A stretch of 41,563 nt of DNA from Ignavibacteriales bacterium (GTDB taxonomy: Bacteria > Bacteroidota > Ignavibacteria > UBA10030): the NCBI GenBank assembly GCA_026390585.1, contig JAPLFP010000370.1, forward strand, positions 1 to 41,563, in the 5' to 3' direction. A program made the position numbers and the translations under genes. Positions 1-41,563 of this stretch are shown in pieces. Within the stretch, counting starts at the first letter, position 1. Every line of letters starts with the position of its first letter. The notes under the pieces were generated by a model, which searched no databases, was not told where the DNA came from, and saw only the letters and a list, made by a program, of their open reading frames with translations.

Positions 1-2280
1 CGAGACGACATGGCGCCGGTCGAAATCCAAATAGAAGACACGCTTGGGTCGCAGGACCGCCGTTGAACCCCTGTAGTCAAGATATCCTTCTGATGGATCC
101 GATTCGTTTCCGCGTGCCACCGAGTAGGTGTAGGTTACACTTCCGCTGAAGTAGTTGCTCATCCGCTTGTGTAGCGTGAGATCAACACCGTTGACTTTGC
201 CATAGTTGGAATTATCGTAAATGGTATAAGCGTAGGGAAAGACGGCGTGATACGTGCTGCCGACAAGATTGGTGATATCCTTGAAGTACGCGCCGATGTC
301 AATCGAATAGTTGTCGCTCAGTTGTTGTTTGACGCCGAACTCAAACGCAACAGTCCGCTGAGGTTCTATGCCGGGATTTCCAACCAGTGCTGCGTTCACT
401 GAGGGATCGCGGAGTGTGTACATTTCGGTGTAATCTGCACGCTGGAAGAAATGTCCGTATGAGCTGTAAAACACCGTTGCCTCAGTGATGGGGAAGGCAA
501 TTCCCAGGCGCGGACTTACTTGAAGGAATGGCTTCGTATCAATTTCATTGGTCACAACCCACAGTTTTGTTACTTCATCTTTATAGCCACCCGGCGTCGT
601 CACATCGAGCCAGCGTTTATCTCTTACATCAACATAGTCCACGCGAATGCCGACATTGACGAGAAATGAACTGAATTCCAGTTTATCCTGTAGGTAAGCG
701 GCGACCTCGATTGGAGTCCGATGAAAATTATCGTATGCCCAGAATCCGCCACTCCACGGCTGTTGGTAATCGAGTCTCTTAATGTCATAGGCGGTGATTT
801 CCGTCCCAGTTTTCAAGAGGTTATACTGATTGAGCTGATGGGTCAGATCGATTTTTCCGATGAATGTTCCAAGCCTATTCTCTGTGTAATCACCCAGGTC
901 GCCTCCTTGACTGAATTGATTCCCCGAATTCTTGACATAGTTTGACTCCAACAGCATGCCATCATTCGAGAAGATTGCATACCTGCCTGGGGTGTAAAGA
1001 CGGAAGTGCCTATAGTTGTAAACTGCATTCAACGTGTAGTATGTTTCAGTACTCGGAAAGTAGTTGATGGCGAAGTTGTCGCGGGAGGTTTGTTCTTCTC
1101 GACTGGGGAATCCTTCGGGAAGATATTTCCATATGTGGGAATACAGCTTATAGGCGCGCCAGAACCTTCGGTCCGCCAGACTGAATTTCCAATTCCCGAG
1201 TGCATACGTGAGCTTCGCATTGGTCTCACGTTCCTTATTGTATCCCCATGGAAGCGGGCTGAGAGCATTTTCCATCCGTGCGGTAGCAAAAAACTTCAGG
1301 TCAGGCACAAAGGGGACAGGACCGCTGAGAACGAAGGACAACTGGCCCAGATAATTGACATCAGGGAAAAGTGCCGGCGTACCGTCGAGCGTCTGTGCTT
1401 GATACGCCGACGGAATATCGAGGATGAGCAGCCCTTTGTCATCGACCCGGGGTTTGTGAACGCCATTTGCATCAACGCCCATGTAATCGTTCGCAAGCGC
1501 ATCAGCTTTATGGTAGGGTGACGGATTCAGTTGATTCGACTCCAGTTCAATTCTTCCTGAGTATTTGGAGCCCCCCTCTTTTGTGACGATGTTCACGACA
1601 CCGGAGAGAGCCTGACCATATTCCGCGCTGAATCCACCCGTTAGCACCTGCAACTCCTGGATCGCATATTTGTCGAGTTGGGTCCCCATTCCTCCCGACA
1701 TCGGATCACGGGTCACCACACCGTCAACGAGGTACACCACCTCATTGCTGCGGCCTCCACGGGCATGCATATCCCCGCTGGCATCGGTAACGAATCCGGC
1801 CTGCAATGCGACAACCTGCTGGAAGGTGGTGACCGGGAGATCGGAGAACGTCTCCGCGGAGATGATCGACGTCTTGGAAGTCTCATCCTTGTTGATCATG
1901 GGGCGTTCTGCAACAACGATGACTTCTGTCCCAAGCGTGACGGCCGATTCTGTCATCTCGAATTGTATGTTCGTCGTCAGATCAGCCCGGACGACCACCT
2001 TCGTCACAACCTGTGTTGCGTAGCCGATCAGCGAGGCGCGAGCAGAGTATGTCCCCGGCGGGACGCTGATGATGATGATGCGCCCTTCGATGTCTGTGCT
2101 CCCCCCGATGGTTGTCCCCTCCAGGATCACATTCACCAGAGGCAACACCTCCCCGGTTTTCTTGTCAACGACTTTGCCGACAATCTTCCCATACGTGCCT
2201 GCAAAGACCGAAGCAGCGCACAACACCAGGAGTGCCAGCGACAACCATCGCGTTCGATTGGTACAATGTGGATGATTCAT
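1..2280 (-). CDS. TonB-dependent outer-membrane receptor, C-terminus cut by window edge
   Basis: Reading the minus strand from the ATG at 2280 gives an open frame of 760 codons running off the left edge. The N-terminus is a signal peptide (basic stretch, then LSLALLVLCAASVFAG). A carboxypeptidase-regulatory-like beta-sandwich follows at about residues 28-115 (KIVGKVVDKKTGEVLP, PPGTYSARASLIGY), then a TonB plug with the DMHARGGRSNEVVYLVDGV signature and SAEYGQALSGVVNIVTKEGG. The rest is Tyr/Asn-rich beta-barrel. Such receptors sit in the outer membrane and import ligands using TonB-ExbBD energy; the substrate cannot be told. The start is fixed by GGAAGG about six bases upstream. A terminator separates it from the upstream T9SS gene, so it may have its own promoter. 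The family call is firm; only part of the barrel is missing. Confidence 0.93.
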   Translation of the reverse strand, partial: MNHPHCTNRTRWLSLALLVLCAASVFAGTYGKIVGKVVDKKTGEVLPLVNVILEGTTIGGSTDIEGRIIIISVPPGTYSARASLIGYATQVVTKVVVRADLTTNIQFEMTESAVTLGTEVIVVAERPMINKDETSKTSIISAETFSDLPVTTFQQVVALQAGFVTDASGDMHARGGRSNEVVYLVDGVVTRDPMSGGMGTQLDKYAIQELQVLTGGFSAEYGQALSGVVNIVTKEGGSKYSGRIELESNQLNPSPYHKADALANDYMGVDANGVHKPRVDDKGLLILDIPSAYQAQTLDGTPALFPDVNYLGQLSFVLSGPVPFVPDLKFFATARMENALSPLPWGYNKERETNAKLTYALGNWKFSLADRRFWRAYKLYSHIWKYLPEGFPSREEQTSRDNFAINYFPSTETYYTLNAVYNYRHFRLYTPGRYAIFSNDGMLLESNYVKNSGNQFSQGGDLGDYTENRLGTFIGKIDLTHQLNQYNLLKTGTEITAYDIKRLDYQQPWSGGFWAYDNFHRTPIEVAAYLQDKLEFSSFLVNVGIRVDYVDVRDKRWLDVTTPGGYKDEVTKLWVVTNEIDTKPFLQVSPRLGIAFPITEATVFYSSYGHFFQRADYTEMYTLRDPSVNAALVGNPGIEPQRTVAFEFGVKQQLSDNYSIDIGAYFKDITNLVGSTYHAVFPYAYTIYDNSNYGKVNGVDLTLHKRMSNYFSGSVTYTYSVARGNESDPSEGYLDYRGSTAVLRPKRVFYLDFDRRHVVS

Positions 2281-2309
2281 GCGACCTTCCCGCGATAATG
2301 GTGAGAATT

Positions 2310-2354
2310 AAAAAGCAGGCTGTACGCTGATATTGCCGCGGGCGCACAGCCTGC
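2310..2354 (-). terminator. Rho-independent terminator after the T9SS gene
   Basis: On the minus strand a 9-bp arm (GCAGGCTGT type; plus-strand arms 2315-2323 and 2346-2354) is followed directly by five Ts (plus-strand As 2310-2314). It lies just past the stop of the T9SS-sorted protein and before the TonB receptor start, so the two are probably separate transcripts. Confidence 0.8.
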
Positions 2355-2377
2355 CCGTACAAGAATGAACCGTGTGG

Positions 2378-3436
2378 TTACTTTGCCAAAATCATGCGTC
2401 GCGTTTCCAATGAATTCCCGGCCCGAACCGTATAGAAATAGACGCCGCTCGGATAGGACATTGCATCCCACTTCACGGTGTATGTTCCCGGTTCCAGTGT
2501 CTGATCCACAAGCGTGGCCACTTCACGGCCGAGGACGTCCATGACCTTCAACGAGACAACCTTCGTCGCTTCAAGAGAAAACCTAATGTTTGTGGATGGA
2601 TTGAAGGGATTTGGATAATTTTGTTCCAGACGGAATTCGCGCGGAGTCACCCCTGCGTTCTTGTCGACGACATACGTCGCGCTGATCGCGCGCGTCACGT
2701 CTGCCCACGTCGTTCCAATTCTTAATTCATCCAGTTCGATGAATGGTGTCGTGTTCGCAAGATCTTGTCTGATGAAAAATCGCATCGCCGCCGTCATATC
2801 CGTTGTATTGTTCACAGCGGTCAGGGTTGGCGCAGGTTCTGTTTTTCCAAAGGTCGAAGCGTTCGGATTGATCCACAGCTTTGTGGAATCGTTCGTTGCA
2901 CCGGCAACAAATTGGTATGCCGCGACAACAAGATATACTGTGTTGAGAGATTGCCCTGAGGACCACGACTTGTCTGATGTCAATCGTGTGCTGATTCCGA
3001 TGTCGAAGCCGGTACCGTTACGTCTGTGCCATACCAGTGCTCCGCTGATCGTGCTGGTGGGACTCTGATAATACCCTGAGCAGTACCCGGCAGTATCACT
3101 ACTCATCCCTCCAAGACTCGTTACCTTGAACAAGTACGAATAGTAGATGGTCCCTGATGCTGTTGAATCAAATCGCTTTGTCGGATCCACTCCAGTACCA
3201 TCAAACGTAACCCTGTTCCCGGACGATGCGGGGAATCCTGTGTAGCTGAGACTTCCTGTTGCGACAAGAATGGAATCTCCTGAATTGTTGTTGATCCAGT
3301 TTCCCTGACCTCCCAGGGTTGAACCACCTGGATAATTGAAACCGTCATAATGCGGCAGTGTCACCTGTGCCCACGCTGCGGGACTCAGCAGAACGAGAAG
3401 GGCGACCATGACGAAGAATCGTATAGCAGTTCTCAT
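2378..3436 (-). CDS. Secreted protein with C-terminal T9SS type A sorting domain
   Basis: This 352-residue protein starts with a classic signal peptide (MRTAIRFFVMVALLVLLSPAAWAQ, cleavage near residue 23). The middle, about residues 25-250, looks like an all-beta, LamG-like module, with the segment ELDELRIGTTWADV common in secreted proteins of this type. The last 90 or so residues are a type IX secretion sorting domain: QNYPNPFNPSTNIRFSL, then VMDVLGREVATLVDQ and SGVYFYTVRAG. The protein should cross the outer membrane by T9SS and be anchored or released. AGGAGG lies five bases before the ATG. No catalytic motif is visible, so the role is open; binding of a carbohydrate or other extracellular polymer is only an inference. 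This gene is the best lineage marker in the window. Confidence 0.9.
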   Translation of the reverse strand: MRTAIRFFVMVALLVLLSPAAWAQVTLPHYDGFNYPGGSTLGGQGNWINNNSGDSILVATGSLSYTGFPASSGNRVTFDGTGVDPTKRFDSTASGTIYYSYLFKVTSLGGMSSDTAGYCSGYYQSPTSTISGALVWHRRNGTGFDIGISTRLTSDKSWSSGQSLNTVYLVVAAYQFVAGATNDSTKLWINPNASTFGKTEPAPTLTAVNNTTDMTAAMRFFIRQDLANTTPFIELDELRIGTTWADVTRAISATYVVDKNAGVTPREFRLEQNYPNPFNPSTNIRFSLEATKVVSLKVMDVLGREVATLVDQTLEPGTYTVKWDAMSYPSGVYFYTVRAGNSLETRRMILAK

Positions 3437-3530
3437 AAGACCTCCTGATGGATTGTGATAAACGGTGATGCTGACCTCTTACATTGATTGCTTTTGTTCC
3501 AAACATGTTCTGAGCCTGGACAGATGGAAC

Positions 3531-4517
3531 CTACTCCCAGGTGTTGGAGAGAAAACCAAGCGCACTCTTCACAAATGCGGTCGCAAAAGCGTGTCTGCGG
3601 GCATTGTCTTCGCGGATTCCTGTCGGCAATTCCACTTGTATGCCCCAAGCCTTCCGTCCCGAGAACGCACTATGCTGCTCCAGGTTGTATCCCCCGCTAA
3701 AGTAGGGTTCTCCATCCGGATGAGGAAGTTCGGGGCTTGGCACGGTTGTGAATCCTTCTTGTTCAAGAGCCGCTCCAAGACTGCGAGGTCCTCGCACCAG
3801 CTGCGACAACGGTGTCGTCCGATCATTCAGAATGAGTCCAAGGCTCGTCGTCGCCAGCTGCACCGAAGCGTCGAGCTCAGCGTCACTGAGTTTCAGTTGG
3901 TTGCTGACGAGAAGATAGCCGAGTTCAACGACTTGCCAGTCGTGACGATGACCATGTAGGTCGATGTAGAGACCTCTGCCAAACTCCTGCTGAATACGAT
4001 GCTCTGCTATATCAATAAAGCTGTGGAATTCGTTCCAGGCTTCGGTCGCAATCGGATCGTCTTGTGCGGCATCGAACAACTCCCGATTGGCATCAAGTTT
4101 GTCCCTGTGCAGGCGATTGATGATGACATGGGGAACTTTGCCTGTTTGGGTGCGGAACAGCTCGATGATCTCCCGTGCCAACTCCTGAGTGTTGGTGTCT
4201 TGATGACCGGCGGTTCCGAGGACGCGATTGGGAATCGTCGAAGGTTTAAGGTATCCGCCATGGGGCACGGAAATGACAATGGGAAGATTTCCCATGACGT
4301 ACTCGATGAAGCCGTTCTTGCCGAAGACTGATTGACCCGCAGTGACCACGATCGGTCCAGCCTCTCCCGTTGATGCTGATGACGCCGGAGACTGTGCGAG
4401 GGAGTTGTTGAAGAGCCCGCAGCAGGCAAACAAAATAATGGCATGACATGCCCGAAATCCGATGGACGCGATCGTGATCCGGTGAACTGATTCTGCAATC
4501 GGAGCAGTGTTCCGCAT
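3531..4517 (-). CDS. N-formylglutamate amidohydrolase-like secreted protein
   Basis: The core motifs are VISVPHGG, NRLHRDKLDANR and YIDLHGH, which match the zinc-dependent N-formylglutamate amidohydrolase (FGase) fold; the His and Glu/Asp residues in them are the likely metal and substrate ligands. The chosen ATG at 4517 gives 328 residues opening with a hydrophobic export signal (IILFACCGLFNNSLAQ), with AGGAAG 11 bases upstream. The frame stays open upstream to an ATG at 4679 and a TTG at 4688, but that extension puts about 55 residues before the signal peptide and is unlikely. Classical FGases of histidine breakdown are cytoplasmic and no hut genes are here, so the substrate may be another N-acyl amino acid or peptide. 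It is divergent from the kinase operon at 4866. Confidence 0.8.
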   Translation of the reverse strand: MRNTAPIAESVHRITIASIGFRACHAIILFACCGLFNNSLAQSPASSASTGEAGPIVVTAGQSVFGKNGFIEYVMGNLPIVISVPHGGYLKPSTIPNRVLGTAGHQDTNTQELAREIIELFRTQTGKVPHVIINRLHRDKLDANRELFDAAQDDPIATEAWNEFHSFIDIAEHRIQQEFGRGLYIDLHGHRHDWQVVELGYLLVSNQLKLSDAELDASVQLATTSLGLILNDRTTPLSQLVRGPRSLGAALEQEGFTTVPSPELPHPDGEPYFSGGYNLEQHSAFSGRKAWGIQVELPTGIREDNARRHAFATAFVKSALGFLSNTWE

Positions 4518-4708
4518 GGATTTATCAACTTCCTGCTGAGGGTGGAAGAGAACTGCCTGCTGTGCTTGGCGTAAGATGGCTGAGGGCTCCCTGTGGGCCT
4601 CACCAAGGAAGGACAACCTGAAGAGAAATGCAATTCCTGTACCAACTAAATCCATTGAAATTGGCGTAGTTCGGGACATGCACAGCAAGTATTCTCAAGT
4701 ATTGGGAA

Positions 4709-4736
4709 AAATCAGCCCATGAGTTTGGGCTGATTT
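4709..4736 (-). terminator. Perfect 11-bp hairpin with U-tract on the minus strand, in a divergent intergenic region
   Basis: Arms at 4709-4719 and 4726-4736 are exact reverse complements (AAATCAGCCCA / TGGGCTGATTT) with a six-base loop. On the minus strand the stem runs into five Ts (plus-strand 4707-4711). It lies upstream of the minus-strand amidohydrolase gene, between two divergent genes, so it ends no obvious gene. It could be an attenuator in the leader of the minus-strand gene or a block to antisense transcription from the 4.8-kb promoter. Confidence 0.55.
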
Positions 4737-4802
4737 CGCTCACTGTTCTTTCTCAAAAAAACGCTATCATTGTTTGCGTTCGAAAAACGAACCAAAACGC
4801 TC

Positions 4803-4818
4803 TGGCACACTCTTCGCT
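4803..4818 (+). promoter_or_regulatory. Putative sigma-54 (-24/-12) promoter of the two-component operon
   Basis: TGGCACACTCTTCGCT has the invariant GG and GC dinucleotides with exactly ten bases between them, and TGGCAC is the perfect -24 element. The predicted transcription start is near 4829, leaving a leader of about 37 bases before the kinase ATG at 4866. A small inverted repeat, GTTCG-5-CGAAC at 4778-4792, lies just upstream and could bind the activator. The operon itself encodes a sigma-54 activator, so autoregulation is a natural inference. Confidence 0.6.
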
Positions 4819-4865
4819 CATAGATTCCTATTCCACTCGTGGCAGGACTATCCTTCAGGTAATTC

Positions 4866-6395
4866 ATGCGCGGCGTTTCCTTCCGGACACGGCTCGTCAT
4901 TACCATCTCTTCGCTCATTGTCATTCTTGTAGGGGCAGCCCTTTACCTGAACTGGTCAACGGAGCAATCGCGCTCAGAAGTTGTTGAAACACACAAGCAG
5001 ATGACCCAGCGCGGTCTTCAACAGCTTACGACGGCACTCGCCCCGACATTGGACAGCCTTGTGCGGTCCGGCTTCTTTTCGAAGAGAGAGCTCACTCGGT
5101 CGGAAGAAAAGCATGTGGACACTCTGCTCGCAAAGATCGCGGGGTATGTGCTGAACGCGTTCAAGGGGATGGAAGGGGGATGCTACGTCGCGCAATTCGA
5201 TCAATTCATGGGATATTCATTTCCAACGTCGCCGGAGCCGAAACCTGCGTACGGACCACCCCCCCGGTCTTATCATATCATACGTCATCAGGTGCTTCTT
5301 TCGATCGCACAGAAGTCCCCCATTGTCGAGGTTCACACATTTGATCCCGCAACCTTTCCCCTTGTTACAGAGCCTCTTGTCGTGAGAGGGCAGGTGCTTG
5401 GCGGAGTGTGGGCGCGTATTCATATTGAACGACTGATGCCCACGGTCAGCCTTGTGAGTGTCCTCCTCGGAACGGCATTTATCCTGCTTCTTGGTTTGAT
5501 CGGTGCTCTGGTGGCAGTATGGCGATTCCGAACACACGTCGAACAGCTGCGCCTTGGCTTGCAGACACTCCACAACGACAGCGCGTTTCGGTTCGTAGAC
5601 ATCTCAGGTGTTTTTGGATATATCGAACACTCAATCAATGAGATGGTAGATGCCCGGGCTTTGGAACAACACCGGCGAGCGGAACTTGAAGCCGAGGTCC
5701 ACCAACAGGACAAGCTCGCTTCCTTGGGAAAGCTTGTCGCGCGTGTTGCTCACGAAGTTAAAACTCCTCTTGCGATCGTTAAGACCCGCATTCAAATGTG
5801 GGAGCGCAAATTCCGCAAGACTGGAAATGCCGATGGGGTCGTGTCGCGCGATTCGATGGATCTGGTATTGCAGGAAATAGACCGTTTGTCTGATCTCGTC
5901 AAGCGGTTGCTTGTCTTTTCAAAACCTATCGTCAACAAGCGAACGATCGTTGATGTCAACGATCTTCTTCGACACATCGTCGCTCTCGTCCAGGGGGAGA
6001 TCGACGAACGCAACATATCTCTCGGGACGACATTCGAGAAGCAACTGCCAACACTCTCTCTTGACATAAGGGCAATGGAACAAGTGTTCCTCAACATTGT
6101 GACGAATGCTCTGGAAGCTATGGCGGACGGCGGGGAGTTGGAAATGACGACCCGGTACTTCAAGGAGACCAACGAGGTTAGCGTGTCGATTCAAGATTCC
6201 GGAAAAGGTATTCCGGACGAGATACGCACCAAGGTGTTCGATCCATTCTTCACGACGAAGGAACAGGGGACTGGTCTGGGGCTATCCATCGCGTATGAAA
6301 TTGTTCATGCACATCATGGAAAGATCACGTTCAGCGAGGCTGGCGCGGAGCGAACAACTTGCACAATCACCTTACCAGTCGGAAACGCAAAGTAG
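4866..6395 (+). CDS. Membrane sensor histidine kinase (NtrB-like)
   Basis: This 509-residue kinase has a first membrane helix at about residues 9-28, a periplasmic sensor region of about 160 residues and a second helix at about 195-219 (VSVLLGTAFILLLGLIGALV). A linker leads to the HisKA dimerisation domain with the phospho-acceptor in VARVAHEVKTPLAI (His296) and a HATPase domain. The latter carries the N box (NIVTNALEAMADGG), G1 (DSGKGIP), F box (FDPFFTTK) and G2 (GTGLGLSIA). All catalytic boxes are intact. The response regulator starts six bases after the stop, so the pair is co-transcribed. The sensor region shows no motif that names a ligand; an sCache-like fold is possible. The partner is sigma-54 dependent, hence the NtrB-like label, but nothing links it to nitrogen. 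Confidence 0.93.
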   Translation: MRGVSFRTRLVITISSLIVILVGAALYLNWSTEQSRSEVVETHKQMTQRGLQQLTTALAPTLDSLVRSGFFSKRELTRSEEKHVDTLLAKIAGYVLNAFKGMEGGCYVAQFDQFMGYSFPTSPEPKPAYGPPPRSYHIIRHQVLLSIAQKSPIVEVHTFDPATFPLVTEPLVVRGQVLGGVWARIHIERLMPTVSLVSVLLGTAFILLLGLIGALVAVWRFRTHVEQLRLGLQTLHNDSAFRFVDISGVFGYIEHSINEMVDARALEQHRRAELEAEVHQQDKLASLGKLVARVAHEVKTPLAIVKTRIQMWERKFRKTGNADGVVSRDSMDLVLQEIDRLSDLVKRLLVFSKPIVNKRTIVDVNDLLRHIVALVQGEIDERNISLGTTFEKQLPTLSLDIRAMEQVFLNIVTNALEAMADGGELEMTTRYFKETNEVSVSIQDSGKGIPDEIRTKVFDPFFTTKEQGTGLGLSIAYEIVHAHHGKITFSEAGAERTTCTITLPVGNAK

Positions 6396-6401
6396 GCAAC
6401 C

Positions 6402-7781
6402 ATGAAAAGTCAAAAGACCATTCTCGTCGTTGATGATGAAGCCGCAATGCGGAAAAACCTGTCCGAATTGCTCGGGGAAGAAGGGTTCAAGATCGCTGAG
6501 GCAGTTGATGGTGAGAGCGCGATGAGCATGGTGAAGGATCATCGGCCGAATCTGATTCTCCTGGACATCAATTTGCCAAGAGTCGATGGACTGGCGGTCC
6601 TTGTGGAAGTAAAGCGTACGCAACCGGATGTGCCTGTGATCGTCTTCACAGCCTATGGCACCAGCGACCGAGCCATTCAGGCCATGAAATCAGGGGCGTA
6701 TGACTACCTTGAGAAGCCGTTCGATCTGGACGAATTCCTTCTCACGATTCGGAGGGCTTTGAACTACAGCGATCTGCTGGACGAAGTCCAAAACCTTCGG
6801 ACAAAGCTCTCTGACGCACCGACCCATCTTGCCTCCACCGAGCTCATCGGCTCCAGTCCGAAGATGCAGGAGATTTTCAAAACGGTTGGGCGCGTTGCAG
6901 GGACGGATGCCACAGTATTGATCCAGGGGGAAAGCGGTACGGGGAAGGAGCTTATCGCAGATGCGATCCAGCGCCACTCGCTGCGATCGGACAAGCCGTT
7001 CATCAAGGTCAATTGTGGCGGACTGCCGGAGATGCTGCTTGAAAGTGAAATGTTCGGTCATGAAAAAGGATCATTTACCGGCGCCATCTCCCGCAGGGAG
7101 GGGAGGTTTGAACTTGCGAACGGAGGGACCATCTTCCTCGATGAAATCAACAACATGCCGCCGGCTCTCCAGATGAAGCTCCTGCGTGTTCTGCAACACA
7201 GAACGTTCGAACGTGTGGGGGGGAAGGAAACGCTGACAGTGGATGTACGCATTATTGCAGCGACGAACAAGGACATTGAAAAGGAAGTGAAGGCGGGAAG
7301 GTTCAGAGAAGATCTCTATTACCGGCTTAATGTTGTTCACATTGTCATTCCACCGCTGCGGGAACATCTCGAAGACATCCCTCTTCTGGTCGAACACTTT
7401 CTGAATAGGTACGCGTCAGGACGGCGGGTGGTCCTGTCGGGAGAAGCAACGCAGAGAGTCCGGACACATACTTGGCCCGGAAACGTACGCGAACTTGAAA
7501 ACGTCATTCAACGGGCACTCGTGATGGCTCAGGGAAGCGTCATCACGAAGGATGACTTGCCAATTGAATCGTTCCCGGAAAGGAAGGCCGCTCCACGTCG
7601 GGGGAGTCCCGTACTTCGAACACCCCTAAAAAAACTCACTGCCGGATTTGAAAAAACACTCATCCTTCAAGCGCTTTCGGAAACCGGATGGAATCGGACG
7701 AAGGCTGCTGAACTTCTGCAGATTCATCGCCGGTTGCTCTTTTCGAAAATCAAACAATACAAGATCAGAGAGCCGAAGTGA
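6402..7781 (+). CDS. Sigma-54-dependent response regulator (NtrC family)
   Basis: The 459 residues hold three domains. A receiver (about 1-120) has acidic DDE at 11-13, phospho-acceptor Asp55 in LLDINLP and the conserved Lys in YLEKPFD. The AAA+ domain (about 148-370) has Walker A GESGTGKE (176-183), the sigma-54 contact loop GSFTGA (223-228, the common variant of GAFTGA) and Walker B TIFLDEI. The C-terminal Fis-type helix-turn-helix includes TGWNRTKAAELLQIHRRLLFSKI. On phosphorylation by the upstream kinase it should assemble and open sigma-54 promoters. The only good candidate promoter in the window is the one ahead of its own operon. A strong terminator follows, so the operon has two genes. 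Confidence 0.95.
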   Translation: MKSQKTILVVDDEAAMRKNLSELLGEEGFKIAEAVDGESAMSMVKDHRPNLILLDINLPRVDGLAVLVEVKRTQPDVPVIVFTAYGTSDRAIQAMKSGAYDYLEKPFDLDEFLLTIRRALNYSDLLDEVQNLRTKLSDAPTHLASTELIGSSPKMQEIFKTVGRVAGTDATVLIQGESGTGKELIADAIQRHSLRSDKPFIKVNCGGLPEMLLESEMFGHEKGSFTGAISRREGRFELANGGTIFLDEINNMPPALQMKLLRVLQHRTFERVGGKETLTVDVRIIAATNKDIEKEVKAGRFREDLYYRLNVVHIVIPPLREHLEDIPLLVEHFLNRYASGRRVVLSGEATQRVRTHTWPGNVRELENVIQRALVMAQGSVITKDDLPIESFPERKAAPRRGSPVLRTPLKKLTAGFEKTLILQALSETGWNRTKAAELLQIHRRLLFSKIKQYKIREPK

Positions 7782-7880
7782 CGATCGGAAAGGGAAGCCG
7801 CCGTCGCTCTTGGGGAGCGGGAAGAAAAGGAAGAGTCAAGAGTGTGGTTTGACCGATGAGATCGAAGGGGAAGAAGCGAA

Positions 7881-7923
7881 GCCCATTTCAGGAAAGCACT
7901 TCTGAAATGGGCTTTTCGTTTTG
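7881..7923 (+). terminator. Rho-independent terminator of the kinase/regulator operon
   Basis: Perfect 11-bp arms GCCCATTTCAG (7881-7891) and CTGAAATGGGC (7902-7912) enclose a ten-base loop and are followed by TTTTCGTTTTG. It lies between the plus-strand operon and the convergent glucan phosphorylase gene. Confidence 0.9.
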
Positions 7924-7951
7924 TTGAAGGCAACCTCTCGGTCACGGTTTC

Positions 7952-10519
7952 TTATTTCGCCCAAAGGATCAGACCAAGCTTGAGCGGATTCTCGAGAGCC
8001 TCGTGATGTGGGAGCACCCGGACCGTATGCCCCAGGCGCCCGCTCATTTCGAGCTTGTTGGTTCCAATGAAGTCGTACACGGATCCCGCGGGTGTGTCTT
8101 TCGGTTTCATCAGGACGACTTTCGGATGCTCGATCTCACCCTCGGCGTTCAGGTTCCCGTAGAACAACTCAACAGAGACATCGTCGGGTTTCAGATGTCC
8201 AAGATCGATGCGGGCATCGACAGTGAGCGTCTCGCCGACCTTCAGCGTTTTGTGGTTTTCTGCTTTGACTTCAACGATCTTTATCTCCTGCCAGTGCTGC
8301 CGAAGATGCTGTTTCCACACTGCGATCTGTTTCGCTCGGGCAAATCCATCATTGCTCAATTCACTGTAGCGGTCGAGAGCGGGTAGATACATCCGCTCTG
8401 TATACTCACGGACCATTCGATTCGTGTTGAAATCAGGTCCGATGGCCCGCATAGCACTTTTCATCTTCGCGATCCACTGACGAGGCAGGTCATCGGCACC
8501 GCGGGTGTAGTACAGGGGGACGATTTCCTTTTCGAGAAGATCGTACAGCGCATTTGACTCAATCTCATCCTGTGTCGGTTCGTCGGTGTATTCTTCGCCC
8601 CGCCCGATGGCCCAACCTGTGTTCACATTATAAGCTTCGTCCCACCACCCGTCCAGAACGCTGAGGTTGATGGCACCGTTGAGCGTTGCTTTCATACCGC
8701 TTGTTCCACTTGCCTCCAGGGGCCGGCGCGGCGTGTTGAGCCACACATCGACACCCTGCAGCATATAGCGGGCAACAACCATGTCGTAATCTTCGAGGAA
8801 CACCATTCTCCGGCGTGCATCGGGACGTCGTTCAAAATGTATGATCTGCCGAATGAGGTCCTTGCCGGGATTGTCGTGAGGATGCGCTTTACCGGCGAAA
8901 ATGATTTGCACAGGCCGATCCTTGTAAGCGAGGATTTTGAGAAGGCGTTCAACATCTTTCAGGATCAGCGTCGATCGCTTGTAGGTTGCGAAGCGCCGGG
9001 CGAAACCAATGGTGAGAGCCTGTGAATTCAGGATTTCATCAGCCTGTGCAAATTCAGACGGCGGCGCTCCTCGTGACTCGAGTTGTTTGCGCAGCCGACT
9101 TCGGGCAAACGCAACCAAGCGCTCGCGTCTTCTCTCGTGTGTTCTCCACAACTCTTCGTCGGGAATCTGATCGACACGGTTCCAGAGTGCATGGTCGCCC
9201 GCATCTTCCCGCCATCGGGGACCGAGGTAACGGTCATAGAGCCCTGCCATGTCGCGGCTGATCCACGACGGAGCGTGGACACCGTTCGTAATCGAAATGA
9301 TTGGGACCTCATTCGCGGGCAACCCCGGCCAGACATTCTTCCACATGTTGCGTGAAACGACGCCGTGAAGCTTGGCGACGCCGTTGGTGCTCCCCGCCAT
9401 CCTCAACGCGAGAACGGTCATGCAAAAGGCTTCCGTGTCGTTGTTAGGGTCTTGTCTGCCAAGACCATGGAATTCCTTCGGACTCAGTCCGAGATCGGGG
9501 TAGTATCGCTTGAAGTACTGCTCCATGAGATCGGGTGAAAAATAGTCGTTGCCTGCGGGAACGGGTGTATGTGTTGTGAAGGCAATGCCGGAGGTCGATG
9601 CTTCCCGTGCCTCGGCGAAGGAGAGTTTTTGTGTCTGCATGAGATCCTTGCAGCGCTCGAGGGAGAGAAATGCCGAGTGTCCTTCGTTCATGTGGTACAC
9701 TGAGGGATGAATACCCATCGCTTTCAGCGCACGGTATCCGCCGATACCCAAGAGGATCTCCTGTTTGATCCTCAGTTCACGGTCGCCTCCGTATAGCTGA
9801 TCTGTGATATCCTGGTCCTCCTGGCGGACATTCATCGGTATGTTGGTGTCGAGGAGGTACAGTGGGACTCTTCCGACCTGCACTTTCCAAATCTGAGCGT
9901 AGAGTGCACGGCCGTCGAGATCGACGGAGATGATTATCGGTCTGCCTGTCTGATCGAGCTTGAGGCGGATAGGCAGTGTGTAAAAGTCGTTTTCCGGATT
10001 CCGCTCCTGCTGCCATCCATCGATATTTAAGTATTGCCGAAAATATCCTTGTTGATACAACAATCCAACGCCGACCAGTGGCAGGCCGAGATCGCTTGCC
10101 GATTTCAGATGGTCGCCGGAAAGGACACCGAGCCCACCGGAATAGTTCTGCAGGCACTCCGTGATGCCGAACTCTGCAGAGAAGTACGCAATCTGGCCTT
10201 GCTCAACCTGAGAGTACGTCTTTCGGAACCATGTGGAACCAGTGTCGAGGTACTTTTTATAGCGATCGAACCCGCGTTCGAGTTGCGCGAGCAGAGCGTC
10301 ATCGCGGGAAGCTGCATTCAAGCGCTCTTGACTGATCATTCCAAGCATCAGCACAGGGTTGTGATTCGTTTTCTCCCAGAGGTCGGGATCCAAACGAATG
10401 AGGAGCTCCATCAGGTCGTGATCCCAGACCCAGAGCAGGTTATACGCGAGCTCATGAAGAGGTTCAAGTTCTTTCGGGAGAGCAGGAGCGACGGTGTAAG
10501 TATAGATGGGCCGAGTCAT
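7952..10519 (-). CDS. glgP: Alpha-glucan (glycogen/maltodextrin) phosphorylase
   Basis: This 855-residue protein matches the GT35 phosphorylases of the form with a DUF3417-type N-terminal region (about residues 1-110, LHELAYNLLWVWDHDLMELL). Conserved blocks include YFSAEFGITECLQNYSGGLG, VYHMNEGHSAFLSLER, ITNGVHAPSWI, IGFARRFATYKR and the pyridoxal-phosphate site GTSGMKATLNG, whose Lys should bind the cofactor. It releases glucose-1-phosphate from the non-reducing end of alpha-1,4-glucans, in the cytoplasm. AAGGGA lies 9-14 bases before the ATG. The isomerase gene lies 136 bases upstream on the same strand, a sensible partner once phosphoglucomutase has made glucose-6-phosphate. Length and motifs are normal and the frame is uninterrupted. 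Confidence 0.95.
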   Translation of the reverse strand: MTRPIYTYTVAPALPKELEPLHELAYNLLWVWDHDLMELLIRLDPDLWEKTNHNPVLMLGMISQERLNAASRDDALLAQLERGFDRYKKYLDTGSTWFRKTYSQVEQGQIAYFSAEFGITECLQNYSGGLGVLSGDHLKSASDLGLPLVGVGLLYQQGYFRQYLNIDGWQQERNPENDFYTLPIRLKLDQTGRPIIISVDLDGRALYAQIWKVQVGRVPLYLLDTNIPMNVRQEDQDITDQLYGGDRELRIKQEILLGIGGYRALKAMGIHPSVYHMNEGHSAFLSLERCKDLMQTQKLSFAEAREASTSGIAFTTHTPVPAGNDYFSPDLMEQYFKRYYPDLGLSPKEFHGLGRQDPNNDTEAFCMTVLALRMAGSTNGVAKLHGVVSRNMWKNVWPGLPANEVPIISITNGVHAPSWISRDMAGLYDRYLGPRWREDAGDHALWNRVDQIPDEELWRTHERRRERLVAFARSRLRKQLESRGAPPSEFAQADEILNSQALTIGFARRFATYKRSTLILKDVERLLKILAYKDRPVQIIFAGKAHPHDNPGKDLIRQIIHFERRPDARRRMVFLEDYDMVVARYMLQGVDVWLNTPRRPLEASGTSGMKATLNGAINLSVLDGWWDEAYNVNTGWAIGRGEEYTDEPTQDEIESNALYDLLEKEIVPLYYTRGADDLPRQWIAKMKSAMRAIGPDFNTNRMVREYTERMYLPALDRYSELSNDGFARAKQIAVWKQHLRQHWQEIKIVEVKAENHKTLKVGETLTVDARIDLGHLKPDDVSVELFYGNLNAEGEIEHPKVVLMKPKDTPAGSVYDFIGTNKLEMSGRLGHTVRVLPHHEALENPLKLGLILWAK

Positions 10520-10655
10520 AACAGTAGTCCCTTGTGGAAATCAGAAATGCGTTGGAACGATCCGGTTATCTCGTCAGGTCAATCGACTGAACGGAAACGA
10601 CTGAAAAGGATAACAAAGAAAAGTGAGAAAAACCATAAGCGGACTAGCGTAGTTT

Positions 10656-12428
10656 TCAACATAACGTGAAGGCTTCTCGCTCTTCGGAAAGTCGAGCTTT
10701 GTTCCATTGGGCAGGGCTGTTTTGAAGGCTACATGTCACCCCGAGATTTTCCGCTTCATGAATCCCGCATCTGAGCGGAATCCCAAGAGGCGGGACTTCT
10801 GCTTGGGGTCTCAAAACGAGGTCCCGAATGAAGATCCCGCTATGGGATTCCGCTCGTGAGCGGGATTCAGAAAGCGAACATTTCGGGACGACATTTATGT
10901 GCTCAACGCCCCATTGGTCGAACGAGTTCACATCCCAGAGAACTCCTTGCACGAAAATCTTGTGTTCGTAGAGGGCAATGAGCGAACCGAGTGTTCGGGG
11001 AGTCAGTTTTTTGAAGAGGATCGTGTTTGTCGGACGGTTTCCTGGGAACACTTTGTGCGGAAGGAGTCCCTCGAGTTCTGATCCATTCAGGCCCGAATTT
11101 TCGAGCTCTGCGCGTGCCTCATCTTCTGTCTTGCCTTTCATGAGAGCTTCGGTCTGCGCAAAAAAGTTCGACAGAAGAATTACATGATGCTCGCCAATCG
11201 GGTTGTGCGATTGCGACGGCGTCAGGAAATCGACCGGAATGAGCTTCGTCCCCTGATGCAGAAGCTGGAAGAACGCATGCTGGCCATTGGTGCCGGGTTC
11301 TCCCCAAATGATCGGACCGGTGGAATAGTCCACGCGTTGACCGGTTCGTGTCACCCCCTTGCCGTTACTCTCCATATCGCCTTGCTGTAAATACGCAGGA
11401 AACCGGTGGAGGTATTGATCATAGGGAATGATAGCGTGTGACTCAGCGCCGAAGAAGTTGTTGTACCAAACTCCGAGCAATCCGAGGAGAACCGGCAAGT
11501 TTGTTTCGAAGGGGGCGGTACGGAAATGTTGATCCATCTGGTGCGCGCCGAGAAGCAGCTCCTCAAAGTTCTCCATACCGATGGAGAGAGCGATGGAGAG
11601 TCCGATTGCCGACCACAGAGAATACCGGCCGCCGACCCAATCCCAGAACTCGAACATGTTCTTTGTGTCGATGCCAAACGCAGTAACTGCTTTCGCGTTT
11701 GTCGAGACTGCAACAAAATGCCTGGCGACAGTTGACGGATTTTGAGCCCGCTCCAGGAACCATTTCTTTGCCGACTCTGCATTGACGATTGTCTCTTGCG
11801 TTGTAAACGTCTTCGATGCGATGATGAAAAGCGCCGTTTCGGGGCTCAGTCGTTTCACTGTCTCTGCGATGTGGGTTCCGTCGACGTTTGAAACGAAGTG
11901 AACATTGAGACGAGGGTGGCCGTAGTGTTTCAGTGCTTCTGTCACCATAGCGGGGCCGAGATCCGATCCGCCGATGCCGATGTTGACGATATCGGTGATG
12001 GGTTGACCCGTGTAACCTTTCCACGCGCCGGTGCGGACTTGTTCAGTGAACGCACGAATATGGTCAAGCACTTTGTTCACCGAGGGCATGACATCGACGC
12101 CATCGACGATGATCGGCGTGTTGGACCGGTTGCGAAGGGCGATGTGAAGAACGGAGCGATGTTCGGTTGAGTTGATCTTTTCACCAGTGAACATTTGTTC
12201 GGTCCGATGTTTCAAATCCGCTTCACGAGCGAGGTCAAACAGAAGCGACATTGTCCGTTCGGAAATACGATTCTTGGAATAGTCGAGGAGAAAATCGTTC
12301 CACCGGACTGAGAACTTACCAAACCGTTGTGGATCGGATGCGAACATCTCACGCATGTGTTGAGGAGCGATCTCTCGTTGATGCAGTTCGAGAGCCTTCC
12401 ATGCGGGCGATTGAGTCAGTTTCGACAT
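10656..12428 (-). CDS. pgi: Glucose-6-phosphate isomerase with C-terminus replaced by a repeat (probably inactive)
   Basis: Residues 1-509 are a typical isomerase: [17 protein letters not shown], the SIS-domain [22 protein letters not shown], the catalytic Glu in GDMESNGKG, the catalytic His in [17 protein letters not shown], and NSFDQWGVE. Family members continue as LGK, whose Lys is the third catalytic residue (Lys514 in E. coli, Lys518 in rabbit), then about 40 more residues including SSTNGL. Here residue 510 onward becomes [13 protein letters not shown] and 81 unrelated residues encoded by a dispersed palindromic repeat (below). The lost 3' end is not found in any frame downstream. The length, 590 against about 549, therefore misleads. 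The enzyme converts glucose-6-phosphate to fructose-6-phosphate; this copy should be inactive or severely impaired. It may be a pseudogene or an assembly artefact. Confidence 0.9.
10739..10900. repeat. Dispersed palindromic repeat, copy A, inside the 3' end of pgi
   Basis: The stretch is packed with short inverted units of the GGGATTC / GAATCCC and GAGCGG / CCGCTC kind. The core TTCCGCTTCATGAATCCCGC (10749-10768), then ATCTGAGCGG, recurs with few changes at 26229-26257 and 21880-21910. The left edge of homology is uncertain. The right edge falls where isomerase homology stops, at about 10901. Confidence 0.7.
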
Positions 12429-12556
12429 GATGAATGCTCTTGAGTAAGTACTTTGGGCGAGATTGGCAACTAGACGTCAGGGTAAAACGGCAACGTTAAT
12501 ATAGGAAAAAAGGAGGGAAGAGTTTCTAGGGGCTTGCCTCTCGCGCAAACCCTTGT

Positions 12557-12580
12557 GGGACAGGTTGACAACCTGCCCTA
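12557..12580. repeat. Short imperfect palindrome at the stop of the membrane protein gene
   Basis: GGGACAGGTTG pairs with CAACCTGCCC around a tiny loop, with one bulged A. The right end overlaps the TAG stop of the next gene. It has no clear U-tract, so it looks more like an intergenic repeat unit than a terminator. Confidence 0.45.
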
Positions 12581-12976
12581 CAGATTGCGATGCATCACCT
12601 TGCCAATGATCACGGCGAGCACTCCAAACACCACACCGCTCACCGTTCCAATGATAGGACCCATAATGAGGACAATAGCTGCGGGATGCAAGCCTTGAGG
12701 TAACGCATTCAGCGCTTCGACCATCCGAGGATTGTTTGCCAGATATGTAGAAACAAAGAGCGCTTGAATGATTGAGCTGAAAAATCCTGTAAGAATGCCG
12801 AGGTAGAAGCCATGAAGAAACAGCTCTTCGCGCGACCGGCGGGAAAATCTCCACGCTGAAAATATCCCAATACAGAGCCACGCGAGCCACTCACGCCCGC
12901 TGGTGAAACCAAACACAGAGGCGATGCCGAAGATGATGCCGAGGAGAGAGAGGGAGATGATAAGTCGCCAGTTCAT
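12578..12976 (-). CDS. Small polytopic membrane protein, function unknown
   Basis: The 132-residue product from the ATG at 12976 has four predicted membrane segments: about residues 3-22 (IISLSLLGIIFGIASVFGF), 27-40, 57-78 and 97-124 (AIVLIMGPIIGTVSGVVFGV). Between helices 1 and 3 is a basic loop with RRSREELF. The overall shape resembles the DUF4199-type small membrane proteins of Bacteroidota, but I cannot confirm the family. A TTG seven codons upstream could also serve as start. No partner is evident: a MITE-like element separates it from the creatininase gene upstream. Its stop codon overlaps a palindrome. Confidence 0.7.
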   Translation of the reverse strand: MNWRLIISLSLLGIIFGIASVFGFTSGREWLAWLCIGIFSAWRFSRRSREELFLHGFYLGILTGFFSSIIQALFVSTYLANNPRMVEALNALPQGLHPAAIVLIMGPIIGTVSGVVFGVLAVIIGKVMHRNL

Positions 12977-13019
12977 GATTTGCTCGTTGATCGTCAACTC
13001 ACTGTAGAAAGACTTGGAT

Positions 13020-13277
13020 GGTGTCGCGTCTCACAGGCACCTTGAATAAGTGGCTTAACCAATGTAGGGATGCATTTGATTGAGAAGACCGGCCATGCCG
13101 GACAAAACACACCCCTAAATCCCCTCTCTCTCTCACGCGAGCATCCGCACAGAGGGGACTGACAAAGCCGAGCGTAAAACGGTCCCCTCTTGCGTGTAAG
13201 GTCGAGGGTGGCGAGAGGGGAGCAGGGGGGTGTGTAGTGTCTCGGACTTATTCAAAGAACATCTGAGACATGACACT
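13020..13277. mobile_element. MITE-like element with 32-bp imperfect terminal inverted repeats
   Basis: Left end 13020-13051 and the reverse complement of right end 13246-13277 agree at 24 of 32 positions, sharing GTGTC, GTCTCA and TTGAATAAGT. Inside are nested inverted pairs: ACACACCCC at 13107-13115 with GGGGTGTGT at 13227-13235, and AGAGGGGAC at 13151-13159 with GTCCCCTCT at 13182-13190. No open frame of note lies inside. This accounts for almost the whole 320-base gap between the membrane protein and the creatininase gene. Confidence 0.65.
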
Positions 13278-13297
13278 AGGTCACGGTGATCTCATTC

Positions 13298-14065
13298 TTA
13301 TTCGTACAAGTCCTTCAGATTCGCCGCGGCGAGCTCTTTGAGGAAACCGCCAACCTTCTCTGTTACGGCTTTCAAATATCGGCTTCCTTTCTCGACAGTC
13401 GCTCGTTTGGGATTTCCAACGCCAGTGTCTTTTGTGACCTTTGTCCACTGTCGGGGCGTCCAAACCCAGCGCTCACGAAGCCCCTGGAGCTTGAATTTGC
13501 GGGATGCTCCGTCTCCGGCTTCATTCAAAGGAAGCACAAGATCGGGGGCGACATTGAGCATAACGCTGGTCTCCATTTCCCCCGCATGGTCGTCGGCCTC
13601 TTCAAAGTGAGTCTTCTGATCGACGATCTGCCACCAGTTGATAGTGCAGACAAACATTTCCGGATAATGCAGCTGAACCTCCCGGAGCATCTGCCGGAAG
13701 TCGTTTCCTCCATGGCTGTTTAGCACAACGAGCTTGTGAATCCCCTGTCGTGAAAGGGAGTCAACCACGTCCTTGAGCAAAGGGAACTGTGTGCTCGGAT
13801 TGATGCTGATGGTCAGCTTGATGTCGAGTTGACCGGTATTAACACCGAATGGCACCGTCGGAAGGACGATGACTTTTGCTCCCGCCTCCCAGGCGATCCT
13901 TGCGGATTCAGTGGCAACGTAATCAGACTCGACATTGTCCGTCCCATAGGGGAGATGATAGTTATGGGCTTCAGTCGCGCCCCAGGGGAGAATGGCGACG
14001 GTGTACTTCGTCGCCTTGATGGTCTTCCACGTTGTCTCAGCAAGAATGTATGGGCGTGTTGGCAT
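13298..14065 (-). CDS. Creatininase-family amidohydrolase
   Basis: This 255-residue protein has the creatininase/mycofactocin-MftE fold signatures: LPWGATEAHNYHLPYGTD near the N-terminus (Glu, His and Asp metal ligands), then LPTVPFGVNTGQ, VLNSHGGND at about residue 115, and DDHAGEMETS with a further Glu ligand. The family hydrolyses creatinine or related cyclic amides, or trims peptides, using a two-metal site; the substrate here is unknown. It is cytoplasmic, as no signal peptide is seen. AAGAGG lies a few bases before the ATG. It lies 83 bases downstream of the GxGYxYP gene on the same strand and may share its transcript. Confidence 0.88.
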   Translation of the reverse strand: MPTRPYILAETTWKTIKATKYTVAILPWGATEAHNYHLPYGTDNVESDYVATESARIAWEAGAKVIVLPTVPFGVNTGQLDIKLTISINPSTQFPLLKDVVDSLSRQGIHKLVVLNSHGGNDFRQMLREVQLHYPEMFVCTINWWQIVDQKTHFEEADDHAGEMETSVMLNVAPDLVLPLNEAGDGASRKFKLQGLRERWVWTPRQWTKVTKDTGVGNPKRATVEKGSRYLKAVTEKVGGFLKELAAANLKDLYE

Positions 14066-14148
14066 AGTCCTCTTGTTTACCTTGATATGAAGAACAATCG
14101 CTGTTGATCGTGGGCTATGATTCTTGAGTTCGTATTACCAATTGACGG

Positions 14149-16218
14149 CTATTTCTTTGGACGCACAAGGAATCTCTCCTCAAACGTTGGCGCTTTTCCT
14201 GCGAGAGTCAGAAAGACATCCAACGGAACCACCTCGAACTCCGGCCCCAGCTTGCTCAGAATTCCTTTGACACGTTTGACATCACTGTATTCCCGCACAT
14301 GGATGAGCAGGAAATACGGCCGCTTGCCGTTGATCTTCCCAAGTTCTTCCAGATCCGCAACTGCATCGGCCTCGGGGCGCTCGGGTGAAAGGTAATAGTC
14401 ATACGAAATGAACGGCTTTCCGTCCTTCACGGTGAATGTGAATGCGGGAGCATAGCCGTTGACAAACCCGATCGCATTTGGCATGCCTTTGTAGTAAGCG
14501 TCAACGATGTCTTTCGTCAGATCCGGGTTGCCTTCAACGGTTGCGCCCTCAGAGTAGTCCATGATCTCGAAGACCTTCAGATCGAGGACATCCATATCCT
14601 CTTTTGCTTTCGTGATCAACGGCGGTAGGAGCTTTGGCGGTACGACCTTGGGGTACATGTAACCAGGGCCCGAGAGGCAGCCGATGAAATAATCATTGGG
14701 TGTGGCCAGCGTGTAGAAATACTCTGCCATCGCCGGTGCCATCCAGACATAATTCATCAAAACTTCCCATGCGTATGGGATTTCTCCTCTACCAGGTTTC
14801 AGCCATGCGCCAAGACCGATACCGTCCGTCTGAATGCAGGTGACATAGACTTTCTTCTCAGGCGTGTAAACCTTGCCGGGAACAACGTGATGATTGTTGG
14901 TAAACTTAAATCCCGGCGAGACTGGCACCTGGCTGGCAAAGGTAACATTGGGGAGTGTGTTCAATCCCTCGACGCGCAATCCGAAACTCGACGTCAGCTT
15001 CACGTGCTCCCGTTCCAAATCTTTGGCATATGAATGCCATCCCATCACCATTGCCATCGAATTCATCTGGCTCAGGATCTTCTTCGCGAGCTGGTACTCC
15101 AGCGTATCTGTTACCCTGCTGGAGAGATCATTGAAGAACACTTGTTTCGCAACTCCCCAATCGGCCACCCCGGGCTTCATCACCGTTCCATGCTCGCCTC
15201 CGAGCCAAATGATGTAATCCTTGCTGCATCGTTGCCAGTACTGATCGTAGGCCCATTGATAGATCTGGGCGTCGGTCTGACCAGCGAACTTGCCGCGGAA
15301 ATCTGCAACGGGTTTGAGGCCCGCGCTCTCCACCATGGGAATCATATCTTCGCTGACAACAACGGAGCGCTCGAGTCCGGCAACCGTAAAGGCAACGATG
15401 AGCGACGTGCGGACGGATTTGTCCCAGACAACATACCCTTTGACGAATTTCTTCAGCGCCTGCAGAGCGGCCTGTGGGGTTCGAAGCTCGGTGAATGTGA
15501 AGTTCTTCTTCTCCTTGTAGAAGTTGAAGACCGACGTAACGTATGTGAAATCCCAATTGTCGGGATAAAGGAGATACAGGCGTGGCGCATCAATGTTGGC
15601 AAGGCCCTGCAGACTGATCAGGAACGCCTGCGTGCCGAGTTTTCCCTGCACTTGCCAATTGTCTTCCAGACGGATGAAATAGGCATCTCTGGCCCCGTCA
15701 CGTTTCAAGATGTACTTCACGGGCGGACCAGTCGTGCGGGTGGATCGGTTAACCGTGTAGGTCATGGTCTCTTTGTCGGCAGACAGTTCATAGAGATGCG
15801 TCGCGTGAACAGGGCTGAGTCCCTGAGAGCCATGGATGGAATATGATTCGTCGAGCTTCAAGACGTTCCCTTCCTGCTCCCAGGAAGCCTTGATCTGCCT
15901 CGATCCGTTGACAGGCATCATCAATCCCATGAAGACATTGCTTGGCCATGCGCGCTCGTGAATGGGTACATTGTTGGTCACTCCGCCAAGTTTGAGCACA
16001 AGAGAATCGAGAAAAAAACGACTCGTTCCCCACTTTTGCAGAAGTGTGACGCTCGATGGCTGCTGGCGGAATTCAACGGACATTGTCCCAAAGAGAGCGA
16101 TATCATGGCTCGCCTGAGGTATGACAACCCACTTGCCACTGAATGCAGGGTCTCCCTGGCTTGCGGCAAGAAGCGGGAAGAGGAGGAGAATCAGAGGAAA
16201 GAATAGTCTCGTTTTCAC
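14149..16218 (-). CDS. GxGYxYP-domain protein (putative glycoside-hydrolase-like), copy 1
   Basis: This 689-residue protein begins with a GTG at 16218, with GGGAG about eight bases upstream, and a signal peptide (FFPLILLLFPLLAASQG). Residues about 20-170 form a beta-rich lipocalin-like region beginning FSGKWVV. The remainder fits the GxGYxYP N- and C-terminal families, with TQAFLISLQGLANIDAPRLYLLYP, WLGGEHGTVMKPGVADWG and the signature GPGYMYP. It ends in a modified polysaccharide-deacetylase-like part (YFLLIHVREYSDV). The family is predicted to be a secreted or periplasmic carbohydrate-active protein with no characterised activity that I know of. A paralogue of nearly equal length (688 residues) lies at 29494-31560. 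The sigma-factor-like gene lies 83 bases upstream. Confidence 0.88.
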   Translation of the reverse strand: MKTRLFFPLILLLFPLLAASQGDPAFSGKWVVIPQASHDIALFGTMSVEFRQQPSSVTLLQKWGTSRFFLDSLVLKLGGVTNNVPIHERAWPSNVFMGLMMPVNGSRQIKASWEQEGNVLKLDESYSIHGSQGLSPVHATHLYELSADKETMTYTVNRSTRTTGPPVKYILKRDGARDAYFIRLEDNWQVQGKLGTQAFLISLQGLANIDAPRLYLLYPDNWDFTYVTSVFNFYKEKKNFTFTELRTPQAALQALKKFVKGYVVWDKSVRTSLIVAFTVAGLERSVVVSEDMIPMVESAGLKPVADFRGKFAGQTDAQIYQWAYDQYWQRCSKDYIIWLGGEHGTVMKPGVADWGVAKQVFFNDLSSRVTDTLEYQLAKKILSQMNSMAMVMGWHSYAKDLEREHVKLTSSFGLRVEGLNTLPNVTFASQVPVSPGFKFTNNHHVVPGKVYTPEKKVYVTCIQTDGIGLGAWLKPGRGEIPYAWEVLMNYVWMAPAMAEYFYTLATPNDYFIGCLSGPGYMYPKVVPPKLLPPLITKAKEDMDVLDLKVFEIMDYSEGATVEGNPDLTKDIVDAYYKGMPNAIGFVNGYAPAFTFTVKDGKPFISYDYYLSPERPEADAVADLEELGKINGKRPYFLLIHVREYSDVKRVKGILSKLGPEFEVVPLDVFLTLAGKAPTFEERFLVRPKK

Positions 16219-16301
16219 TTTTCAGACTCCCTTTGCAGGTTTACTGGAAGCAGATAGTAACATCGGCAAAACAAATCATTGCTCGCGTCGATCAACATTG
16301 T

Positions 16302-17012
16302 TCAAGAACGACCCAGAGCATTCCCAAATAGCAAGCGGACTTCCTTTCGAAACTCAGCGCTGGATGTAGTCAGGGATTGAATGAGGTCGGTGACGATTCC
16401 CTGATACGTTGACCTTGTCTCCTTGAGGAAGGCCTTTGCGATGTCCGGAGAGATTGACAATTCCTTTGCAAGCTCTTCGATCGGGAGCCGTTCGCCTTGC
16501 TGGAGATCGTTGCGGAGGAACAGAAAGAATTGAACGGTCTTTCCTTGCTGTTGTAGTTTGCCGTACAGCTCTTCGACAGCAAGAGTGAAAATATTGCGGA
16601 GCCACTCGCTCTCGTAATACTCATCCGCCGATTGAGAAGGGTCTCTCAGCTCCGTTCTCAGTTCTTCGTCAACCATGGAGAAATCGAGGGGGAACGAAAA
16701 TCCCGCGTCCCCCAACGTCTTCTTTCGAGTGACAAACTCGTCGAGCTTCACCCTCAAAAACGCGCGTATCGGAGATCTGCTGCCATCGAACTGCTCGAGG
16801 AATCCCTTTTGCTGGACCTCTCCCAGGAAGCTCTGCATCATTGCTTCTGCATCCGAGGATGGTATTTCATAACGCAGCCGAAGATATTTGTAGAGCACCT
16901 TCCAGTGAGTAGCAATGATGTGCTCGATGGCTCCCAGCCGCTCCTTTTCATTGCCGAACTGAGCCGTGAGAACAGCGGACGAATAATCGGATGGAGGGGC
17001 AGCGGTGGGCAT
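16302..17012 (-). CDS. Sigma-70-like factor of the ECF-like (planctomycete/FCB) type
   Basis: The 236-residue product resembles ECF-like sigma factors. It has a region-2-like segment, WKVLYKYLRLRYEIPSSDAE followed by MMQSFLGEVQQKGFLEQFDG and SPIRAFLRVKLDEFV (about residues 35-95). The C-terminal half holds a region-4-like helix-turn-helix candidate around LPIEELAKELSISPDIAKAFLKE (about 177-199). The match is by pattern only and the region-4 part is weak. If correct, it would direct RNA polymerase to a small regulon. The adjacent downstream gene on the same strand is the GxGYxYP protein, the obvious first target. No anti-sigma gene is next to it. The ribosome binding site (AAAGG) is distant from the ATG. 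Confidence 0.62.
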   Translation of the reverse strand: MPTAAPPSDYSSAVLTAQFGNEKERLGAIEHIIATHWKVLYKYLRLRYEIPSSDAEAMMQSFLGEVQQKGFLEQFDGSRSPIRAFLRVKLDEFVTRKKTLGDAGFSFPLDFSMVDEELRTELRDPSQSADEYYESEWLRNIFTLAVEELYGKLQQQGKTVQFFLFLRNDLQQGERLPIEELAKELSISPDIAKAFLKETRSTYQGIVTDLIQSLTTSSAEFRKEVRLLFGNALGRS

Positions 17013-17118
17013 TTCGGAGTGAACCTTTCTCGGGAACCTGCGTGTTCTTGCTCACGAAGTTACACAGCCTTGCGTCTATATGCAACTTCGAAACCAGGCG
17101 ACTGAGAAGGGATGACCT

Positions 17119-18156
17119 TCATCTCAGATGAGTTGCGACGTGCAGAATTTCCTTGGGGCTTGCCGATCCCGTCTGTCTGAGTTTTCGTACGGTGATCGCT
17201 GCTGCAATCATGGCCAACTTGCCAGCTTGTACTGGCGTGGCCCCTGCTGCAAGCGACGCCGCGAGTGTCGCGACAACGGTGTCTCCAGCTCCTACGGGAT
17301 CTATAACGCCGTCAACCTTCAGCGCGGGAATTTCTTGAGCTCCGTTGTCGTCGAACAGCAGAAGCCCGAGTCGGCCTCGTGTAATAAAGACAGGCTTTCG
17401 GAACTGTTTGAAGAAGTGCTCAGCATGTCTGCAAAGCTGTGTTGTACCGATGAGTTCGTTATGCCTGACGTTCCTGCCGAAAAGAGCAGCGGCCTCGACG
17501 GCATTAAGCTTGCAGATCATCGATCGGAAGTCCGGTATGCGATGTCGGGAGTCGACGAGGAAGATTTTTTCTGGGTATTTTTCAGCAAGATCGTTCAACG
17601 CCCGAATGACAGTCCGTGTGAAGATGCTTTGTGGAAGCTGCTGATTCACGATGACGGCATCTACTTTTGAGACTTCATCCCGCAGAGTGGCAATCAGCTT
17701 CTTCTCGGAATTACCGGACACCGAATTGAACCGGCCGAAATCGATTCGACTCTGTTCAACAGAGCCGCGGTACGGTTTCGCATAGCCAGGCGTCTCCCAT
17801 TCCTTGCTCTGCCCGACGAGTCCGCCGATGTGGATTTTGAGGCTGCGCATCTGCCTCATCATCTCGCGTCCATACACATCGTCGGTCGTTACCCCAAGAG
17901 CGAAGGTTCGTCGCACGCCGAGGGCCACAAGGTTCTTCCCGACATTGCCGGCACCTCCCAGACTGTAGCGCTGACGACGTATGGCGACGGTCGGCTTGCC
18001 AGTCTCGAGGGACAGTTCCTTGGCTCGAGTATCAATCTCCCAATAGGCGTCGATGCAAAAATCGCCCACAATGGCCACAGAGACGCGGGAGATTTGATTG
18101 AGGATTGCTGTTAGCGCTTGAAATTGTCTCATTGAATCATCGGTCCATTCAATCAT
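17119..18156 (-). CDS. PfkB-family sugar kinase (RfaE1/HldE-kinase-like)
   Basis: The fold marks are VAIVGDFCIDAYWEIDTRAK, the substrate-binding RYSLGGAGNVGKNLVALG and the catalytic anion hole DPVGAGDTVVATLAASLAAG, whose Asp is the base. The N-terminal half resembles the kinase domain of heptose-7-phosphate kinase (RfaE1), but no nucleotidyltransferase domain is attached and no other heptose gene is nearby. Sugar specificity is therefore not settled. I chose the ATG at 18156 (345 residues). The frame opens at a TTG (18216) overlapping the upstream stop as TTGA, but those codons fall in an 8-bp repeat array and are probably not translated. An ATG at 18132 is also possible. Two genes downstream are the sigma-like and GxGYxYP genes. 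Confidence 0.82.
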   Translation of the reverse strand: MIEWTDDSMRQFQALTAILNQISRVSVAIVGDFCIDAYWEIDTRAKELSLETGKPTVAIRRQRYSLGGAGNVGKNLVALGVRRTFALGVTTDDVYGREMMRQMRSLKIHIGGLVGQSKEWETPGYAKPYRGSVEQSRIDFGRFNSVSGNSEKKLIATLRDEVSKVDAVIVNQQLPQSIFTRTVIRALNDLAEKYPEKIFLVDSRHRIPDFRSMICKLNAVEAAALFGRNVRHNELIGTTQLCRHAEHFFKQFRKPVFITRGRLGLLLFDDNGAQEIPALKVDGVIDPVGAGDTVVATLAASLAAGATPVQAGKLAMIAAAITVRKLRQTGSASPKEILHVATHLR

Positions 18157-18181
18157 TGCTTCAGTGTGGATTCCTGTGAAC

Positions 18182-18215
18182 AATCGGGTGATCGGGTCAG
18201 CTTGCCATCGGGTCA
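18182..18215. repeat. 8-bp unit array, downstream flank of the four-helix-bundle gene
   Basis: Plus strand reads ATCGGGTG ATCGGGTC AGCTTGCC ATCGGGTC from about 18183. The same unit occurs in inverted orientation on the other side of the gene (18600-18707). Confidence 0.65.
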
Positions 18216-18575
18216 ACTTCGGTTTGCTTTAGCTGTGCGCTGTGAAGCAGCGAAAATTGCGAGCAGCTCATTGGCTTCGACCAAGAGAGTTTCGATTTCC
18301 TTTTTTCGAACAATCTCTGCATCGATCAACATCTCAATCCAGAACACGGTTTCATCTGCTTCTTCAACCACTGTGCTGATCTTTGAGATGAACTCTGCTC
18401 GAGATCGGGACCTGCCAGCGGCACGGTAGTTTGCAGCGACCGATGTTGCCGATCGAAGAAGTTGTTTTCCAATAACTCGTCCTTCTTCAGTTCTCGGCAG
18501 CAGTCGGAAAAACTTAACGACTGACACTGCAAATTGCTTTGACCGATCTCGAAGAGCCTCTGGCTTTGTAACCAT
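18213..18575 (-). CDS. Four-helix-bundle protein of the 23S rRNA intervening-sequence (S23) family
   Basis: From the ATG at 18575, with GGAGA about ten bases upstream, the product has 120 residues. It shows the family pattern: DRSKQFAVSVVKFFRLLPRT, then GKQLLRSATSVAANYRAAGRSRS, FISKISTVVEEADETVFWIEM and a C-terminal helix with LLVEANELLAIF. Members form pentameric helical bundles and are encoded either inside 23S rRNA intervening sequences or as stand-alone genes; their function is not established. The frame continues upstream to 18710, but that part only translates the 8-bp tandem array. The gene lies between the LytTR regulator and the PfkB kinase with inverted repeat arrays on both sides, which suggests a transposed cassette. 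Confidence 0.85.
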   Translation of the reverse strand: MVTKPEALRDRSKQFAVSVVKFFRLLPRTEEGRVIGKQLLRSATSVAANYRAAGRSRSRAEFISKISTVVEEADETVFWIEMLIDAEIVRKKEIETLLVEANELLAIFAASQRTAKANRS

Positions 18576-18599
18576 ATCTGTCTCTCCACCAAAATCTAG

Positions 18600-18707
18600 A
18601 TATTCCCAATGGCCCGATGAACTGATATCCCGATGGTTCGATGAGCCGATGGTTCGATGAACCGATGGCTCAATGACCCGATGTCCCGATGACTCTATCC
18701 CATGAAC
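18600..18707. repeat. Degenerate tandem array of an 8-bp unit (CGATGNNY / ATCGGGTC)
   Basis: About twelve near-contiguous units are readable on the plus strand, for example CGATGGTT CGATGAGC then CGATGGTT CGATGAAC, with drift at the ends. On the minus strand they read ATCGGGTC, ATTGAGCC, ATCGGTTC, ATCGAACC. The array ends just before the LytTR gene stop at 18716. Confidence 0.8.
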
Positions 18708-18715
18708 CAACCCGG

Positions 18716-19465
18716 CTACAAGAGTCCCTTCAACTTTTCGTACCCCGTTCTGCTCACCTGCAATTTTGTTCCGTCTTTGAGGATCGCCATTCGGCTGTCT
18801 TTGGCGTAGAGCTCGAGTCGAGCGAGCCGGTCAACATTCAGGATGTACGATCGATGGATGCGAACGAACCGTTTCGGGTCGAGGAGTGATTCGAGGTCTG
18901 CAAGTCGTTGCTTTTTCAGATGAGATGTTCCGGCTGATTTGATCGCGACATAGTCATCCTGTGCTTCAATGTAATCGATCTTGTCGGCTGGTATGACGAA
19001 GACCTTTGAGCCGTCCCTTACAAGGACCCGTTCCACCGGTTCGCCCTTTGGCCTCGCCGATTGAATAACCTCTTGCTGTGGAAAGAAGGATTCCTTGTTG
19101 AGCTTTTCCTTTGCCCGTTCGAGTGCCTCATCAAAACGCTCCCGGCTGAAAGGCTTCAGGAGGTAATCGATGGCGTGAACTTCAAACGCTTTTACCGCAT
19201 ACTGTTCATAGGCCGTGACGAAGATAACGGTGAGATCGCTCTCGATGAGCTCAAGGACTTCAAAGCCATTCAGCTTTGGCATCTGCACATCGAGGAACAC
19301 GAGGTCCGGCTTGAGCTCGGTGATTGCCTTGACTGCCTCAAAGCCGTTGGAGCATTCTGCCTCGATGACAACCTCGGGATGGTCCTCGAGGTACTCGCGG
19401 ATGATGCTTCGGGCAAGTTCTTCGTCGTCAACAATGATCGTTCGGATAGGTGCCATATCTTTCAT
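18716..19465 (-). CDS. LytTR-family response regulator
   Basis: The 249-residue regulator has a receiver domain (about residues 6-120), with the acidic DDEE pocket, phospho-acceptor Asp in VFLDVQMPKLNG and Lys in LLKPFSRERF. A LytTR DNA-binding domain follows (about 148-248: FVIPADKIDYIEAQDDYVAI, RFVRIHRSYILNVDRL). It is the natural partner of the LytS-type kinase 82 bases upstream, the two being the last genes of a four-gene operon. The ATG at 19465 and another three codons later are both possible starts, with no clear ribosome binding site for either. In the LiaFSR system of Firmicutes the regulator is NarL-type instead, so this is a different pairing around a LiaF-like protein. Confidence 0.93.
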   Translation of the reverse strand: MKDMAPIRTIIVDDEELARSIIREYLEDHPEVVIEAECSNGFEAVKAITELKPDLVFLDVQMPKLNGFEVLELIESDLTVIFVTAYEQYAVKAFEVHAIDYLLKPFSRERFDEALERAKEKLNKESFFPQQEVIQSARPKGEPVERVLVRDGSKVFVIPADKIDYIEAQDDYVAIKSAGTSHLKKQRLADLESLLDPKRFVRIHRSYILNVDRLARLELYAKDSRMAILKDGTKLQVSRTGYEKLKGLL

Positions 19466-19547
19466 AAAGATACGAAAAGCAGAGGACTATCAACAACCCT
19501 CTGCTCTGTGGATGGATCTCAATTCTGAGAAACCTGGGGTGTGTGGA

Positions 19548-20669
19548 TCAGGCCGGCAGTTTTTCCGAGATCTTCACGGGAGTGGAAGAAACGCCTCGTG
19601 AGTGGAAGTCGCGACTTGTCTGAGCGGGGATCCAGAGATTCGCGCGAAAGATGCCATTGAGTTCTTCGGTTTGCAGCTGTGCGTCATCTTTGTAGATCGC
19701 TCGAAGTCGTTTAGAAACGTTCTCTGATCCCAGGCCGCCTTTGCGGTTACGCGGTCGATCCGGGTCGACAGGGTTTTCGATCCGAATATGGAGAACGCTG
19801 CCGCGCCAAGAGGCTTCGATCGTAATCGTTCCGCCGTTGAGCATATGCGCTATGCCGTGAACGACGGCATTTTCGATTAGCGGTTGCAGAATGAGGGGAG
19901 GCATGAGACAATCTCTGCAAACATCCTCAACATTTTGCATAATTTGAAGACGCGAGCCATAGCGGATTTGCTCGATCTCGAGAAAGCTGAGAGACATCGA
20001 GATCTCTTCTTCGAGTCGGATGAATTCCTGTGCACCCAGGCGCAGACTCTTCCGGAGAAAATCTGCGAGGCGAAGTGTCATCGCCCGGACGGCCGAAGGA
20101 TCCTGTGTGGCAAGTGCGCTGATGGAATTCAGACTATTGAACAGGAAGTGTGGATTGATCTGAGCCCGGAGTGCTTTGAGTTCGGCTTCCTGGGCGAAGA
20201 TTCGAGATTGGAGTTCCCGTTGTTCGGATTCCTTCGAGGCTTCGAACGTGGCGATGAGGTAGTGAACGGCAACAGTGAGTCCATAAAGAATGTAGCCAAC
20301 GCCGATAAGCAAAGGGGCTTTCGTCAGGACTCTTGAGCGGAAGCCGCTCAGGACAAGAGCCCGCTCGAGAATCGCCACCCAGCCACTGGAGATCAGGATC
20401 CAGAGCAGGATCGTGAGCGTCGCTGCCATCATTTGCACAACGATGACCTGTGTCAGACTTGATTTCTGAAGCGGATAAACCCGGCAAACATACCAACTTG
20501 AGAGGCAGATGCCGCTATACACAAGCGTCAGCGGAACAGCGAGCGATAGCGCTTCGATCCAGGAAAAATCGTGAGGCAACGCCAGGACTGCTGCCAGCAT
20601 GATCCCAAAAATCAACCAGCAGAGCAGGTAAACGCCAAGTCGTTCCTGATATGCGAGAATGGGATGCAT
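19548..20669 (-). CDS. LytS/YpdA-type sensor histidine kinase
   Basis: The 373-residue protein has four membrane segments in the first 145 residues (LGVYLLCWLIFGIMLAAVLAL; IEALSLAVPLTLVYSGICL; VVQMMAATLTILLWILISS; LLIGVGYILYGLTVAVHYLI). A short coiled coil leads to the His_kinase domain with LRAQINPHFLFNSLNSI, where the His is the phospho-acceptor. The HATPase part shows PLIENAVVHGIAH and RKGGLGSENVSKRL. It starts three bases after the stop of the LiaF-like gene, so translation is likely coupled. There is no extracellular sensor domain, so sensing is probably within the membrane or through the LiaF-like partner. Confidence 0.93.
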   Translation of the reverse strand: MHPILAYQERLGVYLLCWLIFGIMLAAVLALPHDFSWIEALSLAVPLTLVYSGICLSSWYVCRVYPLQKSSLTQVIVVQMMAATLTILLWILISSGWVAILERALVLSGFRSRVLTKAPLLIGVGYILYGLTVAVHYLIATFEASKESEQRELQSRIFAQEAELKALRAQINPHFLFNSLNSISALATQDPSAVRAMTLRLADFLRKSLRLGAQEFIRLEEEISMSLSFLEIEQIRYGSRLQIMQNVEDVCRDCLMPPLILQPLIENAVVHGIAHMLNGGTITIEASWRGSVLHIRIENPVDPDRPRNRKGGLGSENVSKRLRAIYKDDAQLQTEELNGIFRANLWIPAQTSRDFHSRGVSSTPVKISEKLPA

Positions 20670-20672
20670 GGG

Positions 20673-21380
20673 CTAATTCTTGATCTCCACACCACCCATG
20701 ATTGCGTACCCTTTGACGATGAGCTTCTTGTTCGATTCGAGGCCCGTCGGATGTGTCTTGTCCTCAAAGCCACCGAGAAGAGGAATACCACTGAGTGTCA
20801 CCTTCCAGTCTTCCGGCACCCAAATCTCGATACCACCCATGATGGCTGTGAGATCGAGAACAGCCTCGTCTTCTTTGATGGATGCTTTTCGCAGATCGAT
20901 TTCACATCCACCCATAATTGCAGTTGCCTCTCCTCCTCGAAAATCCTGTGAGTCGTTCGATCGCTTGAAGCCGCCCATGAACGCCAGAGCATTGATGGTG
21001 GAATTCGAGTCACCCGCAACTGAACTTGCGCCGATGATAATGCGAGCATGTCTTTGCCCTCTTCCCCAGATGAGGCTGGCACCGAGGACGACAAGGATCA
21101 GCGGCCAGAGTTCCCAGATGCTGAAGTAAATGACATTCAGTCTGTCGAGAAGCCACAATCCTCCCACGAGGACCCAGAACGCTCCCCACAGTTTCTGAGG
21201 CACTGCTTCGCACTGGATGATCCTGGACAATCCGTACAAGACAATAAGGACCGGCCAGAACCGCGTGAAATTGTCGGCGTAAATGATTCCGAGGTTGTCG
21301 AGAGTGTAGATGACTCCCAGGGCTATGACGATGAGTCCCAGAACAACCTGAAAGCTCATGCGGAAATTGCTAGTTGGCAT
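20673..21380 (-). CDS. LiaF-like membrane protein with five-fold GG-motif beta domain
   Basis: The 235-residue protein has about four membrane segments in the first half (VVLGLIVIALGVIYTLDNLG; FWPVLIVLYGLSRII; LWGAFWVLVGGLWLLDRLNV; LWPLILVVLGASLIW). The soluble C-terminal half repeats a short strand motif five times: ALAFMGGF, ATAIMGGCE, LTAIMGGIE, GIPLLGGFE and YAIMGGVE, about 22-32 residues apart. This is the LiaF/DUF2154 kind of beta stack. In Firmicutes LiaF restrains the cell-envelope stress kinase LiaS; by analogy this protein may gate the LytS kinase encoded three bases downstream. AAGGAT precedes the ATG. The start overlaps the 3' end of the upstream DUF5668 gene by 11 bases. Confidence 0.88.
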   Translation of the reverse strand: MPTSNFRMSFQVVLGLIVIALGVIYTLDNLGIIYADNFTRFWPVLIVLYGLSRIIQCEAVPQKLWGAFWVLVGGLWLLDRLNVIYFSIWELWPLILVVLGASLIWGRGQRHARIIIGASSVAGDSNSTINALAFMGGFKRSNDSQDFRGGEATAIMGGCEIDLRKASIKEDEAVLDLTAIMGGIEIWVPEDWKVTLSGIPLLGGFEDKTHPTGLESNKKLIVKGYAIMGGVEIKN

Positions 21381-21747
21381 AGTGATATCCTTTTGAATGG
21401 CGGCAAGTCGACTGTGGGTCGAGGGCTCTCCAGAGTGAATTGATTCCCAGGACGATCAGGAGAATTGGCCAGGAATTGTGAAAACTGAATCCGTATAAGT
21501 GAAGTGTCGAAATTAAAAGCCAGAGTCCAATCATTATCCACCACCCGCCTCTTCGGCGCTCTGAAGGATGTTCTGCGCTCAGGAACTTGGTGACTCCAAT
21601 GGCAATGACAATGAGAGGCCAAAAGTGCGTAACGGGCCCGAGGTAGATAAAATCGAAATTATTGAGAAGGAAAAGCAATCCGACTGCTAGTAGAATTGTC
21701 CCCGCTATGAGCGAACCTCTAAGTCGGGGGGAATCAAAAGAATCCAT
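21370..21747 (-). CDS. DUF5668-type small membrane protein (LiaI/LiaF-like membrane region)
   Basis: This 125-residue protein has four hydrophobic segments and the repeated hairpin pattern LLFLLNNFDFIYLG, FWPLIVIAIGV, WWIMIGLWLLISTLHLYG and SWPILLIVLGINSLW. The N-terminal half of its downstream neighbour shows the same pattern, so it looks like that membrane module without the beta domain. AAGGAGATC just upstream of the ATG is an excellent ribosome binding site, and this is the first gene of the four-gene envelope-sensing operon. An 11-base overlap with the next gene suggests translational coupling. It probably associates with the LiaF-like protein in the membrane. Confidence 0.85.
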   Translation of the reverse strand: MDSFDSPRLRGSLIAGTILLAVGLLFLLNNFDFIYLGPVTHFWPLIVIAIGVTKFLSAEHPSERRRGGWWIMIGLWLLISTLHLYGFSFHNSWPILLIVLGINSLWRALDPQSTCRHSKGYHYAN

Positions 21748-22052
21748 GAGAGATCTCCTTTAACAGTGTGTTCAACTCAAAGATACTCTCTGGCTAACAG
21801 TTTGTTGCGCCCTTTTCGGCGGACGGAGGTCGAGCATCGGTGAATGGCGCCTGGAAATGCGTTTGAAAACCAACGTTTGTTCCGCTCTCTGAATCCCGCC
21901 ATATTGCGGGATCCTGGACAGCGGGACAAGAGCGGTACCACAAAGACTCGAAGGCACAAGGGACAAAAAGGCAGCAAAAACGAAAGTCATCATCCCGCTT
22001 GGAGTCTTAGTGACTTAGTGGCCAGCCACTTTGACCAACTCTCTAGAAGCAT
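21748..22052. other. Intergenic region holding the operon promoter zone and repeat remnants
   Basis: No gene is visible in these 305 bases. The last 25 hold the ribosome binding site of the DUF5668 gene. Around 21941-22025 is a CACAAAGACTCGAAGGCACA stretch, with TTAGTGACTTAGTGG further on: the loosely palindromic kind of repeat often left between genes. I could not fix a promoter by eye. Confidence 0.4.
21880..21910. repeat. Dispersed palindromic repeat, copy C (short)
   Basis: TTCCGCTCTCTGAATCCCGC followed by CATATTGCGGG. It shares TTCCGCT, TGAATCCCGC and the internal GCGGG/CCCGC palindrome with the copies at 10749 and 26229. Confidence 0.6.
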
Positions 22053-22553
22053 CTATTTTTGCGGGGTCATGCCCATCTTGACCCATTCTTCCCTCGAAGG
22101 TCCGTAGACGCCGGGTACTGGAAGGCCCGCCTGCCTCATCAGAACCGTCATTTGGGCGCGATGGTGTGTCTGATGTTTTACCATGGAAGAGAGTGCAAAC
22201 CCACGCTTCCATGGCTCGCCATACATGTCGATTTTCTCGTCGAGGGAAGCATCGCTCCAAGTTGTGCGGACTACTTCTGCCACCGACTTTGCGCTGATGT
22301 CGTACGCCGAAGCGATTTCAGAAGCACTCTCGGGTTGCTCTGAATCTTCGGCCGGTCCGGTAATCTGGAGTCCCATCTTCGACCCCATCTCGATCAGCGT
22401 GAGGACAAGATGCCAGGCAAGAAAACCAAGCGAGCGACCGTCCGGAGAGACCTTCTGGTGCAGAGACTCGTCGGTGAGGGCATGCAAGACTTTGAGAGTT
22501 GCGGTACTCTCGTACTTCCAGTCCAGTATGAAATCGCTGATCGTCCGGTACAT
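22053..22553 (-). CDS. DinB-family protein
   Basis: From the ATG at 22553, directly behind a textbook AGGAGGAACA, the product has 166 residues. It fits the DinB/YfiT four-helix fold. Metal-ligand histidines are in LGFLAWHLVL (about residue 48) and VKHQTHHRAQMTVLMRQAG (about 128-132), which agrees with the usual three-His metal site. The family includes thiol-dependent transferases and metalloenzymes, many of unknown substrate and often induced by stress. The frame continues 14 codons upstream, but without a ribosome binding site. No neighbouring gene suggests a pathway; a second, only distantly similar DinB-like protein is at 32110. Confidence 0.85.
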   Translation of the reverse strand: MYRTISDFILDWKYESTATLKVLHALTDESLHQKVSPDGRSLGFLAWHLVLTLIEMGSKMGLQITGPAEDSEQPESASEIASAYDISAKSVAEVVRTTWSDASLDEKIDMYGEPWKRGFALSSMVKHQTHHRAQMTVLMRQAGLPVPGVYGPSREEWVKMGMTPQK

Positions 22554-22672
22554 TGTTCCTCCTATTCTGCAATCTGCCAGAAGAATCTCAAACACGAACT
22601 CGAGTTGTTCTAAAGCAAGATTCTCTTCGAGTTTCTCTGCGGTGAGAATCTCACCGCGAAGGACGCAAAGGG

Positions 22673-22802
22673 CTAGCGCTTGATCTTGTCGAGGATCTTT
22701 TCCATTTCGTCCATGACGCGATTCATTTTCTTCATCGTCAGTTCAAGGGGTTCGGATGTCGTCATGTCCACGCCGGCCTTCTTGAGAAGATTGATCGCAT
22801 AA
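22673..22802 (-). pseudogene. pepF: Out-of-frame 3' remnant of oligoendopeptidase F
   Basis: In the frame shifted relative to the main gene, the minus strand encodes SSGSSDYAINLLKKAGVDM, then TTSEPLELTMKKMNRVMDEM and a stop at 22673. This is the standard C-terminus of M3B oligoendopeptidases. The frame begins inside the main gene, near 22822, and overlaps its last codons. About 65-80 residues that normally lie between ALNDL and SGSSDY are absent. Confidence 0.8.
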
Positions 22803-24353
22803 TCAGAACTGCCTGAGGAGAGGCAGATCGTTCAGCGCATCGCCGGTGATCGATTCCCCTTTTTCGGCCAGGTCATGAATGCGAAGCTCAAACTCCGCAA
22901 ACTGTGTTTGCCGGAAGACTGTCCCCTTTATTCCTTCGAGATAGTTGCCGAGAAGCGAGAGGCGAACGTTGTCGTCCTTGATGGACTTGAGCATGTGATC
23001 GATAAGAAGCGCTTCGTTAAACGTCGATGCGACCTCAGCGACGAAGATCGGATAGTCTGCCGTCGGATACGGCTGTGTCTTGTTCGAGAGATGGCTGTGC
23101 ATCGTGTGGCCGAGCTCGTGGGCAAGGGTACTCATGTCGTCATACTTGCCGTTGTAGTTCAGCAGCATGTATGGGTGCACGTCGTACACAGAGCCATTGG
23201 AGTAGGCGCCCGAACGTTTTCCATCCGTTGGATAAAAATCGATCCAGCGGTCAACGAACGCCTTCTTGATCACCGTCGTGTAGTCCGGCCCGAGGGGAGC
23301 CAGCGCTGCGATGATGTGGTTCTCTGATTCGTCGATCGTGTACTTGAGATCGACGTTGCTCAGGAGCGGTGCATACAAGTCGTAGTAATGAAGTTCTTTC
23401 AGCCCGAGAATTCGTTTCCTCAGGTTGAGATACCGGTGAAACGTCGACAGGTTCTTGTTGACGCCGTCGACAAGGCTATGATATACCTGCGGAGGTATAT
23501 TGTTCGCGTCGACCGCGCTCTCGAGGCTGGATGCATACTTCCGCGCCCGGGTATAGAACATATCCTTCTTCACCTCGGCATTCATCTGAGTCCCGAATGT
23601 CCTTCGATATTCATTCAGTTTCCCAAAGAACGTCGCGAAAATATTTTTTCGATCTTCCTGGTTACCTGCCGTGCGGTAAAGCGAGAACGACGCACTCGTG
23701 AGCTTCACGATTTCGCCGGTGCTCAGTTTCACTTCCGGAAAGGGGAAATCGGCGTCGGCGAAAATATCTCTGATACTGCCGGGGGCGTCGGACATCAGAC
23801 TTGCATCGGCGATGATCTTTTCTTCTCCTGCGGTTCCCGTGTGCGCCTTTCTCCGAAGGATATCATCGAGGTACTGGCGGAAGACCTGGAGTTTCTTTTC
23901 CTGCTGGAGAAACGAATTGATGGTCTTCCGATCAATGGAGAGAATCTCAGGTTCGATATATGCAGCCTTCGCCCCAAAATCCGAGCCGACCTGTCTGATT
24001 TCCTGCTGCATTGCGAGGTACTTCGAGTCTCGTGTATCCTGGTCTGCATGCATACTTGCATAGCTGCCGAGTCGCGTGAGTTCTTTAGTCAGGCCACTGG
24101 CCCTCTCGAGACAGCCGAGGAGCTGCTGTGCAGAAGTGCCCAGGGTTCCTTTGAACTGGTCCATGTTGGGAACCTCTGCTGCAACTTTCTGCTTTGCCTC
24201 TTTCCAGGCTGCGTCTGAAGGATAGATGTGCGTGAGGTCCCATGTGTACTTTTCGGGGACCTTACTCCGATCGGTAACCTGCGCGTATGACGCGTCGAGA
24301 GCGGCAAGAGAGATACCGAGGAATGATAGCGCCAGGGCTGCACGAGGATTCAT
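22803..24353 (-). CDS. pepF: Oligoendopeptidase F (M3B metallopeptidase), 3' end deleted and frameshifted
   Basis: The start at 24353 has AAAGGTGA upstream and gives 516 residues with a signal peptide (AALALSFLGISLAALDASYAQ), so the enzyme should be exported. The N-terminal part, WDLTHIYPSDAAWKEA, is typical. The zinc site LAHELGHTMHSHLS and the third ligand region EVASTFNEALL are intact. After GESITGDALNDL the frame ends in PLLRQF instead of running into the Tyr/His-rich substrate segment (family pattern IPHFYxxFYxYQYATG) and the tail found out of frame just downstream. A single deletion with a net frameshift near 22820 explains both. A longer start at 24410 would put 19 residues before the signal peptide. 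The product is likely inactive. Confidence 0.9.
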   Translation of the reverse strand: MNPRAALALSFLGISLAALDASYAQVTDRSKVPEKYTWDLTHIYPSDAAWKEAKQKVAAEVPNMDQFKGTLGTSAQQLLGCLERASGLTKELTRLGSYASMHADQDTRDSKYLAMQQEIRQVGSDFGAKAAYIEPEILSIDRKTINSFLQQEKKLQVFRQYLDDILRRKAHTGTAGEEKIIADASLMSDAPGSIRDIFADADFPFPEVKLSTGEIVKLTSASFSLYRTAGNQEDRKNIFATFFGKLNEYRRTFGTQMNAEVKKDMFYTRARKYASSLESAVDANNIPPQVYHSLVDGVNKNLSTFHRYLNLRKRILGLKELHYYDLYAPLLSNVDLKYTIDESENHIIAALAPLGPDYTTVIKKAFVDRWIDFYPTDGKRSGAYSNGSVYDVHPYMLLNYNGKYDDMSTLAHELGHTMHSHLSNKTQPYPTADYPIFVAEVASTFNEALLIDHMLKSIKDDNVRLSLLGNYLEGIKGTVFRQTQFAEFELRIHDLAEKGESITGDALNDLPLLRQF

Positions 24354-24607
24354 TGAATCACCTTTCTGGAAAGCGACAGTGTGGATGAAGCGATCCTGGA
24401 AATATGTCATGCCTATGAGGGATGAGCGATGTGACGACGTCAGGGTTTAGGAGAAACGCCACTGAATGTACGCGTTCGAGTGGGAAACGGCAAGAGTCTT
24501 GTTACGAGACGTCCGAGAAATCAAAGAGGCTGGTCACCATCAGGGCTTTCACCGCAGCCCAATTGATCGATTTTGAGTTTCGAGTGAAATGACGGAGCCC
24601 GCTCACC

Positions 24608-25150
24608 TCATGTCCGAAGCTTTCCTGTGTTTTGGTCGCGCACCAATTGTTTAATCACGATCTTGCCTCGTGCGCGAAGTGCAGGTCCGACGTAGGGAAT
24701 CATCAGCTCAATCGATGTCTGAAGCTCGTGTTTTAGGTCGGGTACCTGTTTCGTCACTCGTTGAAGGACCGTCATCGCGTGCACTTTCACCGCGATCGGA
24801 GCGTCGACTGAATTGAGATATTCAAAGCATAGCGAAACCACGGTTCCGAGGAGAGGCTTCGGAATGTCAATGCACGCGAGGCCGCGAACAACGTTTCGTT
24901 TGAGCGCATCATGAACGTCCCGCTCCTGCATTTTCTTGAGGAGGGCGGGGAGCCAGGGTGTGATCAGCTGCGGATGGAATTCATAGCAGGAGCTCAGAAT
25001 CCAAGCCGCCCGTTGCGTGACAAGGCGGTCACCATGAAGGAGCAACTCCATCAATTGGCGAAAGCGGCGTTTGTCAGGACCGATCCATTTCGCAATCCTC
25101 ACTGTCTGCCGCTTGGAGTGTTCCTTCAAGATCTCAGCTTGGAGGTCCAT
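24608..25150 (-). CDS. HEAT-like helical repeat protein, function unknown
   Basis: From the ATG at 25150 the product is 180 residues, almost entirely paired helices: AEILKEHSKRQTVRIAKWIG, FRQLMELLLHGDRLVTQRAA, LITPWLPALLKKMQERDVHD and LGTVVSLCFEYLNSVDAPIA. It ends with a Lys/Arg-rich helix, GPALRARGKIVIKQLVR. This looks like a short HEAT/ARM solenoid, probably a protein-binding scaffold. The frame is open upstream to 25297, but that stretch consists of four hairpins in a row and is unlikely to be translated. The chosen ATG has no clear ribosome binding site, so the start is uncertain. Confidence 0.68.
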   Translation of the reverse strand: MDLQAEILKEHSKRQTVRIAKWIGPDKRRFRQLMELLLHGDRLVTQRAAWILSSCYEFHPQLITPWLPALLKKMQERDVHDALKRNVVRGLACIDIPKPLLGTVVSLCFEYLNSVDAPIAVKVHAMTVLQRVTKQVPDLKHELQTSIELMIPYVGPALRARGKIVIKQLVRDQNTGKLRT

Positions 25151-25200
25151 AGACTGACACGGAAAATAGATGCGCTGTAGGGTCGCTGAACCAGTGGGCA

Positions 25201-25285
25201 TCGACTGAAAGTCGACGCCTTCGCAATTGCGAAACCCTTCGGGTTTCGTGAAAATCAAGCCGTCCCCGCCAAACCGCTCGGCGGG
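25201..25285. repeat. Cluster of four small hairpins ahead of the HEAT-like gene
   Basis: In order on the plus strand: TCGAC-TGAAA-GTCGA (25201-25215), CGCAATTGCG (25222-25231), CGAAACCC-TTC-GGGTTTCG (25230-25248) and CCCGCC-AAACCGCTC-GGCGGG (25265-25285). They are consecutive and GC-rich, and read as part of a structured leader or a repeat element. Confidence 0.6.
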
Positions 25286-25333
25286 CTGGCGATTCATCGG
25301 ATGGCGTGCAGAGTTGAATTTCTCTTCAGCCTT

Positions 25334-26113
25334 CTAGTCAAGATTTATTCGGATCGTCAAAGGGTAAACGGACGAGACCTGAACCTGCGACTCCTTCTGG
25401 TCATGAAGATCAACAACCCACGTTGCGACGACAAATCCAACAACAGCGCTGAGAAGACAATCGGACGTCCAATGGTAATCCTGGTACACCCGTGAAAACA
25501 CTGTGAGTGCCGCGGGTACGAACGCCAGCACTTTCAGAGCACTCGACTGGGAATTTCTTGACAGAATCGTTGAGAGCGCAAATGCCAGGGTCGTATGTCC
25601 CGATGGGAAAGAGTGCAATCCGTCATCGAGAAGTGTGAATGGCTGGTAGTCCGCTGAGCTCTTGTTCATGAAAGGTCTTGCCCGACCGAAAGCGAACTTC
25701 AGGATGGAGGTGATTCCTCCTGAATAGAGCGCAGCCTGAATAATTTCAAATCCGACCTTCTTTGTAGTTTTGTCATCGGCCAGAATGCCATGGAGACCAA
25801 ACATGCCAGCAACGATCGCGGTAGAATAGGTTTCTCCCCACAGCTTGCCGAATTCGACCGGAAAGCTCTTGTAGTAACTCTGATCCTTCATCAGTGCATC
25901 CCGGATTGGCTGATCGGCCTGCATGACCAAGAAAGTCCCTGCACCAATCAAGCCAAGTTTCAACCAATCATTCCTCTCCCATTTTGAAGGTTGCTTGATA
26001 AAATCAACTGTCTCGTCCCGGAGTTGGGCGAAATTGTACTTGTTCTGCGAGAACAGCGGGTTCTCAAAGACGATGACTAGGAGTAAGAAGATAGCGATGG
26101 TTTTCATTCGCAT
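25334..26113 (-). CDS. PAP2-superfamily membrane phosphatase
   Basis: The 259-residue protein has a signal-like N-terminus (IAIFLLLVIVFENPLFSQ) and several membrane segments. The three PAP2 motifs are KFAFGRARP (KX6RP), HSFPSGHTT (PSGH) and SRVYQDYHWTSD (SRX5HX3D), each with its catalytic Arg, His and Asp. The family dephosphorylates lipid phosphates such as undecaprenyl pyrophosphate, phosphatidate or lipid A at the periplasmic side. The substrate here is not determined. The start at 26113 is followed two codons later by another ATG; neither has a strong ribosome binding site. Upstream are 576 bases of repeat-rich DNA. Confidence 0.9.
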   Translation of the reverse strand: MRMKTIAIFLLLVIVFENPLFSQNKYNFAQLRDETVDFIKQPSKWERNDWLKLGLIGAGTFLVMQADQPIRDALMKDQSYYKSFPVEFGKLWGETYSTAIVAGMFGLHGILADDKTTKKVGFEIIQAALYSGGITSILKFAFGRARPFMNKSSADYQPFTLLDDGLHSFPSGHTTLAFALSTILSRNSQSSALKVLAFVPAALTVFSRVYQDYHWTSDCLLSAVVGFVVATWVVDLHDQKESQVQVSSVYPLTIRINLD

Positions 26114-26689
26114 CAGGATTGCTCTTTCACGAGATATTCATGTGCCCATTTCTTTTAGGAAAAGTCCCGCTGTACGGGATCCGACTCATTTGATTTATAT
26201 CTGTTGATGTCGGAAAATCGGGCAAAAGTTCCGCTTTGTGAATCCCGCTTATGAGCGCCACCATCGAGCGGGAAAAACTTGTCCCGAAATTCCCGCCTGC
26301 CTCGTGAAAGGCTAAAGTGTCGGCGGGCAGGTAACTCCCCGCGATAAGGCCACACCCGCACAAGCCGTATTGTCGCCCCACCAGGGGACACAGGTAATTT
26401 CAGACGAACTACAATCCGGGGCGATAATAAACGCGCCGTACGGCCGTCCACCCCACCTGCCGAAATTTCGGGACGGGCTTAGTGCTTGGACAGATTGTCC
26501 TGCTCAAAACCAGCGGGACTCCCTGCAATGACTTGGAGAAGGGTGTTATTGCTCCAAATATCTCTCTGCGTTCTTTGCGACTTTGCGTGATTGTTTTTGA
26601 GTCGGTTTCAATTTACGGCCTAAGATAAGAAATCAGAAGAAGTCAAACAACTCAGCACTCATGTTCCTCTTGCCATCGGTGGGAAATTT
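26114..26689. other. Repeat-rich intergenic region between divergent genes
   Basis: No gene is visible in these 576 bases. The stretch 26160-26480 is full of palindromes: GTCCCGC-TGTAC-GGGAT near 26163, the copy B core at 26229-26257, CCCGCCTGCC matched by GGCGGGCAG (26293-26334), and a self-complementary CGAAATTTCG near 26461. Around 26565-26590 lies CTCTGCGTTCTTTGCGACTT followed by TGCGTG, a sequence type often left between genes in many bacteria. A promoter for the glycosyltransferase-like gene should be in the last 100 bases but was not identified. Confidence 0.5.
26229..26257. repeat. Dispersed palindromic repeat, copy B core
   Basis: TTCCGCTTTGTGAATCCCGC then TTATGAGCG, matching copy A (10749-10778) at all but a few positions. 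TTGTCCCGAAATTCCCGC about 40 bases further on also resembles the TCGTCCCGAAATG at the pgi junction. Confidence 0.65.
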
Positions 26690-28288
26690 GTGCTTAATTC
26701 AATGTTAGTGGAACCAGAGGAAAAGGAACTCACTCGAATCATGCGACGCGTGCAGAGTTTCATAAGAGACAAAGAAGCATATGTGCTCGCCCTCCTTCTT
26801 CTTCTCGTTGCGTCCGGAGCAGGCGTCGTGTTGTATAGTATCGACAGGCACGTCCTCCTGTATTTCGGTGATGCCGCTTCGCACATCGTCAAAGCGCGCC
26901 AGTTGATCGACTCGCAACATCCCGGTCTGGAGAGCATTGGCACTATCTGGTTGCCCCTCCCGCACTTTCTGCTTGTTCCATTCGTATTCATCGACAGCCT
27001 GTTCTATTCAGGAATCGCCGGCCCGGCTCTGGGCATTCCCTTTCTGGTCGCCACCGGGGTTTTGCTCTTTTCGATTGTCCGGCGAATCACCGGCTCGTCA
27101 TTGATTGCGTTTGTCAGCGCGTGTCTCTTCGGGTTGAATCCAAACGTCATCTACATGGCACTCACGCCGATGAACGAGCTCAGTCTCTTCTTCTTCGTCA
27201 CGGTCGGTGGATATGCGTTTCTGCGTTGGCGGGAGGAGGAGAATGATCGGTGGCTTCTCTTGTGCGCTGCGGCGGTGATGCTGGCGAGCCTCTGCCGCTA
27301 TGAAGCGTGGATCCTCGCGGCCTTCGTCTCACTTGTCGCTGCAGGCAAGGGGATCTCCGATTGGAAACGAAAGGGGAAAAGGGGAGCAGTGCGTATGCTC
27401 GCGATTGCCGTGCTCAGCCTCACTGGCATCCTGATCTGGTTATGCTGGAACAAATTCGAGTTTGGCAATGCGTTTGAATTCGCGCCGTGGAAATATCGTC
27501 CTGGCCCGGCGGATGTGCACAACCCCATGAGTTACCGCCAGGAACCGACTTCCATCACGCTCATGAAAGCTGTTCTGAATATTTTCGGTCCGGTCGCACT
27601 TCTTGCATGCGTAGCTGGAATCGCGCGACTCAAGCGCGTGGCCACCGACCGCAGACATCTCCAGCTCCTCGCGTTCTTCAGCCTTCCTGCGCTTTTCATG
27701 TTTGCTGGTATTCTCAAGGACTCCGTGCTGATCGATCAGTGGTGGTGGAATTGGAGGTTTGTGTTGGTCTTCGGCCTGTTTCTATCGGTCGCAACGGGGA
27801 TGGGTCTCTCTGAATACTTCAGCGGAGCCCGGTCGAGGTTGGCTCGTGGCGTTGTAGTCGCGGCTCTTTTTGTCATGCCGATTGTTCAGCTCACAGTACC
27901 ATCGGTGAGCGTGGCAACGTATGAGGACGCCACGCAGATCTTCCATGGACCAAGCAAGGATGCAGCTGCGTTTGGGGAGAAGCTCGGCGTGATTCATAAA
28001 AGAGGGTCAGTTCTACTGCTCACAGGGACCGGACTGGGCGGGCGAATCATGCTTTCCAGTTGGCTGCCGTTGAAAGATTTTCACATCGTTCGCTACCCCG
28101 GCGGCCAGGACATCCTGGGTTCGATCCGGTCGGGCGACCGGTATGTCGTGATCGGCAAAGTGCCGTCACCTGAATCGAGGGAGGTTGTTCATTACTGGCT
28201 CTCCCGCAGGGGGACTTTTCTTCGCCATTATGAAATTCTTCTGGAGGATGATCAATACATCCTTCTGGAACGCAGGACATCCGACTGA
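26690..28288 (+). CDS. Polytopic glycosyltransferase-like membrane protein (GT39/PMT-like fold)
   Basis: The 532-residue product has about ten membrane segments from residue 30 to 415 (AYVLALLLLLVASGAGVVLY; LLVPFVFIDSLFYSG; LSLFFFVTVGGYAFL; FVLVFGLFLSVATGMGL). An acidic loop, YFGDAASHIVKARQLI, follows the first helix, as in GT-C enzymes, where such an Asp is catalytic. The last 110 residues are soluble. GT-C enzymes move sugar from a lipid carrier to protein, lipid or glycan at the outer face of the membrane. The acceptor is unknown. The frame opens at GTG 26690 with GGTGGG upstream; ATGs at 26702 and 26741 are alternatives. It is one of only three real plus-strand genes here and stands alone. 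Confidence 0.8.
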   Translation: MLNSMLVEPEEKELTRIMRRVQSFIRDKEAYVLALLLLLVASGAGVVLYSIDRHVLLYFGDAASHIVKARQLIDSQHPGLESIGTIWLPLPHFLLVPFVFIDSLFYSGIAGPALGIPFLVATGVLLFSIVRRITGSSLIAFVSACLFGLNPNVIYMALTPMNELSLFFFVTVGGYAFLRWREEENDRWLLLCAAAVMLASLCRYEAWILAAFVSLVAAGKGISDWKRKGKRGAVRMLAIAVLSLTGILIWLCWNKFEFGNAFEFAPWKYRPGPADVHNPMSYRQEPTSITLMKAVLNIFGPVALLACVAGIARLKRVATDRRHLQLLAFFSLPALFMFAGILKDSVLIDQWWWNWRFVLVFGLFLSVATGMGLSEYFSGARSRLARGVVVAALFVMPIVQLTVPSVSVATYEDATQIFHGPSKDAAAFGEKLGVIHKRGSVLLLTGTGLGGRIMLSSWLPLKDFHIVRYPGGQDILGSIRSGDRYVVIGKVPSPESREVVHYWLSRRGTFLRHYEILLEDDQYILLERRTSD

Positions 28289-28310
28289 GGGACTTGTTCC
28301 AGCGTTGTTC

Positions 28311-29216
28311 TTATCCATGCTTGATAAATGTTCCATCCTGCAGCTCAGCAAATGCCTGCCTGAGTTCTCCTTCTGTGTTCATGACGATCGGACCGTACCA
28401 GGCGACAGGTTCCTCGATCGGCTTCCCCGAAACGAGCAGGAATCGAATGCCTTTCTCTCCCGCCTGGACAGTAACTTCATCCCCTCTATCGAAGAGAACC
28501 ATTGATCGGTTTCCTGTTCTATCGGGTACTGTAACGCTGGCATTTCCGACCTGCTCCGTCATCACAGCGCCCGGAGCCGATGCATCGCGGAATGTCCCGT
28601 CCCCTTCAAAGATGTAAGCGAAGGCGTGTCGGGTGGTTTCAATAGGAAATGTTTTGCGCCGACCGGGCGGCACCCACACATCGAGATACCGCGGATCAGC
28701 CGCGATGCCGGTCACAGGACCCGTCTTTCCCCAAAATTCTCCGCAAATCACACGCACCACTGTTCCATCGTCATCGCCGACCTCCGGTATTTCAGCGGAT
28801 GGAATATCCTGGTAGCGTGGATCGGTCATCTTGAGTGAGCGCGGAAGGTTGGCCCACAATTGGAATCCGTGCATTCTTCCTTTGGGATCCCCCTTCGGCA
28901 TCTCCTGGTGAAGGATTCCGCTGCCCGCAGTCATCCACTGAACATCACCCGATCCCAATGTGCCCTTGTTTCCAAGACTGTCTCCGTGGTTCACCGTACC
29001 GGCGAGCACATACGTGATCGTCTCGATTCCCCGATGAGGGTGCCATGGGAATCCAGCAAGATAATCTGCCGGGTTCTCGTTGCGAAAGTCATCGAACAAA
29101 AGGAACGGATCAAAATCCTTCGTGTTTCCAAATCCAAATGCACGGCGAAGGTGCACACCAGCGCCTTCGATGGTGGGTTGTGCTTCAATGATACGCTTGA
29201 TTGGCCTGATAGACAT
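28311..29216 (-). CDS. Pirin-family bicupin protein
   Basis: The 301-residue protein has the pirin signature FPWHPHRGIETITYVLAG, with two His metal ligands, and then NHGDSLGNKGTL and VQWMTAGSGILHQEMP, supplying the third His and the Glu. The second cupin domain (about residues 180-295) carries FPIETTRHAFAYIFEG and lacks a clear metal site, as in most pirins. Some relatives act as quercetin 2,3-dioxygenases and others bind transcription factors or pyruvate dehydrogenase; function cannot be assigned from sequence. It converges on the plus-strand membrane protein with only 22 bases between the stops. Confidence 0.93.
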   Translation of the reverse strand: MSIRPIKRIIEAQPTIEGAGVHLRRAFGFGNTKDFDPFLLFDDFRNENPADYLAGFPWHPHRGIETITYVLAGTVNHGDSLGNKGTLGSGDVQWMTAGSGILHQEMPKGDPKGRMHGFQLWANLPRSLKMTDPRYQDIPSAEIPEVGDDDGTVVRVICGEFWGKTGPVTGIAADPRYLDVWVPPGRRKTFPIETTRHAFAYIFEGDGTFRDASAPGAVMTEQVGNASVTVPDRTGNRSMVLFDRGDEVTVQAGEKGIRFLLVSGKPIEEPVAWYGPIVMNTEGELRQAFAELQDGTFIKHG

Positions 29217-29315
29217 GAACCCTCCTGAAGTGAGAGCCAGACGGCGGACAGTAAGCCGCCGGGTGGCATCATATAAAACATCTTATCGAGAGGATTAGTT
29301 TCTTGGCGGGTTCAA

Positions 29316-29385
29316 TGGCGTCAGGTCCGCCACGAAGTGGTCCTCTCGGGAAAGGACTCCTTCGGAGAGTCAGCTCCTGACGCCA
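29316..29385. repeat. Palindromic repeat unit 1 (TGGCGTCAGG arms)
   Basis: Perfect arms TGGCGTCAGG (29316-29325) and CCTGACGCCA (29376-29385) enclose two smaller hairpins, CCACGAAGTGG and CTCCTTCGGAG. The whole can fold as a cloverleaf-like structure, but it has no tRNA features. Confidence 0.65.
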
Positions 29386-29418
29386 ACATGTAAGTTTCAC
29401 TGAATCGGGCTCTACAAT

Positions 29419-29464
29419 GTCAGGACCTCCGCCAAAAAGCACGACGGACAAAAAAGTCCTGACA
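29419..29464. repeat. Palindromic repeat unit 2 (TGTCAGGAC arms)
   Basis: Perfect arms TGTCAGGAC (29419-29427) and GTCCTGACA (29456-29464), with TCCGCC and GGCGGA-like halves inside. The arms share GTCAGG with unit 1, 34 bases away, so the two are probably members of one family. On the minus strand this follows no gene directly, and a terminator role is not supported. Confidence 0.6.
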
Positions 29465-29493
29465 CCAGACTCAAGCAGGTTACTAAGGCCGGA

Positions 29494-31560
29494 CTACCTA
29501 TTGTCGGTCTCCATATATCTTTCCTTGAACGTTGGATTCTCCCCGGCCATTTTCAGAAACACATCCAGGGGAACCACCTGAAAATCGGGTCCCAATTTGT
29601 CACAGATCGATTTCACTCTCGCAACGTCGCTATATTCACGCACATGCACGAGCAGGAAATACGGACGAACGCCGTTCAGTGTTGCGAGCTCTTCGAGATC
29701 TGCTGCGGCCTCCTCTTCGGATTTCTCCGCTGAGAGGTAATAGTCGTACGATATGAACGGACGCTTATCCCTGACCGCGAACGTGAACGATGCATGGTAG
29801 CCGTTCAGGAATCCCAGGATATCCGGCATTGCTTTGTAGTACGCATCGACGATGTCCTTCGTCAGCTCGTTGTTGCCTCCATCCATCTTCTCAGCGGAAT
29901 AGTCCATAATCTCGAAGACGTTGATATCAAGCGTATCCATGAGAGCTTTCGCCCGTTCGAGCTCCTTGCCGAGGAGGTTCTTGGGAAATGCTTTCGGATA
30001 CATGTAGGATGAACCCGAGAGGGCGCCGATGAAAAGGTCGTTCGGCGTTGCCTGGGAGTAGAAGTACTCCATCATGGCGGGGGAGAGGTACGAGAATTTC
30101 ATCGACGTTTCCCACGCGTACGGAATCGATCCGCGTCCGGGTTTCACCCAGGCACCGAGACCGAGGCCGTCGGTCTGGACAAGAGCAAGATACACTTTGT
30201 TCTCGGGCGTATAGGTTTTTCCCGGCTCGACGTTGTGGTGGTTCTTGTACTTGAAGCCCGGTGTCGGCGGAACGCGGTAGAGGAAGCTTGTATTCGGCAG
30301 ATTGTGCAGGCCCTCAACGCCCAGGCCAAACGACGACGTAACGGTCACCCACTCTTCTTCCATGTCTTTCTTATAGGAATGCCAGCCCATCACCTGGGCG
30401 AGTGGTTTCATTTCAGAGAGAATCTTGCGCGTGAGGCCGTACTCCAGCGTATCGGTTTCCCGCGCAGAGAGATCTGTGAAGAACACTTTCTTGACCACGC
30501 CAAAATCAGCGACTCCAGGTATCATCACTGTGCCGTGTTCGCCGCCGAGCCAGATGATGAAATCCTTGGAGCATCGCTGCCAGTATCGTTGGTAGGCCCA
30601 AGTATAGATTTCATAGTCCGATTTGCCCGTGAACTTGCCGCGGAAATCCTCGATCTGTTTTAATCCCACTTTCTCCGCCATCGGGATCATATCTTCAGTG
30701 ATCACGATCCCTTTGTCAAGTCCCGCGAGTGTGTACGACACGATCAGGGATGTGCGGACGTTCTTGTCCCAAACAATGTACCCTTTGATCTGGGATTTGA
30801 AGACCTGCAGAGCCTGTTCCAGTGACCCCAGACGCGTGAAATAGATATGCCGCTGTTTCTCGAGATACGTGAACAACTCGCCGGTATAATTGAACGAGAA
30901 CTTTGGACCGTAGAGGAAATAGAGTGCCGGCTTTGTTTCGTTGACGATTCCCTGCAGTGAGATGAAACACGCCTGCGTGGAAAGCCCCGACCTGATGTCC
31001 CAGTCGTCGTTCATCTGATATACGTAGGCGCTATTGTTGTTGTCCATCCGCTTGAAGAGGTATTTCATCGGCGGACCGGACTTCCTGCTGTTCCTGGCGA
31101 TCGTGTAGGTCAGGAGATTCTTGTCGGCCGAAAGCTCGTAGGCCGAGTGAACATCGAGGTGCTCCATCCCCTGTGACGTCATCACATCATATCTCTCGCT
31201 GATCGACAGGATGTTCGGTTTCGCCCATGTGGCCGTCACTTCTTTTTTCCCCCCCGGTGCGAGCTTCAGTCCCATAAAGAAATTGGCCAGGAACCCGCGG
31301 TCCTTCACGATGATGTTGTTCTTCGAGCCATCGGTCCTGAGCGTGATAGTCTCTGTGGTCGGCCGCTTCGGACCGTATTCTTTGTAGATGGTGATTTCAT
31401 TGGGTTTCATCGTGATCTGTGCGGTCACGTTCCGGAAGAAATCGTAGTCTGCGCTTCCGTCCTTCGTGAATATCCACTTTCCCTGGAACGCCATGTCCTG
31501 TGCTGACGCTCCTGTGAAGATGAGGAGGGAGATGAAAAGGCTTCGAATGAAAGATTTCAT
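29494..31560 (-). CDS. GxGYxYP-domain protein, copy 2, with degenerate signature
   Basis: The chosen ATG at 31560 has GGAGAACC upstream, giving 688 residues with a signal peptide (FIRSLFISLLIFTGASAQ). It aligns with the protein at 14149-16218 along its whole length: FQGKWIF, ELSADKNLLTYTI, TQACFISLQGIVN, IIWLGGEHGTVMIPGVADFG, EGLHNLPN, KPGRGSIPYAWE, and YFLLVHVREYSDVARV. The signature that names the family reads GSSYMYP here against GPGYMYP in copy 1, so the second Gly is Ser. The role is unknown; a secreted carbohydrate-active function is the family prediction. A longer frame from 31620 would place 20 residues before the signal peptide. No sigma-factor gene adjoins this copy. Confidence 0.88.
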   Translation of the reverse strand: MKSFIRSLFISLLIFTGASAQDMAFQGKWIFTKDGSADYDFFRNVTAQITMKPNEITIYKEYGPKRPTTETITLRTDGSKNNIIVKDRGFLANFFMGLKLAPGGKKEVTATWAKPNILSISERYDVMTSQGMEHLDVHSAYELSADKNLLTYTIARNSRKSGPPMKYLFKRMDNNNSAYVYQMNDDWDIRSGLSTQACFISLQGIVNETKPALYFLYGPKFSFNYTGELFTYLEKQRHIYFTRLGSLEQALQVFKSQIKGYIVWDKNVRTSLIVSYTLAGLDKGIVITEDMIPMAEKVGLKQIEDFRGKFTGKSDYEIYTWAYQRYWQRCSKDFIIWLGGEHGTVMIPGVADFGVVKKVFFTDLSARETDTLEYGLTRKILSEMKPLAQVMGWHSYKKDMEEEWVTVTSSFGLGVEGLHNLPNTSFLYRVPPTPGFKYKNHHNVEPGKTYTPENKVYLALVQTDGLGLGAWVKPGRGSIPYAWETSMKFSYLSPAMMEYFYSQATPNDLFIGALSGSSYMYPKAFPKNLLGKELERAKALMDTLDINVFEIMDYSAEKMDGGNNELTKDIVDAYYKAMPDILGFLNGYHASFTFAVRDKRPFISYDYYLSAEKSEEEAAADLEELATLNGVRPYFLLVHVREYSDVARVKSICDKLGPDFQVVPLDVFLKMAGENPTFKERYMETDNR

Positions 31561-31690
31561 TGGTTCTCCATGTGGGTTGCTTGTTGTACGTTGTTCAGTG
31601 TGATGCAAGATTTGGCTCACAAAACCCGTTCCATGTTCGTGTCAAGCCTCGGTCTTAACGCAGTGGAGAGGATACAGAGCAGTCCGATCA

Positions 31691-32083
31691 TCAGTCGCGA
31701 AGCAAGATCCCTTTGTATTGCGCAAATCGAATCTGCCTCGTTGATTTGTCAAAATTGATGGTGACCGTGGAAGTGTCGTTTGTCAGATCAATTCTGTAAC
31801 CGTTGTTTGCTCCGTACTCAGTGACTTCGAAGTACAAAAATTGAGTGTCGTTCGAGAGCTTCCGCAATCCACTGGACCATGCGAGACTAACAGAATAATT
31901 GGTGGTAACCCGTGATTCCAGAAGTGTTTCATTATTCAGGTGAAGTCTTACGAGATCATTCTGGAATGCGGATTCTACCTCAATACTGACGAAGATCTCT
32001 TTCGCATTCGGTTGGGTAGACTCACTGCAACCCGATTGCCAGAAAACCGCCAGAGCGATGAGGGAGAGAAGTATTGGTTTCAT
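31691..32083 (-). CDS. Small lipoprotein, function unknown
   Basis: From the ATG at 32083 (AGGTGC upstream) the 130-residue product starts with a lipoprotein signal: KP, then ILLSLIALAVFWQSGCSES, with Cys at about residue 18 as the lipidation site. The mature part is short and beta-rich (IFVSIEVESAFQNDLVRLHL, TVTINFDKSTRQIRFAQ), suggesting a small immunoglobulin-like or jelly-roll domain on the outer face of a membrane. No family is recognised. It lies 26 bases downstream of a DinB-like gene on the same strand. Confidence 0.75.
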   Translation of the reverse strand: MKPILLSLIALAVFWQSGCSESTQPNAKEIFVSIEVESAFQNDLVRLHLNNETLLESRVTTNYSVSLAWSSGLRKLSNDTQFLYFEVTEYGANNGYRIDLTNDTSTVTINFDKSTRQIRFAQYKGILLRD

Positions 32084-32109
32084 TTCTGCACCTGGCTTCG
32101 CAGAGATGT

Positions 32110-32598
32110 TCAACTGAACTCTTTCCTCGGAGCAGGCTGATTCGGCCCAACTTGCCCGATACCGATATCTGCCTTGAAGTAGTTCTCACCTTTGATTGGA
32201 GCCCCAAACAGGTGTCGAAGCATCGCGAGTTGGCCAACATGGGAGATTGCATCAGCGATTGGACCCTGGAACAGCCTTTCCAACGGACATGCGACCGTTG
32301 AAGAATTTGCTAAGTGCGTGTCGAATTCCTTGACGGAAGCATAGAACCTGGCGACTTCACGATCCCACTCTTGCGGAGATGAGCTGCGCCATATCTCTTG
32401 CCCCTTCACCATTGAGAGGGCCCAATCAAAAAGATCGCCCATATGTGCAACGATCTCTACAGGAGTTCGGGATGCCGGTTTGACGCGGAATGCTCCGAAG
32501 TCCGCCGGAGCGTCCCGCAGTGTCTTGGCGCCCCGATAGACCATGGTCGCAACGGCGTGCCGGAGCATCCCATGACCGGAGGTAATGTCGTCTGTCAT
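32110..32598 (-). CDS. DinB-like protein
   Basis: From the ATG at 32598, just behind AGGAAGGAA, the 162-residue protein is all-helical. It carries DinB-like histidines in VEIVAHMGDLFDWAL (about residue 52) and DAISHVGQLAMLRHLFG (about 128-137). This is the pattern of a mononuclear metal site in the DinB/YfiT superfamily. The substrate is unknown. The frame extends 44 codons upstream toward the YdeI-like gene, but that extension looks non-native and lacks a ribosome binding site. Identity with the DinB-like protein at 22053 is low, so they are separate family members and not a recent duplication. Confidence 0.8.
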   Translation of the reverse strand: MTDDITSGHGMLRHAVATMVYRGAKTLRDAPADFGAFRVKPASRTPVEIVAHMGDLFDWALSMVKGQEIWRSSSPQEWDREVARFYASVKEFDTHLANSSTVACPLERLFQGPIADAISHVGQLAMLRHLFGAPIKGENYFKADIGIGQVGPNQPAPRKEFS

Positions 32599-32698
32599 TT
32601 CCTTCCTTTCTTCAATCTCGCCGCTTGAGAATTCGTGGGAGCACCTGCCAGCAGCGCGTTGTTGGGCTGCTGGCTCGGCTTCCGCGTTCATCATGTCT

Positions 32699-33274
32699 TC
32701 AATAATACTTCTCAATGCCACCGAATCCAAATTGCCTATTTTTCTCGGTCATCTCGATGAAGTATCTCAGACGTTTCGTGAACACTTGCGGCCTGTTGCG
32801 GGCGGCGTCTATAAACGCAAGGCGGATCCGTATGTATGGTTGTGAGAATGTTTGAAAATTCTTCCAGGCTTTCTTGTTTGCCTTGATCGCCTTCAGGATG
32901 TTGGGCGGCATCTCAAACTGGTCCTCTCCAAGATTCCCCAAAGTTACCAACACTTCATCGAGGACTTTGCCCTGCTTGACCAGCGCCCTTAGCCGTTCCT
33001 TATTCGCTTGTGAGTATGGAGTCTTGGGATTTCTCAAAGAAAACCTTTGCGCAAATCTGTCCTCTTCAATGCTCTTGACGATGCTATCGATCCAACCAAA
33101 GCAGAGTGCTTCTTCTACTGCGTCGTTGTAAGGAATGCGCGGTTTTCCAGTATGCTTCTTGTAGTACACGAGCCAGACTTCTTTCTCGGACTTGTGGTGC
33201 CTCTTGAGCCAATCACGCCAGTCTCTGTGATTCGTCACATACAGAAGTTTGGCTTCGTCTAAGCTGCGTTTCAT
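32699..33274 (-). CDS. YdeI/OmpD-associated family protein
   Basis: The 191-residue product from the ATG at 33274 (GGAGAG just upstream) matches the YdeI/OmpD-associated group. The N-terminal part has WRDWLKRHHKSEKEVWLVYY and AVEEALCFGWIDSIVKSIEEDRFAQRFSLRNPKTPYS. The C-terminal helical part has FQTFSQPYIRIRLAFIDAARNRPQ followed by KRLRYFIEMTEKNRQFG. Members were named for a link to antimicrobial-peptide or bacteriocin resistance in enterobacteria, but biochemical function is not established. It is cytoplasmic. It ends about 100 bases before the DinB-like gene on the same strand. Confidence 0.88.
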   Translation of the reverse strand: MKRSLDEAKLLYVTNHRDWRDWLKRHHKSEKEVWLVYYKKHTGKPRIPYNDAVEEALCFGWIDSIVKSIEEDRFAQRFSLRNPKTPYSQANKERLRALVKQGKVLDEVLVTLGNLGEDQFEMPPNILKAIKANKKAWKNFQTFSQPYIRIRLAFIDAARNRPQVFTKRLRYFIEMTEKNRQFGFGGIEKYY

Positions 33275-33334
33275 AGACTCTCCAACCATCTAGCGAAATT
33301 AGAAGAACAACGTATTGGAAGCTCAACATTGATG

Positions 33335-33383
33335 AGAATGATCCGCCCATTATGTGGAACACAGGATCGCGATCCGTATAACC
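33335..33383. repeat. 49-bp direct repeat, left copy
   Basis: Begins AGAATGATCCGCCCATT and ends CGATCCGTATAACC. It differs from the copy at 35714-35762 at only three of 49 positions, in the same orientation. The two copies bracket the cupin, PIG-L and NagB-like genes. Confidence 0.85.
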
Positions 33384-33530
33384 GCGGCTAATCCCGATTC
33401 GACAGATCCCGCAGGAGTTTGCTTTTTGGCGCAGGCGGGCTTGCCCCGCTGTTATTTAGCGGTGAGCCGCTGCTGAGGCAGCATGAGAGTCAGGCGATGA
33501 CGGTTGTTAATCTGACTGTGTTTGTCGATT

Positions 33531-33881
33531 TCACTTCGGCATCAAGAAATCGCCATCAATAATCAACAGCTTCACTTCCCGCTCCGCAAGAGAACGATGT
33601 GAACTCAAGTTGTCCGACACAACATATGTCATCCCCTGCTTCAAGAAATACTTTTCTCCGTTTTCCTGTTCAGTGATGAGTTCTCCTTCGAGACAGTGAA
33701 CGATATGCCCCTTCTGACACCAATGGTCAGCCAAATATCCGGGAGAATAGGTCACCATCCGAATTCTCAGACCCGGAAGTTGAAGCGTTTTCCAAAACGC
33801 TGAACCCGTCTGTCCTGGGTGCTCGGTTCGGTCAATCGCAGTCCAATCTACTACTTGAAAGGGAATGCTGTCTTGAGTCAT
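33531..33881 (-). CDS. DHCW-motif cupin-fold protein
   Basis: This 116-residue single-domain cupin has the segment YLADHWCQKGHIVHCLEGEL (about residues 49-68), which contains the Asp-His-Trp-Cys cluster of the small DHCW cupin group. The rest is the regular cupin barrel (LKQGMTYVVSDNLSSHRS, KLLIIDGDF). His and Cys side chains could bind a metal. No enzymatic role is known to me. It is the last gene of the repeat-bounded block, 54 bases after the PIG-L gene, and may share its transcript. Confidence 0.85.
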   Translation of the reverse strand: MTQDSIPFQVVDWTAIDRTEHPGQTGSAFWKTLQLPGLRIRMVTYSPGYLADHWCQKGHIVHCLEGELITEQENGEKYFLKQGMTYVVSDNLSSHRSLAEREVKLLIIDGDFLMPK

Positions 33882-33935
33882 TGCTTTGAAACCCTGATTT
33901 GTGATATGTTTGGTTCTGGCGCCTCACAACGAAGC

Positions 33936-34745
33936 TCAGCAGCGAGGGTTGTCCGCGTCCGCTGAAGCGTCTGGTTTGACCTGCTCCAGGGAATGCTCTC
34001 GAAGGAGGTCCACGAGAGGATCTGCGGCGGCGGCACACAGTCCGAGTGGATTGTGCCTGCGCCAGCCCTCGGCAAACTTGCAACGATTTGTCAATGCCCC
34101 CATCTCACCGGCGAAGTTCCTCATCGTGTTCAGATAGGCGTTTACCCCCTGACTATGCTCAAGCCACTCCTTCTGACTCTTGTGCTCAGCAAGCATGCTG
34201 GCCTTCTCCTCAATGGCGGAACCGATATCGATGAAAAAATCGGGCTGGACCAGATGGTTCAAGGAATTTCTATTACCGTGTGGTTGGGCATGATACACGC
34301 TGACATCACCATCAACCGGTGCCCTGGGAGGATCCACCGGGAAGTTACGCATGTTCCGGCAGAACGCAGCGGTAACCGCAAGGCGACAGGCAATCATGTG
34401 ATCTTCCATGTAGTCCTGGGGTGAGGGGACGAGGAGGATGTTCGGCGCCACCATTCGCAAGATGGATCCCACTCTGGCCAGAAGCCCTTTTTCATAGAAG
34501 ATCTCGATGTCGGGGACCAGAGGCGGGTGGAACACCGCCCCGATCCGTCCGGCGGCGTTCTTCGCCTCTTGGAGCCGCAGGGCCGCAATGGCTTCTGCAT
34601 CGAGACTGGCCGAACCGCACGAGCCGTTTGCGATGTTCATGTAGTGGACTTCGCAACCAGCTCTCCTCAGCAGGATGAGGGTGCCTGCCATGTTGAACTC
34701 GATGTCGTCCGGATGCGCGGCGATAGCGAAGACTCGGAGGGCCAT
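33936..34745 (-). CDS. PIG-L (LmbE) family deacetylase
   Basis: The 269-residue protein opens with LRVFAIAAHPDDIEFNMAGT, where AHPDD supplies the zinc ligands and catalytic Asp. Further family blocks are RLQEAKNAAGRIGA, PSPQDYMEDHMIACRLAV (third zinc His) and HGNRNSLNHLVQPDFFIDI. Such enzymes remove acetyl groups from N-acetylglucosamine conjugates. The ATG at 34745 follows the TGA of the NagB-like gene by one base, so the two are translationally coupled. In several Bacteroidota the same two domains are fused in one polypeptide, supporting a joint role in amino-sugar breakdown. A TGA-overlapping frame extension upstream is not needed. Confidence 0.9.
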   Translation of the reverse strand: MALRVFAIAAHPDDIEFNMAGTLILLRRAGCEVHYMNIANGSCGSASLDAEAIAALRLQEAKNAAGRIGAVFHPPLVPDIEIFYEKGLLARVGSILRMVAPNILLVPSPQDYMEDHMIACRLAVTAAFCRNMRNFPVDPPRAPVDGDVSVYHAQPHGNRNSLNHLVQPDFFIDIGSAIEEKASMLAEHKSQKEWLEHSQGVNAYLNTMRNFAGEMGALTNRCKFAEGWRRHNPLGLCAAAADPLVDLLREHSLEQVKPDASADADNPRC

Positions 34746-34746
34746 G

Positions 34747-35673
34747 TCAATGCATCTCCACCTTGCAGGTGCCAAGTGCGGGCCGGAAGAAGTTGAACTG
34801 GACGTTGGGGTGATCCGCGAGCAGCGACATTGGCACAGACGAATCCGGAATGCGTTTGGATATCATCAAGGACGTCAAGCGTATTCCGAACGGGTTGTCG
34901 TGATGTCCCGGGTGCCAGATGGAAACCTTCTCGGCTTTCCACGTCTCGACCGGCCCCACCGTAACGGCCTGATGGGGCACGTTCTGGACGGCGCCGCCGC
35001 CGGAGGTTCGCGCGTTCTGCATAAGGGTCAAGGGGTGCAAATCAACGACCCGAGTGCCGAGTTTCCTATATTCCTCGGGAAGCGGGGGAGCGTGTTGGTA
35101 CGCACCCTCGCGCTTCGGCGGATCATTGAATGCCCAGTGTTTGACCTCTCCCTGGCCGCCCTGCATGACCACACAGCGCACCGAATCCCAGCTTTCGATA
35201 AACGCCTTCGCATCGACCGAGGGGAAGTGGATGTTCTCCACGGGCATTGCCAGTTTGGGATTGATCCGGTTGAAACACAGTTCCATGTCGGCTCGGGCAA
35301 AGCCAAGTGGGAAATCGATGGAAACCTCCTTGCCAGCGACAACCCATTCGTCCATTCCCCAAAAGTGGCAGTGCTTAAGGGAAATCCCCAGTTCGTTCAC
35401 CATGCGTGCCACCAGGGGAAGCTGCTCCGTCGGGCCGATCGGCCCGCAGATACCAGCAGGACGGCCTTCCGTGGCCTGCTGCCATGCTGTGATATATTCC
35501 AGGGCCTCCGCCAGGTAGAACTCCTCGATGCTGTCGAAGAACCTTATTGCGAATCCCTGCCTTGCAAGATCCAGAATATTCTTCTCGGTCAGTGATGCGG
35601 CCTCGTCGAGAAGTTCCCTGTCCAATGTGGTGTAGTCCCACCACGCCGGTGCCACCTTGCTCATATTCCTCAT
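34747..35673 (-). CDS. Glucosamine-6-phosphate deaminase-like (NagB/SugarP_isomerase) protein
   Basis: The 308-residue protein from the ATG at 35673 fits the NagB/RpiA isomerase fold: [19 protein letters not shown] in the phosphate-binding position, [13 protein letters not shown] with the catalytic-loop Asp, FNRINPK, the [15 protein letters not shown] segment matching NagB GGIGxDGHIAFNEP, and [10 protein letters not shown]. The match to the last signature is loose (GEVKHWAF), so the substrate may not be glucosamine-6-phosphate itself. Such enzymes convert amino-sugar phosphate to keto-sugar phosphate and ammonia. The PIG-L deacetylase follows after one base. The frame continues upstream to 35781 through the 49-bp repeat, which is unlikely to be translated. 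An ATG three codons later (35664) has GAGGA upstream. Confidence 0.82.
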
Positions 35674-35713
35674 CGTTTTCTTCTCGCTCCTTGTTTCCGG
35701 TCGAACAGTGAAT

Positions 35714-35762
35714 AGAATGATCCGCCCATTTTGTGGAACACAGGATAGCGATCCATATAACC
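35714..35762. repeat. 49-bp direct repeat, right copy
   Basis: Starts AGAATGATCCGCCCATT and ends CGATCCATATAACC, matching the copy at 33335-33383 at 46 of 49 positions. It lies about 60 bases beyond the stop of the HsdM-HsdS gene and 40 bases upstream of the NagB-like start. Confidence 0.85.
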
Positions 35763-35825
35763 CGCCGCTGCCACACTTCATCCTACTGCAACAATCCCTC
35801 CGATCTCAGCCACTTCTTCCATGGC

Positions 35826-38300
35826 TCACGCCTCCGCCGGGGCCGGATCCTCCTCCCCCCAGACGCGCGCGAGTGTGGCCTGGATCTTCTTCTCGAAGCG
35901 CTCGATCAGTTCGCGGTTGGCGGCGACCAGCGCCTGCTCGGCTTCGATCTCGGCGACGATGGATTGCTGGGTAGCGAAAGCCGGGAGGGGTAACTTTATC
36001 GAAGTGATCATACCCAAAGTTAAATACTTTGTTAAACCGCCAATGGATTTTTGTTTCAAATCGAGCAGGTTTGCATTTAAAACATATTTCAAAATGCCGT
36101 ATGTCATCTTGTTCAAGTATTCAGTTTTTATGGTGATAACATAGGTTCTTTGATATGCATTGAATTTTCCATAATAGTGCTTCACATCAAAATTTCCGTT
36201 TGCATTGTTACCACTCAGAAGAATTGCTTCACAGTCGAATGCATATTTATCAATTTGGAAAACTTCTTTTGAACATGTAAAGAACGGGTAGATCCCGCCT
36301 GGTACCGCCGCGTTGGAGTCTAATTTTCCCGTCTTGATATCGCACACCTCCCCCAGCTCCACCATCGGCCACTCCGGGTGAATCGGGATGTGGGGCCGGT
36401 AGTTGTCGAGGACGGCGCGGGCACCGTTGATGACTTTCTGGTAGCCCTCGATCTCCGCCACAATCTCCTTCTGCACCTCCAGTGGCGGCAGGGGGATTTG
36501 GAAGTTCTCCACGTAGTCGCGCGGCACGCGTTGCAAGCCTCCAGTGCCGGTCATTTGAGCGACAGCTGTATCTCGAAAAATTGGATGCATGACGCAGAAA
36601 TATATCCATTCAGGCAAGGCCTGCCCGCTGCTTCGCAGCACGTAGAACTCACTGGAGCCAAATCCTATTCCATTCAGGAGGTCGTGTGCGATGCCGGCTT
36701 TGCCGTTCTCAAAGCAAGGGGTGACTTTTGCGAGGAGGACATCGTTGTCCTCGAAGTAGCTGTAACTCGCCGAAACTTCCGAGAGCTGCTTTTCTTCGCT
36801 TGGCTGAAACGCAATACGGTGCTCGTTAAGGTCGGCCATTGGTACAAACGAAACACGGGTATCAGGCGGCAAAGCGGCCAGCTGGCTCTTTCGCGGATTG
36901 ATCATGCATATGTCACCAATTTTTACCAACGCAAAAACGTGACTCTTCGTTACCCCCTCCCGATACCGCTCCCCGCTGAGGTTGTAGTCCCCATTCGCCG
37001 CAATCTTCTCCTTCTCCACGATGAGGCCAAGCGTGGGCTGGAAGTCAGCCACGGATTCCCCGGCCCGCAGGCAGAGCAGATATTCGCCGATCTCGGCATG
37101 AGCTTGCGGCAGGTTGTTCTTGTCAATCTCGCGCCGCTGTGCGCCGAGGCCGAAGCCGTCGTTTTCGACTTTGAAAAAGGCGATGGTGTTGGCCCTCTTG
37201 GCCAGCGTCTTGTCGAGGATCAGTATGGAGGTCTTGACGCCGGAATAGGGATTGAACACGCCCGCCGGCAGAGAGACGACGGCGACGAGGTATTCCTCCA
37301 CGAGCATCTTGCGCAACTGCGTGTAGGCGTTCTGGCTCTGGAAGATGATCCCCTCGGGCACGATGATGCCGGCGCGTCCGTTGGGCGTGAGATGCTCGGC
37401 CATGTAGTCCACGAACAGCACTTCGCTGCGTTTAGATTGCACAGAAAAGCGGTTGTGCGGTTTGATGCCCCCCTTCGGCGACATGAAGGGCGGATTGGCG
37501 AGGATGACGTCGGCGTACTCGTTCCACTTGTCCTGCGAGGTGAGCGTATCGTACTCGGCGATGTGCGGCGCGGCGAAGCCGTGTAGGTACATGTTCACCA
37601 ACGAAAGACGCACCATATCGGGCGAAATGTCGTAGCCCTTGAAGTTCTGCGCGAGGCGGCCCTTTTCGTCGGGGGTCAGTGTGCTGTTGCCCTTCTTGTC
37701 AATGTTGACCTTGAGGATGTGCTTGTAGGACGAGATCAGGAATCCCGCTGTTCCACAAGCGGGATCAAGCACGGTCTCGGTCTTCTTCGGGTCGAGGATC
37801 TCGACCATGAAATCAATGATGTGGCGCGGGGTGCGGAACTGTCCGGCATCTCCCTGTGAGCCGAGCACGGAGAGCAGATACTCAAAGGCGTCACCAAGGC
37901 GTTCACTGTGATCGTAGTTGAACTCGTCGATGACCTTGAGGAACATCTTGAGCGTTTCCGGGTCGCGATAGGGCAGATAGGCGTTCTTGAAGATATCGCG
38001 GAAGAGCAGCGGGATGCCGGGGTTCTCCGGCATCTTGGCGATCGCTTCGGCGTAGAGGTTCAGAGTCTCGTGGCCCCCCAGGCCGGAGCGCATGAGCTTG
38101 GCCCAGCCGTAGCGGGCAAATTCTTTTGCAAAAAACTTGCGCTTCCCGCCGAACTCCTCGCTCTCGGCGTCCATGTCGTCCATGAACTTGTAGATCAGGG
38201 CGATGGTGATCTGCTCGACCTGGCTCTTGGGGTCGGGCACTTTGCCGACGAGGATATCGCGGGCAGTGTCGATGCGGCGTTTGGTGTCGGTGTCGAGCAT
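35826..38300 (-). CDS. Type I restriction-modification fused methyltransferase/specificity subunit (HsdM-HsdS)
   Basis: The 824-residue protein joins two normally separate subunits. Residues 1 to about 440 are HsdM: N-terminal helical domain, the SAM site VLDPACGTAGFL (179-183 region) and the catalytic NPPF at 269-272, for N6-adenine methylation. The rest is HsdS: first target-recognition domain at about 455-600, conserved spacer helix (LEVQKEIVAEIEGYQKVING), second recognition domain at about 640-780 and a terminal helix (QQSIVAEIEAEQALVAANRE). It should bind a bipartite DNA site and both methylate it and direct the HsdR nuclease. The second recognition domain (36000-36300) is visibly AT-rich beside GC-rich flanks, as expected for domain exchange. 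Stop and start lie nine bases from the DUF1016 gene. Confidence 0.93.
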   Translation of the reverse strand: MLDTDTKRRIDTARDILVGKVPDPKSQVEQITIALIYKFMDDMDAESEEFGGKRKFFAKEFARYGWAKLMRSGLGGHETLNLYAEAIAKMPENPGIPLLFRDIFKNAYLPYRDPETLKMFLKVIDEFNYDHSERLGDAFEYLLSVLGSQGDAGQFRTPRHIIDFMVEILDPKKTETVLDPACGTAGFLISSYKHILKVNIDKKGNSTLTPDEKGRLAQNFKGYDISPDMVRLSLVNMYLHGFAAPHIAEYDTLTSQDKWNEYADVILANPPFMSPKGGIKPHNRFSVQSKRSEVLFVDYMAEHLTPNGRAGIIVPEGIIFQSQNAYTQLRKMLVEEYLVAVVSLPAGVFNPYSGVKTSILILDKTLAKRANTIAFFKVENDGFGLGAQRREIDKNNLPQAHAEIGEYLLCLRAGESVADFQPTLGLIVEKEKIAANGDYNLSGERYREGVTKSHVFALVKIGDICMINPRKSQLAALPPDTRVSFVPMADLNEHRIAFQPSEEKQLSEVSASYSYFEDNDVLLAKVTPCFENGKAGIAHDLLNGIGFGSSEFYVLRSSGQALPEWIYFCVMHPIFRDTAVAQMTGTGGLQRVPRDYVENFQIPLPPLEVQKEIVAEIEGYQKVINGARAVLDNYRPHIPIHPEWPMVELGEVCDIKTGKLDSNAAVPGGIYPFFTCSKEVFQIDKYAFDCEAILLSGNNANGNFDVKHYYGKFNAYQRTYVITIKTEYLNKMTYGILKYVLNANLLDLKQKSIGGLTKYLTLGMITSIKLPLPAFATQQSIVAEIEAEQALVAANRELIERFEKKIQATLARVWGEEDPAPAEA

Positions 38301-38309
38301 CCTTAATCC

Positions 38310-39512
38310 TTATCTTCCTGCCGGCAAGATGGGGCGGACGACATCCATCAGCTGCCTGGCGGTAGGCAATTTTCCTCTGAGTTCAGGCGGGAGCTTGGAT
38401 TGAAGATGGTACTCGGCCACGCCGATGGGATTGGTCTTGCTCTTCAGGGAGAATTCGACTTCCAGATTGTCCTTCTCCGCGCAAAGGATGATGCCGATCG
38501 AGGGGTGATCGTCGGGCGCGCGTTCTTTTTCGTTCAGCAGGTTGAGATAGAAATCCATCTTGCCGGCGTACTCGGGTTCAAAGGGGCCTACCTTCAATTC
38601 AAAAGCCACGAGTGCTTTGATAAACCGGTGGTAGAAGAGCAGGTCAATGAAGTACTCTTTCTGCCCCAACACCAGACGGTGTTGGCGGCCCACAAAGCAA
38701 AAACCGTAACCCAGTTCGAGAATGAATTCGCGCAAACGCTCAAGGAGACGATCTTCCAGTTGCCGCTCCTTGACCTCGCGGCTGATGCCGAGGAATTCGA
38801 GGTTGTAACTGCTCTTGAGCGCCTCATCGGCCTGCTCGGCCAGATGTTCCGGCAGCGTGAGTGAAAAATTGTGTTTTTTTCTGTCGCTTAGCGATCGTTC
38901 ATAGGCGCCGGCCTTGATCTGGTTGAGAAGAACGTTACGGGTCCACCCGTAGCCCGCTGTGGCCTGGAGGTAATAGACGCGGGCGGCTGGGGCTTTGACC
39001 TTCTTGAGAAGTTCGACGTGATGTCCCCAGGGAACTGCGGCCAGCAATTCTCTCACAGATTGTGAGAGGAGTTGATCATGTTTAGTGGAGTTCGATCCGC
39101 GAGCCAATTCTGGAACAGCTTGTGCCAGAATTCCGCCGCCTGATTTTTTCATTTCTGGAACAACCTGTTCCAGAAATGCGGGGTCTGAATATTCGGCAAA
39201 AAACTGTCTCATTCGCCAGATACTGTCTGCCGAAAAACCGCGCACATCAGGGAACGCCTTCTGCAAGTCTTTCGCCACCATTTCCACCACCGAATCGCCC
39301 CAGTTCAAAAATTTCTGTTTTTCCACAATGGCGCGGCCGATATCCCAGTAGAGTAAAATCAGGTCGCGATTGACCGCGCGCGCAGCAGAAAGACGGGCCG
39401 TTTGAATGCGTGATTTAAGGGCGGATAGAAATTGATCGTAATCGGAACCCAGAATAACGGCGTTGCCCTTGGCGGTGCCTTTGTGAAGTTCAGATACCTT
39501 ATGTTTGTTCAT
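38310..39512 (-). CDS. DUF1016/YhcG-type PD-(D/E)XK nuclease
   Basis: The 400-residue protein has the YhcG N-terminal region (LLYWDIGRAIVEKQKFLNWG; FSADSIWRMRQFFAEY; VPWGHHVELLKKVK; YYLQATAGYGWTRNVL). A C-terminal PD-(D/E)XK-like domain follows at about 270-380, with EYFIDLLFYHRFIKALVAFELKVG giving the Asp and the Glu-X-Lys. It should be a DNA-cleaving or DNA-binding accessory. Such proteins often lie inside type I restriction loci, but what they add is not established. The ATG at 39512 lies four bases past the hsdR TGA, so translation is probably coupled. The middle (residues about 125-150) looks like a low-complexity insertion, with repeated ...VVPEM... and ...AVPEL... segments. Confidence 0.88.
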   Translation of the reverse strand: MNKHKVSELHKGTAKGNAVILGSDYDQFLSALKSRIQTARLSAARAVNRDLILLYWDIGRAIVEKQKFLNWGDSVVEMVAKDLQKAFPDVRGFSADSIWRMRQFFAEYSDPAFLEQVVPEMKKSGGGILAQAVPELARGSNSTKHDQLLSQSVRELLAAVPWGHHVELLKKVKAPAARVYYLQATAGYGWTRNVLLNQIKAGAYERSLSDRKKHNFSLTLPEHLAEQADEALKSSYNLEFLGISREVKERQLEDRLLERLREFILELGYGFCFVGRQHRLVLGQKEYFIDLLFYHRFIKALVAFELKVGPFEPEYAGKMDFYLNLLNEKERAPDDHPSIGIILCAEKDNLEVEFSLKSKTNPIGVAEYHLQSKLPPELRGKLPTARQLMDVVRPILPAGR

Positions 39513-39516
39513 AATG

Positions 39517-41563
39517 TCATGCTGCAAATTGGTTTAAGGAAACATAGTCCTTGACGTATTCGGGGATCAGCGTCCGATATTTGGCCGGAACCGCCTTGAA
39601 GTCGCGGGTGGAAAAGACCGGGTTGGTGGCCAAGTCGGTGAAGTGGCGGCTCTCGATGATGTGGCGCACATGGTCGCTGGTGACGTAGGCCTTGAAGTAG
39701 GTCTTGATAGCGGGGATGGCCTCGGCCTCTTCGGGTTTGGTGTCGGCAACGAACTTGGCGAACTCCTCTTCCAGCAGTTCGTCCTTGGACTTGAAGCGCG
39801 GGATGAGGCCGAAGATCTTCTCCAGGATCTCGCGCAGGGTCAGGCGCCGATCCACGGCAGCGGCCTTGCGCAGTTTGCCGAGGTTGTAGTACTCCTCGGG
39901 TTTATCGAAGACCTCGCGGTTCACGTAGTCGATGACGCGATCCCATTGTCCTGACTCGACGGCGGAGGCAATGAAGTCGTTCTCGCGCACGGTGTCCTCG
40001 AATTTCTCGAAGAACATCCGGTCGATCTTCATCCCCTCGTATCCGATGGTCTCTTCCTTGATCATCGAGAGGATATCCGCGCCGAGGTGCTCGTAGGTGC
40101 CGCCAACCACCACCGGGCCTGTGCCTCCGCCGTCATCGCGCCCCTTGCCTTGGGGCCGGGGGAGCTTCAGCACCTCATCGTACTTGAACTCCTTCTCGAA
40201 GTACTCGCAGTTGGCGAAGAAGTCGAAGAGCTTGAACGCGGACTTCTGCGGCTGCAAGACGCCGTCCTTAAGGCTGTCGTCGAAAAGCTGTTCGAGGAAG
40301 TTGTGCTTGCGGGTGCCGCGCCCCTTGATCTGGATGAAGTCCGTCGGCGAGAAAATCGGGCGAAACAGACCGAGATTGAGTATGTCAGTGCAATCGTAGC
40401 CTGTAGTCATCATGCCAACTGTCGCACAGACACGCGCCTTGCTGGTCTTGTAAGCGGACAGGAAGTTACCCGAACCGAGCAGGTTGTTGTTGCTGAAGTT
40501 GATGGTGAACTGCTGGGCGTCGGGGATCTGCGACGTTACCTGCACGGCGAAGTCGGACTGGTACTTGCCTGGGAACATGCGGTCGGCCATCTGGTTGAGG
40601 ATCTGCGCCAGCTTGGCGGCGTGGTTCTGGCTGACGGCGAAGATGATCGACTTGCCGATCTCGCCGCTGACGGGATCGCGGAGTGCGTTTTCCAGAAATG
40701 TCTTGCAGAAAAGCTGGTTGGTGGCATCGGCGAAGAATCGCTTCTCGAACTCGCGCTGCTTGAAAGCCTCCTGCTGATCTTCGCCCGTGTCGTCGGTGAA
40801 GGAGACAACGAAGCCCTCTTCGGAGAGCAATTCGGTGGTGATCTCGGTGCGGGCATCCACCACTGTGGGATTGATCAGGAAGCCCTCCTTCACGCCGTTG
40901 AGCAGCGAGTAGCGGTACGTGGGTTCGCTGTTCTCGCAGCCGAAGGTGCGGTAGGTGTCCAGCAACAGTCGGCGCTCGGCTTCGCGTGGATCGCGGGTGG
41001 TTGGGTTAGTCTTCTCGAACCGCTTGAGGTAGTCGCGCGGCGTAGCGGTGAGGCCGAGCTTGTAGCCGATGAAGTAGTCGAAGACGGCGCGGGCGTTGCC
41101 GCCGATGGAACGATGCGCTTCGTCGGAAATGACCAGGTCAAAATCGGTCGGTGAAAAGAGCCGTTGGTACTTGTTGTTGAACAGAAGTGACTGCACGGTA
41201 GTGACGACAATCTCCGCTCGTCGCCAGTCGTCACGGTTCTCCTTGTAGATCACCGTTTGAAAATCGGCAGACAGCAGCGCAACGAAGGCCTTCTTAGCCT
41301 GATCCTCAAGTTCGAGGCGATCCACCAGAAACAGCACGCGTCGGGCATTGCCGGAACGGAGGAAGAGCTTAATGACGGCGGCGGCGGTGAGTGTCTTGCC
41401 GGTGCCGGTTGCCATCTCGAACAGGAAGCGATCTTTGCTTTCCTTTACAGCCTGTTGCAGGGCATAAATGGCCTTCAACTGATAGGGCCGCAAGAAACGC
41501 AGTTTGTTGGCCTGGATGTAGCCGGGGCGCTCGGCCTCGTTGTGCCACGCCGCTTCGGATTGG
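39517..41563 (-). CDS. hsdR: Type I restriction enzyme R subunit (HsdR), N-terminus beyond window
   Basis: The frame is open to the right edge, giving 682 codons. The apparent first start at 41493 is internal, because the preceding codons read QSEAAWHNEAERPGYIQANK in family-like context. The visible part is the SF2 translocase motor: Walker A MATGTGKT, motif II ISDEAHRS, GLTATPRDYL and later motifs such as VGMMTTGYDC and QIKGRGTRKH. A helical C-terminal domain of the EcoEI-R type ends in KYRTLIPEYVKDYVSLNQFAA. The N-terminal nuclease domain lies outside. With HsdM and HsdS it translocates unmethylated DNA and cuts it. The gene order hsdR, DUF1016 gene, hsdMS on one strand with tight spacing indicates one operon. 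Confidence 0.95.
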   Translation of the reverse strand, partial: QSEAAWHNEAERPGYIQANKLRFLRPYQLKAIYALQQAVKESKDRFLFEMATGTGKTLTAAAVIKLFLRSGNARRVLFLVDRLELEDQAKKAFVALLSADFQTVIYKENRDDWRRAEIVVTTVQSLLFNNKYQRLFSPTDFDLVISDEAHRSIGGNARAVFDYFIGYKLGLTATPRDYLKRFEKTNPTTRDPREAERRLLLDTYRTFGCENSEPTYRYSLLNGVKEGFLINPTVVDARTEITTELLSEEGFVVSFTDDTGEDQQEAFKQREFEKRFFADATNQLFCKTFLENALRDPVSGEIGKSIIFAVSQNHAAKLAQILNQMADRMFPGKYQSDFAVQVTSQIPDAQQFTINFSNNNLLGSGNFLSAYKTSKARVCATVGMMTTGYDCTDILNLGLFRPIFSPTDFIQIKGRGTRKHNFLEQLFDDSLKDGVLQPQKSAFKLFDFFANCEYFEKEFKYDEVLKLPRPQGKGRDDGGGTGPVVVGGTYEHLGADILSMIKEETIGYEGMKIDRMFFEKFEDTVRENDFIASAVESGQWDRVIDYVNREVFDKPEEYYNLGKLRKAAAVDRRLTLREILEKIFGLIPRFKSKDELLEEEFAKFVADTKPEEAEAIPAIKTYFKAYVTSDHVRHIIESRHFTDLATNPVFSTRDFKAVPAKYRTLIPEYVKDYVSLNQFAA

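Follow-up and report, generated by a model that had tools for sequence, protein, structure and literature searches.

A glucose-6-phosphate isomerase gene whose 3' end appears to have been lost beside a palindromic repeat in an Ignavibacteriales bacterium

The locus and its neighbourhood

The window, that is the whole stretch of 41,563 nucleotides of Ignavibacteriales DNA that was analysed, carries an open reading frame of 590 codons that starts as a gene for glucose-6-phosphate isomerase (PGI), pgi, and ends in residues unrelated to any PGI (Table 1). The isomerase part matches the Pfam PGI profile PF00342 with 783 bits over the ORF stretch 49-514, and NCBIfam NF001211 with 841.9 bits over residues 2-510. 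The Pfam match takes in profile positions 1-461 of 486 only and does not cover the whole model, while the full 1-486 span is found in 21 of the 29 matches outside the window's own genome (20 genomes). When 29 solved PGI sequences were compared, the best 13 aligned to ORF residues 510-513 and no further, and the weaker ones drifted to 527. Residues E353 and H384 align with Glu357 and His388 of pig PGI (1gzd_A), and both are invariant in a 31-sequence alignment, A1, that has no invariant column beyond E509. The structure alignment took in 30 of 69 usable relatives. In one of the other genomes, a single contig (G014:C31; L041, L059) holds two equal-scoring pgi matches in opposite orientation about 57 kb apart, either a recent duplication or an assembly artefact.

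Table 1. Features of the pgi locus, in window coordinates
Feature	Position	Strand	Basis
Open reading frame, 590 aa	10656-12428	-	
pgi, intact part, residues 1-509, glucose-6-phosphate isomerase	10902..12428	-	PF00342, NF001211, invariant columns, dN/dS
Junction left by the inferred deletion (about 110 nt), exact base ambiguous by a few bases	10901..10902	-	Comparison with G003
Likely remnant of the former pgi end, ACA TAA (Thr, stop), shifted by one base from the present frame	10895..10900	-	Comparison with G003
81 unrelated residues and stop, out-of-frame read through repeat and spacer	10656..10901	-	ORF translation
Copy of dispersed palindromic repeat, long hairpin, pgi-glgP spacer	10726..10893	-	Genome matches, fold, G003 array
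glgP-type alpha-glucan phosphorylase, 3' neighbour of pgi	7952..10519	-	PF00343 Phosphorylase, PF11897 DUF3417

The order pgi then glgP is also found in four genomes of the same genus (G001, G002, G003 and G004) and in G015. A genome of the same family, G007, has another neighbour and no glgP behind pgi, and the contig of G005 breaks off within the small gene that follows pgi and gives no view of the order. Judged from these contigs, the order is a rule at the genus level and not a family-wide one. The small gene directly behind pgi in G001, G002, G004, G005 and G015 has a haem-binding motif (PF14376 in the copy of G002). It is absent from the window (10520-10901) and from the 19 kb fetched from G003, when compared with L143:9103-9675, and the repeat lies there instead.

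Some other features of the window deserve mention. Two related genes for putative glycoside hydrolases of the GxGYxYP type (PF14323 and partner domains) lie at 14152-16221 and 29497-31641. They share a 137-nt direct repeat, and the product of the second is 53% identical to the G003 orthologue of the first. An 824-aa ORF (35826-38300, reverse strand) combines an N6 DNA methylase domain (PF02384) with two PF01420 stretches (type I specificity domain) and looks like an HsdM-HsdS fusion. A 59-nt direct repeat, 90% identical, is found at 33325-33383 and 35704-35762, 2379 bases apart, one copy in the 5' part of ORF 34747-35781 and the other just upstream of ORF 32699-33289, both on the reverse strand.

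The lost C-terminus and the new tail

The last normal PGI residue is Glu509 (GAG, 10904-10902), and 590-509 = 81 unrelated residues follow it. Residues 510-512 are HIN, as compared to LGK in PGIs (Leu516-Gly517-Lys518 in the numbering of 1gzd_A). In at least 90% of the A1 sequences LGKQLA is kept directly after E509, the window being an exception. Among 108 loci from other genomes, LGK stands at the same place in 95 and YGK in one (L092), and the remaining 12 show no motif match, some of these being fragments. A preliminary description of this DNA had put the end of homology after residue 509, at base 10902, with 81 unrelated residues beyond it and the LGK with the catalytic lysine lost; all this agrees with what we find, and the alignment with the Pgi of relatives that it proposed shows most of them continuing with LGK and the window not.

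A search for the missing tail in the window's own assembly gave a best match of E 1.55, as compared to E 6.4e-13 or lower in five of five same-genus controls. With the positive controls working, the search gave no sign of a displacement of the tail to another place in the same assembly, and the earlier statement that the 3' end is not present downstream holds.

The 81-residue tail matched no NCBIfam family. An open run of this length is nothing special, 329 or 418 of 5000 simulated sequences (7-8%) had one. In the predicted structure the core is mostly confident, and 60 of the 81 tail residues have a pLDDT below 50, as counted by the listed segments. The lost part includes Lys518 and the C-terminal helices, which keep the dimer together. 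A study of wheat PGI (PMC9436075) describes the active-site lysine, numbered both 516 and 518 there, as contacting the sugar, and reports that the enzyme without its C-terminal domain is inactive and found as monomers or aggregates. From the lost parts, the truncated copy is most likely inactive.

It is conceivable that the protein with its new tail still works as a PGI, or that it is selected for a non-catalytic role. The preserved catalytic Glu and His, together with the ordinary purifying selection on residues 1-509 described below, would fit with this, but the loss of the lysine and the dimer helices, the poorly modelled tail without a family and the reported effect of domain truncation on wheat PGI all speak against it, and the selection signal is equally well explained if the lesion is recent. 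We consider such a function very improbable.

The palindromic repeat

The repeat was searched as 10726-10897 or 10680-10905. In its own genome it gave at least 77 matches, which merge into 40 places, as a palindrome matches on both strands. Without merging, G003 had at least 43 matches, the four remaining members of the genus had 3-27, and the five genomes from further off that were searched had 0 to 3. The RNA fold of 10720-10905 is one long hairpin (-97.3 kcal/mol, z -10.6). Compared with known RNAs, the repeat gave only three matches to microRNA families, all below the gathering score, and these were taken as chance hairpin matches. Matches to the Y1 transposase family PF01797, the kind of enzyme encoded in REP/RAYT systems, counted independently of the repeat positions, number six in the window's own genome and 2-14 in five relatives.

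The repeat had been said to occur at least twice more within the window. This holds only in part, as the search gave, beyond the reverse complement of the repeat itself, two partial matches of roughly 50 nt each, 26224-26273 (76%, E 5e-5) and 21878-21926 (73%, E 0.007).

To see the repeat in its surroundings, 30 loci were fetched, representing 24 distinct places, as six were fetched twice. The repeat lies mostly between long ORFs. Only pgi and one other ORF of 150 aa or more have their 3' end in it, and the repeat as a habitual gene tail was rejected. That other ORF (L019) is 155 aa long, and most of it overlaps a 447-aa ORF in a different frame. At four further places the repeat overlaps the 5' end of an ORF (L003, L007, L010/L023 and L025), perhaps as the result of over-long starts, and several ORFs shorter than 150 aa cross it.

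Comparison with the closest relative

The closest relative found, G003, has an intact pgi whose product is 88% identical to the window protein. Its repeat array starts one base past the pgi stop and runs toward glgP, with three clear units and one degenerate unit. The window has a single large repeat unit there, and on the far side of the array the two genomes resemble each other. It is most likely, on this comparison, that the repeat was already behind pgi before the lesion.

In G003 pgi ends with ACA TAA and the first repeat unit begins one base on. After the last Glu codon the window reads C ACA TAA, again with the repeat one base on, which makes 10897-10895 the likely original stop. The distance from the Glu codon to the stop is 114 nt in G003 as compared to 4 nt in the window, and about 110 nt appear to have been deleted inside pgi, given an equal length of the ancestral tail. 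As this number is not divisible by three, the former stop is out of frame and the ORF goes on for 81 codons through repeat and spacer. The 24 nt past the junction are identical to the G003 gene end in 20 positions, and the next-best sites in G003 are repeat units further on, with 18 and 17 of 24. The gap between 20 and 18 is small, so the right end of the deletion could reach into the array; even then the repeat would be older than the lesion. The locus thus combines intact syntenic orthologues with a single frameshifting lesion, the pattern of a pseudogene formed by recent deletion.

The preliminary description held that the repeat had replaced the C-terminus. This is most likely mistaken, as the array lies behind an intact pgi in G003 and the window keeps a likely stop out of frame. 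An insertion of the repeat into pgi, or its arrival within a new gene end, has some appeal, because about 8 bases separate the last homologous codon from the point where the frame runs into the repeat, and in-frame insertions of palindromic elements into Rickettsia genes are described in PMC10969869. A pure insertion would, however, leave the displaced tail downstream, and the tail search was empty; G003 has such repeats at the same place with pgi intact, and only one other long ORF among the 24 places ends in a copy. An origin of this kind seems to us very unlikely.

Selection and the age of the lesion

Compared with G003, the window pgi has a dN of 0.057 and a dS of 1.00, giving a dN/dS of 0.057 in an alignment of 518 codons, of which a few lie ahead of the ATG. 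The dN/dS of glgP is 0.049. Seven genomes entered the test for pgi, and only three that for glgP (G000, which is the window's own genome, G003 and G002). With five outgroups the window branch has 15-20 private residues and the G003 branch 13-24, and the excess is not significant. At sites where the other six sequences agree, the window pgi has 6 changes and G003 has 2, a weak hint at slackened selection on the window copy.

A neutral branch at dS 0.5 would gain several hundred changes. If the branch is half of the pairwise dS, these counts would bound an unselected phase to about 3% of the branch at most. Normal purifying selection on the rest of pgi implies that the break is either very young or a fault of the assembly.

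Is the lesion an assembly fault?

In the latter case the cells would have a normal pgi, and the draft would show a chimeric or minor-variant path beside a long hairpin. The assembly is a draft in 379 contigs, and at 4 of the 40 places a contig (C335, C93, C319 and C145) starts no more than 160 bases from the repeat, which suggests that the assembly tends to break at the repeat. The rest of pgi is without clear decay, and this is equally expected from an assembly fault.

Several observations point the other way. Had the assembly jumped at a dispersed repeat, an unrelated neighbour would be the most likely result, and the order pgi-glgP agrees with the genus (though not with G007, from the same family), which argues against a distant misjoin; a distant misassembly at the repeat was for this reason judged unlikely. 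Judged from G003, there is no long direct repeat at the junction that would allow a k-mer jump. Of five stretches compared with G003 as a measure of the quality of the draft, three are gap-free, namely glgP and stretches of 771 bp and 2069 bp from two further genes; one has a single-base gap just ahead of a likely ATG, and in the fifth there are two gaps, of 1 and 8 bases. By this measure the draft is not rich in indels overall. Furthermore, a stretch of 4342 bases in contig C41 has a match of equal length in G003. Taken together, an artefact of assembly or strain is possible but doubtful, and from these comparisons the lesion is rather likely a real deletion in the cells.

A second isomerase

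PF00342 is found once in the window's own assembly, and searches of the assembly for a second copy and for a cupin-type PGI were empty. PF10432, the bifunctional phosphoglucose/phosphomannose isomerase (PGI/PMI), also has no match in the assembly, and its genus position coincides here with a gap between contigs. The enzyme is present in all five same-genus relatives (NF006426, TIGR02128; related to the solved 1tzb). In four of them, G002-G005, it lies behind an HPr gene and a ptsI-type gene, the families being shown for G003. In the window's own genome the match to this block runs out where ptsI ends on C41, with 207 bases of the contig left, and is taken up again at the extreme end of C29, within the gene that follows the PGI/PMI place. 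The G001 copy is itself split over two contigs. A loss of PGI/PMI from this genome is not supported, as the place of the gene is a gap, and the gene is probably present but unassembled. The search for a second pgi or a PMI-type enzyme proposed earlier thus gave none in the assembly, but revealed an enzyme general among the same-genus relatives with its place missing here. A gene census of the draft could wrongly call PGI/PMI absent, with the gap lying between C41:1-207 and the end of C29 (L169, L170).

In 61 genomes, the window's own included and some of them incomplete, PF10432 was found in 53 and PF00342 in 28, of which three (G035, G056 and G059) matched over positions 96-309 only. Thirty genomes have PF10432 alone, 23 have both, five have PF00342 alone (the window's own among them) and three have neither. 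With about half of the genomes in the first group, life without a classical PGI looks common in this order. If PGI/PMI were truly absent from the window's own genome, a dead pgi would be hard to explain.

Discussion

The explanation that we consider probable is that a recent deletion of about 110 nt near the 3' end of pgi removed codon 510 to nearly the last one and shifted the original stop out of frame by one base. Translation would then run 81 codons through the palindromic intergenic repeat that was already behind the gene, and the product of 590 aa, without Lys518 and the C-terminal helices, would most likely be inactive. The interconversion of glucose-6-phosphate and fructose-6-phosphate would probably be taken over by the bifunctional PGI/PMI. 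The nearby hairpin may have promoted the deletion, but this is only a guess. The missing end, the gene order, the array of G003, the ACATAA out of frame, the ordinary selection on the remainder of pgi and the contig gap are direct observations, and what we infer from them is a deletion that exists in the cells, a dead enzyme and the presence of the PGI/PMI gene. The options named at the outset, an inactive Pgi with perhaps a second enzyme or a wrong assembly, turn out to be the right ones. A further variant, in which PGI/PMI carries the flux and the 590-aa protein is real and selected, as a PGI without C-terminal domain and lysine that is either non-catalytic or works with its repeat-encoded tail, seems to us very improbable.

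If the deletion is real, the locus shows the loss of one isomerase while under way, where usually an unrelated second enzyme exists, and it would be an early catch of a recurrent step, as in 30 of the 61 genomes the second kind stands alone. If the deletion is not real, the case warns against reading gene loss from one draft assembly beside repeats.

The locus resembles the palindromic elements of Rickettsia, as described in PMC10969869, in that a dispersed palindromic repeat, here of about 170 nt, is read as part of a protein. It differs in that the repeat most likely was behind the gene already, without any insertion, and in that the other copies at the 24 places are rarely in frame at the 3' ends of genes. 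An insertion of the Rickettsia type would have the displaced part of the gene downstream, and here no tail was found in the window's own assembly and the array of G003 lies behind an intact pgi.

With the classical PGIs (PF00342, NF001211) the window protein shares residues 1-509, in which the catalytic Glu and His align with those of the solved enzymes, but it lacks the LGK with Lys518 and the C-terminal domain and has the 81 out-of-frame residues instead. The bifunctional PGI/PMI (PF10432) would supply the same reaction, but it belongs to another family and is unseen in the window's own assembly, where its place is a gap.

Short frameshifting deletions are an ordinary origin of bacterial pseudogenes. 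The window pgi is like these in its single recent lesion, its intact syntenic orthologues and its plausible redundant enzyme, and the sole difference is that the new frame here happens to run through a repeat. Seen against these known systems, the locus is best read as an ordinary recent pseudogenisation in a probably redundant gene, or as a local fault of the assembly.
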